Shown in pieces: positions 1-64,000 of a DNA stretch of 64,000 nucleotides. Source of the DNA: Gordonia jacobaea (GTDB lineage Bacteria > Actinomycetota > Actinomycetes > Mycobacteriales > Mycobacteriaceae); contig NZ_LDTZ01000016.1 in the NCBI RefSeq assembly GCF_001186365.1, forward strand, positions 62,001 to 126,000, given 5' to 3'. The notes under the pieces were generated by a model. The model had not been told where the DNA came from and did not search any database. It was given only the letters and a program-made list of their open reading frames with translations. How positions within the stretch are numbered: position 1 is the first letter of the stretch; each line of letters starts with the position of its first letter. A program made the position numbers and the translations under genes.

Positions 1-1
1 C

Positions 2-655
2 GCGGAGGCACGGCCGACCGCGAAGACCCGACGTGTCGCCCGCGTCTCGACAATCAAACCCAACACCGCAGCGTCGCAGAGTTCGACGACGCCGGTGTCG
101 ACGCATCAGGGCTCGAAACCACGCAGGGGCGCTTCACCGTCGTCGTTTGTGAAGCTGAGCCGCCGCACGCTGACGGTTCTCGGCATCATCACGGGCGTGC
201 TCGCGATCGCCGCGATCGTGCTGGCAGTCCACCCGGGCGCGACAATCGGTTCGAACAAGGCATTCATCGACCAGGCAGCAACCAGCGAACTGGTGTCACA
301 GGCCCAGACCAAGGTCTGCACCGCCAATTCCGCCAACGGAACGAAGTTCGACGAGTGGTCGAACAACGCGAGGTCGGGACTGACAGGGGAGGCCCTCGCA
401 CAGTTCAACAAGCAGGTCGCGCCCCTCAAACAGGTCATGGAGCTGGCCAAAGCCACCACCGACTGCCAGATCGACGCGATCGGCGTGCGCGACCTCACCG
501 GCAGCGGCGACGGTTCCCGCGCTGTCATCGTGGTCAACATGATCCTGTCCGGCACCCAGAACGGCGTACCGACACAGAGCCTCACCCCGCGCTACCAGGT
601 GAACATGGAGAAGCACGGCGACTCGTGGCTCATCGCCAAGGTCGCAGATATCTGA
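2..655 (+). CDS. Mce-associated membrane protein, 5' end outside window
   Basis: The frame is open from the left edge, so the gene probably starts upstream; an in-frame GTG at 95 would give 186 residues. The residues before that GTG are rich in Ala, Lys, Arg, Ser and Thr, like the low-complexity cytoplasmic tails of Mce-associated proteins. One transmembrane helix follows (about residues 27-45 counted from the GTG), then an extracytoplasmic domain of about 140 residues ending in a W-L-I-A-K-V-A-D-I motif. The 18292-19182 protein has the same tail-helix-domain layout and a matching W-L-I-T-D-V-A-G-I end. Family members accompany Mce lipid importers and are thought to stabilise them. Its own mce operon would lie to the left of the window. 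The family call is good; the start is unknown. Confidence 0.75.
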   Translation, partial: AEARPTAKTRRVARVSTIKPNTAASQSSTTPVSTHQGSKPRRGASPSSFVKLSRRTLTVLGIITGVLAIAAIVLAVHPGATIGSNKAFIDQAATSELVSQAQTKVCTANSANGTKFDEWSNNARSGLTGEALAQFNKQVAPLKQVMELAKATTDCQIDAIGVRDLTGSGDGSRAVIVVNMILSGTQNGVPTQSLTPRYQVNMEKHGDSWLIAKVADI

Positions 656-906
656 GTTGCCCGAGCGCGGCTCCTCGTCGTGCAAAACTGCCCAGCGCGG
701 CCATGTGGCCAGCGCGTGTTCTACGCGCGTCGTGATGCTGAACAGTCGGCGCTTTGACCCCTCAACGCGGCATCACGCAGGTGAGGCGCTAATTTTCTTA
801 CACAAATTGGCGCGTACCGCTTGACGTGGCGGCGTTGGCGGGCCAATCTGTGACCAGCGATTGCAGCGCGGGCAGCCACCAGTGCGAAATCGTTTCCAGA
901 CGCTAC

Positions 907-937
907 TTGACAAAGTGCGTCTATTTTCTGCTACAGT
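907..937 (+). promoter_or_regulatory. candidate rpoB promoter
   Basis: TTGACA at 907-912 and TACAGT at 932-937 are separated by 19 bp, slightly long for a housekeeping sigma-70-type promoter. They sit in the non-coding stretch before rpoB. Starting near 944 would leave a leader of about 170 nt before the TTG start codon. The rest of 656-1114 holds no credible gene; small open frames there lack ribosome-binding sites and family-like sequence. Confidence 0.5.
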
Positions 938-1114
938 TGGACGTTGCGCTGGCTGCCTCCTGTCCATCTGTCGATTCTCCTTCTGGCCACATTCTCCTCT
1001 GGTGTGTGCATGGTGATCGCGATCGAAGGTTGTCACCAGCGAACGGCCCACCAAGCCACTTAGCGCTTGTTGCACACACCGCTAGGCAGAACCCTCGTGT
1101 TGGAAGGACGCACC

Positions 1115-4100
1115 TTGGCAGTCGATCGCCAGTCCACCTCAACCACCATCCCGAATGCGCCGCACCGCGCATCGTTCGCGAAAATCAGCGAGCCTCTGGA
1201 GGTACCGGGCCTCCTTGATCTACAGCTCGATTCCTTCGAGTGGCTCGTCGGCTCCCCCGAGTGGCGCGCCAAGGCCATCGCCCGTGGCGAAGAGAACCCC
1301 GTCGGCGGTCTGGAGGACATCCTCCACGAACTGTCGCCGATCGAGGACTTCTCGGGCTCGATGTCGCTTTCCTTCTCCGACCCTCACTTCGACGAGGTCA
1401 AGGCCTCCGTCGAGGAGTGCAAAGACAAGGACATGACCTACGCGGCGCCCCTGTTCGTCACCGCGGAGTTCATCAACAACAACACCGGTGAGATCAAGTC
1501 GCAGACCGTCTTCATGGGCGACTTCCCGATCATGACCGACAAGGGCAGCTTCATCATCAACGGCACCGAGCGTGTCGTCGTCTCGCAGCTCGTCCGTAGC
1601 CCGGGCGTCTACTTCGACGCCTCCATCGACAAGGCCACCGAGAAGACCCTCCACACCGTGAAGGTCATCCCGGGCCGTGGCGCGTGGTTGGAATTCGACG
1701 TCGACAAGCGCGACACCGTCGGCGTGCGCATCGACCGCAAGCGTCGTCAGCCGGTCACCGTGCTCCTGAAGGCTCTCGGCTGGACGAACGAAGAGATCAG
1801 CGAGCGTTTCGGGTTCTCCGAGATCATGATGTCGACCCTGGAGAAGGACAACACCGCCAACCAGGACGAGGCGCTGCTCGAGGTCTACCGCAAGCTGCGT
1901 CCGGGCGAGCCCCCGACCCGCGAGTCGGCCGAGAACCTCCTCGAGAACCTGTTCTTCAAGGAGAAGCGCTACGACCTCGCCCGCGTCGGCCGCTACAAGG
2001 TCAACAAGAAGCTGGGCCTCACCGACAACCCGATGACGGGCGAGTCGGTCCTCACCCGCGAAGACATCGCCGCGACCGTCGAGTACCTCGTGCGCCTGCA
2101 CGATGCCGACCCGCACACCGTGTCGTTCTCGCAGGTCGCCGGACCCGACAGCCTCGAGGTTCCGATCGAGGTCGACGACATCGACCACTTCGGCAACCGT
2201 CGTCTGCGCACCGTCGGCGAGCTCATCCAGAACCAGATCCGCGTCGGACTCTCGCGTATGGAGCGCGTCGTGCGTGAGCGCATGACGACCCAGGACGTCG
2301 AGGCGATCACCCCGCAGACCCTGATCAACATCCGTCCCGTCGTGGCGGCGATCAAGGAGTTCTTCGGAACGTCGCAGCTCTCGCAGTTCATGGACCAGAA
2401 CAACCCGCTGTCGGGTCTGACGCACAAGCGTCGTCTCTCGGCACTCGGCCCGGGTGGTCTGAGCCGTGAGCGTGCGGGCCTCGAGGTCCGCGACGTCCAC
2501 CCGTCGCACTACGGCCGCATGTGTCCGATCGAGACCCCTGAAGGTCCGAACATTGGTCTGATCGGTTCGCTGTCGGTGTACGCACGGGTCAACCCGTTCG
2601 GCTTCATCGAGACGCCGTACCGCAAGGTCGTCGATGGCGTCGTCAGCGACGACATCCAGTACCTGACCGCCGACGAGGAAGATCGTTTCCTCATCGGCCA
2701 GGCGAACACCAACTTCGACCTCAACGGAACCATCACCGACGATCGCGTGCTGGTCCGTAAGAAGGGTTCGGAGGTCGAGTTCGTCGGCGCGAGCGACGTC
2801 GAATATCTCGACGTCTCGCCGCGACAGATGGTGTCGGTCGCGACCGCGATGATCCCGTTCCTCGAGCACGACGACGCGAACCGCGCCCTGATGGGTGCGA
2901 ACATGCAGCGTCAGGCCGTGCCGCTGGTCCGTAACGAGTCGCCGCTGGTCGGCACCGGTATGGAGCTGCGTGCGGCGGTCGACGCCGGCGACGTCATCGT
3001 CTCGGGCAAGACCGGTGTGATCGAAGAGGTTTCCGCCGACTACATCACCGTGATGGCAGACGACGGCACCCGCGACACCTACCGGATGCGCAAGTTCGCC
3101 CGTTCCAACCACGGCACGTGCGCCAACCAGCGCCCGATCGTCGACGAGGGACAGCGTGTCGAGGCAGGTCAGGTCCTGGCCGACGGTCCGTGCACCGAGA
3201 ACGGCGAGATGGCACTGGGCAAGAACCTGCTCGTGGCGATCATGCCGTGGGAGGGTCACAACTACGAGGACGCCATCATCCTGAGCCAGCGGCTCGTGGA
3301 GGAGGACGTGCTCACCTCGATCCACATCGAGGAGCACGAGATCGACGCCCGCGACACCAAGCTCGGTGCCGAGGAGATCACGCGTGACATCCCGAACGTC
3401 TCCGACGAGGTCCTCGCCGACCTCGACGAGCGCGGCATCGTGCGTATCGGTGCCGAGGTCCGCGACGGCGACATCCTGGTCGGCAAGGTCACCCCGAAGG
3501 GCGAGACCGAGCTGACCCCGGAAGAGCGTCTGCTCCGCGCGATCTTCGGTGAGAAGGCTCGCGAGGTTCGCGACACGTCGCTCAAGGTGCCTCACGGTGA
3601 GACCGGCAAGGTCATCGGCGTCCGCGTCTTCAGCCGCGACGACGACGACGATCTCGCACCCGGTGTCAATGAGCTGGTCCGCGTGTACGTGGCTCAGAAG
3701 CGCAAGATCCAGGACGGCGACAAGCTCGCAGGCCGCCACGGCAACAAGGGCGTCATCGGCAAGATCCTCCCGCAGGAGGACATGCCGTTCCTGCCCGACG
3801 GCACCCCTGTCGACATCATCCTGAACACCCACGGTGTTCCGCGTCGTATGAACATCGGTCAGATCTTGGAGACCCACCTCGGGTGGATCGCCAAGACCGG
3901 CTGGAACATCAACGTCGCGAATGGTGTGCCCGACTGGGCGTCGAAGCTGCCCGAGGACATGTACTCGGCCGAGCCCGACACCAACACCGCAACCCCGGTG
4001 TTCGACGGCGCCCGCGAGGAGGAGCTGACCGGACTGCTGTCCTCGACGCTTCCGAACCGCGACGGTGAGGTCATGGTCAACGGCGACGGCAAGGCGATGC

Positions 4101-4612
4101 TGTTCGACGGTCGTTCCGGCGAGCCGTTCCCGTACCCGGTGTCTGTCGGCTACATGTACATCATCAAGCTGCACCACCTGGTCGACGACAAGATCCACGC
4201 TCGCTCCACCGGTCCGTACTCGATGATCACCCAGCAGCCGCTCGGCGGTAAGGCCCAGTTCGGTGGCCAGCGCTTCGGTGAGATGGAGTGCTGGGCCATG
4301 CAGGCGTACGGCGCTGCCTACACCCTGCAGGAGCTGCTGACGATCAAGTCCGACGACGTGGTCGGCCGCGTCAAGGTCTACGAGGCCATCGTCAAGGGCG
4401 AGAACATCCCCGAGCCGGGCATCCCCGAGTCGTTCAAGGTGCTCCTCAAGGAGCTGCAGTCACTCTGCTTGAACGTCGAGGTGCTGAGCTCCGACGGTGC
4501 GGCGATTCAGATGCACGACACCGATGACGAGGATCTCGAGCGCGCAGCCGCCAACCTCGGCATCAACCTGTCGCGCAACGAGTCGGCCACTGTCGACGAC
4601 CTCGCGAACTGA
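1115..4612 (+). CDS. rpoB: DNA-directed RNA polymerase subunit beta
   Basis: Beta subunit of core RNA polymerase; with beta-prime it forms the catalytic centre. I place the start at TTG 1115, giving 1165 residues, because GGAAGGA at 1102-1108 lies 6 nt upstream and the product then begins MAVDRQST, matching the mycobacterial TTG start. An upstream in-frame GTG (1097) and an earlier ATG (1067) are possible but less supported. The rifampicin-binding region at about 2366-2443 carries the wild-type-like Asp, His (codon 2423) and Ser (codon 2438) positions, so no resistance substitution is apparent. The C-terminal clamp contains the expected [18 protein letters not shown] segment. Length is normal for the family. 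rpoC follows after 79 nt, in the usual operon. Confidence 0.99.
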
Positions 4613-4620
4613 TCTCGCTG

Positions 4621-4651
4621 CCGCCGGTCACGGAGTTTCCGTGACCGGCGG
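4621..4651 (+). promoter_or_regulatory. perfect 13-bp hairpin between rpoB and rpoC
   Basis: The arms 4621-4633 and 4639-4651 are exactly complementary around a 5-nt loop (AGTTT). No long U-tract follows, only CTTTATT about 10 nt later. It could be a partial terminator or attenuator, or an RNase processing or mRNA-stabilising element that sets the rpoB:rpoC ratio. The structure is certain; the function is inferred. Confidence 0.6.
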
Positions 4652-4691
4652 CCAACGGCCCTTTATTGACAGAGCTCTGGAAAGGTAACAA

Positions 4692-8648
<3,957 letters not shown>

Positions 8649-8784
8649 CGGTAACCCGCTGATCGAGCTGTAGTTCTCGCTGATCGAGCTTGTCGAGATC
8701 ATCGCTGATCGGCGGTAACCCGCTGATCGAGCTCGCTCTCGCTGATCGGCGGTAACCCGCTGATCGAGCCTGTCGAGATCACCG
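8649..8784. repeat. cluster of dispersed CTGATCGAG-type repeat units
   Basis: Between the rpoC stop and the terminator there are four or five partial copies of a unit of the form GCTGATCGAGCTTGTCGAGATCA, alternating with GCTGATCGGCGGTAACCC. The same unit recurs at about 9515-9538, 36455-36563, 36903-36992 and 58188-58676. All but one of these copies are intergenic, as in a REP-like family. Confidence 0.8.
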
Positions 8785-8823
8785 AAACGGCCCCGCACCT
8801 CACAAGGTGCGGGGCCGTTTTGC
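8785..8823 (+). terminator. strong intrinsic terminator of the rpoBC operon
   Basis: A 16-bp perfect stem (8785-8800 with 8805-8820) has a 4-nt CACA loop. It ends in a short T run on the + strand and begins with AAA, so it can also act as a terminator for the leftward VOC gene that ends at 8843. Confidence 0.9.
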
Positions 8824-8842
8824 GTGACGATGCGTCGGGCGC

Positions 8843-9214
8843 TCACTCGTACCGGTAGGGCAAGTACTGCACGTTCCAGTGGTTGCCATCAGGATCGTCG
8901 AAGTAGACGAAGTGGCCCCACGACTGGACGTCGACCTCACTGGCGTCGACGCCGGCGTCGAGTAGCTCCTTCCGCGCAGCCTGGATGTCGGACACGCAGA
9001 GCATCAGTGTTCCGGCGTTGGGTGGCGCGGCGTCGACGATGCCCCGGCCGAAAGCGATCGAGCAGCGCGAGCCGGGCGGTGTCATCTGCACAAACCTGAT
9101 CTCGTCGGTGGGGGACGAGTCGTGGTCGGGGTTGAACCCGATCCTGGTGTAGAAGTCCTTTGCTCGATCGACGTCGGTGACGGGCAGAAACGCGACTTCC
9201 AGTGTCCAATCCAT
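8843..9214 (-). CDS. VOC (glyoxalase/bleomycin-resistance) family protein
   Basis: A 123-residue single-domain protein of the vicinal oxygen chelate superfamily. It opens with the beta-strand segment LEVAFLPVTDVDRAKDFYT and closes with FDDPDGNHWNVQ, the usual C-terminal metal-side motif. Such proteins are metal-dependent isomerases, dioxygenases or antibiotic-binding proteins, and the substrate cannot be read from sequence. It is monocistronic, converging on rpoC across the terminator. The ATG start is preceded by AAAGG. Confidence 0.85.
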   Translation of the reverse strand: MDWTLEVAFLPVTDVDRAKDFYTRIGFNPDHDSSPTDEIRFVQMTPPGSRCSIAFGRGIVDAAPPNAGTLMLCVSDIQAARKELLDAGVDASEVDVQSWGHFVYFDDPDGNHWNVQYLPYRYE

Positions 9215-9329
9215 GATTGTGGCCTTTCAGGTGGGACGCTTCGAGGTTCGAGCCGAGTGCCAATCACTCGACGAACCGAGCATCGCAGCCAATGCGGTCA
9301 TATCGGGTCCGCAATAGAAACCCGGCGCC

Positions 9330-9490
9330 GCCCAGTCGACGCGACGAGACGCACACTCGACGGGCTCGAGCGCCCACTCGACGCCACGAGACGCCCACTC
9401 GGCCGGCGCGAGCGCCCAGTCGACGCGACGAGACGCCCAGTCGACGCGACGAGACGCCCACTCGGCCGTCTCGAGCGCCCAGTCGACGCC
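9330..9490. repeat. 21-bp tandem repeat array, 7.7 copies
   Basis: Consecutive 21-bp units begin at 9330, 9351, 9372, 9393, 9414, 9435, 9456 and 9477 (the last partial). Three units are identical (GCCCAGTCGACGCGACGAGA + C); the others diverge as GCCCACTCGRCNNNNYSGAGC types. Because 21 is divisible by 3, frames stay open across it; on the minus strand it reads as heptads of the type ASRRVDW/ALEPVEC. The surrounding 9215-9533 stretch has no convincing gene. A copy of the dispersed GATCGAGCTTGTCGAGATCA unit at about 9515-9536 supplies the stop codon of the TetR gene. Confidence 0.9.
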
Positions 9491-9533
9491 CCCGCTGATC
9501 GCGCGCAACCCCCGCTGATCGAGCTTGTCGAGA

Positions 9534-10205
9534 TCACCAGAACATCGGGGCGAGGAACTTCGACGCGTAGTCGCGCAGCGCGTCGGCGTCGTCGATGTCG
9601 ACGGTGTGCGAGTCGGTGAGCGCGAACGACATGATCAGCCGAAACAGCGTCTCCGACGCGAGCCGCAGGTCGGCGTCAGGCATGTTGGCGCCCGCGGCAC
9701 GCAGGGAGTCGACGATGCTCTGACTGAACTGCCCGACCATTTCCACCACGTACGGGCCGTCGAATCCGATGATCAGGTCGGCGGCGCCCGGCTCGTCGGC
9801 GAGTATGCGGGTGACGAGTTCATTGCTGCGAGCCCGCGTGATGGACACCTGGAACCCCTCGATCACCGCTTCGCGCGGGTCGAGGTCGCGAACAGCCTGT
9901 TGCATCTCGGAGAAGAAGTCCCTGCGCAGTTGCAGCACGACCTCGGCCAGGAGCGCATCCTTGCTGGGGAAACGGCGATACAGCGTGCTGCGGCTGACGC
10001 CTGCGTCGCGGGCGATGCAGTCGATGTTGGCTCGACGGACCCCGGAGCGCACGAACTCCGACGACGCCGCGTCGATGATCCGACGCTCCTGTTCCTCGGC
10101 GCGTCGACGACGCGACGCACCCAGCATCGTCATCGCCGAACCCGCGTGGGTCGACGCCGCGGTCGAGGCTGAGCCTACTTCTGACACTCGTGAACCATAA
10201 CTCAC
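9534..10205 (-). CDS. TetR-family regulator divergent from the mce operon
   Basis: A 223-residue TetR/AcrR-type repressor. The N-terminal helix-turn-helix is clear: ERRIIDAASSEFVRSGVRRA, then IARDAGVSRSTLYRRFPSKD. The C-terminal ligand domain is unassigned. The first 24 residues are low-complexity, so an internal ATG at 10133 or 10127 is an equally plausible start. It is transcribed away from yrbEA across a 200-bp gap, and mce loci are commonly controlled by TetR proteins (Mce3R and KstR in mycobacteria). Control of the adjacent mce operon is therefore likely but inferred. Confidence 0.9.
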   Translation of the reverse strand: MSYGSRVSEVGSASTAASTHAGSAMTMLGASRRRRAEEQERRIIDAASSEFVRSGVRRANIDCIARDAGVSRSTLYRRFPSKDALLAEVVLQLRRDFFSEMQQAVRDLDPREAVIEGFQVSITRARSNELVTRILADEPGAADLIIGFDGPYVVEMVGQFSQSIVDSLRAAGANMPDADLRLASETLFRLIMSFALTDSHTVDIDDADALRDYASKFLAPMFW

Positions 10206-10309
10206 TCCAACGTTTCACGATCTCAAACACTCGACATCGACGGTATCGAGCATCGAGCGTGCGACGAGCTTGTGTTTCTGCAGTTGACAGCGCAACCACG
10301 AATGGGGGT

Positions 10310-10339
10310 GTGACAGCGGACACATGGATATGTGATACT
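10310..10339 (+). promoter_or_regulatory. candidate mce operon promoter
   Basis: GTGACA (10310-10315) and an extended -10 TGTGATACT (GATACT at 10334-10339) are 18 bp apart, about 85 bp before yrbEA. A TTGACA at 10284-10289 has no good partner. Weak support. Confidence 0.3.
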
Positions 10340-10423
10340 CGCCTCGGCGCGAAGAATGAAACCGGGATGTCTAATACGTCCCAAAACCAAACAAGTGCTT
10401 GATTGAGTTTATGGGGGTTGCGC

Positions 10424-11203
10424 GTGCCGATGGCGCAGAGTGTGCAGGGCTTCGTCCGCACGGTCAGGCTGGGCGTGCGCACCTCTGTCATCGCGACGAC
10501 AGACATCGTCGGCGGCAGGTTTCCGGTCCGCGAGGCGACCGTTCAGGCGTGGTTCCTGCTCAGCATCACGGTCCTGCCCGCCCTGCTGATGGCCGTACCG
10601 TTCGGAGTGATCATCGCGGTGCAGATCGGCGGCCTCACCAGCAACCTCGGCGCCACCTCGATGGCCGGAGCCGTCGGCGGCATGGGTGTCATCCAGCAGG
10701 GCGCGCCGATGGCCGCCGCCCTTCTGCTCGGTGGTGCAGGGGCGTCGGCGATCACGGCGGATCTCGGAGCTCGCACGGTCCGCGAGGAGATCGACGCCAT
10801 GCGAGTCCTCGGCATCGATCCCACGCGCCGGCTCGTCGCACCGCGGATGGTCGCGATGGTGCTGGTCGCCCCGGTTCTCTCGATCCTCATCATCGTGATC
10901 GCGGTGGCCGCGAGCTTCATCGTGGCGATCGTCGGACAGGGGGTCATCGCGGGCTCGTATTGGCAGTCGTTCGGCAGCTACGCGTCGACCACGGACCTGT
11001 GGATCTGCCTGGGTAAGTCGGTCATCTTCGGTTTCGTCGTGGTGGTCATCGCGAGCAGGCGGGGGCTCGAGGCCGCCGGGGGCGCCCGCGGCGTCGCTGA
11101 CGCTGTCAACGCGGCCGTCGTGCTCGGCATCGTCGCGTCGATGGTGATCAACGTGATCATCACCCAGGTCACGACGCTCTTCATCCCGCCGCAGGTGATC
11201 TGA
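10424..11203 (+). CDS. yrbEA: YrbE/MlaE-family permease A of the mce operon
   Basis: First integral-membrane permease of an Mce lipid importer, about 259 residues with five or six transmembrane helices. The conserved cytoplasmic loop is ADLGARTVREEIDAMRVLGI, which contacts the MceG-type ATPase. I chose GTG 10424 because GGGGG at 10413-10417 sits 6 nt upstream; ATG 10430 and TTG 10403 are alternatives in the same frame. yrbEB follows after 17 nt. No ATPase gene is present here; in this group one MceG encoded elsewhere usually serves several operons. Confidence 0.93.
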   Translation: MPMAQSVQGFVRTVRLGVRTSVIATTDIVGGRFPVREATVQAWFLLSITVLPALLMAVPFGVIIAVQIGGLTSNLGATSMAGAVGGMGVIQQGAPMAAALLLGGAGASAITADLGARTVREEIDAMRVLGIDPTRRLVAPRMVAMVLVAPVLSILIIVIAVAASFIVAIVGQGVIAGSYWQSFGSYASTTDLWICLGKSVIFGFVVVVIASRRGLEAAGGARGVADAVNAAVVLGIVASMVINVIITQVTTLFIPPQVI

Positions 11204-11220
11204 GATGGCGGTGATCTGAC

Positions 11221-12084
11221 ATGGCGCAACGCGCCGGGAGTTACATCCCGAGTACCAAGTTCCCGCGCTTGGAGAGAGTCGCCGACGACGCGGGCCGCCC
11301 GTTCGAGCACATCGGCCGCCAGGTGACATTCGTGCTCGACACCATCGCGGGTCTGCCGCACACGGTGCGCGCGTATCGCAACCAGACCCTCGCGGCGTTC
11401 GCCGAGACCACCTGGGGCAACGGCTCGATCCTCGTCGGCGGCGGGATCGCGAGTGTGCTTGCAATCCTTGGTGTTTCGGTCGGCGGCATGATCGGCATCC
11501 TCGGTGTCACCTCGCTCTCATCGCTCAACCTCTCTCCGATGGCAGGCCTCATCACCGGGTACGCCGCCACGCGTGAGATGGCCCCGATCGTCGCGGCAGT
11601 GGGGTTCGCCGCGCAGGCGGGATGCCGGATGACCGCCGAGATCGGCTCCATGCGCATCTCGGAGGAGATCGATGCCCTTGAGGCGCAAGCGATCCGGCCG
11701 ATTCCGTTCGTGGTGGGCACACGCGTCATCGCGGGCGTCCTCGCCATCGTGCCGTTCTATCTGATCTCGCTCTGCCTGGCCTATCTGTCTTCGCGGCTGG
11801 TCGTCAGCGTCGTCTACGGCAATTCCGCGGGCGCCTACGACCGCTACGTCGAGGCGTTCGTGAGTCCGGTCGACGTCGTCTATTCGACGATCAAGGTCGT
11901 CGTCTTCGCGGTCCTGGTGATCATCGCGCACACCTATTACGGCTTCTTCGCGAGCGGCGGTCCCGAGGGAGTCGGCATCGCGTCCGGCCGGGCGATCCGC
12001 GCCAGTCTCGTGCTGATCGTCGCGGCCGACATGGTGATGTCGCTGATGTTCTGGGGTCTGAACTCGGGGCTGAACTTCGCATGA
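11221..12084 (+). CDS. yrbEB: YrbE/MlaE-family permease B of the mce operon
   Basis: Second permease of the Mce system, 287 residues, with a longer N-terminal cytoplasmic segment than YrbEA and then about five transmembrane helices. The MlaE signature loop reads GCRMTAEIGSMRISEEIDAL. It is expected to pair with YrbEA as the inner-membrane core energised by an MceG-type ATPase. The stop codon overlaps the mceA start by 4 nt (ATGA), indicating translational coupling. Confidence 0.93.
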   Translation: MAQRAGSYIPSTKFPRLERVADDAGRPFEHIGRQVTFVLDTIAGLPHTVRAYRNQTLAAFAETTWGNGSILVGGGIASVLAILGVSVGGMIGILGVTSLSSLNLSPMAGLITGYAATREMAPIVAAVGFAAQAGCRMTAEIGSMRISEEIDALEAQAIRPIPFVVGTRVIAGVLAIVPFYLISLCLAYLSSRLVVSVVYGNSAGAYDRYVEAFVSPVDVVYSTIKVVVFAVLVIIAHTYYGFFASGGPEGVGIASGRAIRASLVLIVAADMVMSLMFWGLNSGLNFA

Positions 12085-13103
12085 GCAGGGCACGCGAACT
12101 CTCCCCGGCCGCGCTGCGCAAGCGAGGCATGCTCGCCGTGCTCGTGGCTGTAGCCGTCGTCGCTCTCGTCGCCATCAAGCCCTTCAGCGGAGGCGACGAC
12201 TCCGTGCGCTTCGCCATCGACGCCCCATCGCTTCCCGACGGCGTGCAGGAGGGCGTCCCGGTCGATATCCGCGGCGAGACCGTCGGAGAGGTCTGCGGCC
12301 TCGACATTTCACGCCGCGACGTCACGCGCATGGAGGTCTGCGTCAACCGGGACGCCATAGGCGAACTGACCGAGAACACGGCGGTGAGCTTCGTGTCGCG
12401 CAACCTCTTCGGCTCCGACGCCGTGCGTCTGAACCCGACGGGTTCGGGCTCGTCGGTCACCAGTGGCAGCACCATCACGCTCGCACAGGCGCCGTCGGAC
12501 TACACCGTGACGGCCACCGTGCGCAGTGCGGGCTCCTTCACCCTGCCCGTGCTGTCCCCACAACTCAGCGACCTACTCAAGCAGGTGAGCGACACGACGA
12601 TTCGCCTGTCACCGTTTCTGACCGCGGCAACCGTCACTCTGCAAACGGTGCAGCAAGGGCAGCGCACACGTCTGAATGCGCTCTTACCCACTGCCGCAGA
12701 CGCGTTCAGCGGCGTCGGTGCTGCGGCAGCGGGCGCAATCAAGGGACTCAACATCTTCAACTCCAACCCCCTCCTCCTCGACCACGGTTACGTGCTGCAG
12801 GTCGCGCAGATGATCGGCGACATCGGAGATCTGTTCGGCGGCATGGGATCACTGTTCAACGGCCTCGCGCCGTTCGGCGCGTTCATGGACCTCACCAACG
12901 CATTCACGACGCCGCTCGGGCAAGGACTTTCGGGTGTCACCCCCGCGCAGGTCGGCACGCTGATCGATCACTTCGGCAATGCGTTCCACACCGATCCGAC
13001 GACGGGGCGAACCACCCTGTCGGTAACCGCGCACCTCGACGTCGTGCCCGGAGCATCGGCACCGTTGAACCAACTGCTGTCGAGAGTGGGTGGAGGTTCG
13101 TGA
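12081..13103 (+). CDS. mceA: Mce family protein A
   Basis: Substrate-binding subunit of the Mce importer, 340 residues. It has a signal anchor at about residues 17-32, one MCE/MlaD domain (about 40-115; IDAPSLPDGVQEGVPVDIRG then GETVGEV), then a helical region and a C-terminal tail. It is shorter than many mycobacterial MceA proteins (around 430-450). Six MCE domains from six different proteins assemble into the tunnel that carries lipid across the periplasm. It overlaps yrbEB and mceB by 4 nt each. Confidence 0.9.
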   Translation: MSRARELSPAALRKRGMLAVLVAVAVVALVAIKPFSGGDDSVRFAIDAPSLPDGVQEGVPVDIRGETVGEVCGLDISRRDVTRMEVCVNRDAIGELTENTAVSFVSRNLFGSDAVRLNPTGSGSSVTSGSTITLAQAPSDYTVTATVRSAGSFTLPVLSPQLSDLLKQVSDTTIRLSPFLTAATVTLQTVQQGQRTRLNALLPTAADAFSGVGAAAAGAIKGLNIFNSNPLLLDHGYVLQVAQMIGDIGDLFGGMGSLFNGLAPFGAFMDLTNAFTTPLGQGLSGVTPAQVGTLIDHFGNAFHTDPTTGRTTLSVTAHLDVVPGASAPLNQLLSRVGGGS

Positions 13104-14158
13104 GAAACGCGTCGTCGGCGACGAAACGACTGCTGCTCGTGGCGGCCGTCGTGATCCTCGCCCTCTATGCGATCGTGCAGGCGATCAATCGGCCGGTCGG
13201 CGGCGACGTCGAGACCTACCGCGCCGAGTTCTCCGACGTGTTCGGGCTGCACAAGAACGCCGACGTCCGCGTGCGCGGCGTCCAGGTGGGCAAGGTGACC
13301 GACATCGATCTCCAGTCCACCGGCGTGGCAATGGTGACTTTCACCGTGCGCCAAGAGAATCGGCTCACCAGTCGCGATCAGCTCGCGATTCGATTCCAGA
13401 ACCTCGTCGGCCAACGCTACCTCGCGGTCACCAAAGCAGAAGTTGCACAGAAAGCGGAGGTCAACGGGACCGTCAGCACGACCACGCCAACGGATGCGGC
13501 GCCACTCGACCCCGGTCAGGTGATCCCCGTTGCCAAGACGAGTGGCTCCTTCGACATCACCAAGCTGTTCAACGGATTACGACCGCTGCTGCAGGGCGCC
13601 GACCCCGAGGTGTTCAACACCTTCGCCACCAACATGCTCCATCTGCTCCAGGGCGAGGACGGCGTCGGACTCGGCGACGTCCTCGCCGACGTCGAACGTC
13701 TCACCCGTTTCGCTACCGACAAGAAGGCCCTGATCTCCACGGTCGTCAACAACCTCGGCATCGTCTCCGCTGCGCTGCAGGGCAAGTCCGAGATCATCGG
13801 GGTGCTGATGAAAGGCCTCGGCGTACTCTTCGACACTCTCGAGACCAAGCTCGATCTGCTGAAGTCCGCATTCGGCAACGGCGCCAGAGTGTTTCCGCCG
13901 ATCGTCGACCTGCTCTCGAACCTGTTCGACCTCACTCTCGGTGGCCACGACAACGTCTCTGCGCGCATCATGCAACTCGTCCCCGACACCAACCAGTTCG
14001 CCGAGGTGCTCGGCGCGTTGCCGACCTTCCTGGCGACCGTGAACGCGTCGATGAGCCACCTGGGCTTCGACGCGACGTGTTCGCGCGGCGAGGTGGCGCT
14101 GCCGGAGATGGGGCAGGTCCTGCTCGGCGGAGGGAAGGTGACGTTGTGCAAGGCCTGA
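13100..14158 (+). CDS. mceB: Mce family protein B
   Basis: 352 residues, GTG start overlapping the mceA stop (GTGA). Signal anchor at residues 10-28, MCE domain with FSDVFGLHKNADVRVRGVQV and GKVTDI, a LAIRFQNLVGQRYLAVT strand typical of the second half of MlaD domains, and a long helical C-terminal part. It acts as one ring subunit of the Mce lipid tunnel. Its 3' end overlaps mceC by 13 nt. Confidence 0.9.
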   Translation: MRNASSATKRLLLVAAVVILALYAIVQAINRPVGGDVETYRAEFSDVFGLHKNADVRVRGVQVGKVTDIDLQSTGVAMVTFTVRQENRLTSRDQLAIRFQNLVGQRYLAVTKAEVAQKAEVNGTVSTTTPTDAAPLDPGQVIPVAKTSGSFDITKLFNGLRPLLQGADPEVFNTFATNMLHLLQGEDGVGLGDVLADVERLTRFATDKKALISTVVNNLGIVSAALQGKSEIIGVLMKGLGVLFDTLETKLDLLKSAFGNGARVFPPIVDLLSNLFDLTLGGHDNVSARIMQLVPDTNQFAEVLGALPTFLATVNASMSHLGFDATCSRGEVALPEMGQVLLGGGKVTLCKA

Positions 14159-15162
14159 GTCGACTATCCGACTTCGCTGTCCGCGACCAGGTCTCCCGCA
14201 GGGCCGAGATCTCCTGGGCCGTCGGGGTTGTCGCCGTCGTGGCCGTGCTGGTGGTCGTCGTCGGCGTCCTCTATATCTCGCCTCCCGGGCGCGCGATCGT
14301 GCACGCGGTGATGTCGGAGAGCGGCGGCATCAAGGGCGGCACCGAGGTACGCATCGCAGGCGTGACCGTCGGCAAGGTCACCGATGTCGCATTGTCCGAC
14401 GACAAAGTCGACGTCTCGCTCTCCGTCGACCGCACCGTATTCCTCGGCGACCAGACCTCCCTCGACGTCCGGATGCTGACGGTGGTCGGCGGAGCATACG
14501 TCGCACTGCTGCCCGCAGGAGATAAACCGTTGGGCGACTCAGTGATTCCCGTCTCGCGTACCTCCGTGCCCTACTCGATCTCCGAGGTGCTCGACTCCGC
14601 CGCCAAGACCACCTCGGGCATCGACGCGCCGACGATGCGCGGCACGGCGATGGCGCTGACCAACAGCCTCGACGCCGCGCCCGGCGCCATCCGCGGCATC
14701 ATGTCCGACGTCGACACCCTCACGGGCTTGCTCGACAAGCAGCAGGATCAGATCAAGAGCGTCGCCGACATCGGCGGCGAATACAGCACAGCCATGGCGG
14801 CACAACGAGCCACGCTCGTCGAGATGATCAAACGCATTCACGCCGTACTGCCGCTCATCATCGGCTACAAGGATCGTGGCATCATCACCTACGACGCCCT
14901 CGCGTCGCTCGTGCTCTACGTCGGCGACGTCCTCGGCGAGCCGTATCAGGCGCGCATCAAGCCGCCCCTGCGCAAGATCATCGCCTCCGCGGGCGAGACC
15001 AAAGACATCGCGGCAAAGATGAGTGTCGCGATCACACAGCTGCGCGGCATCGCCGACAAGCTCAGTCGCACAATGCATCCCAATGGCGTGACACTCGACT
15101 TCGGTGATCAGGTGATCGACGACTCGTCGATCTGCATACCCATCGCGGGCCGCACATGTTGA
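14146..15162 (+). CDS. mceC: Mce family protein C
   Basis: 338 residues. The open frame extends far upstream through mceB but that part is arginine-rich non-coding sequence; GTG 14146 has an excellent ribosome-binding site (GGAGGGAAGG at 14129-14138) inside the mceB 3' end. Signal anchor at about residues 20-42, MCE domain SESGGIKGGTEVRIAGVTVG with GKVTDVALS and MLTVVGGAYVALLP, then a helical region. Overlaps of 13 nt with mceB and 7 nt with mceD show tight coupling. Confidence 0.9.
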   Translation: MQGLSRLSDFAVRDQVSRRAEISWAVGVVAVVAVLVVVVGVLYISPPGRAIVHAVMSESGGIKGGTEVRIAGVTVGKVTDVALSDDKVDVSLSVDRTVFLGDQTSLDVRMLTVVGGAYVALLPAGDKPLGDSVIPVSRTSVPYSISEVLDSAAKTTSGIDAPTMRGTAMALTNSLDAAPGAIRGIMSDVDTLTGLLDKQQDQIKSVADIGGEYSTAMAAQRATLVEMIKRIHAVLPLIIGYKDRGIITYDALASLVLYVGDVLGEPYQARIKPPLRKIIASAGETKDIAAKMSVAITQLRGIADKLSRTMHPNGVTLDFGDQVIDDSSICIPIAGRTC

Positions 15163-16280
15163 CCGCACGAGCGCGCCGAATCGACAGCAGGGCGATCGCA
15201 CTGGTCGCCGCGATCCTCGTCGTCGCGCTGCTTGTCGGTGCGGTGGTCGTCTACCTGAGGTCGACGTCGAACAACGCGCGTGCACTCTGCGCCCAGCTAC
15301 CCGACTCGGCCGGCCTCTATGCGGGAAATGCGGTCAACATCCGGGGCGTCAAGGTCGGAACAGTGACCTCGCTGAACCCCGAAAACGGTTACGTGACAGT
15401 GCACATGAAGGTCGACGACCGGCCGCTGGCTTCCGATCTCAAAGTGGTCGCGATCAACAACTCGGTGCTCGCCGACCGTCGTCTCGAACTCGTTGGCACC
15501 GACGCACACGGCGGCCCCGAACTAGCCGCGCAGACATGTGTTCCGCTCTCTCGGACGTTTACGCCCATCTCGGTCAGCGATGCGTTCCAGTCGTTCACGA
15601 CGATGTTCAACGAGGTCGGGGGAGTGGGTACAGATACGAAAAAGCCGGTGGGAGAGCTCATCTCGGTCACCTCGCGGGAGATCAACGGGACCGGCGGCGA
15701 CATCAACAAGTCCATCAAGAACATGTCGAGCCTGATGGCAGCACCCGACGAGTTCCTCGCGCAGATGCGCTCGATCTTCGACAATCTGGCGACGCTCACC
15801 GATGTCACCACCCAGAACTGGGATGATCTGCGCGATATCGGGACCAACTCGGCGTCGTTGACGTTCATGATGGGCAGGCTGATCGAAGACTTCGTCTATA
15901 TCTTCAATGGATTGTCTGAGGCCGCGCCCGCGATCGACGATCTTCTCGGCGACCTCCTACCGCCGCTGCTCGACACCGCCGACGTCGCGAAACCGCTGAT
16001 CGATCTCGGTGTCGCCAAAACCCCTGACCTGCTTGTGCTTCTGCGTGAGATCCCGGGAATCGCGACGTCGGCGTTGGCCATGATGAGCCGGTCCGCGCGA
16101 GGGGTTCCGGTGTCTGTGTCGGGGCCGAAGGTGCTCACCAGGACCCCGAGTAGCGCGGCGCTGTGCGGACTCCTCGACCGCAGCGGTGCCGGGAGCTGCG
16201 ACGTCCGCACCGGACAGACGGCGGTCGTCGATCTCACCGGCCTCGTGGGCGCTGCGATCCAGGGAGGTCTCGGCCGATGA
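15156..16280 (+). CDS. mceD: Mce family protein D
   Basis: 374 residues, ATG start inside the last codons of mceC. Signal anchor at about residues 13-33; MCE domain with LPDSAGLYAGNAVNIRGVKV, GTVTSL and SVLADRRLEL; then a long alpha-helical segment and a Cys-containing C-terminus. A subunit of the Mce ring. The stop overlaps the mceE start as ATGATG (4 nt). Confidence 0.9.
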   Translation: MLTARARRIDSRAIALVAAILVVALLVGAVVVYLRSTSNNARALCAQLPDSAGLYAGNAVNIRGVKVGTVTSLNPENGYVTVHMKVDDRPLASDLKVVAINNSVLADRRLELVGTDAHGGPELAAQTCVPLSRTFTPISVSDAFQSFTTMFNEVGGVGTDTKKPVGELISVTSREINGTGGDINKSIKNMSSLMAAPDEFLAQMRSIFDNLATLTDVTTQNWDDLRDIGTNSASLTFMMGRLIEDFVYIFNGLSEAAPAIDDLLGDLLPPLLDTADVAKPLIDLGVAKTPDLLVLLREIPGIATSALAMMSRSARGVPVSVSGPKVLTRTPSSAALCGLLDRSGAGSCDVRTGQTAVVDLTGLVGAAIQGGLGR

Positions 16281-17308
16281 TGCGTCGTGGAGTCTCATTT
16301 GTCCTGTGTGTACTGGCCGTGGTGGCAGCAGTTGTCGTCGTCGCGGTCGGACGTGGGACCAATCCCGCGAATCTGTTGCCGAGACTGACCTCGTCGTCGT
16401 CGAATTCGACGACGCTCTACGTCGACTTCTCCTCGGTCGTCAACCTCCCGCTGGGTGCGCGGGTGCTCTCACGCGGCACCCAGATCGGGACGCTTGAATC
16501 CATCGAGCTCGTCCCCAACGCCGCGCGGCTGACCCTCGGCATCACGCCACAAGCCCAGGTGTTGCGCGGCTCGAAAGCCGAACTGCGACAGTCGACGATG
16601 CTCGGCGACATCTACGTCGCGTTGATACCGCCCGCATCCTCGAGCGCGCCCCTCCTGCACGACGGCGACGTCATCGGTCTACACGACACAGACCCCGGCC
16701 CCCAGATCGAAGACATCATCACCAATCTCGCCGACTTCATGGCGGGCGGTTCGGTGATGCGAGTGCAGGATTCGATCCGCAAGGTCAACGAGTCCGTCGA
16801 CATCGAGAACGGCGACCTCCCCGCAGCATCACGCGTCGGCGCCCACGATATCCAGGATCTCGCACGCGGCACCGACGAGCTGAACTCGATGATCGACACA
16901 CTCGATGAAACCAGCCGCCAGATAGCTTCTGACCCAGCTCTTCTCGCGATGTCGATGGGTCCGCAGGGCCAGTTCACCCTGGGATCTGTCATGGACGCGA
17001 TCAGTGAGGGATTCAAACTCGTCGCGGGTTCCAGCGCTCTCGCGATCGGTCTGAGCTGGCTCACGCCGAGGCTCGCCGAGCTCAACCCGTTCCTGGAGAA
17101 GATCACGCCCCTGCTGCGCAGCTACTCCGCGTCCTCGACCGAATTCAACGGCAACATCGGCAAGGTCGTCGACGTGACGCAGACAAAGCTCCTCCCGTTC
17201 GCCAAGAACGGTGGGGTCTCCGTCGACAAGATCACCGTGGGTGGGGATCGTCGGGAAGCAACTCGGTCGGTGACGGCGGTGTTGCGCATGATCGGAGCGG
17301 TCCGATGA
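16277..17308 (+). CDS. mceE: Mce family protein E, without a clear lipobox
   Basis: 343 residues starting at ATG 16277, with GGGAGG at 16262-16267; the open frame further upstream is a shadow of mceD. Hydrophobic N-terminus (residues 6-24), MCE domain with FSSVVNLPLGARVLSRGTQI, GTLESI and STMLGDIYVALIPP, then helices. In M. tuberculosis the fifth Mce protein is a lipoprotein (LprK, LprN). Here the only N-terminal Cys (C11, in SFVLC) lies inside the hydrophobic core and does not form a standard lipobox, so it is probably a plain signal anchor. Confidence 0.88.
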   Translation: MMRRGVSFVLCVLAVVAAVVVVAVGRGTNPANLLPRLTSSSSNSTTLYVDFSSVVNLPLGARVLSRGTQIGTLESIELVPNAARLTLGITPQAQVLRGSKAELRQSTMLGDIYVALIPPASSSAPLLHDGDVIGLHDTDPGPQIEDIITNLADFMAGGSVMRVQDSIRKVNESVDIENGDLPAASRVGAHDIQDLARGTDELNSMIDTLDETSRQIASDPALLAMSMGPQGQFTLGSVMDAISEGFKLVAGSSALAIGLSWLTPRLAELNPFLEKITPLLRSYSASSTEFNGNIGKVVDVTQTKLLPFAKNGGVSVDKITVGGDRREATRSVTAVLRMIGAVR

Positions 17309-18264
17309 AGGCGCGCTACATGTTCTCCATCATGGCGACCATTGCGGTGCTCATCCTCGCGGTCGCCTACCTCTCGGTGGGCGTACTGAAGATGCGGGTC
17401 ATCTCCGACCAGACGACGGTCACCATCACCGCACCCAAATCCAATGGCCTGCACGCCGGTTCGGCTGTCCTGCTCCGCGGAGTGTCGATCGGGAGTGTGT
17501 CGTCGGTGACCTACACCGGCGGCAACGACATCGACATCGAGATCTCCTACGACGCCACGCATCAGATACCGTCGAACAGCAAACTCGTCATCGAGAACCA
17601 ATCGATGATCGGGGAGTCGGGACTCTTCCTCATCCCCCCGAAAGACGATGCGGCCCAAACGATTCGTAGTGGTCAGACCCTGACCGCAACCGTGGTCGAC
17701 GTCCCGGCATCGGTACCGGAACTCCTCGGCTCGACACAGACGCTGCTCGATCAGGTCGACCCGACACTCGTCAACGATCTCGTCGACACTCTCGCGGCAG
17801 CACTCGCCGGAACCGAGTCCGACGTCGAACGCCTCACACCAGCCGCGCAGGTACTCGCGGCGACGATGATCTACTCACAGCCGGCCATCGAGAAGATCAT
17901 CGGAAACTCGACGACGATGCTGCAGGACGGCGCCTGGATCGGCCCGTCGCTGCGTCCGACTGCTCCCCAACTCGTGTACGCGGGCACCAGCGTCCGCGAC
18001 GTCGTGACCGCGGTCAAGCCATTCGCGGTCTCCACCGACGGCGGAAAGAAGATCCGAGATCGCTGGAAACCGTCATTGAATCGGTCCGCTGAGTTCGTGA
18101 ACACCATCGCACCCCCATTGGGCAGCATCGCCGACACACTGCTCCCCGCCGCACGGCAGTCGGGTTCGGTGCTGGCCCAGATCAACATCGCGACGCTGCT
18201 GGAGCAGGCAATGAAGGTCCTGCCCGGCGACAGCCTGCAACTAACCGTGACCCCGCCGAGATGA
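17305..18264 (+). CDS. mceF: Mce family protein F
   Basis: 319 residues, ATG overlapping the mceE stop by 4 nt. Signal anchor at residues 8-27; MCE domain with APKSNGLHAGSAVLLRGVSI, GSVSSV and SMIGESGLFLIPP; then a helical C-terminal part that is short for an MceF. Last of the six Mce proteins, completing the A-F set needed for a hetero-hexameric MCE ring. Confidence 0.9.
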   Translation: MKARYMFSIMATIAVLILAVAYLSVGVLKMRVISDQTTVTITAPKSNGLHAGSAVLLRGVSIGSVSSVTYTGGNDIDIEISYDATHQIPSNSKLVIENQSMIGESGLFLIPPKDDAAQTIRSGQTLTATVVDVPASVPELLGSTQTLLDQVDPTLVNDLVDTLAAALAGTESDVERLTPAAQVLAATMIYSQPAIEKIIGNSTTMLQDGAWIGPSLRPTAPQLVYAGTSVRDVVTAVKPFAVSTDGGKKIRDRWKPSLNRSAEFVNTIAPPLGSIADTLLPAARQSGSVLAQINIATLLEQAMKVLPGDSLQLTVTPPR

Positions 18265-18291
18265 CAGCCCGAGCCGACAAGGAGTCAGCCC

Positions 18292-19182
18292 ATGACAACC
18301 GACCTGCACACCACGACCAACGACGCCGAGCCGGAGAACGACGAGGGCGCGAATGACACCACCGCTACGCCCGCCGAGAAAGCTACTGCCGAGAAGCCCT
18401 CCGCAGGGAAGGCTGCTGCCGAGAAGACTCCCGCCGCAAAGCCTTCTCCCGAAGAGTCTCCTGTCGAAAAGCCATCCGCGCGAGCTCAGTTGACCGAGTA
18501 CCTGACGGTGCGTCGCCCCCCGGTTGTCGCGGCGGTCAGCATGCTGTGCGTCGCCGCGCTAGTCGCGGTCGGCGTGCTCGCCTACCTCCTCGTGCAGCGA
18601 TCCGACGACCTCGCCGCCGAGCGCCAACTGACCGCCGACAAACAGACAGCCGAGACCGTCGCCGGTAGGTACGCGGTCGGCGCGGCGACATTCGACTTCA
18701 ACAACCTGCAACCGTGGTCGGCAGCACTCAAGAATGGCACTGCGCCGGAACTCAATTCGCGCTTCGACGTCGCGGTGAACACGCTGACACCACTCATCCA
18801 AGAGGTCCAGTGGGTGCAGACCGCGAAGCTGATAGCAGCGAAAACCGTTGACATCAGGGCTGATCGACAGTTCATCGTGCAGGTCTTCGTCTCCACGCAC
18901 ATGACGAGCACACAGAATCCGAAGGGACTCAACACCGTCACCCCCTACACCATCACGCTCGACCGTGACAGCAAGTGGCTGATCACCGACGTCGCCGGGA
19001 TCGCAGGCGCGGCACAGGACGGCTCGTCGGGCAGCGGCACCCCGAATCTCACGCAGAGCGACGCGGGCTCCGGAAGCCAGGGCAGCAGTACTCAGGGAAA
19101 CAGCAACCAGAGCGACGGCAACCAGGGGAGTGACGGCACGGGCGGTCAGGCTCCGGCCGTCCCCGCGCAGCCGACACCGTGA
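18292..19182 (+). CDS. Mce-associated protein with low-complexity tails
   Basis: 296 residues. The N-terminal third is a charged repeat region made of A-E-K-x-x variants (residues 27-62). A transmembrane helix (about 75-97) is followed by an extracytoplasmic domain ending KWLITDVAGI, as in other Mce-associated proteins. The last 50 residues are a Ser/Gly/Gln/Asn tail (for example GSSTQGNSNQSDGNQ) ending in Pro/Ala. ATG is preceded by AAGGAG. It lies 27 nt after mceF in the same operon and overlaps the next gene by 4 nt (GTGA). Probable role: assembly or stabilisation of the Mce complex, by family analogy. Confidence 0.8.
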   Translation: MTTDLHTTTNDAEPENDEGANDTTATPAEKATAEKPSAGKAAAEKTPAAKPSPEESPVEKPSARAQLTEYLTVRRPPVVAAVSMLCVAALVAVGVLAYLLVQRSDDLAAERQLTADKQTAETVAGRYAVGAATFDFNNLQPWSAALKNGTAPELNSRFDVAVNTLTPLIQEVQWVQTAKLIAAKTVDIRADRQFIVQVFVSTHMTSTQNPKGLNTVTPYTITLDRDSKWLITDVAGIAGAAQDGSSGSGTPNLTQSDAGSGSQGSSTQGNSNQSDGNQGSDGTGGQAPAVPAQPTP

Positions 19183-19763
19183 CCTCGTCCCCAACCCCAC
19201 CAAGCGGACGCCGCTGGTCGGTCGTGCTGCTCGTCGTGGCAACGGTGGGAGGCGTTGCCACGACGATGACGTGGGTTCGGGCGCAGGGGTCGGTCATTCC
19301 GGCGTCGACCGATCTGACCGACCAGGCCGTCACACGTTCGGGAGCACCCGAAGAGCTTGCCGCGCGCGGCGTCGTGAGTCTTGGCGGAGCCATCGCGCTG
19401 GTGGCAGCCTGCCTCCTCGTCGCGCTGGCGCTGTGGGCAGTCAGCCCGGGCTATCGGCACGCTCGCGCCGGGTACGCCGTGATCGGGGTGTCGGCGGTCG
19501 GCATCGCGGCGGTGGTGTGGTTCCTCATGGATGCGGCGGTGTATTCGTCGGTCTTCGGCGGGGCAGTCGACGTCCAGACCGACACCGTCGAGGTGTCCGC
19601 ATGGCCGCCGATCACGCTGTGCTGCTTCGTGATCGCCTGTCTCGTGGGTGTGATGCTGGTGCCGCGAGCGGGTCGAGACGATCGCACACCAGCCAACGAC
19701 GTTCCCGCAGAACCCTTTACGACGCCGCGTCCCCCAACGCTCAGAGCATCACGCCGAACATGA
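19179..19763 (+). CDS. four-helix membrane protein, last gene of mce operon
   Basis: 194 residues, GTG start coupled to the preceding gene. Predicted transmembrane segments at about residues 13-30, 66-90, 96-115 and 145-165, with an extracytoplasmic loop after the first (GSVIPASTDLTDQAVTRSG). The layout recalls Trp-biosynthesis-associated-type actinobacterial membrane proteins, but I do not recognise a family with confidence. Its 3' end overlaps the convergent DUF5134 gene by 23 nt, so the two transcripts are antisense at their ends. Confidence 0.7.
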   Translation: MTSSPTPPSGRRWSVVLLVVATVGGVATTMTWVRAQGSVIPASTDLTDQAVTRSGAPEELAARGVVSLGGAIALVAACLLVALALWAVSPGYRHARAGYAVIGVSAVGIAAVVWFLMDAAVYSSVFGGAVDVQTDTVEVSAWPPITLCCFVIACLVGVMLVPRAGRDDRTPANDVPAEPFTTPRPPTLRASRRT

Positions 19764-20487
19764 TCGACATCCCCGCGGCCATGCAGATCTGCGAGATGTC
19801 GCCCGCGAAGGCGAGTACATCCGACGTCGTGCCCGCGCGGCGTCGTCGATCGAGATAGCGGTACAACCACACCACGGCGGCGATGGCGAAACCGATCGTG
19901 AGAATCCAATTGATGGGAGTGATGTACGCCGGTTGGCTGGTGCCGGTCATGTCCATTCCCGGCATGTCCATGCCGCCGGAACCGTGGTCGTGGGCGAGCA
20001 CGAGCTCGCCGAGCGCCGACGTGTATTCGACTGCGCCCGAAGCACTTGCCGAGGTACTCCCAGGGAGCAGGCTGCCGTTCATCACGGCGTACATCCACGC
20101 CATCGCGCCCATCATGACCGCGTGGTAGACGGCGACAGATCGTCCGAACACCGAGTCGGTCGCGGGGACGCAACCACAGTTCGCCCCGCAGGTGCACACA
20201 TCGCCACACCCGCATTCCGGTTCGGCGAGAACAGAACTCGGGAATGCGAGAGTCGCCAGAAACCAGATGGCAGCGACGATGAAGAAGACCGTCGGGCCTG
20301 TGGTCGGCCAGCTCATCGAGAACGGCCACGCCATCACGATCATCGCGACGGCCATGATCAGGTGCAGCACGTGTCCGACGTAGGCGGGCCAGCGAAGCGG
20401 TTGGCGCACCATTGCGTACACGGTCAACGCCGCGGAGATCGCGAACAGGATCGTGACGACCCAGCGGAGTGCGAGATTGTCGATCAT
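19741..20487 (-). CDS. DUF5134 membrane protein with metallothionein-like Cys loop
   Basis: 248 residues with about six transmembrane helices (8-26, 38-58, 66-86, 118-138, 192-212, 228-247). Helices carry H and M residues typical of DUF5134 (HVLHLIMAVAMIVMAWP, YHAVMMGAMAWMYAVM). The loop after helix 3 holds six Cys at residues 92, 94, 98, 100, 104 and 106, a regular CxCx3CxCx3CxC array. A later loop has AHDHGSGGMDMPGMDM, a His/Met-rich copper-type motif. This composition suggests soft-metal, probably Cu(I), handling. The start overlaps the PepSY gene stop by 4 nt, so the pair is co-expressed. The family is known; the metal role is inferred. Confidence 0.8.
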   Translation of the reverse strand: MIDNLALRWVVTILFAISAALTVYAMVRQPLRWPAYVGHVLHLIMAVAMIVMAWPFSMSWPTTGPTVFFIVAAIWFLATLAFPSSVLAEPECGCGDVCTCGANCGCVPATDSVFGRSVAVYHAVMMGAMAWMYAVMNGSLLPGSTSASASGAVEYTSALGELVLAHDHGSGGMDMPGMDMTGTSQPAYITPINWILTIGFAIAAVVWLYRYLDRRRRAGTTSDVLAFAGDISQICMAAGMSIMFGVML

Positions 20488-22025
20488 CGGGCACTCTCGG
20501 TTGCTGCCGTAGCCGGTTGCTCATCGGAGGGGCCGTGCTCGCTTCCGTGCGGAGGGGTCCCCGAACCGCGGCGCGAAGCAACGATGCCCCACACGGCGTC
20601 GACGATCACGAACAGCGCCAACGGAATTCCGAACCACGGCGCAAACCACCCGAGTACTGCGACCACGACGATGAGCGCAACCGCCTCACCGGGCAGGAGC
20701 GAACTCAGCGACCCTCGCCCCGGCGCTTTGGGCAGTCCACCTCTCGTGGGACGCCGCCGCCACCACATCAGGTAGCCGCGGACGATCACGCTGATCAGTC
20801 CGATTCCCAAGAGCACCAGGATGATCTGATTGATGATGCCGAAAAGGCCCATATGTGCGCTGATGGCCCAGTCGGTCATTTTCGCCATGAACGGCCACTG
20901 CGCGAAGTTCACCCGATCGGCGACAGCAAATGTCTTGGGGTCCACCGCGATCGCGTCGTACCGGGTGGGGAATCCGCGGTTGTTCTCGTTCACCGACCAC
21001 GCCGCGCCCTCCGCGGACGGCGGCGTGATGACCATCGGTGCGCGCAGACCCGCTTGCGTGGCGGTGTTGTCGACGGCGGTGAAGTCCGACGGCGTGATCG
21101 TCGGCGGGGCTTCGGCTGTCGCATCACCCCCGTGGTGATGACCTTCGCTCGACGACGCGGGCGACGTCGAGACCGCGGGCGTCGTCCACGACAGTTCGGT
21201 GCGCAACTCAGAAATGCTCGCACCCGCATACCGCGACCAACTCAGCCCCGACGCCGACAGCGCGACGAGTCCGATGATGATCCACGTGCCGACGGCCCCG
21301 TGCCAGGTCAATGTTCGACGACGCTTCGGGGCATCGCGGTCAGGGGTGAGCACACGGTTGAGCTTGTGGGTCCGTCGTCGATAGCCGATCCAGAGGACCA
21401 GCCCACCCAGCGCCGTCACCCAGAGCCAGCTCGCGGCGATCTCGCTGTAATTGCGGCCGACGACACCCAGGTGCAGGTTGCGGTGCAGGTCGTCGAACCA
21501 CGTGCGTACGGGCAGCCATTCGCCCATCGTGGTCAGCGATCCGCGCACATCACCGGTGTACGGATCGACGAAGACGGTGCGTGTTCGGTCAGACGGCAGG
21601 TCGTCGACGCTCAGTGTCACCCGCGTCGTCGAGTCGGCCTTCGGTGCAGGCGTCACCGACGCGATGCTTCCCTCCGGATGAGCTCGACGCGCCGCAGCGA
21701 CCTGATCGCCGAGCGGAAGCCGCTGTGTGCCGACATTGTCGACGGTGAGCTCATGACTGTAGACGGCCCGGTCGACCTGCGGGATGAGTGCGTACAGCGT
21801 GCCCGTCACGGCCGCGACCAGCAGGAACGGGCCGATCAGGATGCCAGCGTAGAAATGCCAGCGCAGCAGGAGCGGACGCCACCGCTGTGCCGCCGACGGG
21901 GCCGGCCGCGCGCCTCGCGCATCACGATCTGGTTCGACGGCTTCTGATTCGCCGGTCTGGGGTTCGACGGTCTCGGACTCGGCTGGCTTGTCTGGCGCGG
22001 AATCCACGGGTGGAGGGCTGACCAC
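20484..22025 (-). CDS. PepSY-associated transmembrane protein
   Basis: I use GTG 22025 (513 residues; GAAGGAAG about 10 nt upstream); an ATG at 22145 in the same frame would add 40 residues that look non-coding. A Pro/Glu-rich cytoplasmic tail precedes LRWHFYAGILIGPFLLVAAV, the standard PepSY_TM opening. PepSY-like repeats lie in periplasmic loops (VFVDPYTGDVRGSLTTM; IAVDPKTFAVADRVNF), with DLHRNLHLG and the cytoplasmic-side WHGAVGTWI. Five or six helices in total. A periplasmic loop contains SSSEGHHHGG. Related proteins act in iron or siderophore reduction or metal homeostasis. Coupled with the DUF5134 gene, a copper/iron redox role is plausible but unproven. Confidence 0.85.
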   Translation of the reverse strand: MVSPPPVDSAPDKPAESETVEPQTGESEAVEPDRDARGARPAPSAAQRWRPLLLRWHFYAGILIGPFLLVAAVTGTLYALIPQVDRAVYSHELTVDNVGTQRLPLGDQVAAARRAHPEGSIASVTPAPKADSTTRVTLSVDDLPSDRTRTVFVDPYTGDVRGSLTTMGEWLPVRTWFDDLHRNLHLGVVGRNYSEIAASWLWVTALGGLVLWIGYRRRTHKLNRVLTPDRDAPKRRRTLTWHGAVGTWIIIGLVALSASGLSWSRYAGASISELRTELSWTTPAVSTSPASSSEGHHHGGDATAEAPPTITPSDFTAVDNTATQAGLRAPMVITPPSAEGAAWSVNENNRGFPTRYDAIAVDPKTFAVADRVNFAQWPFMAKMTDWAISAHMGLFGIINQIILVLLGIGLISVIVRGYLMWWRRRPTRGGLPKAPGRGSLSSLLPGEAVALIVVVAVLGWFAPWFGIPLALFVIVDAVWGIVASRRGSGTPPHGSEHGPSDEQPATAATESAR

Positions 22026-22146
22026 GGCTTCGGTGACTTCCTTCTCGGGATGGCTGCACTGCCGCCGGTTTTCCGACGGCACTGTGAGGAGTAGTCGCCT
22101 CGGCCCCGCTTGCGGTTCCCGCAGATCTTGGATGACCTGGGTCACT

Positions 22147-22209
22147 GTCGACTGTGCGCTCGAGACCGTCGACCGTGCGCTCCATCACGCCGACCGTGCG
22201 CACGAGGCA
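22147..22209. repeat. three 21-bp tandem units
   Basis: Units begin at 22147 (GTCGACTGTGCGCTC), 22168 (GTCGACCGTGCGCTC) and 22189 (GCCGACCGTGCGCAC). The exact 21-bp period and the GTCGAC core match the array at 9330-9490. On the minus strand they read as VMERTVD-GLERTVD heptads. They lie between the divergent PepSY and davB genes. Confidence 0.75.
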
Positions 22210-22250
22210 GAAGTCCCGCACGTCAGCGCGCCAGACCATAGGGTTGATAC

Positions 22251-23912
22251 GTGCAGCCAGACGCACCTGTCACCATCTTCGGCCCCGACTTCCCGTTCGC
22301 ATACGACGACTGGATCAGCAATCCCGCGGGTCTCGGTCGCGTGCCCGACGACGCGCTGGGCGCGGAGGTCGCGATCATCGGCGCCGGTATGGCGGGCATG
22401 GTCGCCGCGTACGAGTTGATGAGGGTCGGTCTGCGGCCCGTCGTGTACGAGCCCGATCGCATCGGCGGCCGGCTGCGCTCCGAGCAGTTCGTGCCGGGAG
22501 AGCCCGAGGTCGCCGAGCTCGGCGGCATGCGGTTCCCCGTCTCGTCGAGCGCGTTCTTCCACTATGTCGACGCACTCGGTCTGCGCTCGCGCCCGTTTCC
22601 CAACCCGTTGACAGAGGCCGCGGGCAGCACCGTCATCGATCTCGGTGGCGAGACGTTCTATGCCGAGACGCTCGACGACCTACCGCCGATCTACCGCGAG
22701 ATCTCCGACGCCTGGGATTCGGCGCTCGAACGTATCGCGGGATTCTCTGCGCTGCAGGATGCGATCCGCGCTCGCGACACCGCCACGCTCAAATCGATGT
22801 GGAACGAACTCGTCCGAGAGTGGGACGACCGCAGCTTTTACGACTTCCTCGCGACGTCGAAAGAGTTCGGTAACGCGACGTTTCGGCATCGAGAGTTGTT
22901 CGGGCAGGTCGGATTCGGGACAGGCGGGTGGGATTCGGACTTCGGCAACTCGATGCTGGAGATCCTGCGCGTCGTCGTGACGAACTGTGACACCGACCAG
23001 CGGTTGATTGTCGGTGGGGCAGAACAGGTTCCGCGTCGCCTCTGGTCGGCCACGCCCCATCGCATCGCGCACTGGCCGGTCGGGACAAGCCTGTCGTCGC
23101 TGCACAGTGGCGCGCCACGCGCGGGCGTTGCCGCGATCCGACGACTCGGCCCCGACCGCATCGAGGTCACCGACCGCTGGGGCGACTCGCGGGAGTTCTC
23201 CGCCGTGGTCGCCACCTGCCAGGCATGGCTGTTGTCGACCGAGATCGAGTGCGACGAATCGTTGTTCAGCCAGGACCTCTGGATGGCGCTCGACCGCACC
23301 CGCTACATGCAGTCGTCGAAGACGTTCGTCATGGTCGACCGTCCCTTCTGGACCGACACCGACCCTGCGACCGGCCGTGACGTCTTGAGCATGACGCTCA
23401 CCGATCGCCTCACCCGCGGCACCTACCTGTTCGACAACGGCCCCGACCGTCCCGGCGTCATCTGCCTCTCGTACACGTGGATGAGCGACGCACTGAAAGT
23501 GCTGCCGCATCCGGTCGACCGCCGCGTCGAACTCTCGCTTGCGGCACTGAAGAAGATCTACCCCGACCTCGACATCGCGTCGCACATCGTCGGCCGCCCG
23601 ATCACCGTCTCGTGGGAGGACGACCCCAACTTCCTCGGCGCGTTCAAGGGCGCACTGCCCGGCCACTATCGCTATAACACCCGGATGTACAACCACTTTC
23701 ACGGTCAAGAGAATCTGCCCGACGCCGAGCGGGGCATCTTCATCGCGGGCGACGACGTCTCGTTCACGCCCGCATGGGTCGAGGGCGCGGTGCAGACAGG
23801 CCTCAACGCGGTCTGGGGAGTGATCACTCATTTCGGCGGCGCCTCGCACCCGTCCAATCCCGGGCCGGGTGATCTGTTCGCAGAACTCGGACCCATCGAC
23901 ATAGGGCCGTGA
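22251..23912 (+). CDS. davB: L-lysine 2-monooxygenase (FAD)
   Basis: 553-residue flavoprotein of the amine oxidase family. It oxidatively decarboxylates L-lysine to 5-aminovaleramide. It matches remembered Pseudomonas DavB almost motif by motif: VTIFGPDFPFAYDDWISNPA at the N-terminus, the Rossmann FAD loop AIIGAGMAGMVAAYEL (about residues 41-56), GGRLRSE, ELGGMRFPVSS, FGQVGFGTGGWDSDF, RTRYMQSSKTFVMVDRPFW, and AGDDVSFTPAWVEGAVQT at the C-terminal FAD contact. GTG start. davA follows within 50 nt. Tryptophan or phenylalanine monooxygenase is the alternative, but the DavA-type partner argues for lysine. Confidence 0.9.
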   Translation: MQPDAPVTIFGPDFPFAYDDWISNPAGLGRVPDDALGAEVAIIGAGMAGMVAAYELMRVGLRPVVYEPDRIGGRLRSEQFVPGEPEVAELGGMRFPVSSSAFFHYVDALGLRSRPFPNPLTEAAGSTVIDLGGETFYAETLDDLPPIYREISDAWDSALERIAGFSALQDAIRARDTATLKSMWNELVREWDDRSFYDFLATSKEFGNATFRHRELFGQVGFGTGGWDSDFGNSMLEILRVVVTNCDTDQRLIVGGAEQVPRRLWSATPHRIAHWPVGTSLSSLHSGAPRAGVAAIRRLGPDRIEVTDRWGDSREFSAVVATCQAWLLSTEIECDESLFSQDLWMALDRTRYMQSSKTFVMVDRPFWTDTDPATGRDVLSMTLTDRLTRGTYLFDNGPDRPGVICLSYTWMSDALKVLPHPVDRRVELSLAALKKIYPDLDIASHIVGRPITVSWEDDPNFLGAFKGALPGHYRYNTRMYNHFHGQENLPDAERGIFIAGDDVSFTPAWVEGAVQTGLNAVWGVITHFGGASHPSNPGPGDLFAELGPIDIGP

Positions 23913-23959
23913 CCGCCGTCCCGCCACAGAAGTGCGTCCCATCGCAGAAAGAGACTTGG

Positions 23960-24757
23960 ATGACCACCGATCGACTACGAATTGCGTTGTGGCAGTGCCA
24001 CTCTGTCGCCGACGACGTCGAGGGCAATCTCGACCGACTTGAGCAAGCTGCCACGGAGGCCGCTGCACTCGACGCCGACCTGTTGATCACGCCCGAGATG
24101 TACCTGACCGGCTACAACATCGCGCCGAGCACCGCGCGACGCCTCGCCGACCCCGTCGACGGCAGGCTCGGCAACGCCGTCGGTGACGTCGCGCGTCGCA
24201 CCCGGATCGCGATCCTGTACGGATGCGCAGAACTCGACGACTCGGCCGTCTACAACACCGTGAGACTCGTCGACGCGAACGGCATTTCCCTTGCCTCGCA
24301 CCGGAAGACGCATCTGTTCGGCGACGTCGACCGCGACGCCGTGACCGCGGGTATCGCCCCGCCCCCGGTGATCGACATCGGCGGCTGGAGTCTCGGTCTG
24401 CTCATCTGCTACGAGGTCGAGTTCCCAGAACTGGTGCGCGACCTCGCGGTCCGTGGCGCCGAGGTGATCTGCGTTCCCACCGCGAACATGCCCGAGTTCG
24501 ACGCCGTCCAGACGGTGCTGCTCCCGGCCCGCGCGCTGGAGAACACCGTCTATGTGGCATACGCGAACTACTGCGGCGTCGAGGGCGACCTCGCATACGG
24601 TGGCCTCAGCGAGGGCATTGGCCCGGACGGTCGGGTGCTCGCGCGTGCCGAGCGCGAACCAGAACTGCTGGTCGTCGACGTCGAGCGAAAAGTGCTCGAC
24701 GACGCGCGCGAGCGATTCACCTACCTGGACGACAGACGCTCGGATTTGTTGTCGTAA
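23960..24757 (+). CDS. davA: 5-aminovaleramidase (nitrilase superfamily)
   Basis: 265 residues from ATG 23960; a GTG at 23909 overlapping the davB stop would add 17 residues, but family members begin at RIALWQ. It hydrolyses 5-aminovaleramide to 5-aminovalerate. The nitrilase Glu-Lys-Cys triad is visible: E46 (ITPEMYLTGYNI), K116 (HRKTHLFGDVDR) and C150 (LLICYEVEFPE). VPTANMPEFD and YANYCGVEG also match DavA. Co-transcribed with davB, giving a two-gene lysine-to-aminovalerate module. The later enzymes (aminotransferase, glutarate semialdehyde dehydrogenase) are not in the window. Confidence 0.88.
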   Translation: MTTDRLRIALWQCHSVADDVEGNLDRLEQAATEAAALDADLLITPEMYLTGYNIAPSTARRLADPVDGRLGNAVGDVARRTRIAILYGCAELDDSAVYNTVRLVDANGISLASHRKTHLFGDVDRDAVTAGIAPPPVIDIGGWSLGLLICYEVEFPELVRDLAVRGAEVICVPTANMPEFDAVQTVLLPARALENTVYVAYANYCGVEGDLAYGGLSEGIGPDGRVLARAEREPELLVVDVERKVLDDARERFTYLDDRRSDLLS

Positions 24758-25087
24758 CGCGAGGCGTCTCGGGCGCGGCACATCATCCGTTGATTTCAAT
24801 ATGAAGTTTGGTTCAGCAATTATTTAGTCCTCGCATCTGCGCAGGTCGAAGGCCCTCTGTGAGACGCTTGGACGAATGTGTCGACAGTCACGTCGGGATG
24901 TGGACATGACCTACGGCCGTGTTCTACCGTTACCTACGGGTCAGTAAGCTACCGGCTGGTAGCGATGCTTTTGGGGTCACTTTCACCACGACGGTGTTCG
25001 CTAAAGCGTGCGCTCTGCTCGGCGGTGGTGGCCCCTTTTTCATGCTGATCTGTCATCCGATCGAGTGTCGACGAAGGGGGCGGGTTC
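24758..25087. other. 330-bp intergenic region without a gene
   Basis: I see no credible gene. It holds inverted repeats: TTAC/GTAA half-sites at 24941-24958 (TTACCTACGGGTCAGTAA) and a 6-bp stem GCTACC-GGCT-GGTAGC just after (24953-24968 region). These may be an operator for the gene at 25088 but no regulator can be named. Confidence 0.4.
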
Positions 25088-25882
25088 ATGACCGAGACGG
25101 CTACGGATATCGGAGTGTCCACACATACAGGACAGGTGCGTTCGAGGGGTTCGCGCTCGTCCGAAGCGCAGCGGCAGGGGCGAGGTGCGCGACGACAGCA
25201 ACGCGCGCGCGCCTTCCTGCGGCCTGCGGTGTTGATCGAGGCGATCGAGGTCGAAAAGCTCATCGTCATACCCGGACTCGACGTTCTGCTCGCTGAGCCG
25301 GAACGCTTCGGACTGATCAACGAGACGTCGGCAGCGTTGCGTCAGGCGGTCGATCGGCACGAGACCGCGGTCGACGTGCTGATCGGCATGCTCATCGATT
25401 CGATCGGCGACGACGAGAGTGCCGCAGACCAACTCAACAATGCTCCCGTGGTGCTGCCGGTTCGGGCATTGCAGAGCATCGTCGACGACTACCGGGACAG
25501 CAACGACGTCGCGAAGGTCGACATGGTGCGGCTGGCCTTCCTCTTTGTTGCGGTGCATGCACTCACCGACCCGACGAACTGTGCGACGGCCTCCCGCAAC
25601 CTCAACCTCGTGCCGCCGCCACTGCACCGCGACCGCGCTGTGCTCGGGCGGGTCATGGCCCACGCCCTGCCCACCTTCACAGCACGCGACCGCGACCTGT
25701 TCGCCGTGTACGTCAGCAAGGCGAGCGCGTTCTTCGCCGTCCCGGCTCCGGCATCGCCGACGTCCGAGGACGACGGTGCCACCGACCTCGCGATCGTCCG
25801 CTACAACGCCCACGCCCTGCGCACCAGTTGCCAGCACGTCGGGCTGGGCGGCAACGCTGTCCGCGTCGCCGGCTTGGGCTGA
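25088..25882 (+). CDS. hypothetical protein
   Basis: 264 residues, ATG preceded by GGGGGCGGG. The first 45 residues are basic and Arg/Gln-rich (RGARRQQRARAFLRPAVLIE), followed by a predominantly alpha-helical acidic body without recognisable motifs, signal peptide or membrane helix. The C-terminus ends HVGLGGNAVRVAGLG. I do not recognise the family. It stands alone, 54 nt upstream of the dinB-type gene on the same strand. Codon usage is like its neighbours, so it is probably a real gene. Confidence 0.6.
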   Translation: MTETATDIGVSTHTGQVRSRGSRSSEAQRQGRGARRQQRARAFLRPAVLIEAIEVEKLIVIPGLDVLLAEPERFGLINETSAALRQAVDRHETAVDVLIGMLIDSIGDDESAADQLNNAPVVLPVRALQSIVDDYRDSNDVAKVDMVRLAFLFVAVHALTDPTNCATASRNLNLVPPPLHRDRAVLGRVMAHALPTFTARDRDLFAVYVSKASAFFAVPAPASPTSEDDGATDLAIVRYNAHALRTSCQHVGLGGNAVRVAGLG

Positions 25883-25936
25883 CCAGCAGCGAACGTTTCG
25901 CGGCGCGGTGCGCAGCGCGACCGTAGGCTTTGACGT

Positions 25937-27127
25937 GTGAGCACCGACCGGCCGCAACGCTTCCGGTGGCTCCTGCACTTCGATCTCGACCAGTTCCAGG
26001 TCTCGGTCGAGCGTCTGCGGAGTCCCGAGCTCGCCGATGTCGCGCTCATCGTCGGTGGTAACGGCGACCCGTCGGAACCGCGCAAGGTCGTGACATGTGC
26101 GTCGTACGAGGCTCGCGCGCACGGCGTCCGCGCGGGCATGCCCCTGCGCACCGCGCACCGCAAGCTACCCGACGCCGTGTTCATTCCCCTCGACACGCAG
26201 GCATACGACGCCGCGTCGGCGGAGGTCATGGACACGATCCGCGGACTCGGGTATCCGGTCGAAGTGTGGGGCTGGGACGAGGCATACGTGGGCATCGAAA
26301 GAGAGGGCGTCGAGAGAGAGGGCGTCGACGACGCCGCGATCACCGAGATCGCCACCCGCATGCGCACCGCGGTTCTCGGCGCAACCGGCCTCGACTCTTC
26401 TGTGGGGATCAGCGACAACAAACAGCGGGCGAAGATGGCCACCGAGTTCGCGAAGAAGCCCGACCGTCTGCCTCCGCGAGACCCCGCAGGCGTCTCGACC
26501 TTCCTGCCGGTGCAACCGTTGCCCGACAAGGTCTTTCTGCTCGACGACCGCAACTGGATCGAACTGATGGGGCAGCGTCCCACCAGGGATCTATGGAGTG
26601 TCGGACCCAAAACCGCGCAGAAGCTCAGCGCCAACGACATCGACACCGTCGACGACTTGATCGCGACGCCGCGCGACGACCTCATCTCCACATTCGGTCC
26701 GCACCAGGGCAATTGGCTCTACGTGCTGTGCCGGGGCCATGGCGACTCGACGATCACCGCAGAACCGTGGGAGGCGCGCTCGCACTCCAAGTCGCGGACC
26801 TTCCCGGCCGATCTGACATCGGTGGCCGAGAAACACTCTGCGGCGCGACAATTGACACGAGAACTGCTCGACCAGGTGATCGACGAAGACCGCGTACCGT
26901 TCCGGATCGCGGTCACCGTGCGGACGTCGACCTTCTACACCAGGACCAAGTCGCGCAAACTCGCCGCACCCACCCTCGACATCGCAGAACTCACGCCGGT
27001 CGTTCTCGACCTCCTCGACCGCTTCGACGCCGACCGCCCCGTGCGACTGCTCGGAGTACGCATGGATCTCGTACCCCTCGACGCTCAGCCCACTGTCGAC
27101 ACCGATCTCGACCTCGAGGTGACCTGA
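25937..27127 (+). CDS. dinB2: Y-family DNA polymerase, DinB2/DinP type
   Basis: 396-residue translesion polymerase. Palm/finger motifs: LHFDLDQFQVSVE (metal-binding D16 and D18, E25), RKVVTCASYEARAHGVRAGM, and WGWDEAYVGI supplying the second catalytic Asp-Glu pair. A helix-hairpin-helix LWSVGPKTAQKL follows near residue 220, then a little-finger domain with SHSKSRTFP. It aligns with the mycobacterial DinB2/DinP branch. At the steric-gate position, which excludes ribonucleotides in most polymerases, it has Gln21 (codon 25997-25999) rather than Tyr or Phe. A duplicated 15-bp motif at about 26299-26328 inserts EREGVEREGVD after the active-site strand. The stop overlaps the lipase start by 1 nt. 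Confidence 0.9.
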   Translation: MSTDRPQRFRWLLHFDLDQFQVSVERLRSPELADVALIVGGNGDPSEPRKVVTCASYEARAHGVRAGMPLRTAHRKLPDAVFIPLDTQAYDAASAEVMDTIRGLGYPVEVWGWDEAYVGIEREGVEREGVDDAAITEIATRMRTAVLGATGLDSSVGISDNKQRAKMATEFAKKPDRLPPRDPAGVSTFLPVQPLPDKVFLLDDRNWIELMGQRPTRDLWSVGPKTAQKLSANDIDTVDDLIATPRDDLISTFGPHQGNWLYVLCRGHGDSTITAEPWEARSHSKSRTFPADLTSVAEKHSAARQLTRELLDQVIDEDRVPFRIAVTVRTSTFYTRTKSRKLAAPTLDIAELTPVVLDLLDRFDADRPVRLLGVRMDLVPLDAQPTVDTDLDLEVT

Positions 27128-28095
27128 TGCAGCAGAACAGAATTCGCTCAGTGTGGCCGACCATCACGGTGACGTTGACAGCCGTGCTCGCACTCGTGCT
27201 CGGCCCGGCATCGGCCGACGCCGCGCCCCGGCCCCCTGTCACCTACAACTTTCTCGACGGCGCACGGGCAGAGCTCGCGCACCCGGGTGGCTCACTGCCG
27301 GGCACCAACGACTTCTCGTGCCGTCCGACGCCGCGCCATCCCCGACCCGTCGTCCTCGTACACGGCAGTGGTGGTGGACAGCAGACGAATTGGGCGACGC
27401 TCGCACCCGTGTTGGCCACCGAGGGCTACTGCGTCTTCGCCATGACATACGGAGCCCTGTCGACGCAATGGCCCGCATCGGCGCTCGGTGGCCTCGGCCC
27501 GAAAGAAGACAGCGCATGGCAACTCGCGTCGTTCATGTCGAAGGTCATGGCTGCGACGCACAGCGACCAGGTCGACGTCGTCGGGCATTCACTCGGTACC
27601 GAGATCCCCACCTATTGGATGAAGTACCTCGGCGGACGCGGCCATGTGGCGCACTACATCTCACTCGCGCCGTACTGGCGCCAGGGACCCGACGACGACG
27701 ATGCTCGCGGTGAGGCGGTGGCCGAGTTCCGACGCGCGCTCGGTGTTCCGACACCGAAACGCCCGAACTGCCCCGACTGCGTTGCGCCGCCCCGCGATCT
27801 GGACTTCAACCACGCCGTTCGGCAGCCGACTCCCTACCTTCCCGGAGTGCGCTACACGAACATCGTCACCAGATTCGACGACATCGTCACGCCCTACTGG
27901 GTGGGAATTCTGCCGGGCGGTCCCGGGACGTCGGTACGCAACATCGAGTTACAGGACGGGTGCGACCTCGACTTCGCCGACCATCTGTCGATCGTGTCCG
28001 ACCGTCGAGCGGTCGCGCACGTCCTCAACGCGCTCGACCCCGCACATCCGCGTCCGGTGCCGTGCGTGTTCGTGCCACCCATCACAGGTGGCTAG
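27127..28095 (+). CDS. secreted alpha/beta-hydrolase lipase/esterase
   Basis: 322 residues; the ATG overlaps the polymerase stop (TGATG), and the arginine-rich open frame upstream is a shadow. A signal peptide covers about residues 1-33 (ending ASADAA). RPVVLVHGSGGG forms the oxyanion region, VVGHSLG carries nucleophile Ser155, and FDDIVTPY and ADHLSIV supply probable Asp and His. This is the layout of secreted class 2-type lipases of Mycobacteriales. Cys pairs suggest extracellular disulfides. Substrate unknown. Its end overlaps the convergent SulP gene by 4 nt. Confidence 0.88.
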   Translation: MQQNRIRSVWPTITVTLTAVLALVLGPASADAAPRPPVTYNFLDGARAELAHPGGSLPGTNDFSCRPTPRHPRPVVLVHGSGGGQQTNWATLAPVLATEGYCVFAMTYGALSTQWPASALGGLGPKEDSAWQLASFMSKVMAATHSDQVDVVGHSLGTEIPTYWMKYLGGRGHVAHYISLAPYWRQGPDDDDARGEAVAEFRRALGVPTPKRPNCPDCVAPPRDLDFNHAVRQPTPYLPGVRYTNIVTRFDDIVTPYWVGILPGGPGTSVRNIELQDGCDLDFADHLSIVSDRRAVAHVLNALDPAHPRPVPCVFVPPITGG

Positions 28096-29801
28096 CCCGC
28101 AGGAGAGACCCGATCGTTCGCGACATGTTCGCGGGCATGGGTGATCGCGTCGTCGAGGTTGGTCATCAGATGATTCTCGTGACGGAGTTCGTCGATCACC
28201 CCGACGCCTTCGAGTAGCTTGAGATGGTCGTCCTGCACGCCCTTGATGATGACGGTGATTCCGCGACCCTCGAGGTCGGAGACGATCTCTGCGAGCGTGT
28301 GGGCCCCTGTCGCGTCGAGCATCCCGAGATGCGACATCCGGATGATCACCACCCGTACCGTGGCGTCGGAGTGGGCGCCGGACGAGATGGCCGTCGAGAT
28401 GCGTTCTGCCGCACCGAAGAACATCGCTCCGTCGAGTCGGAGCAGTGCGATGGCCTCATCGCCCGGTTGTGCTGGTCCCGGTAGCTCTTCGCGCGTCACG
28501 CTCGACCGCTTCGCGACCTGCCGCAGTGCGAAGAACGCTGCGACGACAATGCCGATCTGTACCGCCTCGATGAGGTCGAAGCACACGGTGATGACTGCCG
28601 TCATCGCGAAGATCAGCGCGTCGGATCGTGTGGAACGCATGATCTTTCGGACCGTCGACGACGAGATCATCCGAAAGCACGTCACCATGAGCACACCCGA
28701 CAGCGCAGCCAGCGGGATCTGTGAGACGGGGCCCGTTGCCAGGTACACCACTCCGAGGAGGAACACGGAGTGCACGATGGCCGACACACGTGTGCGTGCT
28801 CCCGAACGTACGTTGACCGCGGTCCGCGCGATCGCCCCGGTGGCGGGCATGCCGCCGAACATCCCCGACGCCACGGACGCGAGTCCCTGGCCGGTGAGTT
28901 CGCGGTCGGGATCGTATGGGCCGGTCGGCGACATCGTTGCGGCGACCCGCGCTGACAGCAGCGACTCGATCGCCGCGAGTGCTGCGATGGCAACAGCAGC
29001 TCCCGCAAGGGATTTCATGGTCGAGACGTCGAGGTGGGGTAGCGCGGGTGCAGGCAGATGTGAGGGGAGTTCGCCGATTCGCCGCACCCCCAGGTGCATG
29101 AACCCGACGATCACGGTCACTAGGATGACGGCGGTCAACGACTCGGGAATGCTCCGATGGATGCGCGGCAACCCGACCATCAGCACAGCGATCACGGCGA
29201 CGATGCCGAGGGTTTGGAGCGCGACGCTCCAGTCGGCATGTGTGACAACGTGAATGGCTGCCGGGAGCGTGCGTTCGCCTTTCGGTGCGTCGGCGCCGAA
29301 CGCGGCGGGAACCTGCTGCAAGAAGATGATCACGGCGATGCCGAGTGTGAACCCCTCGATCACCGGCCACGGAATGAACGTGACAGCCCGCCCGAGACCG
29401 ACGGCCCCCGCGATCAGCACGATGAGTCCAGCCATCACCGTCACCAATGCGATCGACGAGATCCCGTGCGCCGCAACGATCGGCGCGAGGATCACGGCCA
29501 TCGCACCCGTTGGGCCGGAGACCTGCACGTGAGACCCCCCGAAGATCGCGGCGACGAGGCCTGCAACGACAGCGGTGATCAGGCCGGCGGCCGCTCCGAC
29601 GCCCGAACTGATACCGAAGGCAAGGGCAAGCGGGAGTGCGACAACGCCGACCGTGACACCGGCGACGACGTCGGACTTCCACGAACGACGTAGCCCGGCG
29701 TAGTCGCCGGTGGTGGGGATGAGTCGCAGCATGCGGCGCGGGGCGATCGCATGCAGCCACGCAGAGCTTCGGCGCCTCGGCCCTGTGGCCGTCGCGCTCA
29801 C
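28092..29801 (-). CDS. SulP-family anion transporter with STAS domain
   Basis: 569 residues. The membrane domain has about 10-12 helices, beginning SDVVAGVTVGVVALPLALAF, with HVQVSGPTGAMAVIL (SulP signature) and MFGGMPATGAIARTAVNVRS. The STAS domain occupies the C-terminus (about residues 450-555; VRVVIIRMSHLGMLDATGAH). SulP proteins take up sulfate, bicarbonate or other anions; the substrate cannot be decided here. The start overlaps the ArsR gene by 4 nt, so regulator and transporter are co-transcribed. Confidence 0.92.
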   Translation of the reverse strand: MSATATGPRRRSSAWLHAIAPRRMLRLIPTTGDYAGLRRSWKSDVVAGVTVGVVALPLALAFGISSGVGAAAGLITAVVAGLVAAIFGGSHVQVSGPTGAMAVILAPIVAAHGISSIALVTVMAGLIVLIAGAVGLGRAVTFIPWPVIEGFTLGIAVIIFLQQVPAAFGADAPKGERTLPAAIHVVTHADWSVALQTLGIVAVIAVLMVGLPRIHRSIPESLTAVILVTVIVGFMHLGVRRIGELPSHLPAPALPHLDVSTMKSLAGAAVAIAALAAIESLLSARVAATMSPTGPYDPDRELTGQGLASVASGMFGGMPATGAIARTAVNVRSGARTRVSAIVHSVFLLGVVYLATGPVSQIPLAALSGVLMVTCFRMISSSTVRKIMRSTRSDALIFAMTAVITVCFDLIEAVQIGIVVAAFFALRQVAKRSSVTREELPGPAQPGDEAIALLRLDGAMFFGAAERISTAISSGAHSDATVRVVIIRMSHLGMLDATGAHTLAEIVSDLEGRGITVIIKGVQDDHLKLLEGVGVIDELRHENHLMTNLDDAITHAREHVANDRVSPAG

Positions 29802-30160
29802 TGTGCGACGACGGGCGGGAGCGCAGCCATCGAATCGAGTTGGTCGCGTTCAGCACCGAGCGTGTCGGCGAGAAAGCCGCGCGCGGTCACGAGAAGGTCC
29901 GCGACCTTGGGGTTCGCCAGGCTATAGAAGACAGCGTTGCCGACGCGTTCGCTGTGCACAACGCGATGCCGCTTCAAAACGGCAAGATGCTGCGACATCG
30001 TCGTCGGTTCGAGCCCCGTGATCGTGAGCAGTTCGCTGACGGGCGTCGGAGCACCGTTGGAGCTGAGCACCTCGAGCACGCGGATCCGAACCGGGTGCGC
30101 GAGTCCCTTGAACAGATTTGCCTTGATTTCGTAGAGCGGTTGCGGCCAGTTGGTCGTCAT
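29798..30160 (-). CDS. ArsR/SmtB-family regulator
   Basis: 120 residues from ATG 30160, with GAGGAGG upstream; a longer frame to 30220 would run over the operator. Winged helix-turn-helix: ANLFKGLAHPVRIRVLEVLS, then ITGLEPTTMSQHLAVLKRH and VVHSERVGNAVFYSL. The alpha-3 metal box ELCVCDL is replaced by ELLTITG with no Cys, so classical metal sensing at that site is unlikely. First gene of a two-gene operon with the SulP transporter, which it presumably represses together with itself. Confidence 0.92.
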   Translation of the reverse strand: MTTNWPQPLYEIKANLFKGLAHPVRIRVLEVLSSNGAPTPVSELLTITGLEPTTMSQHLAVLKRHRVVHSERVGNAVFYSLANPKVADLLVTARGFLADTLGAERDQLDSMAALPPVVAQ

Positions 30161-30199
30161 CTGCCGACCTCCTCGGTGATTGATGTGGGCGATGAAATG

Positions 30200-30225
30200 A
30201 TGGATTGATAAATTGCGCAATCCAT
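30200..30225. promoter_or_regulatory. probable ArsR operator
   Basis: Perfect 8-bp inverted repeat ATGGATTG-N10-CAATCCAT, with an internal palindrome ATTGCGCAAT at 30212-30221. It lies 40 bp before the arsR-like start, the expected place for an autoregulatory site. Confidence 0.55.
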
Positions 30226-30268
30226 TGATAGCACTTCTGGCATCTCGGGTCGAGTCAGATGTGACGTA

Positions 30269-30769
30269 CTACGCCTCGGCGCGCGGTACCCGGACGCCGA
30301 GGAGTTCGGCATCGGGATCGGCGTCCAGGCCGAGGCGATCCCAGTCGAGGGTCACCGCTACCACGGCGTATGCCGAGGTCGGGAACCGTTCGATGTATCC
30401 ATCCGGGTCGAGGGTGAGTGCCGTCTTCGGCATGCCCGGTTCGTGTCCGACGACGAGAACGGTCGACGCATCGGCCGGCGCGTACACCCGCAAGACCTCC
30501 AGGATGTCGACGGGTGATCCGCCGTAGATTTCGTCGAGGAAGGTCGTCGGCGCGCTGATGCCGGTGCGCTCGAGCGTCTCGCGTGTGCGTGTCGCGGTCG
30601 AGCAGAGCACGGCGTCGACTCGGAGATCCTCTGAGCGAATCCACTCGCCTGCGAGCGCTGCTTCTCGACGGCCGCGGTCGGCGAGCGGGCGGTCGTGGTC
30701 GGCGACACCCGGCGGGTAACCCGACTTGCCGTGACGCATCAGTACCAGCGTGCGGGGTGCTGCGCTCAT
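30269..30769 (-). CDS. SixA-type histidine phosphatase
   Basis: 166 residues from ATG 30769 (MSAAPRTLVLMRHGKSGYP). The RHG motif with phospho-accepting His is at residues 12-14, DRPLADRGRREA follows, CSTATRTRET supplies the second Arg, and VVGHEPGM holds the second catalytic His. Small histidine phosphatases of this size resemble SixA, which dephosphorylates phospho-His proteins, but other phosphoesters are possible. The start overlaps the upstream gene stop by 4 nt. Confidence 0.85.
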   Translation of the reverse strand: MSAAPRTLVLMRHGKSGYPPGVADHDRPLADRGRREAALAGEWIRSEDLRVDAVLCSTATRTRETLERTGISAPTTFLDEIYGGSPVDILEVLRVYAPADASTVLVVGHEPGMPKTALTLDPDGYIERFPTSAYAVVAVTLDWDRLGLDADPDAELLGVRVPRAEA

Positions 30770-31116
30770 GCGATGTTCCGCGAGCGGACTGCGTCGTGAT
30801 CGCCGCGCTGGCGGGCGTCGGCGATACGCAGCACCGTGACCGTGGCTCGCCACGCCGCGGACTCTTGCCGACAGAACTGCGCGTGGTCGTCGTCGCCCGT
30901 TGTCGACGCCTCATCGGCCTGGGCGTCGAACTCGTAGGCCTCGTCGAGGCAGTCGGCGATGATCGACAGGACGGTCGTGTGGTCGGTGTGCGCGGCGTCG
31001 AGGACCTTCGTGATCGTCTCGGCGTCGAGGGTTGCGAGTTGCTCGAGTTCGGTCCGGAACCACGCGATCGCGCGTGCGTCGTCGTGCCCGGAAGTGCCGT
31101 GATGTGTGCCCCGCAT
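30766..31116 (-). CDS. hypothetical small helical protein
   Basis: 116 residues, acidic, entirely alpha-helical in appearance, no signal peptide or membrane segment, a single conserved-looking Cys (SIIADCLDEAYEFDAQADEA). I do not recognise a family. Translationally coupled to the SixA-like phosphatase, so it may act with it. Confidence 0.65.
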   Translation of the reverse strand: MRGTHHGTSGHDDARAIAWFRTELEQLATLDAETITKVLDAAHTDHTTVLSIIADCLDEAYEFDAQADEASTTGDDDHAQFCRQESAAWRATVTVLRIADARQRGDHDAVRSRNIA

Positions 31117-31177
31117 CTCTTCAGATTAGTGGGGGACACCGACGCAAAGCCGCTACGACACCGTTAGCCTGGATTTC

Positions 31178-32047
31178 GTGCATTCCTGGCTTCCCGCGCT
31201 GCTGGCTACTGCCGCAGCACTCCTCATCGCCGGGGGTACGGTGCTCCGGCAGCGTGCCTCTCGGGCGTCGGGGGCCATCACGCCGGGCTGGTGGCTCGGA
31301 GCGGCGATCGCGATCGCCGGGTTCGCGCTCCAGGCGTCGGCTCTCGGATTGGGTTCGATACTGCTGGTCCAGCCGCTCGTCGTGCTGGCGGTGTTGTTCG
31401 CGTTGCCGCTCGAAGCGTGGGCCGACCATCGGCATCCGCAGGCCAAGGAGTGGGCCTGGGGTGCGATTCTCGTCGGCTGTGTCGCGACCTTCCTGCTCAT
31501 CTCGCGCCCCGAGCCGTCGCTTCGACGACCCAACGACATGGTGGTGTGGGGGGCCGTCGCGGCGGTCGCGGCGGTCGTCGTCGGATGTGTCGTCCTTGCC
31601 GAGCGATCCACCCCGCACTACCGGGCGCTGTTCTACGGACTGGCCGCGGGGACACTGTTCGGAGTGTCGGCGCTCCTGGTCAAGACGGTGGTGTACCAGG
31701 CGATACACCACGGCATCCACACCTTCGCCAAGCCTGAGATCTACCTGCTGGTTCTGGTGGCAACGGGAGCCGTGGTGGCCCAGCAGAAGGGGTTTGGCGC
31801 GGGCGACCTGCAGACGTCGTTCCCGGCCATGAACGTGATGGAACCCGCGGTGGCGATGGCCCTCGGCGTGGTGCTCCTCGGTGAGAACCTCAAGGTGTCG
31901 GTGCCCACCGCGCTGTTCCTCGGGATCGTGCTCGCCGCGATGGTCCGATCCGTCGTCGAGCTCGCGAAATCGTCGGCGGTGCGAGGCGAAGAACGCGAAG
32001 CGCAACTGCGTGACTCGGCACCCTCGCCGATCCGCAGGGTCGCCTGA
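31178..32047 (+). CDS. DMT-family membrane transporter
   Basis: 289 residues, GTG start, about nine or ten transmembrane helices covering most of the length with a short basic cytoplasmic tail. Two halves resemble EamA-like repeats (LGSILLVQPLVVLAVLFALP in the first, FPAMNVMEPAVAMALGVVLL in the second). Similar actinobacterial proteins are annotated as DMT transporters or NIPA-like proteins. Substrate unknown. Single gene, divergent from the 31116 gene. Confidence 0.8.
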   Translation: MHSWLPALLATAAALLIAGGTVLRQRASRASGAITPGWWLGAAIAIAGFALQASALGLGSILLVQPLVVLAVLFALPLEAWADHRHPQAKEWAWGAILVGCVATFLLISRPEPSLRRPNDMVVWGAVAAVAAVVVGCVVLAERSTPHYRALFYGLAAGTLFGVSALLVKTVVYQAIHHGIHTFAKPEIYLLVLVATGAVVAQQKGFGAGDLQTSFPAMNVMEPAVAMALGVVLLGENLKVSVPTALFLGIVLAAMVRSVVELAKSSAVRGEEREAQLRDSAPSPIRRVA

Positions 32048-32080
32048 CGGGAGTCGACGCCGCCGCGCGTCCGGGGGCGT

Positions 32081-32539
32081 TCAGGCGTCGACGGACTCGA
32101 TCACTTTCGCGATGCTCTGCGCCCATTCGGCTGCGGCCTTCGCCGGCTTGATCGACGACGAGTTGTCGTGGCGGTGATGTTCTCCGACCTGGGTCGCTCC
32201 GTGGCGGGTGAGGAGCTCGGCCATGAGCTCGCCGCCGCGGTTGAAGGTCTCGCCGTAGATGGTGTCGCCGAGTCCGAACACGCCGAACCGCACGCCGGAC
32301 AGGTCCGGGGTGGTTTCGGTGATCTCCTCGGCGAAGGGCTCGGCACCCGTCGGCAGTTCGCCCTCGCCGTAGGTCGAGCAGACGACGACGAGGAAGTCGT
32401 CGGGGTCGAGATCCTCGACGGCGAACTCGCTCATGTCGTAGATCGACGGATCGTGCTCGGCAGCCAGGACATCGGCGATGGCGTCGGCCACGAGCTCTCC
32501 GTTGCCGGTCTCGGTGCCGTAGAGGATGACGACGGACAC
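32081..32539 (-). CDS. flavodoxin-domain protein (MioC-like)
   Basis: 152 residues. The FMN phosphate loop is ILYGTETGNGELVADAIADV at the N-terminus, the FMN ring loops are CSTYGEGELPTGAEPF and FGLGDTIYGETFNRGG. Short-chain electron carrier of the flavodoxin/MioC group; it could replace ferredoxin under iron limitation. Monocistronic. A sequence resembling half of an IdeR/DtxR box lies 68 bp upstream. Convergent with the DMT gene. Confidence 0.88.
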   Translation of the reverse strand: MSVVILYGTETGNGELVADAIADVLAAEHDPSIYDMSEFAVEDLDPDDFLVVVCSTYGEGELPTGAEPFAEEITETTPDLSGVRFGVFGLGDTIYGETFNRGGELMAELLTRHGATQVGEHHRHDNSSSIKPAKAAAEWAQSIAKVIESVDA

Positions 32540-32606
32540 GATCTACTCCCTTGATTCTTCGCGTGATGGATGTGGGCGCGATCGACGGGCGATCGCAACC
32601 AAACGA

Positions 32607-32618
32607 AGGCTACCCTAA
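32607..32618. promoter_or_regulatory. half-site resembling an IdeR/DtxR iron box
   Basis: AGGCTACCCTAA matches 11 of 12 bases of the right part of the IdeR consensus TTAGGTTAGGCTAACCTAA; the left part is not conserved. It is placed upstream of the flavodoxin gene, a logical iron-regulated target. Suggestive only. Nearby, 32638-32655 forms a GGAGCC-TTCTTC-GGCTCC hairpin. Confidence 0.3.
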
Positions 32619-32679
32619 CTGTCCACTTGGGCGCACCGGAGCCTTCTTCGGCTCCTTTGTCGGAAGGCGTTTACGAAAT

Positions 32680-32697
32680 TACTTGGATGTCCTAGTA
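32680..32697. promoter_or_regulatory. imperfect palindrome upstream of mmsA
   Basis: TACTTGGATGTCCTAGTA has two 8-bp arms with 7 complementary positions around TG. It is 105 bp before the mmsA start and probably binds a dimeric regulator of the valine-catabolic operon. Regulator unknown. Confidence 0.45.
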
Positions 32698-32802
32698 TGT
32701 GTGAGTACAGGGTCTGATGGCTCACATCTCCCGGCCCCATAAGCGTCACGACACTCGACGTCCACAATCCGAACCTCCACAACCCAGAACAGGTGATCAC
32801 CG

Positions 32803-34338
32803 GTGACCGCTGATGTATCCGTACCGTCCATTCCGCACTACCTCGACGGTGCGCGCGTCGAGGTGACAGACGGACGCCACGCCGACGTCTTCAACCCCAG
32901 CACCGGCGCGGTCCAGGCCTCCGTTCCCCTCGCGAGCACCGACGACGTCGCCGCCGCTGTCGCAACCGCCGTCGAAGCGCAGAAGGAGTGGGCCGCGTGG
33001 AACCCGCAGCGCCGCGCCCGCGTGTTGATGCGCTTCGTCGACCTTGTCAATCAGAACGCCGACGAGATCGCGACGACGCTCTCGCTCGAACACGGCAAGA
33101 CGCACGCCGACGCCCTCGGTGACATCCAGCGCGGCGTCGAGGTCATCGAATTCGCCATCGGCATACCGCATTTGATCAAGGGTGAGTTCACCGAGGGTGC
33201 CGGCTCGGGCATCGACGTGCACTCGATCCGCCAGCCCCTCGGCGTGGTCGCGGGCATCACCCCGTTCAACTTCCCGGCCATGATCCCGTTGTGGAAGGCC
33301 GGGCCGGCACTCGCATGCGGCAACGCCTTCATCCTCAAGCCGAGTGAGCGTGACCCGTCGGTCCCGGTGCGTCTCGCCGAATTGTTCACGCAGGCAGGTC
33401 TTCCCGACGGCGTGTTCCAGGTGGTGCACGGCGACAAGGAGGCCGTCGACGCACTGCTGAACCACCCGGAGGTCAAGGCGCTCGGCTTTGTCGGCAGCTC
33501 CGACATCGCGCAGTACATCTACTCAACCGCTGCCGCGAACGGCAAGCGCTCACAGTGCTTCGGCGGCGCCAAGAACCACATGATCATCATGCCCGACGCC
33601 AATCTCGACCAGGCCGCAGACGCGTTGATCGGCGCAGGCTACGGCAGTGCAGGCGAGCGCTGTATGGCGATCAGTGTCGCCGTCCCGGTCGGGGAGCAGA
33701 CAGCAGAACGGTTGCGCGCCAAGCTGATCGACAAGGTCAACGCACTGCGCGTCGGCCACAGCCTCGACCCCAAGGCCGACTACGGCCCGCTGGTCACGGC
33801 AGCGGCACTCGAGCGCGTCAAGGGCTACATCGGCAAGGGGGTCGAGGAGGGTGCAGAACTCGTCATCGACGGCCGCGACCGCAGCAGCGACGAACAGACC
33901 TATGGCGACGACGATCTGTCGAACGGCTTCTTCATCGGCCCGACGCTCTTCGACCACGTGACCAAGGACATGTCGATCTACACCGACGAGATCTTCGGGC
34001 CGGTGCTCTCGATCGTGCGCGCCGGCGACTACGAGGAGGCGCTCGCTCTGGCGTCGGATCACCAGTACGGCAACGGTGTCGCGATCTTCACCCAGGACGG
34101 CGACGCCGCCCGTGACTTCACCGCGCGTGTCGACGTCGGCATGGTCGGCGTCAACGTGCCGATCCCGGTTCCGGTGGCCTACTACACCTTTGGTGGTTGG
34201 AAGCGTTCCGGATTCGGCGATCTCAACCAGCACGGACCGAGTTCGATCCAGTTCTACACCAAGACCAAGACGGTCACGTCGCGCTGGCCGTCGGGCGTCA
34301 AGGACGGGGCCGAGTTCGTCATCCCGACGATGGACTGA
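32803..34338 (+). CDS. mmsA: CoA-acylating methylmalonate-semialdehyde dehydrogenase
   Basis: 511 residues, GTG start. Aldehyde dehydrogenase fold: ITPFNFPAMIPLWKAGPALA (NAD-binding region), GFVGSSDIAQYI, and the catalytic Cys287 in YGSAGERCMAISVAV. The absence of the usual general-base Glu in the GGAKNH segment is typical of the CoA-dependent MMSDH class. It converts methylmalonate (or malonate) semialdehyde plus CoA to propionyl-CoA (acetyl-CoA) in valine and inositol catabolism. First gene of an operon with an isobutyryl-CoA dehydrogenase-like gene (5 nt gap) and mmsB. Confidence 0.95.
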   Translation: MTADVSVPSIPHYLDGARVEVTDGRHADVFNPSTGAVQASVPLASTDDVAAAVATAVEAQKEWAAWNPQRRARVLMRFVDLVNQNADEIATTLSLEHGKTHADALGDIQRGVEVIEFAIGIPHLIKGEFTEGAGSGIDVHSIRQPLGVVAGITPFNFPAMIPLWKAGPALACGNAFILKPSERDPSVPVRLAELFTQAGLPDGVFQVVHGDKEAVDALLNHPEVKALGFVGSSDIAQYIYSTAAANGKRSQCFGGAKNHMIIMPDANLDQAADALIGAGYGSAGERCMAISVAVPVGEQTAERLRAKLIDKVNALRVGHSLDPKADYGPLVTAAALERVKGYIGKGVEEGAELVIDGRDRSSDEQTYGDDDLSNGFFIGPTLFDHVTKDMSIYTDEIFGPVLSIVRAGDYEEALALASDHQYGNGVAIFTQDGDAARDFTARVDVGMVGVNVPIPVPVAYYTFGGWKRSGFGDLNQHGPSSIQFYTKTKTVTSRWPSGVKDGAEFVIPTMD

Positions 34339-34343
34339 GGGCG

Positions 34344-35522
34344 ATGACCACCACCGCTCCGGCCGGAACCGCGGTCGGTCTCGACGACGACGAGCGCGTC
34401 ATCGTCGAGACCGCTGCGGCATTCGCGGCCAAAAGGCTTGCGCCACATGCTCTCGAGTGGGACTCGACCGATCACTTCCCGGTCGAGGAGTTGCGCGAGG
34501 CGGCCCAACTCGGGATGGGCGCCATCTACTGCAACGAGGACGCCGGCGGAAGCGGACTGCGTCGACTCGACGGCGTGCGGATCTTCGAGCAACTCGCCTA
34601 CGCAGATCCCGCGGTCGCCGCCTTCCTCTCCATCCACAACATGTGCACGTGGATGGTCGACAGTTACGGCACCGATGAGCAACGTGCGCACTGGATTCCA
34701 CGCCTGGCGAGTATGGAGACCATCGCGAGCTACTGTCTGACCGAGCCGGGCGCCGGCTCCGATGCCGCGGCGCTGTCGACGCGCGCGGAGAAGGTCGGCG
34801 ACCACTATGTGTTGTCCGGCGTCAAGCAGTTCATCTCCGGAGCCGGGTCGTCGGATCTGTATGTCGTCATGGCGCGCACGGGTGGCGACGGCCCGAAGGG
34901 AATCTCGACGTTCCTCGTCGAAAAAGGCTCCGACGGGCTGAGTTTCGGCGCGCAGGAGCACAAGATGGGGTGGCACGCCCAGCCGACGGCGCAGGTCATC
35001 CTCGACGAGGTGCGCGTGCCCGCCACCAACTTGCTCGGCGAGCAGGAGGGCATCGGCTTCGGCATCGCGATGAACGGGCTCAACGGGGGAAGGCTCAACA
35101 TCGCAGCGTCGTCTCTCGGTGGGGCACAGGCTGCCTTCGACAAAGCGGCGTCGTACGTCGCGTCGCGAAAGGCATTCGGGAACAACCTGATCGACGAGCC
35201 GACGATCCGCTTCACCCTTGCCGACATGGCCACCTCGCTGCAGACCTCGCGCCTGATGCTGTGGCACGCGGCGTCGTCTCTCGACGCGAATGCGCACGAC
35301 AAGGTGGAGCAGTGCGCAATGGCGAAGCGCTATGTCACCGACGCCTGTTACACGGTCGCCGACCAGGCCCTGCAGCTTCACGGCGGATACGGCTACCTCA
35401 CCGAGTACGGCATCGAGAAAATCGTCCGCGACCTGCGCGTGCACCGCATACTCGAGGGGACCAACGAGATCATGCGCGTCGTCGTGGGTAGGTCGGTGGC
35501 AGCACGGTTCCGCGAGTCCTGA
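34344..35522 (+). CDS. acyl-CoA dehydrogenase, probable isobutyryl-CoA dehydrogenase
   Basis: 392 residues from ATG 34344 (the open frame upstream is inside mmsA). Acyl-CoA dehydrogenase motifs: SYCLTEPGAGSDAAAL (FAD/substrate loop), HKMGWHAQPTAQ, QLHGGYGYLTEYGIEKIVRD, and catalytic Glu371 in ILEGTNEIMR. FAD-dependent alpha,beta-desaturation of a short branched acyl-CoA. Its place between mmsA and mmsB makes isobutyryl-CoA the likely substrate; short-chain or 2-methylbutyryl-CoA are alternatives. Confidence 0.9.
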   Translation: MTTTAPAGTAVGLDDDERVIVETAAAFAAKRLAPHALEWDSTDHFPVEELREAAQLGMGAIYCNEDAGGSGLRRLDGVRIFEQLAYADPAVAAFLSIHNMCTWMVDSYGTDEQRAHWIPRLASMETIASYCLTEPGAGSDAAALSTRAEKVGDHYVLSGVKQFISGAGSSDLYVVMARTGGDGPKGISTFLVEKGSDGLSFGAQEHKMGWHAQPTAQVILDEVRVPATNLLGEQEGIGFGIAMNGLNGGRLNIAASSLGGAQAAFDKAASYVASRKAFGNNLIDEPTIRFTLADMATSLQTSRLMLWHAASSLDANAHDKVEQCAMAKRYVTDACYTVADQALQLHGGYGYLTEYGIEKIVRDLRVHRILEGTNEIMRVVVGRSVAARFRES

Positions 35523-35568
35523 CCAACTCCACCTGACCACACATACTTCAACACAGGGAGAATCGACA

Positions 35569-36438
35569 ATGACGACGATCGCCTTTCTCGGACTCGGCAA
35601 CATGGGCGGCCCCATGGCCGCCAACCTCGTCAAGGCCGGACACACAGTGCACGGGTACGACCCGGTTCCCGAAGCGGTCAAGACCGCCGAAGCCGCGGGC
35701 GTGCAGACCTTTCCCACGGCGGTCGAGGCGGTCGCCATCGCCGAGGTCGTGATCACGATGCTCCCGAGCGGAGCCATCGTCAAGAAGCTCTACGACGAGA
35801 TCCTCCCCGCCACGGCAACGGGCGCGCTACTCATCGACAGCTCGACGATCTCCGTCGCCGACGCACGCGAAATCAATTCGCGCGCAGCCGATCATGGCTT
35901 CGCCCAGGTCGACGCCCCGGTCTCGGGCGGCGTGAAGGGCGCGGTCGCCGGCACGCTGGCGTTCATGGTCGGCGGCACCGAGGAAGCGTTCGTCGCCGCA
36001 CGACCGACGCTGGAACCGATGGCGGGCAAGATCATTCACTGCGGTGAGTCCGGCGCCGGCCAAGCCGCGAAGGTGTGCAACAACATGCTGCTCGCGGTTC
36101 AGCAGATCGCGGTCGGCGAGGCGTTCGTGCTGGCCGAGAAGCTAGGCCTGTCCGACGATGCGCTCTACGACGTGGTCACCGGCGCGACCGGAAACTGCTG
36201 GGCCATCGAGACGAACTGCCCGGTCCCCGGCCCGCAGCCGACCTCGCCCGCGAACAACGACTTCAAGCCGGGCTTCGCCACCGCGCTGATGAACAAGGAC
36301 CTCGGCCTCGCACTCGACGCCATCGCCGACACCGGTTCGCGCGCCCCCCTCGGCGAGCACGCCGCCGCGCTGTACCGCTCCTTCGCCGAACAGCACTCCG
36401 ACCTGGACTTCTCTGCGATCATCACGACCCTGCGCTGA
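35569..36438 (+). CDS. mmsB: 3-hydroxyisobutyrate dehydrogenase
   Basis: 289 residues from ATG 35569 (GGGAG upstream). N-terminal Rossmann motif FLGLGNMGGPMAANLVKAGH, substrate-binding DAPVSGGVKGAVAGTL, catalytic Lys168 in GAGQAAKVCNNML, and the C-terminal NKDLGLALDAI segment of the HIBADH family. It oxidises 3-hydroxyisobutyrate to methylmalonate semialdehyde, the substrate of MmsA, with NAD. Third gene of the operon. The enoyl-CoA hydratase and 3-hydroxyisobutyryl-CoA hydrolase of the pathway are not in the window. Confidence 0.95.
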   Translation: MTTIAFLGLGNMGGPMAANLVKAGHTVHGYDPVPEAVKTAEAAGVQTFPTAVEAVAIAEVVITMLPSGAIVKKLYDEILPATATGALLIDSSTISVADAREINSRAADHGFAQVDAPVSGGVKGAVAGTLAFMVGGTEEAFVAARPTLEPMAGKIIHCGESGAGQAAKVCNNMLLAVQQIAVGEAFVLAEKLGLSDDALYDVVTGATGNCWAIETNCPVPGPQPTSPANNDFKPGFATALMNKDLGLALDAIADTGSRAPLGEHAAALYRSFAEQHSDLDFSAIITTLR

Positions 36439-36454
36439 ACTCGCCGAGCCGACC

Positions 36455-36563
36455 TCGCTGGTCGAGCCGATCCCGCTGGTCGAGCCTGTCGAGACCACCC
36501 GCCGCCCGAGCTGAACTCGCTGGTCGAGCCCGACTCGCTGGTCGAGCCTGTCGAGACCACGCC
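36455..36563. repeat. repeat units CGCTGGTCGAGCCTGTCGAGACCAC
   Basis: Four copies (two full, two short) of a CTGGTCGAGCC(TGTCGAGACCAC) unit follow mmsB. They are the same family as the GATCGAGCTTGTCGAGATCACC copies elsewhere, with C/T and A/G variation. The rest of 36564-36722 holds one copy of GATCAGTATGACG (36592-36604) and no gene. Confidence 0.8.
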
Positions 36564-36722
36564 GTCGGCGGCGCAACCCGCTACGGCCGCGGATCAGTAT
36601 GACGCGCAGCCCGAAATGTGTGTCGTATCGGAAGATGTGGGTGCTGCAGCACACAGATCCTTCGGTTCGACACACGTCTAGCCCGGCCGGGCTGCTGGCG
36701 TGCAACGGGTCGCAAGGTCTAG

Positions 36723-37235
36723 TTGGAGCCGGGGTGCGTACACAATCGTGACGTGAGCGGGGCGCCGAGGAGATTATTGTCTTGGCGTCGCGCTGACGAC
36801 CGAGTTGTGTACGCGCTGTGCGGGTGTGGTGTTTGGTGGGCGTTGGGCAAGGTGGCGCGGGCCCCGACCAGCGGCGCATCCGGGTCGAGAGCACTGGGCC
36901 CGGTGGGTGATCTCGACAGGCTCGATCGGCGGGGTGGGGCTCGATCAGCGGGTGGGCTCGATCGGCGGGGTGGGCTCGATCGGCGGCCGAACGGCTTCGC
37001 GGCGGAGGGCGACTACCTGATCGACGTCGCGTTTCCCGCCGCGATGCTCGCCGTCGAGATCGACGGCTTCGCATACCACCGGGACGCGAAGACTCTTCAG
37101 CATGACCGCACTCGACGCAACGCCCTGATCGCCAAGGGCTGGACGGTACTGAACTTCACGTGGTCTGACCTAGTAGAGCGGCCCGACTACGTGATCAGTT
37201 CGATAGAGGCGGCCCTCGAAGCGGCAGCAGCCTGA
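36723..37235 (+). CDS. DUF559 endonuclease-like protein interrupted by repeat sequence
   Basis: 170 residues from TTG 36723, or 160 from GTG 36753. The C-terminal 75 residues are a DUF559/VSR-like nuclease fold: DYLIDVAFPAAMLAVEIDGF, YHRDAKTLQHDRTRRN, and GWTVLNFTWSDLVERPDYV. Family members normally run to about 280 residues with a helical N-terminal domain. Here residues about 60-92 (DNA 36903-36992) are instead translated dispersed repeat (DLDRLDRRGG-type peptide). This looks like a deletion derivative with an in-frame repeat insertion, possibly a remnant. The active-site-type Asp and Glu are still present. Confidence 0.6.
   Translation: MEPGCVHNRDVSGAPRRLLSWRRADDRVVYALCGCGVWWALGKVARAPTSGASGSRALGPVGDLDRLDRRGGARSAGGLDRRGGLDRRPNGFAAEGDYLIDVAFPAAMLAVEIDGFAYHRDAKTLQHDRTRRNALIAKGWTVLNFTWSDLVERPDYVISSIEAALEAAAA
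36903..36992. repeat. dispersed repeat copies inside the DUF559 frame
   Basis: GGTGATCTCGACAGGCTCGA at 36903 is the reverse complement of the intergenic unit. It is followed by three GGCTCGATCGGCGGGGTG/GGCTCGATCAGCGGGTG copies. The reading frame stays open through all of them. Confidence 0.8.
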
Positions 37236-37283
37236 TCAGTATGACGAGAAGGCCAGAAATCCGGCGAGATTGTCATACTGATC
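37234..37283. terminator. 12-bp inverted repeat between convergent genes
   Basis: GATCAGTATGAC at 37234-37245 is perfectly repeated in inverse as GTCATACTGATC at 37272-37283, with a 26-nt spacer containing a GCC/GGC inner stem. It lies between the convergent DUF559 and marR genes and may be a bidirectional terminator, although no T run is present. The left arm plus G recurs as a 13-bp direct repeat at 36592-36604, so the DUF559 segment is flanked by it. Confidence 0.45.
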
Positions 37284-37324
37284 GACGACGTTCGGGCGCG
37301 ATGCAGGTCCGGCGCGATCCAGGC

Positions 37325-37828
37325 TCAGAAGTCGCCTGCGTTGTGGCGCAGTTCGTGGATCGCGTCGACGAGGCCGCTGATCTGGTCCGAGGTCATTCCG
37401 ACGTCGGCGAACACCTCGCGGTTGAGCGTCGCGGTGGCGTCTTCGACAGTCGAGCGGCCCAAGTCGGTGATCTCGACGAGCGTGGTGCGGCCGTCGGTGG
37501 GGTGGGGGAGGCGTCGAACGAGTTGCGCCTCCTCGAGGCGTCGAATCGCATGGGTGACGCTGGTGACGTGCACCTGCAGGCGGTCGCTGGCCTTGGTGAT
37601 CGGCAGTGCACCGTTGCGCGAAAAGGCAAGCAGCCGAAGCAATTCGTAGCGCGAGAAGGTCAGATCGTAAGGGCGGAGCGACGATTCGACGCGGGCCAGC
37701 AGGATCTGGTGGGCCCGCATCACGGAGGTCACCGCGACCATCCCGTCTGCGACGTCGCCCCAGCCGGCCGACGTCCAATTTGCCTTCGCCTCGGCGATCG
37801 GGTCGAACTCCATGCTGTGCCCTGCCAT
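37325..37828 (-). CDS. MarR-family regulator
   Basis: 167 residues; ATG 37813 (MEFDPIAEAK) is an alternative start. Winged helix: YDLTFSRYELLRLLAF, LPITKASDRLQVHVTSVTHA as recognition helix, and the wing VRRLPHPTDGRTTLVEITDL. Such proteins bind short palindromes and often respond to aromatic or lipophilic ligands. Target unknown. It is followed, in its own direction, only by the DUF559 region; the TetR gene lies upstream on the same strand, 89 nt away. Confidence 0.92.
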   Translation of the reverse strand: MAGHSMEFDPIAEAKANWTSAGWGDVADGMVAVTSVMRAHQILLARVESSLRPYDLTFSRYELLRLLAFSRNGALPITKASDRLQVHVTSVTHAIRRLEEAQLVRRLPHPTDGRTTLVEITDLGRSTVEDATATLNREVFADVGMTSDQISGLVDAIHELRHNAGDF

Positions 37829-37917
37829 GGCTGTCAGCCTATCTGCCGTCGACGCCGCCGGATGCCGCCCGGGGCTCCGCGCGTCTGCACTGCCGATCGC
37901 GCCGACCCTCCCGAGCG

Positions 37918-38565
37918 TCAGGCGCGGCTGCTGTGCGTGAGCAGCATCTCGATCGCGCCCACAATCGTGTCGACGAGGTCGGCGGCGGTGCGGCCGTCGA
38001 GTTCGTCGCGTTGCTCGTCGGAGCGGAGCATGATCATCGATTCGACGAGGCGGAAGGGGAGCAGGCTGCGGGTGTCTGTGGGGTCGTCGAGTACAGCGGC
38101 GGCGAGGGTTTCGTAGGCGGCGGCGAGTTCGCTTCGCGCTGTGCGGAATTGGGCGTAACGGTCGTCGCCCACCTCAGGAAGCAGGTACAGCGAGCCGAGG
38201 TTCCAGCGTTCGTCGACGAGTTGTGTGGCGTCGAATCGTGCGAGGTCGAGGAGTCGGTCGAGGGGTGCGCGGTCGTCGTCGAGCAGTTCTCTTGCGCGCT
38301 CGAGAGATCCGACGACGGTGGCGTCGAGCAGTGCGGCGAGGATGTCGTCCTTGTTCTTGAAGTAGTGGTACATCGACGCCTGGCGGATGCCGACGGCCTC
38401 GGCGATCATGCGAGTCGACGTCCCGGTGTATCCGTGGCGGCAGAAGAGTTCGGCTGCGGCGTCGAGGATTTCCTCACGCGCGGTGGCGCCTCGCCTGCGC
38501 TGTTCGACGAGGCGCGGTCGGCCGGGGCCTGGCGCCACTCGGCCTTGCCGGGACGCAGTACTCAT
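37918..38565 (-). CDS. TetR-family regulator divergent from the permease/DUF1989 operon
   Basis: 215 residues. Helix-turn-helix: REEILDAAAELFCRHGYTGT, MIAEAVGIRQASMYHYFKNK. The C-terminal domain (RARELLDDDRAPLDRLLDLA onward) is ligand-binding. It is transcribed away from the permease and urea/guanidine-carboxylation-type genes. Three matching palindromes TCTATCNNNTGNNNGATA (38735, 38769, 40404) lie only in front of those genes, so this protein is the prime candidate for binding them. Confidence 0.9.
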   Translation of the reverse strand: MSTASRQGRVAPGPGRPRLVEQRRRGATAREEILDAAAELFCRHGYTGTSTRMIAEAVGIRQASMYHYFKNKDDILAALLDATVVGSLERARELLDDDRAPLDRLLDLARFDATQLVDERWNLGSLYLLPEVGDDRYAQFRTARSELAAAYETLAAAVLDDPTDTRSLLPFRLVESMIMLRSDEQRDELDGRTAADLVDTIVGAIEMLLTHSSRA

Positions 38566-38734
38566 CTGGAAGCTCTTTCATTCGTGCCGAGGCGTGGGTT
38601 GCGGCGATAGCGTCATCGAGTCTAGTCCGACCAATTCGCGGCGATTTCGCGATCTGAGCCGGCCGCAATGCGTGGGGTCGAAGCGACCTGGACCTCGTAA
38701 CACGCTCGTAGCGTGAGTTTCCATCCCCGCAACA

Positions 38735-38752
38735 TATCTGTCACCCGATAGA
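38735..38752. promoter_or_regulatory. operator copy 1 (TetR-type palindrome)
   Basis: TATCTGTCACCCGATAGA; its reverse complement TCTATCGGGTGACAGATA aligns with the copies at 38769 and 40404 in 13 or more positions. In the tetR-permease intergenic region. Confidence 0.6.
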
Positions 38753-38768
38753 AAAAGCTCGAGCGTTA

Positions 38769-38786
38769 TCTATCAACTGGCAGATA
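38769..38786. promoter_or_regulatory. operator copy 2 (TetR-type palindrome)
   Basis: TCTATCAACTGGCAGATA, 17 bp after copy 1 and 41 bp before the permease start. Two adjacent sites suggest cooperative repression of the permease and/or the divergent regulator. Confidence 0.65.
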
Positions 38787-38826
38787 AACCCGCTCAATGT
38801 GGAGCCTCACCTCGAAGGAACTCACG

Positions 38827-40391
38827 ATGACCTCCACCGCACAACCCGACTCCAAGGCTCCCGCCGGCACCTCGCCCTCGAGCGACGTCGACGACGCCGA
38901 CTCACTCGCCCAACTCGGCTACAAGCAGGAGTTGCACCGCGGCATCGGAGGATATGCCGCGTTCGCCTCCGGCTCTCGTTCGTCTCGATCCTCACCACCG
39001 TGTTCGCGCTGTTCGCGCTCGGCTTCGGTCTGGGCGGTCCCGCGTTCTTCTGGACCTGGCCGATCGTCTTCGTGTGCCAATTCTGCGTGTGCCTCGTCTT
39101 CGCGGAGCTCTCCGGGAAGTTCCCCGTCGCCGGTGCCGTCTATCAATGGTCTCGACGACTCGCCGGTGACGGAGTCGGCTGGTTTGCCGGCTGGTTCATG
39201 CTCGTCGGTTACATCGTCAGTGTGGCGGCACTGGCCATCGCGATGCAGAGCGTGCTTCCCGAGATCTGGTCGGGCTTCCAATTCGTCGGCGACGACACAA
39301 GTCTCACGTCCGTCTCGGGTGCTACGAATGCGATCATCCTGGGCACCATCACGATCATCGGCTGCACGATCATCAGCGGTGTCGGCGTGAGCTTCATGGG
39401 CAAGATCACCGTCACGGGCGTGACCATCGAGATCATCGGCGTCGTGGCGCTCGTCGTCGCGATGTTCATCAAGGCGGAACGCTCCCCGGCGGCGGCGATC
39501 GCGAACACCGGAGAACACGGACAGGGACTCGGCTACTTCCCGGCTTTCCTCGCTTCGATGCTCATGGCCTGCTACGTGATGTACGGATTCGACAGCGCTG
39601 CAGAGCTTTCCGAAGAGACCAAAGATCCTCGACGCACCGCGCCGAAGGCGATCATCAACGCGCTGCTCGTTTCGTTCGTCGGCGGAGGTCTGATGATCAT
39701 CGGTGCGCTCATGGCCGCTCCGTCACTCGGTGCGCCGGAACTCTCGGCTCAGGGAATCGCCTGGGTCATCACCTCGCAACTCAACACCGTCCTCGGTAAG
39801 GCGCTGCTGATCATCGTCGCGATCTCGATCTTCTCCGCGACTCTCGCCATTCAGGCGTCGGCCTCCCGAGTGATGTTCTCGATGGCGCGCGACAACCGTC
39901 TTCCCTTCGGTTCAGCACTGGCAAAGGTCAACCCGCGCACCGGAACTCCCGTCATCACCGGCATCGTCGTCTCGGCGTTGGCGATTCTGATCTTGCTCGT
40001 CAACCTCGGGCAGGCGGGCGTCTTCGCTGCGATCACCAGCGTGTCGGTGGTCATCGTGTACCTCGCCTACCTGATGGTCACGGTGCCCGCACTCATCCAT
40101 CGCCTGCGCGGAACCGAATTGAGCCACGGCCGACCGGTTTTCGGCCTCGGTAAGTGGGGCATCCCGGTCAACATCATCGCCGTCGTCATGGGTGGTCTGC
40201 TGATGGTGAACATCGCCTGGCCTCGCGCGGAGGTCTACGACCCCGACGGCGGCAACTGGGTACTGCAGTACTTCGCGATCCTCTTCGTCGCGGCGACGCT
40301 GATCGTCGGATTCCTCGCGTACCTCAAGGTCAAGGGCCAGCCGGGAGCGCCGGAACCCGAAGACGCACTCGTCGGACGGAAGCGCTCGTAG
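38827..40391 (+). pseudogene. APC-family permease of the urea/guanidine-carboxylation cluster, frameshifted
   Basis: An amino-acid/polyamine-type permease of about 521 residues if intact. The N-terminus starts at ATG 38827 (AAGGAA upstream) and reads well to GIGGYAAFASG near 38973; the expected continuation SFVSILTTVFALFALGFG is in the next frame. Insertion of one base between 38973 and 38974 (GGC nTC TCG TTC) restores a normal family sequence with about 12 helices to the stop at 40391. So there is a 1-nt deletion, either a real inactivating mutation or a sequencing error. The family fits the permease regularly found beside urea/guanidine carboxylase genes. Confidence 0.85.
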
Positions 40392-40403
40392 CGATTGCCG
40401 CAA

Positions 40404-40421
40404 TATCGATCAACTGATAGA
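40404..40421. promoter_or_regulatory. operator copy 3 (TetR-type palindrome)
   Basis: TATCGATCAACTGATAGA (reverse complement TCTATCAGTTGATCGATA), 12 bp after the permease stop and 105 bp before the first DUF1989 gene. It implies a second promoter under the same regulator. Confidence 0.6.
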
Positions 40422-40525
40422 TTTGTCAACCGAGCGACGACGCCCTGCCGGACCGTATCGAGTCCGTGCAGCCGACCACCGGGACGGCCCGGAACCTCGC
40501 CAGCTCATTCTCGAAGGACGTCGAC

Positions 40526-41377
40526 ATGACCACCTCGACCACCACCTCCACATCCTCCACCGCCGGTGCCCGCGCGCATGCTCGTGCACAGGCCGGAGCC
40601 ATCACCGACTCCATGCCCGTGGTGCCTGCCACCGACTGGCCGACGACGATCACCGACGTCGACTCGTCGACGCTCACCTGGGCCGAGACCGTTCCCGGCG
40701 GCAGGTACACCACCAAGGTGCTCGCCCGCGGAACGCGAATCCGATTGCGCGACATCACCGGTGACGCGTGTGCACACCTGCTCCTGTGGCGCGTCGACGC
40801 CCCGTGGGAGCGCCTGAACGTCGCCGACACCGTCAAGGTGCCCTGGCAGGCCTACCTCACCACCGGCCACCCACTGCTGAGCGATCAGGGCAGGGTGCTC
40901 GCCACCATCGTCGACGACACCAGCGCGCACCACGACGCGCTCACGGGCACAACCACACTCGCCGACAACGCCGCCAAATACGGCCACGGAGAGGCATATT
41001 CGACGACTCCCGCGGGGCGTGAGCTCCTCAAGCTGGCTGCGGCCAAGAACGGATTGACGCCCACCGATGTGGCGCCATCGCTCTCGCTCTTCGAGGGAGT
41101 GAAGGTCGACGACGAGGGATCGTTCGAGTTCCAGGGGAGCGCGGGCGCAGGCAAGAGCGTCGACCTGCTTCTGCACCTGCCGTGCATCGTGGCGATCGCC
41201 AACACCGCGCACCCGCTCGACCCAAGCGCGGATTTCCGCTCGGGACCCCTCGAAGTGCTCGCATGGCGTGCCACCGACGACCTCGACGCGCTGCTCGCCG
41301 GCGTCGCCGACCGCGACCCCGAATACCAGCGCGCCGTCGCCAACAGCGAAGACGTGTACGGCGCGACGCGCTTCTGA
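40526..41377 (+). CDS. DUF1989 protein, urea-carboxylase-associated protein 1 type (carboxyguanidine deiminase-like)
   Basis: 283 residues from ATG 40526 (GAAGGAC upstream); the first 35 residues are a Thr/Ser/Ala-rich extension. The body is a DUF1989 domain: VPGGRYTTKVLARGTRIRLR, DACAHLLLWRVDAPWERLNV, and LFEGVKVDDEGSFEFQG. Proteins of this pair were long called urea amidolyase-associated; in the characterised guanidine pathway the two DUF1989 proteins (CgdA and CgdB) form carboxyguanidine deiminase, which makes allophanate. Which of the two this gene corresponds to I did not determine. It is separated from its partner by a 230-bp repeat-containing gap. Confidence 0.82.
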   Translation: MTTSTTTSTSSTAGARAHARAQAGAITDSMPVVPATDWPTTITDVDSSTLTWAETVPGGRYTTKVLARGTRIRLRDITGDACAHLLLWRVDAPWERLNVADTVKVPWQAYLTTGHPLLSDQGRVLATIVDDTSAHHDALTGTTTLADNAAKYGHGEAYSTTPAGRELLKLAAAKNGLTPTDVAPSLSLFEGVKVDDEGSFEFQGSAGAGKSVDLLLHLPCIVAIANTAHPLDPSADFRSGPLEVLAWRATDDLDALLAGVADRDPEYQRAVANSEDVYGATRF

Positions 41378-41383
41378 CGCCGA

Positions 41384-41563
41384 GTGGTTTCGACTCGGGT
41401 GCTCGCTGCGCTCGCGCCCGGCTCAACCAGCGGAATGCCAGTGGTTTCGACTCGGGTGCTCGCTGCGCTCGCGCCCGGCTCAACCAGCGGGAAGCTCGCG
41501 CCCGGCTCAACCAGCGGGAGGCTGGCGCCCGGCTCGACCGCCGAAATGCCGTGTCGAAACCAC
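41384..41563. repeat. repeat block bounded by 11-bp inverted repeats within the operon
   Basis: Two copies of a 57-bp unit start at 41384 and 41441 (GTGGTTTCGACTCGGGTGCT, then CGCTGCGCTCGCGCCCGGCT), followed by three shortened CGCGCCCGGCTCAACCAGCG units. GTGGTTTCGAC at 41384-41394 and GTCGAAACCAC at 41553-41563 are exact inverse copies that frame the block. Related sequence recurs at 58188-58676. It fills the gap between the two DUF1989 genes; no gene is present. Confidence 0.85.
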
Positions 41564-41608
41564 CACCCCCACCCCCGAACTCAACACATCCGAACGCAAG
41601 GACCAATC

Positions 41609-42277
41609 ATGACCACCACGATCAATCCCACCACCGCCCCGGCGGCCGACCTCGCGCTCGTGCCTGGCGACGTCATCTACGACGGCATCGTCGCAGAGCG
41701 CGCTCCCTGGTCGGAAGTCGTTGCCGCGGGCGACGTTGCGACCATCGTCGACCTCCACGGCAACCAGGCCGTCGACACGCTGTTCTACGGCGGTCACGAC
41801 CACTCGATCCGCTACTCGGCGCAGACAACCATTGCCGCGCAGGGGAATATCTTCCTCACGACCGGCACGGTCATCCGTGACCAGGAGTCGCAGCCGATGA
41901 TGACGATCGTCGCCGACGAGGTCGGCAATCACGACACCCTCGGCGGTGCGTGCTCGCAGGAGTCCAACACGCTGCGCTACGGCCACCACACCAAGCATCA
42001 GCACGCTTGCGTCGAGAACTTCCTCATCGGCGGCTCACGTCACGGCCTCGGCAAGCGAGATCTCGTCGGCAACGTCAACTTCTTCATGAACGTGCCCGTC
42101 GACCCCGACGGTGCACTCGGAATCGTCGACGGACTGTCCGCACCGGGCAAGCGCCTCGCACTCCGTGCCGAGGTCGACACCCTCGTGCTCGTGTCCAACT
42201 GCCCCCAGATCAACAACCCCTGCAACGGATTCGACCCGACTGCCGTCCGCGTGATCGTCACGCGGCCGCGGGGCTGA
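41609..42277 (+). CDS. DUF1989 protein, urea-carboxylase-associated protein 2 type (carboxyguanidine deiminase-like)
   Basis: 222 residues from ATG 41609 (GCAAGGA upstream); the open frame before it is repeat sequence. DUF1989 features: IVDLHGNQAVDTLFYGGHDH, TIVADEVGNHDTLGGACSQE, and a Cys/His-rich segment HHTKHQHACVENF followed by NFFMNVPVDPDG, consistent with a metal or catalytic Cys centre. Partner of the preceding DUF1989 gene. 26 nt upstream of the carboxyltransferase gene. Confidence 0.85.
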   Translation: MTTTINPTTAPAADLALVPGDVIYDGIVAERAPWSEVVAAGDVATIVDLHGNQAVDTLFYGGHDHSIRYSAQTTIAAQGNIFLTTGTVIRDQESQPMMTIVADEVGNHDTLGGACSQESNTLRYGHHTKHQHACVENFLIGGSRHGLGKRDLVGNVNFFMNVPVDPDGALGIVDGLSAPGKRLALRAEVDTLVLVSNCPQINNPCNGFDPTAVRVIVTRPRG

Positions 42278-42303
42278 CCGAGTACCGACCGCCAGGAGAC
42301 GAG

Positions 42304-44358
42304 ATGAACAGTCAGACAACACAGTTCGACGGCGTCGACGTGCTACGCGCCGGACCCATGACCACCATCCAGGATTGGCCCGGCCGCGTCGGTTACTGGA
42401 AGGTCGGGGTCCCGCCGTCGGGTCCGATGGACGACCTTTCCTTCCGGCTCGCCAACATGGCCGTCGGTAATCCGGTCGACGCCGCGGGGCTCGAAGTGAC
42501 GATGCTCGGACCGCGCCTGCGCTTCTCGACGTCGGCAACGGTTGCCGTGACCGGCGCTCCGGTCGCGTTGACCCTCGACGGAGTCGTTGTGCCCCAATGG
42601 GTCCCGCTCACAGTGCCGGCGGGCGGTGTGCTCGACATCGGAGCCGTGGGCTCCCTGGGGCTTCGTGTGTACATCGCGATCTCCGGGGGTGTCGAGGCTG
42701 AGGAGTACCTCGGCAGCCGTTCCACGTTCACGATGGGCAAGTTCGGCGGACTCGACGGTCGCGTCCTCGCCGACGGCGACATTCTGGCGCGCGCGGGTCT
42801 CCCGACAGGGAACCCGACGCGGATTCTCACCGAGGAGCAGCCCGCGTTCACGAATGCATGGCAGCTCGGTGTGACGGTCGGACCGCACTCGGCCCCGGAG
42901 TTCTTCACTCCCACCGACATCGCCGAGATCATGGGCACCGACTATCAGGTGCACTTCAACTCCGACCGCACCGGTATTCGCCTGGTCGGTCCCAAACCGC
43001 AGTGGGCGCGGACCGACGGCGGCGAGGCGGGACTGCATCCCTCGAACATTCACGACAACGCGTATTCGGTTGGAGCGCTGGACTTCACCGGCGACACCCC
43101 GATCCTGCTCGGTCCGGACGGACCGAGCCTCGGCGGGTTCGTCTGCCCGGTTACGGTGACGGCGTCGGAGCGCTGGAAACTCGGGCAGCTGAAGCCCGGT
43201 GACACGGTGCGGTTCGTCGCGGTCAAGGCGGCGGAGGCGGCGTCGCCGGCAGAACTGGGTCTCGCACGCAGAGCGTGCTTCGTCGACGTGCTCTCTCGCG
43301 GAGGCGATTCCGACAGCGGAATCCTGGGAACCACGACGACGGCCGACGGCACCACGTCGGTGACCTACCGCCGCAGCGGCGACGACAACATCCTCGTCGA
43401 ATACGGCGACATGCGCCTCGATCTCGCTCTTCGCGCCCGCGTGCACGCGCTCGCCGAGCGGATCGAAGCGGAGAATCCCGCGGGCCTCGTCGACCTGACG
43501 CCTGGGATCAGATCGCTTCAGGTGAAAGCAGATCCGACGAAGTGGTCGCAGCTCGCCATGCGGGACTGGCTCATCGAGTGTGAGAGCCAGTTGCCGGCAG
43601 CGTCGGAACTCGTAGTGCCCAGTCGCACAGTGCATCTGCCGCTGTCGTGGGACGACCCGGCCACGCGCGAGGCGATCGAGCGATACATGCTCGGTGTACG
43701 CTCCGACGCACCCTGGTGTCCGTGGAACATCGAGTTCATCCGGCGCATGAACGGACTCGACTCGGTCGACGACGTGCATCGGATCGTGTTCGACGCCGAC
43801 TATCTCGTCCTCGGTCTCGGCGACGTGTATCTCGGTGCGCCCGTGGCAGTTCCGCTCGATCCGCGGCATCGACTGGTCACGACAAAGTACAACCCTGCAC
43901 GTACCTGGACTCCCGAGAACGCCGTCGGCATCGGCGGCGCCTACCTGTGTATTTACGGGATGGAGGGGCCTGGCGGCTATCAGTTCGTCGGCCGCACCAC
44001 GCAGGTCTGGAACCATCGCTATCCGCAGCAGGCTCCAGGCTTCGATCCCGAACATCCTTGGCTGCTCCGCTTCTTCGACCGCATCAAGTGGTACCCGGTC
44101 GGCGCCGACGAACTGCTGGACATGCGGGCCGACGTCGCGGCGGGCCGCGGCGACAGCGTGCGCATCACCGAGGGCACCTTCTCACTGGCAGAACACGAGC
44201 GCTTCCTCGCCGACAACGCCGACGCCATTGCCGCGTCCCGCACGACGATGGAGTACGCGCGCGCCGAAGAGCGTGAACGATGGTCCTTGGCCGGAGAGTT
44301 CACGACGACCGAGCAGAATGAGACCGACAGCTCCGATCCGAAGGGGAAGGTTGCATGA
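42304..44358 (+). CDS. carboxyltransferase-only urea/guanidine carboxylase-like protein
   Basis: 684 residues from ATG 42304 (CAGGAGACGAG upstream). Two domains: KipA/AHS2-like (about 10-320; VLRAGPMTTIQDWPGRVGYW, GVPPSGPMDDLSFRLANMAV) and KipI/AHS1-like (about 345-620; ILVEYGDMRLDLALRARVHA, PWNIEFIRRMNGLDS, YPQQAPGFDPEHPWLLRFFD). These correspond to the carboxyltransferase part of urea or guanidine carboxylase. A complete enzyme has about 1200 residues with an N-terminal biotin carboxylase and a C-terminal biotin carrier; neither is present, and no A-M-K-M biotinylation motif occurs. The adjacent genes do not supply them. It must borrow biotin subunits from elsewhere or work differently. The stop overlaps atzF by 4 nt. 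Confidence 0.85.
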   Translation: MNSQTTQFDGVDVLRAGPMTTIQDWPGRVGYWKVGVPPSGPMDDLSFRLANMAVGNPVDAAGLEVTMLGPRLRFSTSATVAVTGAPVALTLDGVVVPQWVPLTVPAGGVLDIGAVGSLGLRVYIAISGGVEAEEYLGSRSTFTMGKFGGLDGRVLADGDILARAGLPTGNPTRILTEEQPAFTNAWQLGVTVGPHSAPEFFTPTDIAEIMGTDYQVHFNSDRTGIRLVGPKPQWARTDGGEAGLHPSNIHDNAYSVGALDFTGDTPILLGPDGPSLGGFVCPVTVTASERWKLGQLKPGDTVRFVAVKAAEAASPAELGLARRACFVDVLSRGGDSDSGILGTTTTADGTTSVTYRRSGDDNILVEYGDMRLDLALRARVHALAERIEAENPAGLVDLTPGIRSLQVKADPTKWSQLAMRDWLIECESQLPAASELVVPSRTVHLPLSWDDPATREAIERYMLGVRSDAPWCPWNIEFIRRMNGLDSVDDVHRIVFDADYLVLGLGDVYLGAPVAVPLDPRHRLVTTKYNPARTWTPENAVGIGGAYLCIYGMEGPGGYQFVGRTTQVWNHRYPQQAPGFDPEHPWLLRFFDRIKWYPVGADELLDMRADVAAGRGDSVRITEGTFSLAEHERFLADNADAIAASRTTMEYARAEERERWSLAGEFTTTEQNETDSSDPKGKVA

Positions 44359-46034
44359 CCAAGATCGACGACATCTACACCGCGATCCGCGACACCGACC
44401 GGCCCGAGGTGTTCATCACCCTTCGCCCGGAGGCCGACGTCGCAAGCGACTACCAGCAATCCGTGGCGAGCGATGGACCGCTGGCCGGAGCGATTCTCGC
44501 CGTAAAAGACAACGTCGACGTCGCGGGATTGCCCACGACCGCAGCGTGTCCCGGGTATGCCTACGTGCCCGACGCAGATGCGCCCACGGTTGCCGCGCTG
44601 CGCAAGGCCGGCGCGGTCGTCATCGGAAAGACCAATCTCGACCAGTTCGCCACCGGTCTCGTCGGAACCCGTAGTCCCTATGGCGCCGTGCGTGATTCAC
44701 GGCGTACCGATCGAATCTCCGGCGGGTCGAGTTCCGGTTCTGCGGTTGCCGTCGCACTCGGTTTCGCCGACATCGCGATCGGTACCGACACCGCAGGGTC
44801 GGGCCGTGTTCCGGCAGGTCTGCAGGGGATCGTCGGCGTGAAGCCGACCGTTGGCGCGATCTCCACCGACGGGATTGTGCCCGCGTGTGCCGACTACGAC
44901 GTCCCGACGATCTTTGCCGCCGACCTCGAGCTTGCGAACCTGGCCACCGCAGTGATGGCGCAGGCAACCGGCGAGCGGCCATTCGACAGCGAGAGTCGGT
45001 TTGCAGCGCCCGAGGCTCCGATCATTGCGGTGCCCGCCGACCTCCCCGAGCTCGACGACCGCTGGCGCGACGCCTTCCGTGAGGCTGTGGCCGCGGCCGA
45101 GGCTGCGGGCTTCACGATCAAGACCGTCGACCTGACGCCCTTCCTCGCCGCAGCACGACTGCTCTACGACGACGCCCTCGTGTCCCAGCGTTACGACGCC
45201 GTCGGTGAGTTCATCGACAGCGCAGCGGACTCCGACGATATCGGACTCGATCCCGTTGTGGCGCAAATCGTGTCGAAGGCATCCGGCTACACCGCCGTCG
45301 ATCTGCTCCGTGCGCGACGTCGACTCGCCGAGCTCAGGGCGTTGGCGATGGAGCAATGGGGTGACGCGACGGCACTGATGGTGCCGACCGCGCCGTTCCA
45401 CCCACGGATCGACGAGGTCGTCGCCGACCCGATCGGCGTCAACAGCCGGATGGGCACGTACACGAACTTCTGCAATCTGTTCGACCTCTGCGGATTGGCG
45501 GTCCCGGCAGGCGTCGTCGACGAAGCCGACGGAACCCGATCCGAGTTCGGTATCACGCTCCTCGCGGGTGCTCACGAGGACGCGGTTCTCATCGATCTTG
45601 CTCGGCGACTGCGGGTTTCGGCAGCCGACTCCCAGCACGGCGCGTCGGCACCGACGTGGCCCGAGCGGGTAGCGCCATCGGTCGAGCTCGCCGTGTTCGG
45701 CGCGCACATGGCTGGTGGCCCGCTGACGCACGAGCTCAGCGACCGCGGCGCGCGCTGGGGTAGGGAAGTACGCACAGCGCCGTCGTATCGTCTTGTGGCA
45801 CTGGATACGACGCCACCCAAGCCGGGTTTGATCCGCGACCTCGATGCGGGTCGTGTCATCGAAGGGGAGAGCTGGGTCCTGTCGCCCGCGGCGCTGGGCG
45901 AGTTCCTCGCCGCGCTGCCGCAACCGATGATGCTGGGCAAGGTCGAGCTCGCCGATGGTAGCTGGGTGGTCGGATTCGGATGCGACGCGCAGGCCGGCGA
46001 GTCGGGGCGTCCGCTCGACCGCACGCGGTGGTGA
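44355..46034 (+). CDS. atzF: allophanate hydrolase
   Basis: 559 residues, start overlapping the previous stop (ATGA). Amidase-signature domain (residues 1-about 430) with Lys51 (AVKDNVDVAG), cis-Ser in GGSSSGSAVAVA (about residue 125) and nucleophile Ser149 in GTDTAGSGRVPAGLQG. The extra C-terminal domain (about 440-559; VFGAHMAGGPLTHELSDRGA, EGESWVLSPAALGEFLA) is specific to allophanate hydrolases and decarboxylates N-carboxycarbamate. It splits allophanate to ammonia and CO2, the last step of urea-carboxylase and guanidine-carboxylase routes. Last gene of the cluster. Confidence 0.93.
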   Translation: MTKIDDIYTAIRDTDRPEVFITLRPEADVASDYQQSVASDGPLAGAILAVKDNVDVAGLPTTAACPGYAYVPDADAPTVAALRKAGAVVIGKTNLDQFATGLVGTRSPYGAVRDSRRTDRISGGSSSGSAVAVALGFADIAIGTDTAGSGRVPAGLQGIVGVKPTVGAISTDGIVPACADYDVPTIFAADLELANLATAVMAQATGERPFDSESRFAAPEAPIIAVPADLPELDDRWRDAFREAVAAAEAAGFTIKTVDLTPFLAAARLLYDDALVSQRYDAVGEFIDSAADSDDIGLDPVVAQIVSKASGYTAVDLLRARRRLAELRALAMEQWGDATALMVPTAPFHPRIDEVVADPIGVNSRMGTYTNFCNLFDLCGLAVPAGVVDEADGTRSEFGITLLAGAHEDAVLIDLARRLRVSAADSQHGASAPTWPERVAPSVELAVFGAHMAGGPLTHELSDRGARWGREVRTAPSYRLVALDTTPPKPGLIRDLDAGRVIEGESWVLSPAALGEFLAALPQPMMLGKVELADGSWVVGFGCDAQAGESGRPLDRTRW

Positions 46035-46137
46035 GGCACTTTTCTTGAAACCGTCCGTTCTCGCCGAATCGTGGTGATTGAATCCTCCCTAGCTCGGGGA
46101 CGGTACTCGAGCCGATGTCTCGGAGGGGGCAAGCCAC

Positions 46138-47745
46138 ATGGCTCAATCGGCGGTGAACGGTGCGGGGCGCGGTGGAGTTCGTCGAGCGGAGAAGCAGGAT
46201 CGACGCCGCAAGCGCAAGGCCGGTCAGCGAGCCGCCGCCGGCGCCGTGGCGGTGGCCGCCGCAACCACGCTGAGCTTCGGGCAGACGGTCGGGGCGGGGC
46301 ACGCTGAGGCCGGGGTCGCCGACGACATCGTCAATTCGATTGTCGATGGGGCCGGGACGGTCGCGGGCGTGTGGAACATCGACGTCTGCGCCACCGGCGA
46401 GACGAAAGGAAACGCCAACTGCGACGCCGCGACAAAGCTCGGGGTCGCGGTGGTCCTGCCGGACGAGATCTCCGTCATCCCGAGCGGCAACAACACGGCG
46501 CATGGATCGGCCGTCGTCAAGGGGTCGGGTTACGAGTTCGCTTTGGCGGGTCGCGAGGGCACGGCGACGGCGATCGCTTACCTGCCGGTGAGTCTCGCGA
46601 CCGCGGGGGCGACAGATGGACGTACTGCCTGGTCGTTCGCCGTGCTCGGAATGGCGAACGCATGGACGACGGATGCTACAGATGTCACGGCCTGGCACGA
46701 CGGACCGCGCTTGACCAGCGTGCCGGGCGTGGCGTCGGTTGGCTGCTACGGAGGATTGACCGCAGGTTATGCCGAAGGCGTCGGCGCATGCAGCAATGTC
46801 CTGGGGACATTCGATTTTCGCTACTCCGAGCTCGACGAGACCAAGCACAACCTGACGATTCCCGAGGTTCAGTTCGCACTGACCGACCCGACCGCGGTGC
46901 TCTCGGATCCGGCGGGCGTTTTCGCGGACGTGATCAGCGACCTGCTGCAGGGTAGAACTCCTACTCTCAGCAAGGACTTCACCAGGCTCACCGTCGGAGG
47001 TGATCGGACGGATGCTTACGGTCTGCCCGTCTTGCTCACCCTCACAAGCGATTACGGCACGCAGGCGCCCATCGTGGTGCACTGGCTCGGCTCGTCGGTG
47101 ACGTTCAATCCGACGGTGACGGTCAACGGCAAGGTCAAGCCGAATCATCTGGGACTTCCCGTGATCACCCTCGGCTACGTCGACACGGCACAGTTGTTGC
47201 CGACAGTCGACATCCCCGAGATCGCGTTCCCGTTCGGGGTGCCGTCGGTGGGCCCGTTCGGCGGGTCGAGCAGCGCCGCCGGCACGTCGAAGATCACCGC
47301 CCTGCGTGCGAGCAGCACAAGCGAGGCCACTGCTCCCACAGAGACCGACACCGAGACCCCGGCGGCGTCGAGCGCACCGATCGTCGCCAACGAAAGCAGC
47401 ACGGCAACAAAGCAATTCGACGCTCCTTCGGTACCGGAATCGACAGCTGATGCCGCGCAGGGGAATTCGTCGAGTCTCGGCGCCTCGGGGTACGTGGGCA
47501 AGCATCGCTCGCTCGGCGACTACGTGGGCAAGCACCGTTCGAGCGACGGCACAGGCGACCGGGCCGACGCGGCGTCGAACAGCTCCCCGAGTGCCGAAGC
47601 CACGACCGACTCTTCTGACACCAAGGCCTCCGACCTCCAAGCCCCCGACACCCAAGCCCCCGACACCCAAGCCCCCGACGCGAATGCCTCGGAAGCCGCA
47701 TCGGGGTCAGCGCAGTCGACCGTTAGCGCCGCGGGCGGACAGTAG
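46138..47745 (+). CDS. secreted protein with duplicated YVGKHRS motif
   Basis: 535 residues, ATG with GGAGG upstream. A very basic n-region (RRAEKQDRRRKRKAGQRAA) precedes a signal sequence (about 32-58, ending HAEA). The exported domain (60-360) contains paired Cys and beta-rich sequence. The last 170 residues are low-complexity Ser/Thr/Ala/Glu, with GYVGKHRSLGDYVGKHRSSD (about residues 450-470) and tandem QAPDT pentamers near 500. I do not recognise the domain. The motif duplicates in DNA at about 47491-47541. Probably a cell-surface protein; the basic motif could bind envelope polymer. Single gene. Confidence 0.7.
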   Translation: MAQSAVNGAGRGGVRRAEKQDRRRKRKAGQRAAAGAVAVAAATTLSFGQTVGAGHAEAGVADDIVNSIVDGAGTVAGVWNIDVCATGETKGNANCDAATKLGVAVVLPDEISVIPSGNNTAHGSAVVKGSGYEFALAGREGTATAIAYLPVSLATAGATDGRTAWSFAVLGMANAWTTDATDVTAWHDGPRLTSVPGVASVGCYGGLTAGYAEGVGACSNVLGTFDFRYSELDETKHNLTIPEVQFALTDPTAVLSDPAGVFADVISDLLQGRTPTLSKDFTRLTVGGDRTDAYGLPVLLTLTSDYGTQAPIVVHWLGSSVTFNPTVTVNGKVKPNHLGLPVITLGYVDTAQLLPTVDIPEIAFPFGVPSVGPFGGSSSAAGTSKITALRASSTSEATAPTETDTETPAASSAPIVANESSTATKQFDAPSVPESTADAAQGNSSSLGASGYVGKHRSLGDYVGKHRSSDGTGDRADAASNSSPSAEATTDSSDTKASDLQAPDTQAPDTQAPDANASEAASGSAQSTVSAAGGQ

Positions 47746-47811
47746 CCTTCCACGCGATCTGACTGTTTGTTACAACGGAAGAGGCCGATCACTCGACACG
47801 AGGAGACGACG

Positions 47812-48039
47812 ATGAGCGGACCGATCTCAGGCGAAGACCTGCCCGAAGGCGTCGTCGACCCCGAAGCGCCACTCGACGACGAGCCCGGCGAATCGCTTGC
47901 CGACGATGCGCCGCTCGACGAGTTCGTCGACCCCCTTGCGGGAGTCGAACCGCCACAAGCCGACGACGTTCCGAGCGCGGATTACGTCGAACAACACCTC
48001 GACGTCGACGAGGTGGAACCACCCCGGCGCGACGACTGA
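47812..48039 (+). CDS. small acidic hypothetical protein
   Basis: 75 residues from ATG 47812, with GAGGAG 10 nt upstream; a longer frame from 47767 has no such site. Very acidic, Asp/Glu/Pro-rich, no hydrophobic segment, ending PPRRDD, probably disordered. I do not recognise it; short disordered proteins of this kind are common in Gordonia-like genomes. Confidence 0.55.
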   Translation: MSGPISGEDLPEGVVDPEAPLDDEPGESLADDAPLDEFVDPLAGVEPPQADDVPSADYVEQHLDVDEVEPPRRDD

Positions 48040-48191
48040 CCGCAAAACCCCATTTGACCCTGAAACGTCGGCAGACTCGAGAACCCCGTTGGCTACAGTG
48101 GAGCCATCGAAGCAGGTTAGGCCCGATGTGTCGCCGACCGCTCGCTCACCGGAGTCAAGCGGTCGACGGTGGCGCACGCTAGGAGGAAGTC

Positions 48192-48386
48192 ATGGCGATC
48201 GATCCCGCAAAGAGCAAGGCAGTCTCGCAAGTGGTGCGCGAGCATCCCGGAATGAGCCTTGTGGCAATGTCACCCGGCATCGTGGTCTTTCTCCTGGTAG
48301 GAATCTTCGCGAATTGGTTCCTGGCGATCGTGCTCGGCGTCGCAATGGTCGCAGGCGGGTACTACGTGCTGACGCGACAGAAGTGA
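48192..48386 (+). CDS. small membrane protein
   Basis: 64 residues with an excellent ribosome-binding site (AGGAGGAAG, 48180-48188). A cytoplasmic N-terminus (AIDPAKSKAVSQVVREHPG) is followed by one long or two short transmembrane segments (residues 23-58) and a basic end. No recognised family. Confidence 0.65.
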   Translation: MAIDPAKSKAVSQVVREHPGMSLVAMSPGIVVFLLVGIFANWFLAIVLGVAMVAGGYYVLTRQK

Positions 48387-48435
48387 GCAGGGCATAACCG
48401 GTGCGAGGACGACTGCGGACGGGTGACGCTCACTC

Positions 48436-49353
48436 GTGGGCAACGAGGCCCCGACGGTGAGCGCACGCGTCGACGCCTACATCTGGGCCATCCGGCTCAC
48501 AAAAACACGTTCGGCTGCAGGGGACGCATGCCGAGGTGGTCATGTTCGTGTCAACGGGGCGACCGCGAAGCCCGCGCAGCACGTCAGCATCGGCGACGAG
48601 GTGCGCCTCCGGCTGGGTGGTCGTGAGCGCATCGTCGAGGTGACCCAGGTGATCACCAAGCGAGTGTCGCCCGCGGCGGCGTCGGCCTGCTACATCGACA
48701 AGAGCCCACCCCCGCCTGCCAAGGAGATCCTGGCGAGTCAGCCACGACGCGATCGCGGTGCCGGCCGGCCGACGAAACGCGAGCGACGCGAGATCGACAA
48801 GCTGATGCGCGGTGGCTTCCTCGTGTCGTTGGCGGTAGTGATCGCGCTGATCGGCAGTGCCTGCTCGTCGGACTCCGACGATTCGGGAGGCAACAGCAAC
48901 GGCAACGCTGCGGCGCCGCCGGCGAAGGCGGGGTCGGGTCCGTTCTTCGGTGAATGCGGAGGCGTCACCACAGAGGAGGTCAACAACCTCACAAAACTCG
49001 GCACGCTGACCAACACGGTGAACAATTCGTCGGTGTGTGAGTGGTCGTCGAGCGCTGATCGCACCGGACCGGTGGCATCGTTCAACTGGTATCGCGGCTC
49101 ACCTATCGGACGTGAGCGCGCCACCGAGCAACTCTCCCGCGAGTCGACCAAAGACATAGAGATCAACGGACACAAGGGATTCATCGCATCCGACACAGGC
49201 ATCTGCGAGATCGGAATCGCCTTCGGTGCCGACTTCTTCGAGTGGTCGGTGAGCGCCGGTACCTCATCACTGAGCGCGCAGGCCCCCGACACCCAACAGA
49301 TCTGCGACGCCACGCGTGAGCTCTCCGCGATGTCGATCGAGCGTGCGTCATGA
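48436..49353 (+). CDS. S4-domain RNA-binding protein fused in frame to a DUF3558-type lipoprotein
   Basis: 305 residues, GTG start. Residues 9-60 are an S4 RNA-binding domain of the Hsp15 type (VDAYIWAIRLTKTRSAAGDA, CRGGHVRVNG), and the usual Hsp15-like tail PTKRERREIDKL follows at about 110-123. Normally such a protein stops there. Here the frame runs on into MRGGFLVSLAVVIALIGSAC, a lipoprotein signal with lipobox-like GSAC, and a DUF3558-like domain with Cys pairs. ATG 48805 could start the lipoprotein separately, but its ribosome-binding site is weak. A cytoplasmic RNA-binding domain joined to an exported domain is unusual: two genes merged by loss of a stop or frame change, or a bicistronic frame. 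Confidence 0.75.
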   Translation: MGNEAPTVSARVDAYIWAIRLTKTRSAAGDACRGGHVRVNGATAKPAQHVSIGDEVRLRLGGRERIVEVTQVITKRVSPAAASACYIDKSPPPPAKEILASQPRRDRGAGRPTKRERREIDKLMRGGFLVSLAVVIALIGSACSSDSDDSGGNSNGNAAAPPAKAGSGPFFGECGGVTTEEVNNLTKLGTLTNTVNNSSVCEWSSSADRTGPVASFNWYRGSPIGRERATEQLSRESTKDIEINGHKGFIASDTGICEIGIAFGADFFEWSVSAGTSSLSAQAPDTQQICDATRELSAMSIERAS

Positions 49354-49904
49354 GGCGCGTGAGACGCGTCGTCGTGCCGTTGCTTGTCGCTCTGGCCGTG
49401 CTTGTCGGTGCGCTTTCGGGCTGCACCGTCGACGGCCAGGCAGTCTCGTCCGAACAGGCCAACGCCGATCAGCCCGGCAACGTCGACACCGACCGATTCG
49501 ACAAGTTGACCCTCGAATGCCAGGTGCTCTCGACAGCTCAGATCGCCAAAGCGGTCGGCGGAACGTCGGCTCGGGGCACCTTCAACGGCGCGATCTGCCG
49601 ATGGATCGTCGACGGGCCGGTCGCCGCGAACGTCACCTTCAACTGGTTCGAATGGGGCGACTTCAACGTCGAGAAAGACACCGCCAAGCGGCTCGGCTAC
49701 ACAACCGAGAACGTCCGGATCGTGAGTCAGGCTGCGTTCACGCAACGCGACCCCAAGCGCCCAGGGGTGTGCGGCGTGACCAGTCGCGCGCCCACACGTG
49801 GCGTCTACACGTTCTGGGTCGAACCGATCGGCGGAGCGGCAGCTGCCGACCCGTGCGCCGCCCCGACGAAGCTGATGGAACTACTCCTCAACGGTGGTCA
49901 ATAG
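49350..49904 (+). CDS. DUF3558-type lipoprotein
   Basis: 184 residues, ATG overlapping the previous stop by 4 nt. Basic N-terminus, hydrophobic segment and lipobox LSGC (Cys25) give a lipoprotein. The mature domain has ECQVLSTAQIAKAVGG and CRWIV, the DUF3558 pattern also seen in the C-terminal part of the preceding protein, so the two look like tandem paralogues. Outer surface of the cytoplasmic membrane; function unknown. Confidence 0.82.
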   Translation: MRRVRRVVVPLLVALAVLVGALSGCTVDGQAVSSEQANADQPGNVDTDRFDKLTLECQVLSTAQIAKAVGGTSARGTFNGAICRWIVDGPVAANVTFNWFEWGDFNVEKDTAKRLGYTTENVRIVSQAAFTQRDPKRPGVCGVTSRAPTRGVYTFWVEPIGGAAAADPCAAPTKLMELLLNGGQ

Positions 49905-49968
49905 TCGCTGCCGCGACGGCAGCCAGCAATGACCGACCGGCGCCGCCGCGCTCGCCGAGGCATGATCT

Positions 49969-50913
49969 ATGCCCATGGGAGACTCCGGGTTTCGATTCTT
50001 GCGTGCGCTGCTCGTACCGGCGCTGGCGGCACTTGCGATCGTGAGTGTCGGATCGGTCGCCGACGCGGCCCCGGGCACCCGGTGTGCCGGCGCGACGGTC
50101 ACCACCAGGACTGCCTCGCCGTCTCCGACGGGTTGGGCAGAGAATCTCACGTTCGATCCCTCGGGCAACCTCTGGGTCTCACGTCTCTACGAGAATTCGG
50201 TGGAACGCTATGACCGCTCCGGACGGCGCACCGCAACCGTCCCGGTGTGGGCGCCCGGCGCGTTGCGCGTCGGTCCAGGCGGTGATCTGTACGTGAACTC
50301 GGGTGACCAGTTGTCGTTCGGCACGGAGCGCAACGGCGTCGTCGTAAAGCTTGATCCGCTTGCAGCTCAACCTAATCCGACGGTCTACGCGCGCGGGTTC
50401 GCGATGCCCAACGGGCTGGCGTTCGACGCGGACGGGTTCGGATACGTCGTCGACAGTTCGCTCGGAGTTGTCCGGGTCGCGCCCGGTGGTGCCATCGACC
50501 GACGCTGGACGGATAGGGCCCGCGCGGCGTTGGCCACCTCGCCGGCCGTCAACGGGATCAGCCCCAATGGCGCGGTGGTCATCGGCAACGACCTCTACCT
50601 GACCTTCACGGCAAGTCGAACGGGACGGGTCGTCGCGGTACCGCTCGACGATCCCGGCTCGATGCGTGTCGTCGCCGACCTCACGGCTCCGCTGCCCGGC
50701 CTGCTCGACGACCTCACCGCGCTGGACCCGCACACCATCGCTGTCACGTCGACGCTCGGCTCGCTCATCCTCGTCTACGTACGCACGGGCGCACACTGCA
50801 GCATTGCACTCGGCCGACCGGCGACGGCCATCGCCGTGCAACCCACGGATTCGCGCGCCCTGGTGGTCGCGTCGGAGAGCGGTGACCTGCTCGACGTACG
50901 GCTCGCCAAATGA
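49969..50913 (+). CDS. secreted NHL/SMP-30-like beta-propeller protein
   Basis: 314 residues; ATG 49975 is an equally good start. A signal peptide (about 1-33, ending ADAA) precedes repeated beta-propeller blades: LTFDPSGNLWVSRLYENSVE, LRVGPGGDLYVN, GLAFDADGFGYVVD. This resembles SMP-30/gluconolaconase-like or strictosidine synthase-like propellers, which are hydrolases or binding proteins. The substrate is not readable. Single gene. Confidence 0.75.
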   Translation: MPMGDSGFRFLRALLVPALAALAIVSVGSVADAAPGTRCAGATVTTRTASPSPTGWAENLTFDPSGNLWVSRLYENSVERYDRSGRRTATVPVWAPGALRVGPGGDLYVNSGDQLSFGTERNGVVVKLDPLAAQPNPTVYARGFAMPNGLAFDADGFGYVVDSSLGVVRVAPGGAIDRRWTDRARAALATSPAVNGISPNGAVVIGNDLYLTFTASRTGRVVAVPLDDPGSMRVVADLTAPLPGLLDDLTALDPHTIAVTSTLGSLILVYVRTGAHCSIALGRPATAIAVQPTDSRALVVASESGDLLDVRLAK

Positions 50914-50967
50914 ACAAGAAGCAAACATATGTTCGACTAATACGCCGATCGTGATTAAGGTGAGTCC

Positions 50968-51324
50968 ATGACTCTCTCGGTTGCCATGATCACTGTCGAC
51001 ACGCTCGAGCCGATATCGCTCGCCACCTGGTGGGCCACCAATCTCGGTGGCACGATCGTCGCGGAGAACGACGGATTCTTCGTCGTCGTCGCGCTCCGTG
51101 ACGGCGGCCCCGCGATCGGCTTCCAGAAAGTCGACGACCCGACGCCCGGGAAGAGCCGCATCCACCTCGACCTCGCGTCGCCCGACTATCCGGCCATCGT
51201 CGACACTCTCGTCGCGAACGGGGCCACCAAGCTCGGCGACCGGGAGATCCCTGGTGGTGGCTTCGGATGGACCACGCTGACCGATCCCGCCGGCAACGAG
51301 TTCTGCGTGTCAGGCGGTCACTGA
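50968..51324 (+). CDS. VOC (glyoxalase-like) family protein
   Basis: 118 residues. Starts LSVAMITVDTLEPISLATWW, with IHLDLASPDYPAIVDTLVAN in the middle and LTDPAGNEFCVSGGH at the end, the pattern of glyoxalase-like domain proteins of actinobacteria. Substrate unknown. Its last 15 nt overlap the convergent thioesterase gene. Confidence 0.85.
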   Translation: MTLSVAMITVDTLEPISLATWWATNLGGTIVAENDGFFVVVALRDGGPAIGFQKVDDPTPGKSRIHLDLASPDYPAIVDTLVANGATKLGDREIPGGGFGWTTLTDPAGNEFCVSGGH

Positions 51325-52293
51325 CCGATCCGCCGCGGCCCGATCGCCGGCCTCCCGATCGACAACCGCTTGATCAACGGTCTCCTGATCGCCGGCCGCC
51401 TGGTCGGCTGAGCGCTTCGTCACCGACACGGTGGCTGCGACCTGGTCCTCGCCGTCGTCGTCGGGAATGAGCATCCACAGGAGGAGTCGTTCGGGTTCCC
51501 GGACGCGCCGCAACGTGATCGGCGTGCCGGGGACGATCGGACGCAGGTACTCGATCACCAGGCGGTGCGGTCCGTCGATCAGATCGAGATGATCGACGAG
51601 TTCGTCCTCGACCGCCTCGAGGTACGCGGCGTTGTTGAGGTGCTTGAACGGGTCGAAGTCGGTGCTGCGCAACACGTGTTCGCGGTCGTCGGCCGACGCG
51701 CCCTCGGCGTCGGGAGCCTTCTCCGGATTCAGCGACTTCCAGCGCAGGCGGTGCTCGTCGGTCATCGACGAGAGCAGCTCGAACGCGTCGTCGGAGATTC
51801 GCGACGGCATGCCCTGGTCGTTGACGTTGATCCAGAACGCCTCTGTCTCGATCAATCCGGACTCGCGTGGTTCCGGGTTGAACCGATTGGTCTGGTGCTC
51901 GGCTGTCAGCCGGACGCGCATGTTGGTCCACCGTGTCGAGAGCGACCCGCACCACCGCTGTGCGGTGACGGTCGCAGGCCACGAGATGGGCTTGATGACG
52001 TCGACGACGGTCCGCCGCACGATCCAGAACGGATCCGAGTCGCCGAGTTCGGTTGCCTCGATGTTGTCGTTGGCGACGTCCTGCAGATACCTGGCGACGG
52101 CGTCGAGTCGTACGCGCATGTCTTGGTCGACGTCGCCGGTCCGTACGCGGTACGTCGCCTCGAAGAAGCGCGCGCCGTCCTTGCGGTCGGGGAGTGCTGC
52201 GCCGGTGGCCTGGCTGTTGTCGCGGGTCAATAGATGTCCTCTGTCGGCTGTGTCGGCTGGCTCACACGCCACGGTTACGATCGGGTAGCTCAC
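51310..52293 (-). CDS. acyl-ACP thioesterase-like double-hotdog protein
   Basis: 327 residues. Two hotdog-fold halves: FFEATYRVRTGDVDQDMRVR with LDAVARYLQDVANDN (first), and FDPFKHLNNAAYLEAVEDEL with HRLVIEYLRPIVPGTPITLR (second). The N-x-x-x-Y pattern of the second half fits acyl-ACP thioesterases (FatA/FatB-like). It would release fatty acids from carrier protein or CoA. The start may lie inside (a TTG near 52230). The C-terminus is a run of D[QR]xxx pentapeptides encoded by 15-bp repeats (51326-51410). It shares its upstream region, with a KstR-type box, with fprB. Confidence 0.82.
   Translation of the reverse strand: MSYPIVTVACEPADTADRGHLLTRDNSQATGAALPDRKDGARFFEATYRVRTGDVDQDMRVRLDAVARYLQDVANDNIEATELGDSDPFWIVRRTVVDVIKPISWPATVTAQRWCGSLSTRWTNMRVRLTAEHQTNRFNPEPRESGLIETEAFWINVNDQGMPSRISDDAFELLSSMTDEHRLRWKSLNPEKAPDAEGASADDREHVLRSTDFDPFKHLNNAAYLEAVEDELVDHLDLIDGPHRLVIEYLRPIVPGTPITLRRVREPERLLLWMLIPDDDGEDQVAATVSVTKRSADQAAGDQETVDQAVVDREAGDRAAADRSVTA
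51326..51410. repeat. degenerate 15-bp repeats in the thioesterase 3' end
   Basis: Units of the form CGATCGCCGGCCTCC begin at 51326, 51341, 51356, 51371 and 51386, with a partial sixth. They encode the pentapeptides DQAAG, DQETV, DQAVV, DREAG and DRAAA on the minus strand. Confidence 0.75.
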
Positions 52294-52326
52294 GGTGTGG
52301 TCGTTAAGATACAGTCACCACAAAAC

Positions 52327-52340
52327 TAGAACACGTTCTA
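52327..52340. promoter_or_regulatory. KstR-type operator between thioesterase and fprB
   Basis: TAGAACACGTTCTA fits the KstR consensus TNNAACNNGTTNNA with fully complementary 6-bp arms. It is 26 bp before the fprB ATG and 34 bp before the thioesterase start, so it can control either or both. KstR represses cholesterol and lipid catabolic genes in Mycobacteriales. Confidence 0.7.
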
Positions 52341-52365
52341 CGTGTTGACTTCGAGGACAGCACAG

Positions 52366-54051
52366 ATGGCCCATGTGATCACACGCCCCTGTTGTAACGA
52401 TGCGAGCTGCGTCGCGGTGTGCCCGGTCAACTGTATCCACCCGACGCCGGATGAGCCCACATTCTTCACCGCGGAGAGCCTCTACATCGATCCGGACACC
52501 TGCATCGACTGCGGGGCATGTATCGACGAGTGCCCCGTCGAGGCGATCATTCCCGACGACCAGCTCGACGAGCGTGACGAGCCCTACCTGCAGATCAACG
52601 CTGACTACTACAAGGATCACGACGTCGACGGTGGCTTGGTTCCCCCGAAGAAGGCCCCCAAGCTCCCCGCGGGAGATGTCCGCGTCGCCATCGTCGGCGC
52701 CGGGCCTGCCGCGTTCTATGCCGCGGAGGAACTGGTCCGTAAACCGCAGATCTCTGTCGACATGTTCGACCGTCTACCCACGCCGTACGGGCTGGTGCGC
52801 GCGGGAGTCGCCCCCGACCACGCTGCCACCAAGGGCGTCGAGTCGACCTTCGCGGCGACCTCGGCCAAGCGCAATTTCCGCTACTTCCTCAACGTCGAGG
52901 TCGGTAAACACATCAGCCACGACGAACTCACCGCCCGCTACAACGCCGTCATCTATGCGGTCGGAGCCCCAACGGACAAGCGGCTCGGTATCGCCGGCGA
53001 GGACCTGTCGGGTTCGGTGTCGGCGACCGAGTTCGTCGCCTGGTACAACGGTCATCCCGACTTCGCCGACCTCAGCTTCGATCTGTCCGGCGAGCGCGCG
53101 GTCGTCGTCGGCAACGGCAACGTCGCGCTCGACGTCGCCCGCATTCTGGTGACCGATCCCGACGACCTCGCCAAGACCGACATCGCCGATCACGCCCTCG
53201 CAGCGCTCCGCGAGTCGAACATTCGCGAGGTGGTGCTCCTCGGGCGACGCGGGATCGCGCAGGCGGCCTACACCAACAGTGAGTTCCTCGCGCTGGGTGA
53301 GGTCGACGGCGTCGACGTGATCATCGATCCGGACGAGCTCACACTCGACCCGGTGTCGGAGGCCGCGCACTCCGACGACGAATTGGATTCGACGATCGCG
53401 ACCAAACTGCGGCTCGCGCAGGAGTTCGCGCAGCGCCCCACCACCGAGGGCAACAAGCGCATCGTCTTCCGCTTCCTGACGTCGCCGACGGAGCTGACCG
53501 GCGACGGGAAGGTCGAAGAACTGCACGCCGTGCGCAATGTCTACACCGAGGCAGGCGAGAACGTCGCGATCGTTCCGACCGACAACGGCGTCGACCTCGA
53601 GACCGGACTCGTGTTGCGCGCGATCGGTTATCGCGGAGTGCCCATCAACGACGTCCCGTTCGACGAGGTGCGCTGCGTGGTACCCAACGTCGAGGGCAGG
53701 GTGCAGTCGAGTGTCGACGGCGAGATCGTCCGCGGCCTGTACGTGACCGGATGGATCAAGCGTGGCGCGACAGGCGGTATCGGGCGCAACCGGCTGTGCG
53801 GGCAGGAGACTGCCGAATCGGTGATCGCCGACTTTGTCGAGGGCGTCCTGCCGCAGGCATCTACCTCGGCAGACGACGTCGCGGATCTGGTGGCCGACCG
53901 CGGCGCCCATCGCATCGACCTCCCTGGTTGGAAGAACATCGACGCCACTGAACGCAGTGCTGGCAAGTCGGCGGGGCGGCGTCGTGTGAAACTGGTGCAT
54001 ATCGATGAACTCGAATCGGCGTCCCGAGAGGCAGCCGAATCGAGATCGTGA
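52366..54051 (+). CDS. fprB: ferredoxin/ferredoxin-NADP reductase fusion (FprB type)
   Basis: 561 residues from ATG 52366; an in-frame TTG upstream would overlap the operator. The N-terminal ferredoxin domain (1-60) has RPCCNDASCVAVCPVNCIHP and CIDCGACIDECPVEA, consistent with two iron-sulfur clusters. The adrenodoxin-reductase-like domain follows: FAD motif AIVGAGPAAFYAAEELV, NADPH motif VVGNGNVALDVARILV, and the C-terminal FAD contact GWIKRGATGGIGRNR. It passes NADPH electrons to partner ferredoxins and cytochromes P450. The KstR-type box just upstream suggests induction during steroid or lipid breakdown. Confidence 0.93.
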   Translation: MAHVITRPCCNDASCVAVCPVNCIHPTPDEPTFFTAESLYIDPDTCIDCGACIDECPVEAIIPDDQLDERDEPYLQINADYYKDHDVDGGLVPPKKAPKLPAGDVRVAIVGAGPAAFYAAEELVRKPQISVDMFDRLPTPYGLVRAGVAPDHAATKGVESTFAATSAKRNFRYFLNVEVGKHISHDELTARYNAVIYAVGAPTDKRLGIAGEDLSGSVSATEFVAWYNGHPDFADLSFDLSGERAVVVGNGNVALDVARILVTDPDDLAKTDIADHALAALRESNIREVVLLGRRGIAQAAYTNSEFLALGEVDGVDVIIDPDELTLDPVSEAAHSDDELDSTIATKLRLAQEFAQRPTTEGNKRIVFRFLTSPTELTGDGKVEELHAVRNVYTEAGENVAIVPTDNGVDLETGLVLRAIGYRGVPINDVPFDEVRCVVPNVEGRVQSSVDGEIVRGLYVTGWIKRGATGGIGRNRLCGQETAESVIADFVEGVLPQASTSADDVADLVADRGAHRIDLPGWKNIDATERSAGKSAGRRRVKLVHIDELESASREAAESRS

Positions 54052-54133
54052 CAGCGGCGTCGTCGAGTCGGCCGGATCGGTTGTCGAATGGGGCGGCGAG
54101 CCGTAGCAGCATCGGGCCGTCGTCGGTCCGTGA

Positions 54134-55465
54134 ATGGAGAGGTGGAAACACAAGGTGCGCGTGGCATTTCTGTCGTATCGCAGCAAGCCGCATTGCGGTG
54201 GGCAAGGCGTCTACGTACGCCACCTCAGCAGAGAATTGGCGCTGCTGGGGCATCAGGTCGAGATCTTCTCGGGACAGCCGTATCCCGAGCTCGACCAGTC
54301 GGCGATCGACGCGGGCGTCACACTCACCAAGGTCCCGAGCCTGGGTCTCTACGACGAACCCGACCCGTTCCGTACCCCGCGGCCCAGTGAGTTCCGTGAT
54401 TGGATCGACGCTCTCGAAGTGGGCGCGATGTGGACGGCGAGCTTCGGCGAGCCGCTGACGTTCAGCCTTCGTGTCGCCCGGCTGCTCGCCGACCGTCGCG
54501 ACGACTTCGACATCGTGCACGACAACCAGTGCCTCGGCTACGGCCTGCTGCAGATCCAGAAGCAGGGCTATCCGCTGATCGCGACGATCCACCATCCGAT
54601 CACGCGTGATCGTTCGTTGGCGGTCAAGGCGGCCAAGGGGTGGCGCAAGGTCAGTGCGTGGCGGTGGCATTCGTTCCTGCGGATGCAGGGTCGGGTCTCG
54701 CGTCGGATTCCGGAGTTGTTGACGGTCTCGCGGAGCAGCGAGGTCGACATCCGCAAGGCCTTCGACATCGAGGCCGGTCGGATCACGACCATCCCGCTCG
54801 GCGTCGACACCGCAATCTTCCGGCCCGAGGCCGCTGCGGCGCGTGTGCCCGGCCGCGTGGTCTGCGTCGCCAGCGCCGACGCTCCTCTCAAGGGAGTGTC
54901 GTATCTGCTGGAGGCGATCGCCAAGCTGAGCGCCGAGCGCGACGTCGAACTCACGCTGGTTTCCAAGCTCGACCCCGACGGACCGTCGGCGAAGATGATC
55001 GACGACCTCGCCATCTCGTCGCGGGTGCGCGTGGTGTCCGGGCTCGAGGATTCGGAGATGGCAGAGCTACTCGCGTCCGCCGAGGTCGCCTGCGTGCCAT
55101 CGCTGTACGAGGGGTTCTCCCTGCCGGCAGTGGAGGCCATGAGCTGCGGCACGCCGCTCGTTGCCACGCACGCGGGCGCGATCCCCGAGGTTGTCGGTAC
55201 CGATGGCAGGTCGGCTACGCTGGTGCCTCCGCGCGATTCCGAGCGACTCGCGCAGGCGATCGGAACGCTGCTCGACGACGAATCCGCCCGCGCCGCAATG
55301 GGTGTGGCCGCGCGCGAGCGGGTAGAAGATCGCTATAGCTGGGCTGCTGTCGCAGCGAAGACGGCGGCACATTACGAGACGGTTCTCGCGCGGGTGCGTA
55401 ATGAGGACGCGAACTCGCAAGGGGTAACGATGGATTCGGAGAAGGGGAGTCATGCTCACAGTTGA
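54134..55465 (+). CDS. GT4-family glycosyltransferase
   Basis: 443 residues; a GTG at 54155 is an alternative start. GT-B fold: VAFLSYRSKPHCGGQGVYVR at the acceptor side, a PLGVDTAIFRPE linker, and the donor-binding YEGFSLPAVEAMSCGTPLVA with the E-x7-E pair. Retaining glycosyltransferases of this type transfer sugars from nucleotide donors to lipids or polysaccharides. The end overlaps the methyltransferase gene by 14 nt, and a third gene follows, so the three probably modify one glycan or glycolipid. The arrangement recalls glycosyltransferase/methyltransferase pairs of mycobacteria. Confidence 0.88.
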   Translation: MERWKHKVRVAFLSYRSKPHCGGQGVYVRHLSRELALLGHQVEIFSGQPYPELDQSAIDAGVTLTKVPSLGLYDEPDPFRTPRPSEFRDWIDALEVGAMWTASFGEPLTFSLRVARLLADRRDDFDIVHDNQCLGYGLLQIQKQGYPLIATIHHPITRDRSLAVKAAKGWRKVSAWRWHSFLRMQGRVSRRIPELLTVSRSSEVDIRKAFDIEAGRITTIPLGVDTAIFRPEAAAARVPGRVVCVASADAPLKGVSYLLEAIAKLSAERDVELTLVSKLDPDGPSAKMIDDLAISSRVRVVSGLEDSEMAELLASAEVACVPSLYEGFSLPAVEAMSCGTPLVATHAGAIPEVVGTDGRSATLVPPRDSERLAQAIGTLLDDESARAAMGVAARERVEDRYSWAAVAAKTAAHYETVLARVRNEDANSQGVTMDSEKGSHAHS

Positions 55466-56177
55466 TTTCGACCGGTTGGGCGTCGGGTCACACACCAAGG
55501 TGATCGACATCGGTGCGGGCCAGGGCAGGCACTCTTTCGAGATGTTCCGTCGCGGTGCAGATGTCATCGCATTCGACCAGTCCGAGAGCGATATGGCCGA
55601 TGTGGCCGAGATGTTCGACGCGATGATGGCTGAAGGTCAGGTTCCCACCGACGCCAAGGCGCGCGCAGAGGTCGGCGATGCTCTGCGACTTCCGTACGCA
55701 GACAACAGCTTCGACGTCGTGCTGATGTCGGAGATCCTGGAGCACATCCCGTCCGATGAGGCTGCCATTGCTGAGATGGCGCGCATCCTCAAGCCCGGCG
55801 GCATCGGCGCTGTGACCGTGCCGCGGTACTGGCCCGAGAAGGTGTGCTGGGCGCTGTCGGACGCGTACCACGAGGTGGAGGGCGGCCACGTCCGTATCTA
55901 CAAGGCCTCCGAGCTTGCAGACAAACTGCGGGCGGCGGGCCTCGAGGTGACCGGAACCGATCACGCACATGCCCTGCACGCGCCCTACTGGTGGCTCAAA
56001 TGTGCTGTGGGCGTGGACAATAACAAGAACCCGCTGGTACAGGCGTACCACAAGCTGTTGGTGTGGGACATGATGTCGGCACCGGCTCTCACCCGCGTGG
56101 GCGAGCAGGTTCTCAACCCTGTGATCGGCAAGTCGGTCGCGTTGTATCTGCGGAAGCCGGAGAGCGCGGCGTCGTGA
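55452..56177 (+). CDS. class I SAM-dependent methyltransferase
   Basis: 241 residues, ATG inside the glycosyltransferase 3' end (GGAGAAGGGG upstream). SAM-binding motif KVIDIGAGQGRHSFEMFRRG, acidic Asp after strand 2 (VIAFDQSE), motif for DVVLMSEILEHIPSDEAAI, and LKPGGIGAVTVPRYWPE. Methyltransf_11 group. Substrate unknown, plausibly the product of the adjacent glycosyltransferase. Confidence 0.88.
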   Translation: MLTVDFDRLGVGSHTKVIDIGAGQGRHSFEMFRRGADVIAFDQSESDMADVAEMFDAMMAEGQVPTDAKARAEVGDALRLPYADNSFDVVLMSEILEHIPSDEAAIAEMARILKPGGIGAVTVPRYWPEKVCWALSDAYHEVEGGHVRIYKASELADKLRAAGLEVTGTDHAHALHAPYWWLKCAVGVDNNKNPLVQAYHKLLVWDMMSAPALTRVGEQVLNPVIGKSVALYLRKPESAAS

Positions 56178-56214
56178 CCCCGCCGTCGAGCGTCGTCGAC
56201 CCATCTCCCGGTCG

Positions 56215-57252
56215 ATGACCGCACAGGCGCACGTCGGTGCGCTCGCCATTGCCGGTGTTGTGACCGGTGAGCAGATGCGTGCCACCGGCGCCGCCATCGC
56301 CGCCATGCAAGAGAATTCCGGCGCGCTGCCGTGGTTCCCCGGCGGACGCACCGACCCCTGGGATCATATCGAATCGGCAATGGCGTTGAGTGTCACCGGT
56401 TTTCACGCGGAAGCGGAGGCCGCGTACGGCTGGAGTCTGCACACGCAACGCGACGACGGGTCGTGGCCGCTGCGCTTCGACTCGGGTGTCGTGACCGACC
56501 ACGGCACCGACTCCAATTTCTGCGCCTACATCGCCGTCGGCGTGTGGCATCACTACCAGATCACCGGTGACGTCGTGTTCTTGGAACGCATGTGGCCGGT
56601 CGTGTGGTCGGCGATCAACCTCGTCCTGCGTTTCCAGCGGCCCGACGGCGCCTTCCGTTGGGCGGGCGATCACGCGACCGGCACCATGTTCGACGAGGCG
56701 CTGATCACGGGGAATGCCAGCATCTTTCAGGCGCTCGACTGCGCGGTGCGCATCGCGGTGGAGGTGGAGCAACCCGACGACGAGTGGGTACGCGCCCGCG
56801 AGGCGTTGCGCGACGCATTCCAGTGCAGGCCAGAGGTTTTCGAGAAGCCGTCCGAGCACTCGATGGACTGGTACTACCCGGTGCTCGGTGGCGCTGTGCG
56901 CGGTCGTGCCGGTCAGGAGATGATTGCTCGACGCTGGGATGAGTTCGTCGTACCAGGTCTCGGTGCGCGGTGCGTCGACCACCGACCGTGGGTGACCGGT
57001 GCCGAAACCTGCGAACTCGCAATCGCACTCGATGCGCTGGGCGACACCGCGGACGCCGTGAAGCTCATCGCATCCATTCAGCATCTCCGCGACCCCGACG
57101 GCTCGTACTGGACCGGACTCGTCTTCGACGACGGCAAGCGCTGGCCGGTCGAGAAGAGTTGCTGGACGTCGGCGGCGGTTGTCCTGGCTGTCGATGCGGT
57201 CACGAGAAGCAGTGAGGCCAACGGGATCTTCCGCGAAGCAGGAGTGCTCTGA
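56215..57252 (+). CDS. alpha/alpha-barrel (prenyltransferase/six-hairpin-like) protein
   Basis: 345 residues, soluble. Blocks such as GGRTDPWDHIESAMALSVTG, RDDGSWPLRFDSG, RPDGAFRWAGDHATGTMFDE and DPDGSYWTGLVFDDGKRWPV recall alpha/alpha-barrel enzymes (terpene cyclase/prenyltransferase or six-hairpin glycosidase fold) with QxDGSW-like repeats. Homologues are often annotated as prenyltransferase, but no DDxxD or DxDD motif is evident, so that activity is doubtful; a glycan-hydrolase-like role fits the neighbours as well. 38 nt after the methyltransferase. Confidence 0.65.
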   Translation: MTAQAHVGALAIAGVVTGEQMRATGAAIAAMQENSGALPWFPGGRTDPWDHIESAMALSVTGFHAEAEAAYGWSLHTQRDDGSWPLRFDSGVVTDHGTDSNFCAYIAVGVWHHYQITGDVVFLERMWPVVWSAINLVLRFQRPDGAFRWAGDHATGTMFDEALITGNASIFQALDCAVRIAVEVEQPDDEWVRAREALRDAFQCRPEVFEKPSEHSMDWYYPVLGGAVRGRAGQEMIARRWDEFVVPGLGARCVDHRPWVTGAETCELAIALDALGDTADAVKLIASIQHLRDPDGSYWTGLVFDDGKRWPVEKSCWTSAAVVLAVDAVTRSSEANGIFREAGVL

Positions 57253-57278
57253 GCGTCGATTCCCGGCGCCGCAGAAAT

Positions 57279-57292
57279 TAGAACATGTTCTA
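57279..57292. promoter_or_regulatory. KstR-type operator before LLM oxidoreductase
   Basis: TAGAACATGTTCTA is a perfect palindrome fitting TNNAACNNGTTNNA. It ends 34 bp before the start of the LLM gene. Confidence 0.72.
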
Positions 57293-57326
57293 GACAGGTG
57301 TCCAGTGGTCTGCCTATTCTTGCGGT

Positions 57327-58187
57327 ATGGATTTCGGGATCGTTCAGTTCACCAGTGATCGTGGGCTCAAGCCGCAGGTGGTCGCACCGCTCATCGAGGA
57401 GGCGGGGTTCGCGTCTTACTTCGTTCCCGAGCACGGTCACATCCCCACCCGCCGCGACGCCGCGCACCCGCAGACCGGCGATTCGTCACTGCCCGACGAC
57501 CGCTACATGCGCACCCTCGATCCGTGGACGACGCTCGCTGCGGCAGCAGCGGTCACCTCGCGAATCAAGCTCGCGACGGCCGTCGCGCTGCCCGTGCAGT
57601 CCGATCCGATCACGCTCGCGAAAACGCTTGCCACCCTTGACCACATCTCCGACGGCCGGCTGATGCTCGGCGTCGGATTCGGGTGGAACCTCGACGAACT
57701 CGCCGATCACGGCGTTCCGTCGAAGCGTCGTCGAACGATGCTGCGGGAGTATCTCGAGTCAATGCGCGAGCTGTGGACGGTCGACGAGGCCGAGTATCAC
57801 GGCGAGTTCGTCGATTTCGGCACGAGCTGGGCGTGGCCCAAGCCGCCGCAGGGGGCGATCCCGACGCTCGTCGGCGCCGCAGGCAACGAGAAGAACTTCA
57901 CGTGGATCGCTCGCAGCGCCGACGGCTGGATCACGACGCCCGGCGAGGACGACATCGCCGGTTCCGTCGCGCTGCTGAGACGGATCTGGGCCGACGCCGG
58001 ACGCTCCGGCGAACCGCAGATCGTCGTCCTGGACTTCAAGCCGATCCCCGAACGTCTCGAGGAGTTCCGCGACCTCGGCGTCACCACGGTGCTCTACGGA
58101 CTTCCCGACGACAGCGTCGAACGAGCCACCGCCTACCTGGCCAAGCTCGCGGGCAAGGTGGGCCTCACCCCCGCCGCGGCCCGTTGA
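57327..58187 (+). CDS. LLM-class F420-dependent oxidoreductase
   Basis: 286 residues. Luciferase-like TIM barrel: FGIVQFTSDRGLKPQVVAPL at strand 1, FVPEHGHIPTRRD, LATAVALPVQSDPITLAKTL, LDHISDGRLMLGVGFGWN (typical F420 LLM motif) and AGRSGEPQIVVLDFKP. It probably uses reduced F420, as do the mycobacterial LLM subgroup; FMN is the alternative. The KstR-type box upstream points to lipid or sterol metabolism. Single gene before a repeat array. Confidence 0.88.
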   Translation: MDFGIVQFTSDRGLKPQVVAPLIEEAGFASYFVPEHGHIPTRRDAAHPQTGDSSLPDDRYMRTLDPWTTLAAAAAVTSRIKLATAVALPVQSDPITLAKTLATLDHISDGRLMLGVGFGWNLDELADHGVPSKRRRTMLREYLESMRELWTVDEAEYHGEFVDFGTSWAWPKPPQGAIPTLVGAAGNEKNFTWIARSADGWITTPGEDDIAGSVALLRRIWADAGRSGEPQIVVLDFKPIPERLEEFRDLGVTTVLYGLPDDSVERATAYLAKLAGKVGLTPAAAR

Positions 58188-58676
58188 TCGGGCTGCCCCC
58201 GCTGATCGGGCTGCCCTCCGCTGATCGAGCTGTCCTCCGCTGATCGAGCTTGTCGAGATCACTCGCCCCGTGGTGGGTGGTCTCGACTCGGGTGCTCGCT
58301 GCGCTCGCGCCCGCTCGACCAGCGGTAGGTGTCGCGCCCGCTCGTCGTGAGGCCCGCTGATCGGGCTGCCCTCCGCTGATCGAGCTTGTCGAGATCACTC
58401 GCCCCGCAGTGGGTGGTCTCGACTCGGGTGCTCGCTGCGCTCGCGCCCGCTCGACCAGCGGTAGGTGTCGCGCCCGCTCGACCAGCGGTGAGACCCCCGC
58501 TGATCGAGCTGCCTTCCGCTGATCGAGCTTGTCGAGATCACTCGCCCCGCGGTGGGGTGGTCTCGACTCGGGTGCTCGCTGCGCTCGCGCCCGCTCGACC
58601 AGCGGTGGGTGCCGCGCCCGCTCGACCAGCGGTGGGTGTCGCGCCCGCTCGACCAGCGGTGGGTGTCGAGATCACC
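58188..58676. repeat. 490-bp array of three ~140-bp composite repeats
   Basis: Composite units begin near 58238, 58375 and 58518. Each holds GCTGATCGAGCTTGTCGAGA, CTCGCCCCGNNGTGGGTGG, TCTCGACTCGGGTGCTCGCT, GCGCTCGCGCCCGCTCGACC and AGCGGTAGGTG-type tails; extra tails follow the last unit. Open frames across it are artefacts. It fills the gap between the convergent LLM and AhpD-like genes, so it may also form terminator hairpins. Confidence 0.9.
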
Positions 58677-59255
58677 TCAGCCGGCGGCCGGCCCTCGGTC
58701 GAGCGAGTGGTACTCGACGTTCGGCACGATGCCGAGGGCCGAGGAGATCCGATTGGTGAAGTTGTACATCGCGGTCAGCTCGACGACGTCCCAGATGTCG
58801 TCGGGACCCAAACCTGCGGCGGCGAGAGCGTCGACGTCGGAACGCTCGACGGTCGCGGGCGCGCTCGTCAGCTTCTCGACGAAGGCACAGATGGCGCGCT
58901 GCCGTTCGCTGAGTTCGGCGTGACGCCAGTTGAACGTGATCCGGTCGGCATTGGCTTCGTCGTGCAGCTCATGCCGTAGCGCCTGACCGTGCGACACCAG
59001 GCAGTACGTGCATCGGTTGATCCCCGACGCCACCACCGCGATCATCTCCCGATCTGCGCCCGAGAGCGTCTCCGACGGCTCGGTGACCTGCCGAAAGTGG
59101 TTGAACCAGGCGGAGAATCGCTCGGGGCGGTGTGCATACGCCGTGAAGACGTTGGGTACGAAGCCGAGTTGCTCGGATGCCTTGCCGAAGAGTTTCTGTA
59201 GCTGCGGCGACAGTTCGTCGACCTCGGCGTCGGGGAAATATGATCCGCTGCTCAC
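58677..59255 (-). CDS. AhpD-like/carboxymuconolactone decarboxylase-family protein
   Basis: 192 residues from GTG 59255 (AGGAG upstream); an ATG at 59312 is less supported. All-helical peroxidase-related domain with GVPNVF-like opening FVPNVFTAYAHRPERFSAWF, DREMIAVVASGINRCTYCLV with the CxxC redox pair and following His, and NRISSALGIVPN. Such proteins reduce peroxides or peroxiredoxins. Last gene of an operon with SDR and TetR genes. Confidence 0.87.
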   Translation of the reverse strand: MSSGSYFPDAEVDELSPQLQKLFGKASEQLGFVPNVFTAYAHRPERFSAWFNHFRQVTEPSETLSGADREMIAVVASGINRCTYCLVSHGQALRHELHDEANADRITFNWRHAELSERQRAICAFVEKLTSAPATVERSDVDALAAAGLGPDDIWDVVELTAMYNFTNRISSALGIVPNVEYHSLDRGPAAG

Positions 59256-59312
59256 GGGACACGCTCCTGAAGGGGGTAGTGACGGCCGACTATCGACCGC
59301 ATGGTCACCCAA

Positions 59313-59939
59313 TCACGCACGTGGCTGGGCGCGAAGCCCCGGCATCACAAAATTGTGGATGTATACCGCGACGGATCGTGGGTCGTCGGGGTCGATCGTC
59401 GCGCCGGGGACGGTCCCGAGGCTGATGAGGATTCGCGCGATCCACTCCGATGTGGTGTCGACGTCGTGCCCCGAGTCGACCTCTCCCGCGCGGATCGCGG
59501 CCTCAACGTAGGGCCGCCAGAAGTCGGCGAGGTCGGGGACGAGGCCCGCGACGCCTGCCCCGGCACAGGCAGCGAACTCGTCGGGCTCCGCGGTGCGTAG
59601 GCGCAGGAGCAACGCGCCCGGGTCGTCGTAAGCTCCACGTCCGATTCGCACACCCGCGATGAGTTGTTCGGCGAAACCGTCGATCGTGTCGAGCTCGCTG
59701 CGGGCGTTGGTCCAGAAGGTCTCGTTGAGTCGGACGATGGTCGCGCCGACCATGGTCTGCTTATCGGGGAAATGTCGGTACAGCCAGGCGCGGGACACGC
59801 CTGCGACGTCGGCGACCTGTTGCATTGTGGTGGCGCGGATTCCCTTGTCTGCCAACAGGCTTTCCGCGGCGTCGAGCATCCGGTCGGTTGCAGACGCAAC
59901 CTCGACCGCGCGGGGTGTTCCGGTGGTGTCTGCTTGCAC
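59313..59939 (-). CDS. TetR-family regulator
   Basis: 208 residues. Helix-turn-helix: DRMLDAAESLLADKGIRATT, VADVAGVSRAWLYRHFPDKQ. The ligand domain is unassigned. Lies between the SDR gene (30 nt) and the AhpD-like gene (57 nt) on the same strand, so it probably controls its own operon and perhaps the divergent monooxygenase operon, whose shared intergenic region has paired inverted repeats. Confidence 0.9.
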   Translation of the reverse strand: MQADTTGTPRAVEVASATDRMLDAAESLLADKGIRATTMQQVADVAGVSRAWLYRHFPDKQTMVGATIVRLNETFWTNARSELDTIDGFAEQLIAGVRIGRGAYDDPGALLLRLRTAEPDEFAACAGAGVAGLVPDLADFWRPYVEAAIRAGEVDSGHDVDTTSEWIARILISLGTVPGATIDPDDPRSVAVYIHNFVMPGLRAQPRA

Positions 59940-59969
59940 GATGCCTCCCTACTTCACGTCAATCCCGGT

Positions 59970-60815
59970 TCACGTCAACTGGATGCGGCCGCTGCGTACG
60001 CCGGCGACGACACCGCCGTCGACCAGGATATCGGTCCCGGTGATGAAACCGGAGCGCACCGGATCGAGGAGAAACTCGGCGGCCGACGCGATGTCTTCGG
60101 CCGTGCCGAACCGGCCCGCTGCGCACTTGTCGATCATGGCCTCGTAACTCGAATGCGCGAACTCGGCGTTGAACTCGCGCCATCCCATTTCCGTCGCGGT
60201 GACGCCGGGGCACACCGAGTTGATGCGCGCCCCACGGTCACCCCAGAGCGGCGCAGCGGACTGAACCCGAATAACGTTTCCGCGCTTGCTGTATCCGTAG
60301 GCGAGACCGCTGGCGAACTCGGGTTGCATGTCGGGAAAGGCGAACATCGGCAACCCGGCCAGTTCGCTGGCCGGAAGCGTCGCGAGTGCTGTGCCCTGTT
60401 CGGGGGTGACCGCGTCGGCGAAGATATGTGCCGCGACGCTGGCGATGATCACGCCGGCGCCGCCGTCGGCGATCACCCTGCCGAACTCCTCTATGACGTA
60501 TGCGGCGCCCACCAGATTGACCTCGACGATCCGCTCGGGAGTCGCCTGCGCCGGTGACACGCCTGCGGTGTGTACCAGAGACATGACCTCGCCGAGCGAA
60601 GCCGCACGGTCGGCGAGTGCGGCGACCTGGTCGCGGTCGGCGACATCGATCGCCTGCGCTGTGACGTCGAAGCCGCCGCGACGCAACGCGGACTCGACGT
60701 CGGCGAGGTGCTCGGCGTCGTAGTCGGCGATCAGCAGCGGCCGACCCGATCCGAGGCGACGCGCAATGGCCTCGCCCATTCCGCCGACGCCGATGACAGT
60801 CAACACTGGTGGCAT
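59970..60815 (-). CDS. short-chain dehydrogenase/reductase
   Basis: 281 residues. Rossmann motif VIGVGGMGEAIARRLG, VHTAGVSPAQ in place of NNAG, and catalytic YGYSK (Tyr and Lys four apart) with INSVCPGVTATEMGW after it. NAD(P)-dependent alcohol/ketone oxidoreductase. The glycine motif GxGGxG differs slightly from the usual TGxxxGxG, as in some actinobacterial SDRs. First gene of a three-gene operon. Confidence 0.88.
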   Translation of the reverse strand: MPPVLTVIGVGGMGEAIARRLGSGRPLLIADYDAEHLADVESALRRGGFDVTAQAIDVADRDQVAALADRAASLGEVMSLVHTAGVSPAQATPERIVEVNLVGAAYVIEEFGRVIADGGAGVIIASVAAHIFADAVTPEQGTALATLPASELAGLPMFAFPDMQPEFASGLAYGYSKRGNVIRVQSAAPLWGDRGARINSVCPGVTATEMGWREFNAEFAHSSYEAMIDKCAAGRFGTAEDIASAAEFLLDPVRSGFITGTDILVDGGVVAGVRSGRIQLT

Positions 60816-60880
60816 GTCTTCTCCGCTCGATTGTCGGACGCGCTGTCGCGCGGGGATCTGCGGCGAACTCTATCAACGAA

Positions 60881-60952
60881 AGTAGACATTTTTGCCAAAG
60901 TGTTCACCGAGCAAGACGGTGGGGAGTAGACACAATTGTGAATCTGTCAACT
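60881..60952. promoter_or_regulatory. two spaced operator-like repeats between divergent operons
   Basis: AGTAGACA occurs at 60881-60888 and 60925-60932, 44 bp apart. The second forms an inverted repeat with TGTCAACT at 60945-60952 (7 of 8 pairs, 12-bp spacer), and the first has a weaker partner TGTTCACC at the same 12-bp spacing. CACAATTGTG (60931-60940) is a perfect internal palindrome. Likely regulator sites, possibly for the TetR protein at 59313. Confidence 0.45.
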
Positions 60953-61007
60953 AGACCGCAATGTCGTCGCGACTTCCTCGCGTCGTCACCACTATCGAGA
61001 GGGCAAT

Positions 61008-62447
61008 ATGAGCGCACGTCCACCGCAGACGGCTGTGATCGGCGCGGGCATCAGCGGACTGACCGCGAGCAAGATGCTGGCCGACTACGGCGTGCCATTC
61101 GCCACGTTCGAGTCATCGGATCGAGTCGGGGGCAACTGGGCCTTCGGCAACCCGAACGGCCACAGCAGCGCGTATCGGTCACTGCATATCGACACGTCCA
61201 AGCACCAGTTGTCTTTTCGTGATTTTCCTATGCCCGATGACTATCCCGACTTCCCACACCACACCCTGATCAAGCAGTACCTCGACGACTACACCGACGC
61301 CTTCGGACTCCGAGAGAAGATCGAGTTCGGCAACGGAATCACCCACGCGCATCGCCTCGACGGGGGCGGTTGGGAACTCTCGACGCAGCGGGGTGAGACG
61401 CGCTACGCCGACCTTCTCGTCGTCGCCAACGGGCACCACTGGGATCCTCGATTGCCCGACTTCCCTGGCGAATTCGCGGGTGTCGAGATGCATGCGCACT
61501 CGTACATTGATCCGCGTACGCCGCTCGATCTCTACGGCAAGCGCATCCTGGTCGTCGGGCTGGGCAACAGCGCTGCCGATATCGCGGTCGAATTGTCTTC
61601 GCGCACACTGGAAAACTCGGTCACCATCTCCACTCGTTCGAGTGCGTGGATCGTCCCGAAGTACCTGGGTGGCAAGCCTGCCGACAAGTACTATCGCACC
61701 TCGCCGCACATCCCGTTCGCTTGGCAACGCAAGATCGCCCAGGTCTTCCAGCCCCTCACCGCGGGCCGTCCCGAGAACTACGGGCTCCCCAAACCCAATC
61801 ACAAGTTCTTCGAGGCGCATCCGACGCAATCGGTCGAGCTGCCGTTCCGTCTCGGCGCGGGCGACGTCACGGCGAAGGGTGATATCTCGCGTCTCGACGG
61901 CGACACCGTGCATTTTGTCGACGGGTCGTCGGCCGACTTCGACGTGATCATCTACGCGACCGGCTACAACATCACGTTCCCCTTCTTCGATCCCGACTTC
62001 ATCAGTGCCCCAGGCAATCAGATCGATCTCTACAAGCGGATGATCTACCCGGGCGTCGACGACGCGTTGTTCGTTGGCTTCGCACAGGCGACACCGACGC
62101 TGTTCCCGTTCGTCGAATGTCAGGCGCGGCTCGTCGGCGCGTACGCGGTCGGTCAGTATCAGCCACCGCCCGTCGACGAGATGCGCAGGGTCATCGCCGA
62201 GGATCAGGAGTTCTACACCGGCCACATGGTGCACAGCGCGCGGCACACCCAGCAGCTCGACTACTTCCTGTACGAGCACGACATGCGCACCAAAGAGCTA
62301 CCGGCAGGTCGACGACGCGCCGCCGAAATCGGTGCACCGAGTTGGGCGGGTGTCGCAGAGCGTTCGCCGCACAATGGTGATCCTTCGACGGAATCAGCCG
62401 AAACCGCAACAGAATTGGTGTCCATAAGCGACGGGGGATCACGATGA
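61008..62447 (+). CDS. flavin-containing monooxygenase
   Basis: 479 residues, ATG after GAGAGGG. Two Rossmann motifs: VIGAGISGLTASKMLADYG (FAD) and VVGLGNSAADIAVELSSR (NADPH). The fingerprint FxGxxxHxxxY is F156-A-G-V-E-M-H162-A-H-S-Y166, as in FMOs rather than Baeyer-Villiger W-type. IYATGYNITFPFFDPDF is the conserved ATGY region. It oxygenates a soft nucleophile or ketone; the coupled hydrolase would fit a Baeyer-Villiger ester product. Overlaps the hydrolase start by 4 nt. Confidence 0.9.
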   Translation: MSARPPQTAVIGAGISGLTASKMLADYGVPFATFESSDRVGGNWAFGNPNGHSSAYRSLHIDTSKHQLSFRDFPMPDDYPDFPHHTLIKQYLDDYTDAFGLREKIEFGNGITHAHRLDGGGWELSTQRGETRYADLLVVANGHHWDPRLPDFPGEFAGVEMHAHSYIDPRTPLDLYGKRILVVGLGNSAADIAVELSSRTLENSVTISTRSSAWIVPKYLGGKPADKYYRTSPHIPFAWQRKIAQVFQPLTAGRPENYGLPKPNHKFFEAHPTQSVELPFRLGAGDVTAKGDISRLDGDTVHFVDGSSADFDVIIYATGYNITFPFFDPDFISAPGNQIDLYKRMIYPGVDDALFVGFAQATPTLFPFVECQARLVGAYAVGQYQPPPVDEMRRVIAEDQEFYTGHMVHSARHTQQLDYFLYEHDMRTKELPAGRRRAAEIGAPSWAGVAERSPHNGDPSTESAETATELVSISDGGSR

Positions 62448-63403
62448 GCCAGCAGATCAGAGAAGACGTCACCTTCAATAGCGATGGAACCGACTGTCAT
62501 GCCTGGTTCTTCCCGCCTGCGGCACCGTCACCGTTCGCGACGGCCGACGGTGTTCCCGTCGTGGTGATGGCACACGGCTTCGGGGGCACCAAGGATTCGG
62601 GACTCGAACCCTTCGCTCGACGCCTCGCCGACGCAGGTCTCGCGGTGTTCGCCTTCGACTACCGGGGCTTCGGTCTGTCTGAAGGCTCACCCCGCCAACG
62701 GGTGTCGATGGCGGGTCAGATCGCCGACTATCACGCTGCGGCCGACGCCGCAGCAGGTCAACCCGGTGTGGACGCAGGTCGCGTGGTGCTGTGGGGGCTG
62801 TCGCAGTCGGGTGGTCACGTGCTGTTGGCCGCTGCAGACCGGACCGACGTGGCCGCGGTGATCTCCGCTGTACCCATGGTCAGCGGCCTGGCCGCGGGAC
62901 GTCACCACCTTCCACACGTCGGTGTCTTCTCGATGCTGCGACAGAGTATCGACGGTATCGCGAGCGCGGCGTCGTCGAAAGTCGGTGGCGCGCCACATAT
63001 GTTGCCGATCGTTGGTCGGCCGGGTCAGCAAGCGGCTCTCACCAGCTCCGGCTTCTACGAGAGCTACAAAGCCATTGCCGGCCCGTCGTGGCTCAACGAG
63101 GTCGACGCATCGGTGTCGCTTGAACTCGGGTCCTACCGGGCGGACAAGTACGTCGATCGGATCGACGCGCCGAAGCTCGTGCAGATCGCCGACTTCGATC
63201 GGGGGGCACCTCCGCACGCCGCCGCGAAGGCCGCGTTCAAGGCGCGTGCGGAGGTACGGCATTACCCGTGCGATCACTTCGGCATCTTCGCCGAGGTCGA
63301 CCCGGTGACCTTCGAGAGGGTCGTCGACCACCAGATTGCCTTTCTGACAAGGCATTTGGCTACTCCGGTCGATCTCCGCGAGCTCGACGCCGCGGTGAGC
63401 TAG
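62444..63403 (+). CDS. alpha/beta hydrolase
   Basis: 319 residues, translationally coupled to the monooxygenase. VVVMAHGFGGTKDSGLEPFA (oxyanion loop), FAFDYRGFGLSEGSPRQRVS, nucleophile elbow WGLSQSGGHVL (S120 or S122, a GxSxS variant), and HYPCDHFGIF with the catalytic His. The type is often called Xaa-Pro-like or DUF-type acyl hydrolase. Probably opens an ester formed by the preceding enzyme. The stop shares CTAG with the convergent thiolase-like gene. Confidence 0.87.
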   Translation: MSQQIREDVTFNSDGTDCHAWFFPPAAPSPFATADGVPVVVMAHGFGGTKDSGLEPFARRLADAGLAVFAFDYRGFGLSEGSPRQRVSMAGQIADYHAAADAAAGQPGVDAGRVVLWGLSQSGGHVLLAAADRTDVAAVISAVPMVSGLAAGRHHLPHVGVFSMLRQSIDGIASAASSKVGGAPHMLPIVGRPGQQAALTSSGFYESYKAIAGPSWLNEVDASVSLELGSYRADKYVDRIDAPKLVQIADFDRGAPPHAAAKAAFKARAEVRHYPCDHFGIFAEVDPVTFERVVDHQIAFLTRHLATPVDLRELDAAVS

Positions 63404-64000
63404 GCCAGGCGGGCGCTGTTGGCACCCTCGGTCGCCTCGATCGTCAGCTCGACGCCGAACGGGTTGCCCACCTCGAGGAGCGCGAGCAGTGCGTCGTCGG
63501 AGGTGAGTGCGGCCACGCGGGTGTGGTCGTCGTGCGTTGTCGCGACGACCACACCGATTGGCCCACGCTTGCCATGGTCGACGGTGTAGGTATCGAGAGT
63601 TGCTGAGCCCGTGAAGAACTCGGCGACGGGTAGCGGGTCGGCATTGTCGACGCGGGCCTGCAACGGGCGATCTGACCGAGGTGTCCAGGTGGTCGGCGTC
63701 GTCGAATAGACGCCGACAGACGTCTTGCTCATGATGCCGCCGTTGGCGACAACGAGACCGAACGCGTCGGGTTGGCGTCGCAGTCGCTCGACGGTCTCGA
63801 CGATCGCGTGGCTCGAGTAGTTGTGTCCCGGTCCGCCGAAGAAGGGCAGTCCGCCGGTCACCGTCAGGCCGGTCGGGGTATCGACGTCGAATCCCAGTGC
63901 GTCGCAGATGTTGAAGACAGGGATGGCAAAGCAACTGTAGAGGTCGACGGTCGCAAGATCGGCGACGCCGATCCCCGCCATCTCGAGCGCTCCGGACGTC
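63400..64000 (-). CDS. thiolase-like acetyl-CoA acetyltransferase, 5' end outside window
   Basis: C-terminal 200 residues of a thiolase-family protein (SCP2-thiolase-like). The frame is open to the right edge, reading TSGALEMAGIGVADLATVDL, so the internal ATG at 63981 is not the real start. Family features: LYSCFAIPVFNICDALG, GLTVTGGLPFFGGPGHNYSS and AIVETVERLR. The second active-site region GGPGHNYSSH is present; the N-terminal Cys is outside. An added C-terminal domain (about 90 residues) is typical of this subgroup. Related to beta-oxidation-like catabolism, consistent with the neighbouring monooxygenase, SDR and hydrolase. Confidence 0.85.
   Translation of the reverse strand, partial: TSGALEMAGIGVADLATVDLYSCFAIPVFNICDALGFDVDTPTGLTVTGGLPFFGGPGHNYSSHAIVETVERLRRQPDAFGLVVANGGIMSKTSVGVYSTTPTTWTPRSDRPLQARVDNADPLPVAEFFTGSATLDTYTVDHGKRGPIGVVVATTHDDHTRVAALTSDDALLALLEVGNPFGVELTIEATEGANSARLA

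Follow-up and report, generated by a model that had tools for sequence, protein, structure and literature searches.

Guanidine carboxylases (TIGR02712, annotated as urea carboxylase) are fused enzymes with an N-terminal biotin carboxylase (BC) domain, carboxyltransferase (CT) domains of the types CT_A_B and CT_C_D, and a C-terminal biotin carrier (BCCP) domain. Asp or Asn at the position of K. lactis residue 1330 tells guanidine from urea carboxylases, and Asp is demanded at 1584 (available portions of PMC11410670). UAAP1 and UAAP2 are described as the two subunits of carboxyguanidine deaminase in literature including the same portions of that paper. The urea carboxylase/urea amidolyase of K. 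lactis (3va7, 5i8i) has the urea-type Asn1330 and carries BC and BCCP in a single chain. In the 5-oxoprolinase PxpABC, CT_A_B and CT_C_D domains occur with no biotin parts.

The known AccD partners of the acyl-CoA carboxylase alpha subunit AccA3 have a different CT fold and act on acyl-CoA substrates. In mycobacteria AccA3 is common to AccD4, AccD5, and AccD6, several CTs thus being served by one BC-BCCP subunit, and AccA1 pairs with AccD1 and AccA2 with AccD2 (PMC4347857, PMC11001197, in their accessible parts). A question put in print in 2011 is whether CT proteins of the urea type that lack a cognate BC work together with BCs of other enzymes (PMC3199775, accessible part).

The probable guanidine locus of Gordonia jacobaea

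The window, the whole stretch of 64,000 nucleotides that was analysed, holds a gene for a 684-aa protein with CT_A_B (PF02626, residues 34-305) followed by CT_C_D (PF02682, residues 354-574). As the sequence-only reading had noticed, these two domains are all the protein contains: they are its sole Pfam matches at E <= 0.001, and no AccD-type carboxyl transferase domain was found at this threshold. The urea carboxylase model TIGR02712 gives 970 bits (cut-off 1303.85 bits) over positions 442-1122 of 1201, positions 1-441 (BC) and 1123-1201 (BCCP) being absent. The same reading had placed neither part anywhere in the window, and this was borne out: tblastn of the window with a urea-carboxylase BC and BCCP and with three acyl-CoA carboxylase alpha subunits was empty at E <= 1e-8, and none of the 6 BC_C and 9 biotin/lipoyl matches of the whole genome (4.92 Mb, 41 contigs, 99.98% complete) falls there. 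UAAP2 ends at 42277, 26 bases ahead of the CT ATG, and the start of allophanate hydrolase (44355) lies within the CT stop, which leaves no room for a displaced BC or BCCP segment. The urea-carboxylase-type CT_A_B and CT_C_D domains are thus present, and the N-terminal BC and C-terminal BCCP domains were sought in gene and window and not found; because of these two missing defining domains, the gene is classed here as a variant of guanidine carboxylase that would act like its CT half, outside the complete family. Its AlphaFold model has a pLDDT of 76 and is weak near the active site (residues 236-252, 263-266, 507-511, 527-566).

Table 1. Positions of the CT-only gene, its neighbours, key codons, and biotin-related genes of the genome (two-dot ranges refer to the window; C, contig; L, locus).
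Feature	Location	Strand	Remarks
TetR-type regulator, divergent	37918..38538	-	Beside operon in relatives too; AmtR by context only
Inverted repeat TTATCT-N10-AGATAA, candidate operator of TetR-type regulator	38766..38787		Upstream of permease
APC-type permease gene, frameshifted near 38970	38830..40391	+	Similarity to neighbours in relatives; probable guanidine import
UAAP1, DUF1989, one carboxyguanidine deaminase subunit	40466..41377	+	TIGR03425 288 bits, cut-off 206; start codon uncertain
UAAP2, DUF1989, other carboxyguanidine deaminase subunit	41609..42277	+	TIGR03424 325.5 bits, cut-off 284.7
CT-only guanidine carboxylase subunit, 684 aa	42304..44358	+	CT_A_B then CT_C_D; without BC and BCCP
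Asp221 codon	42964..42966	+	Tallies in text
Asp260 codon, guanidine/urea signature position	43081..43083	+	Aligned to K. lactis 1330 (Asn in K. lactis)
Asp507 codon, required in guanidine carboxylases	43822..43824	+	Aligned to K. lactis Asp1584
Allophanate hydrolase	44355..46034	+	TIGR02713 617.7 bits, cut-off 511
AccA3-type subunit	C6		BC protein 1 of 6; by reading of locus, not model
Pyruvate carboxylase	C6		BC protein 2 of 6; by reading of locus, not model
1867-aa BC-BCCP-CT chain	C11		BC protein 3 of 6; by reading of locus, not model
1139-aa BC-BCCP-CT chain, single-chain acyl-CoA carboxylase	C6, L023 8008-11427	-	By reading of locus
Two alpha subunits, AccD-type genes beside them	C2, C4		BC proteins 5-6 of 6; by reading
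Stand-alone 71-aa biotin carrier	G000 C4:476409-476621 (L025)
PxpB/PxpC pair, separate from CT gene	G000 C2, L024 7320-9160	-

The CT gene lies between the genes of both carboxyguanidine deaminase subunits and that of allophanate hydrolase (Table 1). The rest of the cluster had been called complete in the earlier reading, which does not hold for the permease: its reading frame changes at about 38970, within a stretch that is in a single frame in 21 relatives among the 22 clustered permease genes. The frameshift could be a real loss or a draft-assembly error. The palindrome at 38766-38787 is also present ahead of the operon in relatives; 200 mononucleotide shuffles failed to equal it in 14 of the 18 regions scanned, with a consensus built from three of those loci. 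Between window positions 30000 and 50000, three chance-level Rfam matches were obtained at E <= 5, none of them to a guanidine riboswitch family. In M. smegmatis, the AmtR operon msmeg_2184-2189 responds to both GlnR and AmtR, and the accessible part of PMC4222082 gives no AmtR target beyond it.

Asp260 and Asp507 were compared across 116 CT rows, three of 119 loci (L068, L071, L073) being excluded for partial or split CT. At position 260, Asp occurs in 55 CT-only rows and in 49 of the fused ones (including L169, truncated by a contig edge), a single fused row has Asn, and 11 rows have Met; at position 507 all 116 have Asp. These residues support guanidine rather than urea, between which the sequence-only reading had not decided, as the probable substrate. 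The 11 Met-260 rows (L056-L064, L067, L069; L068 and L071 uncounted) form a second CT-only clade, about 50% identical, which has DUF1989 pairs alongside and, where the contig allows, allophanate hydrolase, without adjacent BC or BCCP. Judged by this residue, a third substrate class is possible. At L071 (9178-11430, minus strand, genome G003) the match to a distant CT is broken into two parts with about 360 bases between them, which would fit an inserted or a diverged stretch.

Activity as a 5-oxoprolinase or as another KipI/KipA-type hydrolase unrelated to guanidine is extremely improbable. The two domains are identical in type to those of PxpC and PxpB, but the PxpC model (NCBIfam NF045499) gives 126 bits against a cut-off of 500 and the PxpB model (TIGR00370) 35.4 bits against 145.55, both far below the threshold, and the genome has separate PxpB and PxpC genes. 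Membership of the urea-carboxylase clade, D260, and linkage to UAAP1/UAAP2 also speak against it.

Descent of the CT-only form and the residue at position 221

In an order-wide search, 65 of 298 genomes had a match, whether fused, CT-only, or partial. The locus set comprises the best 80 of 588 related loci, which scripted calls divided into 44 fused, 35 CT-only, and one CT-only locus that has an unrelated BC at a distance of about 8 kb (L110). The script had placed L169 with the CT-only loci, but this locus begins at a contig edge and contains a BCCP; it was therefore counted as fused, the final count being 45 fused and 35 CT-only loci among these 80. Half of the fused loci in the set are from Streptomyces; those with the CT alone, 35 in number, come under ten genus names: Gordonia, Williamsia, Mycobacterium, Mycolicibacterium, Mycolicibacter, Rhodococcus, Rhodococcoides, Nocardia, Skermania, and Dietzia. 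In each of these 35 loci the CT has UAAP1 and UAAP2 in its flanks, and allophanate hydrolase adjoins it in 20 and not in the other 15. A class-wide sample of 393 genomes had 53 with a match, 17 in the same family and 36 outside it. Judged by frame length alone, 33 of the 36 outside matches lie in frames of at least 1128 aa; the remaining three (G315, G364, G401; 49-54%, frames of 342-859) are unclassed as fused or CT-only.

The CT domains are 56-68% identical to the full-length actinobacterial CTs of fused guanidine carboxylases and share with them the signature Asp (49 of 50 fused) and the operon partners. In the 116-row tree, the 55 Asp-type CT-only rows, which include two identical pairs (the same genomes twice), form one clade (SH-aLRT 99) nested among fused guanidine carboxylases, and a careful 44-row tree gave support of 100/99 to a clade of 11 such rows. 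With a PxpC-PxpB outgroup the CT tree had a very long outgroup branch and its root was not resolved. dN/dS was 0.12-0.15 in four Gordonia comparisons and 0.06 and 0.10 in two closer pairs. Given the nested CT-only clade and the low dN/dS, there seems to have been a single loss of BC and BCCP, with selection retaining the CT.

These results bear on whether the gene is simply left over from a fused one, in decay or without catalytic function, as the absence of two of three domains and the permease frameshift in this strain might suggest. This is very improbable: the CT-only rows form one clade inside the fused enzymes, the single loss is common to loci of ten genus names (best 80 of 588), dN/dS is low, and the catalytic residues are retained. 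Further, the operon genes of M. smegmatis are induced by nitrogen limitation according to the accessible portions of the literature, which counts against decay. Both msmeg_2187 ('urea amidolyase', known here by name alone) and the MSMEG_0435-0436 pair are raised in that condition.

Apart from the missing BC and BCCP, the CT-only form differs from the fused enzymes at position 221. Asp is found there in 66 of 66 CT-only rows, from both CT-only clades, and in 0 of 58 fused rows, which have Ala, Ser, or Asn (48 Ala, 1 Ser, and 1 Asn in 50 actinobacterial rows; 3 Ala, 3 Ser, and 2 Asn in 8 proteobacterial rows). The equivalent residue is Asp in M. smegmatis PxpC (MSMEG_0435) and Asn in E. coli YbgK and in the PxpC of the same genome. 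Residues 537 and 540 were rejected as class-diagnostic, because among the fused enzymes 7 of the 50 actinobacterial rows and several of the proteobacterial ones carry the same letters. To judge from the alignment, Asp221 may fit the site to a carrier coming in trans or to a biotin-free reaction; since it occurs in every CT-only row and no fused row, and PxpC has Asp or Asn, changed chemistry is possible.

A biotin-independent carboxylation would use another activated carboxyl donor, e.g., carboxyphosphate from ATP and bicarbonate, like the PxpBC-type cousins without biotin of their own. For such a reaction speak the distribution of Asp221, shared with the M. smegmatis PxpC-type protein, and the fact that no dedicated BC or BCCP was found in the searches described below. 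We nevertheless hold it to be quite unlikely, since at the other positions the CT is little altered from the fused enzymes from which it derives (263 of 292 positions), no extra Pfam domain is present, and a single residue is slim evidence where the PxpC of the same genome and E. coli YbgK have Asn.

The source of the carboxyl group

Six BC proteins account for the BC_C matches of the genome (Table 1); the other three carrier matches are two domains of one 604-aa frame, lipoyl by reading, and the stand-alone 71-aa carrier. The 1139-aa protein on C6 was suspected to be the displaced BC-BCCP because of its short BC-BCCP gap and was rejected, having by reading an acyl-CoA-type CT at its own C-terminus. 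A displaced or frameshifted BC segment of the gene, an eventuality raised by the sequence-only reading, was sought in window and genome and not found, and a urea-carboxylase-type BC was likewise not found in this genome, where the nearest BC is that of the AccA1-type subunit (50%).

The relatives give the same picture. With the BC of the fused enzyme of G076 as query in 32 genomes, a urea-carboxylase-type BC (at least 59%, at least 511 bits) was present in all 8 fused-gene genomes and in none of the 24 without a fused gene (17 CT-only genomes from the family, 7 from the Met-type clade); the best BC in these reached 54% and 420 bits. At E <= 1e-60 the number of BCs is 4-7 in the 17 family CT-only genomes (mean 5.2) and 4-6 in 20 relatives lacking the CT (mean 4.7). 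For the largest genus the averages are 4.67 over 9 CT-only genomes and 4.53 over 17 CT-less ones. CT-only genomes G007, G095, G195, and G262 have just four. No BC specific to the 17 CT-only genomes and missing from the 20 CT-less relatives was found, nor did the stand-alone BC-BCCP gene co-occurring with this architecture, as envisaged in the earlier reading, turn up in this set. In Mycobacterium L089 and L090 a frame as long as a pyruvate carboxylase lies near the CT; this was judged a matter of location, such a frame being seen in 0 flanks of the best 80 of 588 loci. By elimination, since a dedicated BC was not found, the CT borrows a general-purpose biotin subunit or needs none.

All 37 genomes tested, whether or not they have the CT, contain both AccA3 (79-100% identity) and the AccA1-type subunit (59-100%). 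As AccA3 is universal in the genomes tested, co-occurrence points to no donor; AccA3 is not singled out by neighbourhood, fusion, or co-occurrence, the two subunits being equally universal without the CT. Cells with AccA3 do not always use the split form, because fused enzymes occur within the same family (Mycobacterium L124 and L130, Smaragdicoccus L133, and G203, G293, and G297) and both forms in G021, G214, and G234.

The case for AccA3 draws on its sharing by AccD4, AccD5, and AccD6, noted above, and on a structure. By its title, PDB 9yx5 is an M. smegmatis long chain acyl-CoA carboxylase complex with MSMEG_0435-MSMEG_0436 bound, and by its chain names it includes an AccA3 subunit, matched by the AccA3 of this genome at 1074 bits, together with a PxpC/PxpB-type pair. 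This indicates that a biotin-less CT_A_B/CT_C_D pair is able to sit on the AccA3 complex. MSMEG_0435-0436 share with the CT-only protein homologous biotin-less CT domains and Asp at the 221 position; they differ in being two separate short proteins and distant homologues (20-27% identity in structural alignments). The PxpB/PxpC pair on C2 of G. jacobaea has the MSMEG_0435-0436 chains of 9yx5 as top PDB matches.

Domains, signature residues, neighbourhood, phylogeny, selection, the failure to find a dedicated BC, and the universality of AccA3 are the observations on which a split guanidine carboxylase is based. Such an enzyme, supplied in trans with carboxybiotin by an alpha subunit that it shares with acyl-CoA carboxylases, most likely AccA3, is in our judgement the probable explanation. 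An ordinary fused BC-CT-BCCP guanidine carboxylase would have lost its BC and BCCP ends once, in an ancestor of the mycolic-acid lineage, and retained the CT. The CT would take carboxybiotin from the shared BC-BCCP subunit, presumably AccA3, and move the carboxyl group onto what is probably guanidine; UAAP1/UAAP2 would then deaminate carboxyguanidine to allophanate, from which allophanate hydrolase would free the remaining nitrogen. Of the two possibilities put forward in the sequence-only reading, the sharing of an acyl-CoA carboxylase biotin subunit is thus favoured by phylogeny, the lack of a dedicated BC in the searches, AccA3 in 37 of 37 genomes, and 9yx5, and the biotin-free, 5-oxoprolinase-like reaction is weakened by the model scores, the separate PxpB/PxpC genes, and the signature residue.

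A split guanidine carboxylase may also have a donor other than AccA3, i.e., an AccA1-type or AccA2-like alpha subunit, or the 71-aa BCCP loaded in trans. The AccA1-type subunit has the BC closest to the urea-carboxylase BC in this genome (50%) and is as widespread as AccA3, and the stand-alone BCCP is encoded in G. jacobaea. Such a donor is rather unlikely, since in mycobacteria AccA1-AccD1 and AccA2-AccD2 reportedly form separate pairs (in the accessible parts of the sources cited above). At E <= 1e-12 the stand-alone carrier was found in 37 of 40 genomes and not in CT-only G191 and G238 or CT-less G074, by which it was rejected as an obligatory partner.

Implications for mycolic-acid bacteria

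No description of a CT-only guanidine carboxylase was found in the open-licence literature, searched mostly at listing level. The AccA3 acyl-CoA carboxylases have CTs of the AccD type acting on acyl-CoA, and the known sharing of a BC-BCCP subunit is among such CTs and substrates, whereas here the domains are CT_A_B/CT_C_D and the likely substrate is guanidine. If the reading is true, BC-BCCP sharing extends across CT folds and across metabolism, nitrogen scavenging is coupled to the lipid carboxylase, and genes of this kind that are named 'urea carboxylase' or 'urea amidolyase' have to be reread in Gordonia, Rhodococcus, Nocardia, and Mycobacterium. The question of 2011 (PMC3199775, accessible part) is now directly testable with named proteins.

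A wider proposal, which we advance tentatively and at somewhat less than even chances, is that in mycolic-acid bacteria AccA3 is a hub that serves both the lipid acyl-CoA carboxylases and nitrogen-salvage CTs of the KipI/KipA fold, namely the CT-only guanidine carboxylase and the PxpBC-type pair of 9yx5. Guanidine carboxylase, once self-contained, would have given up its biotin machinery and turned into an accessory of the fatty-acid carboxylase, and the use of guanidine nitrogen would be tied to lipid metabolism.
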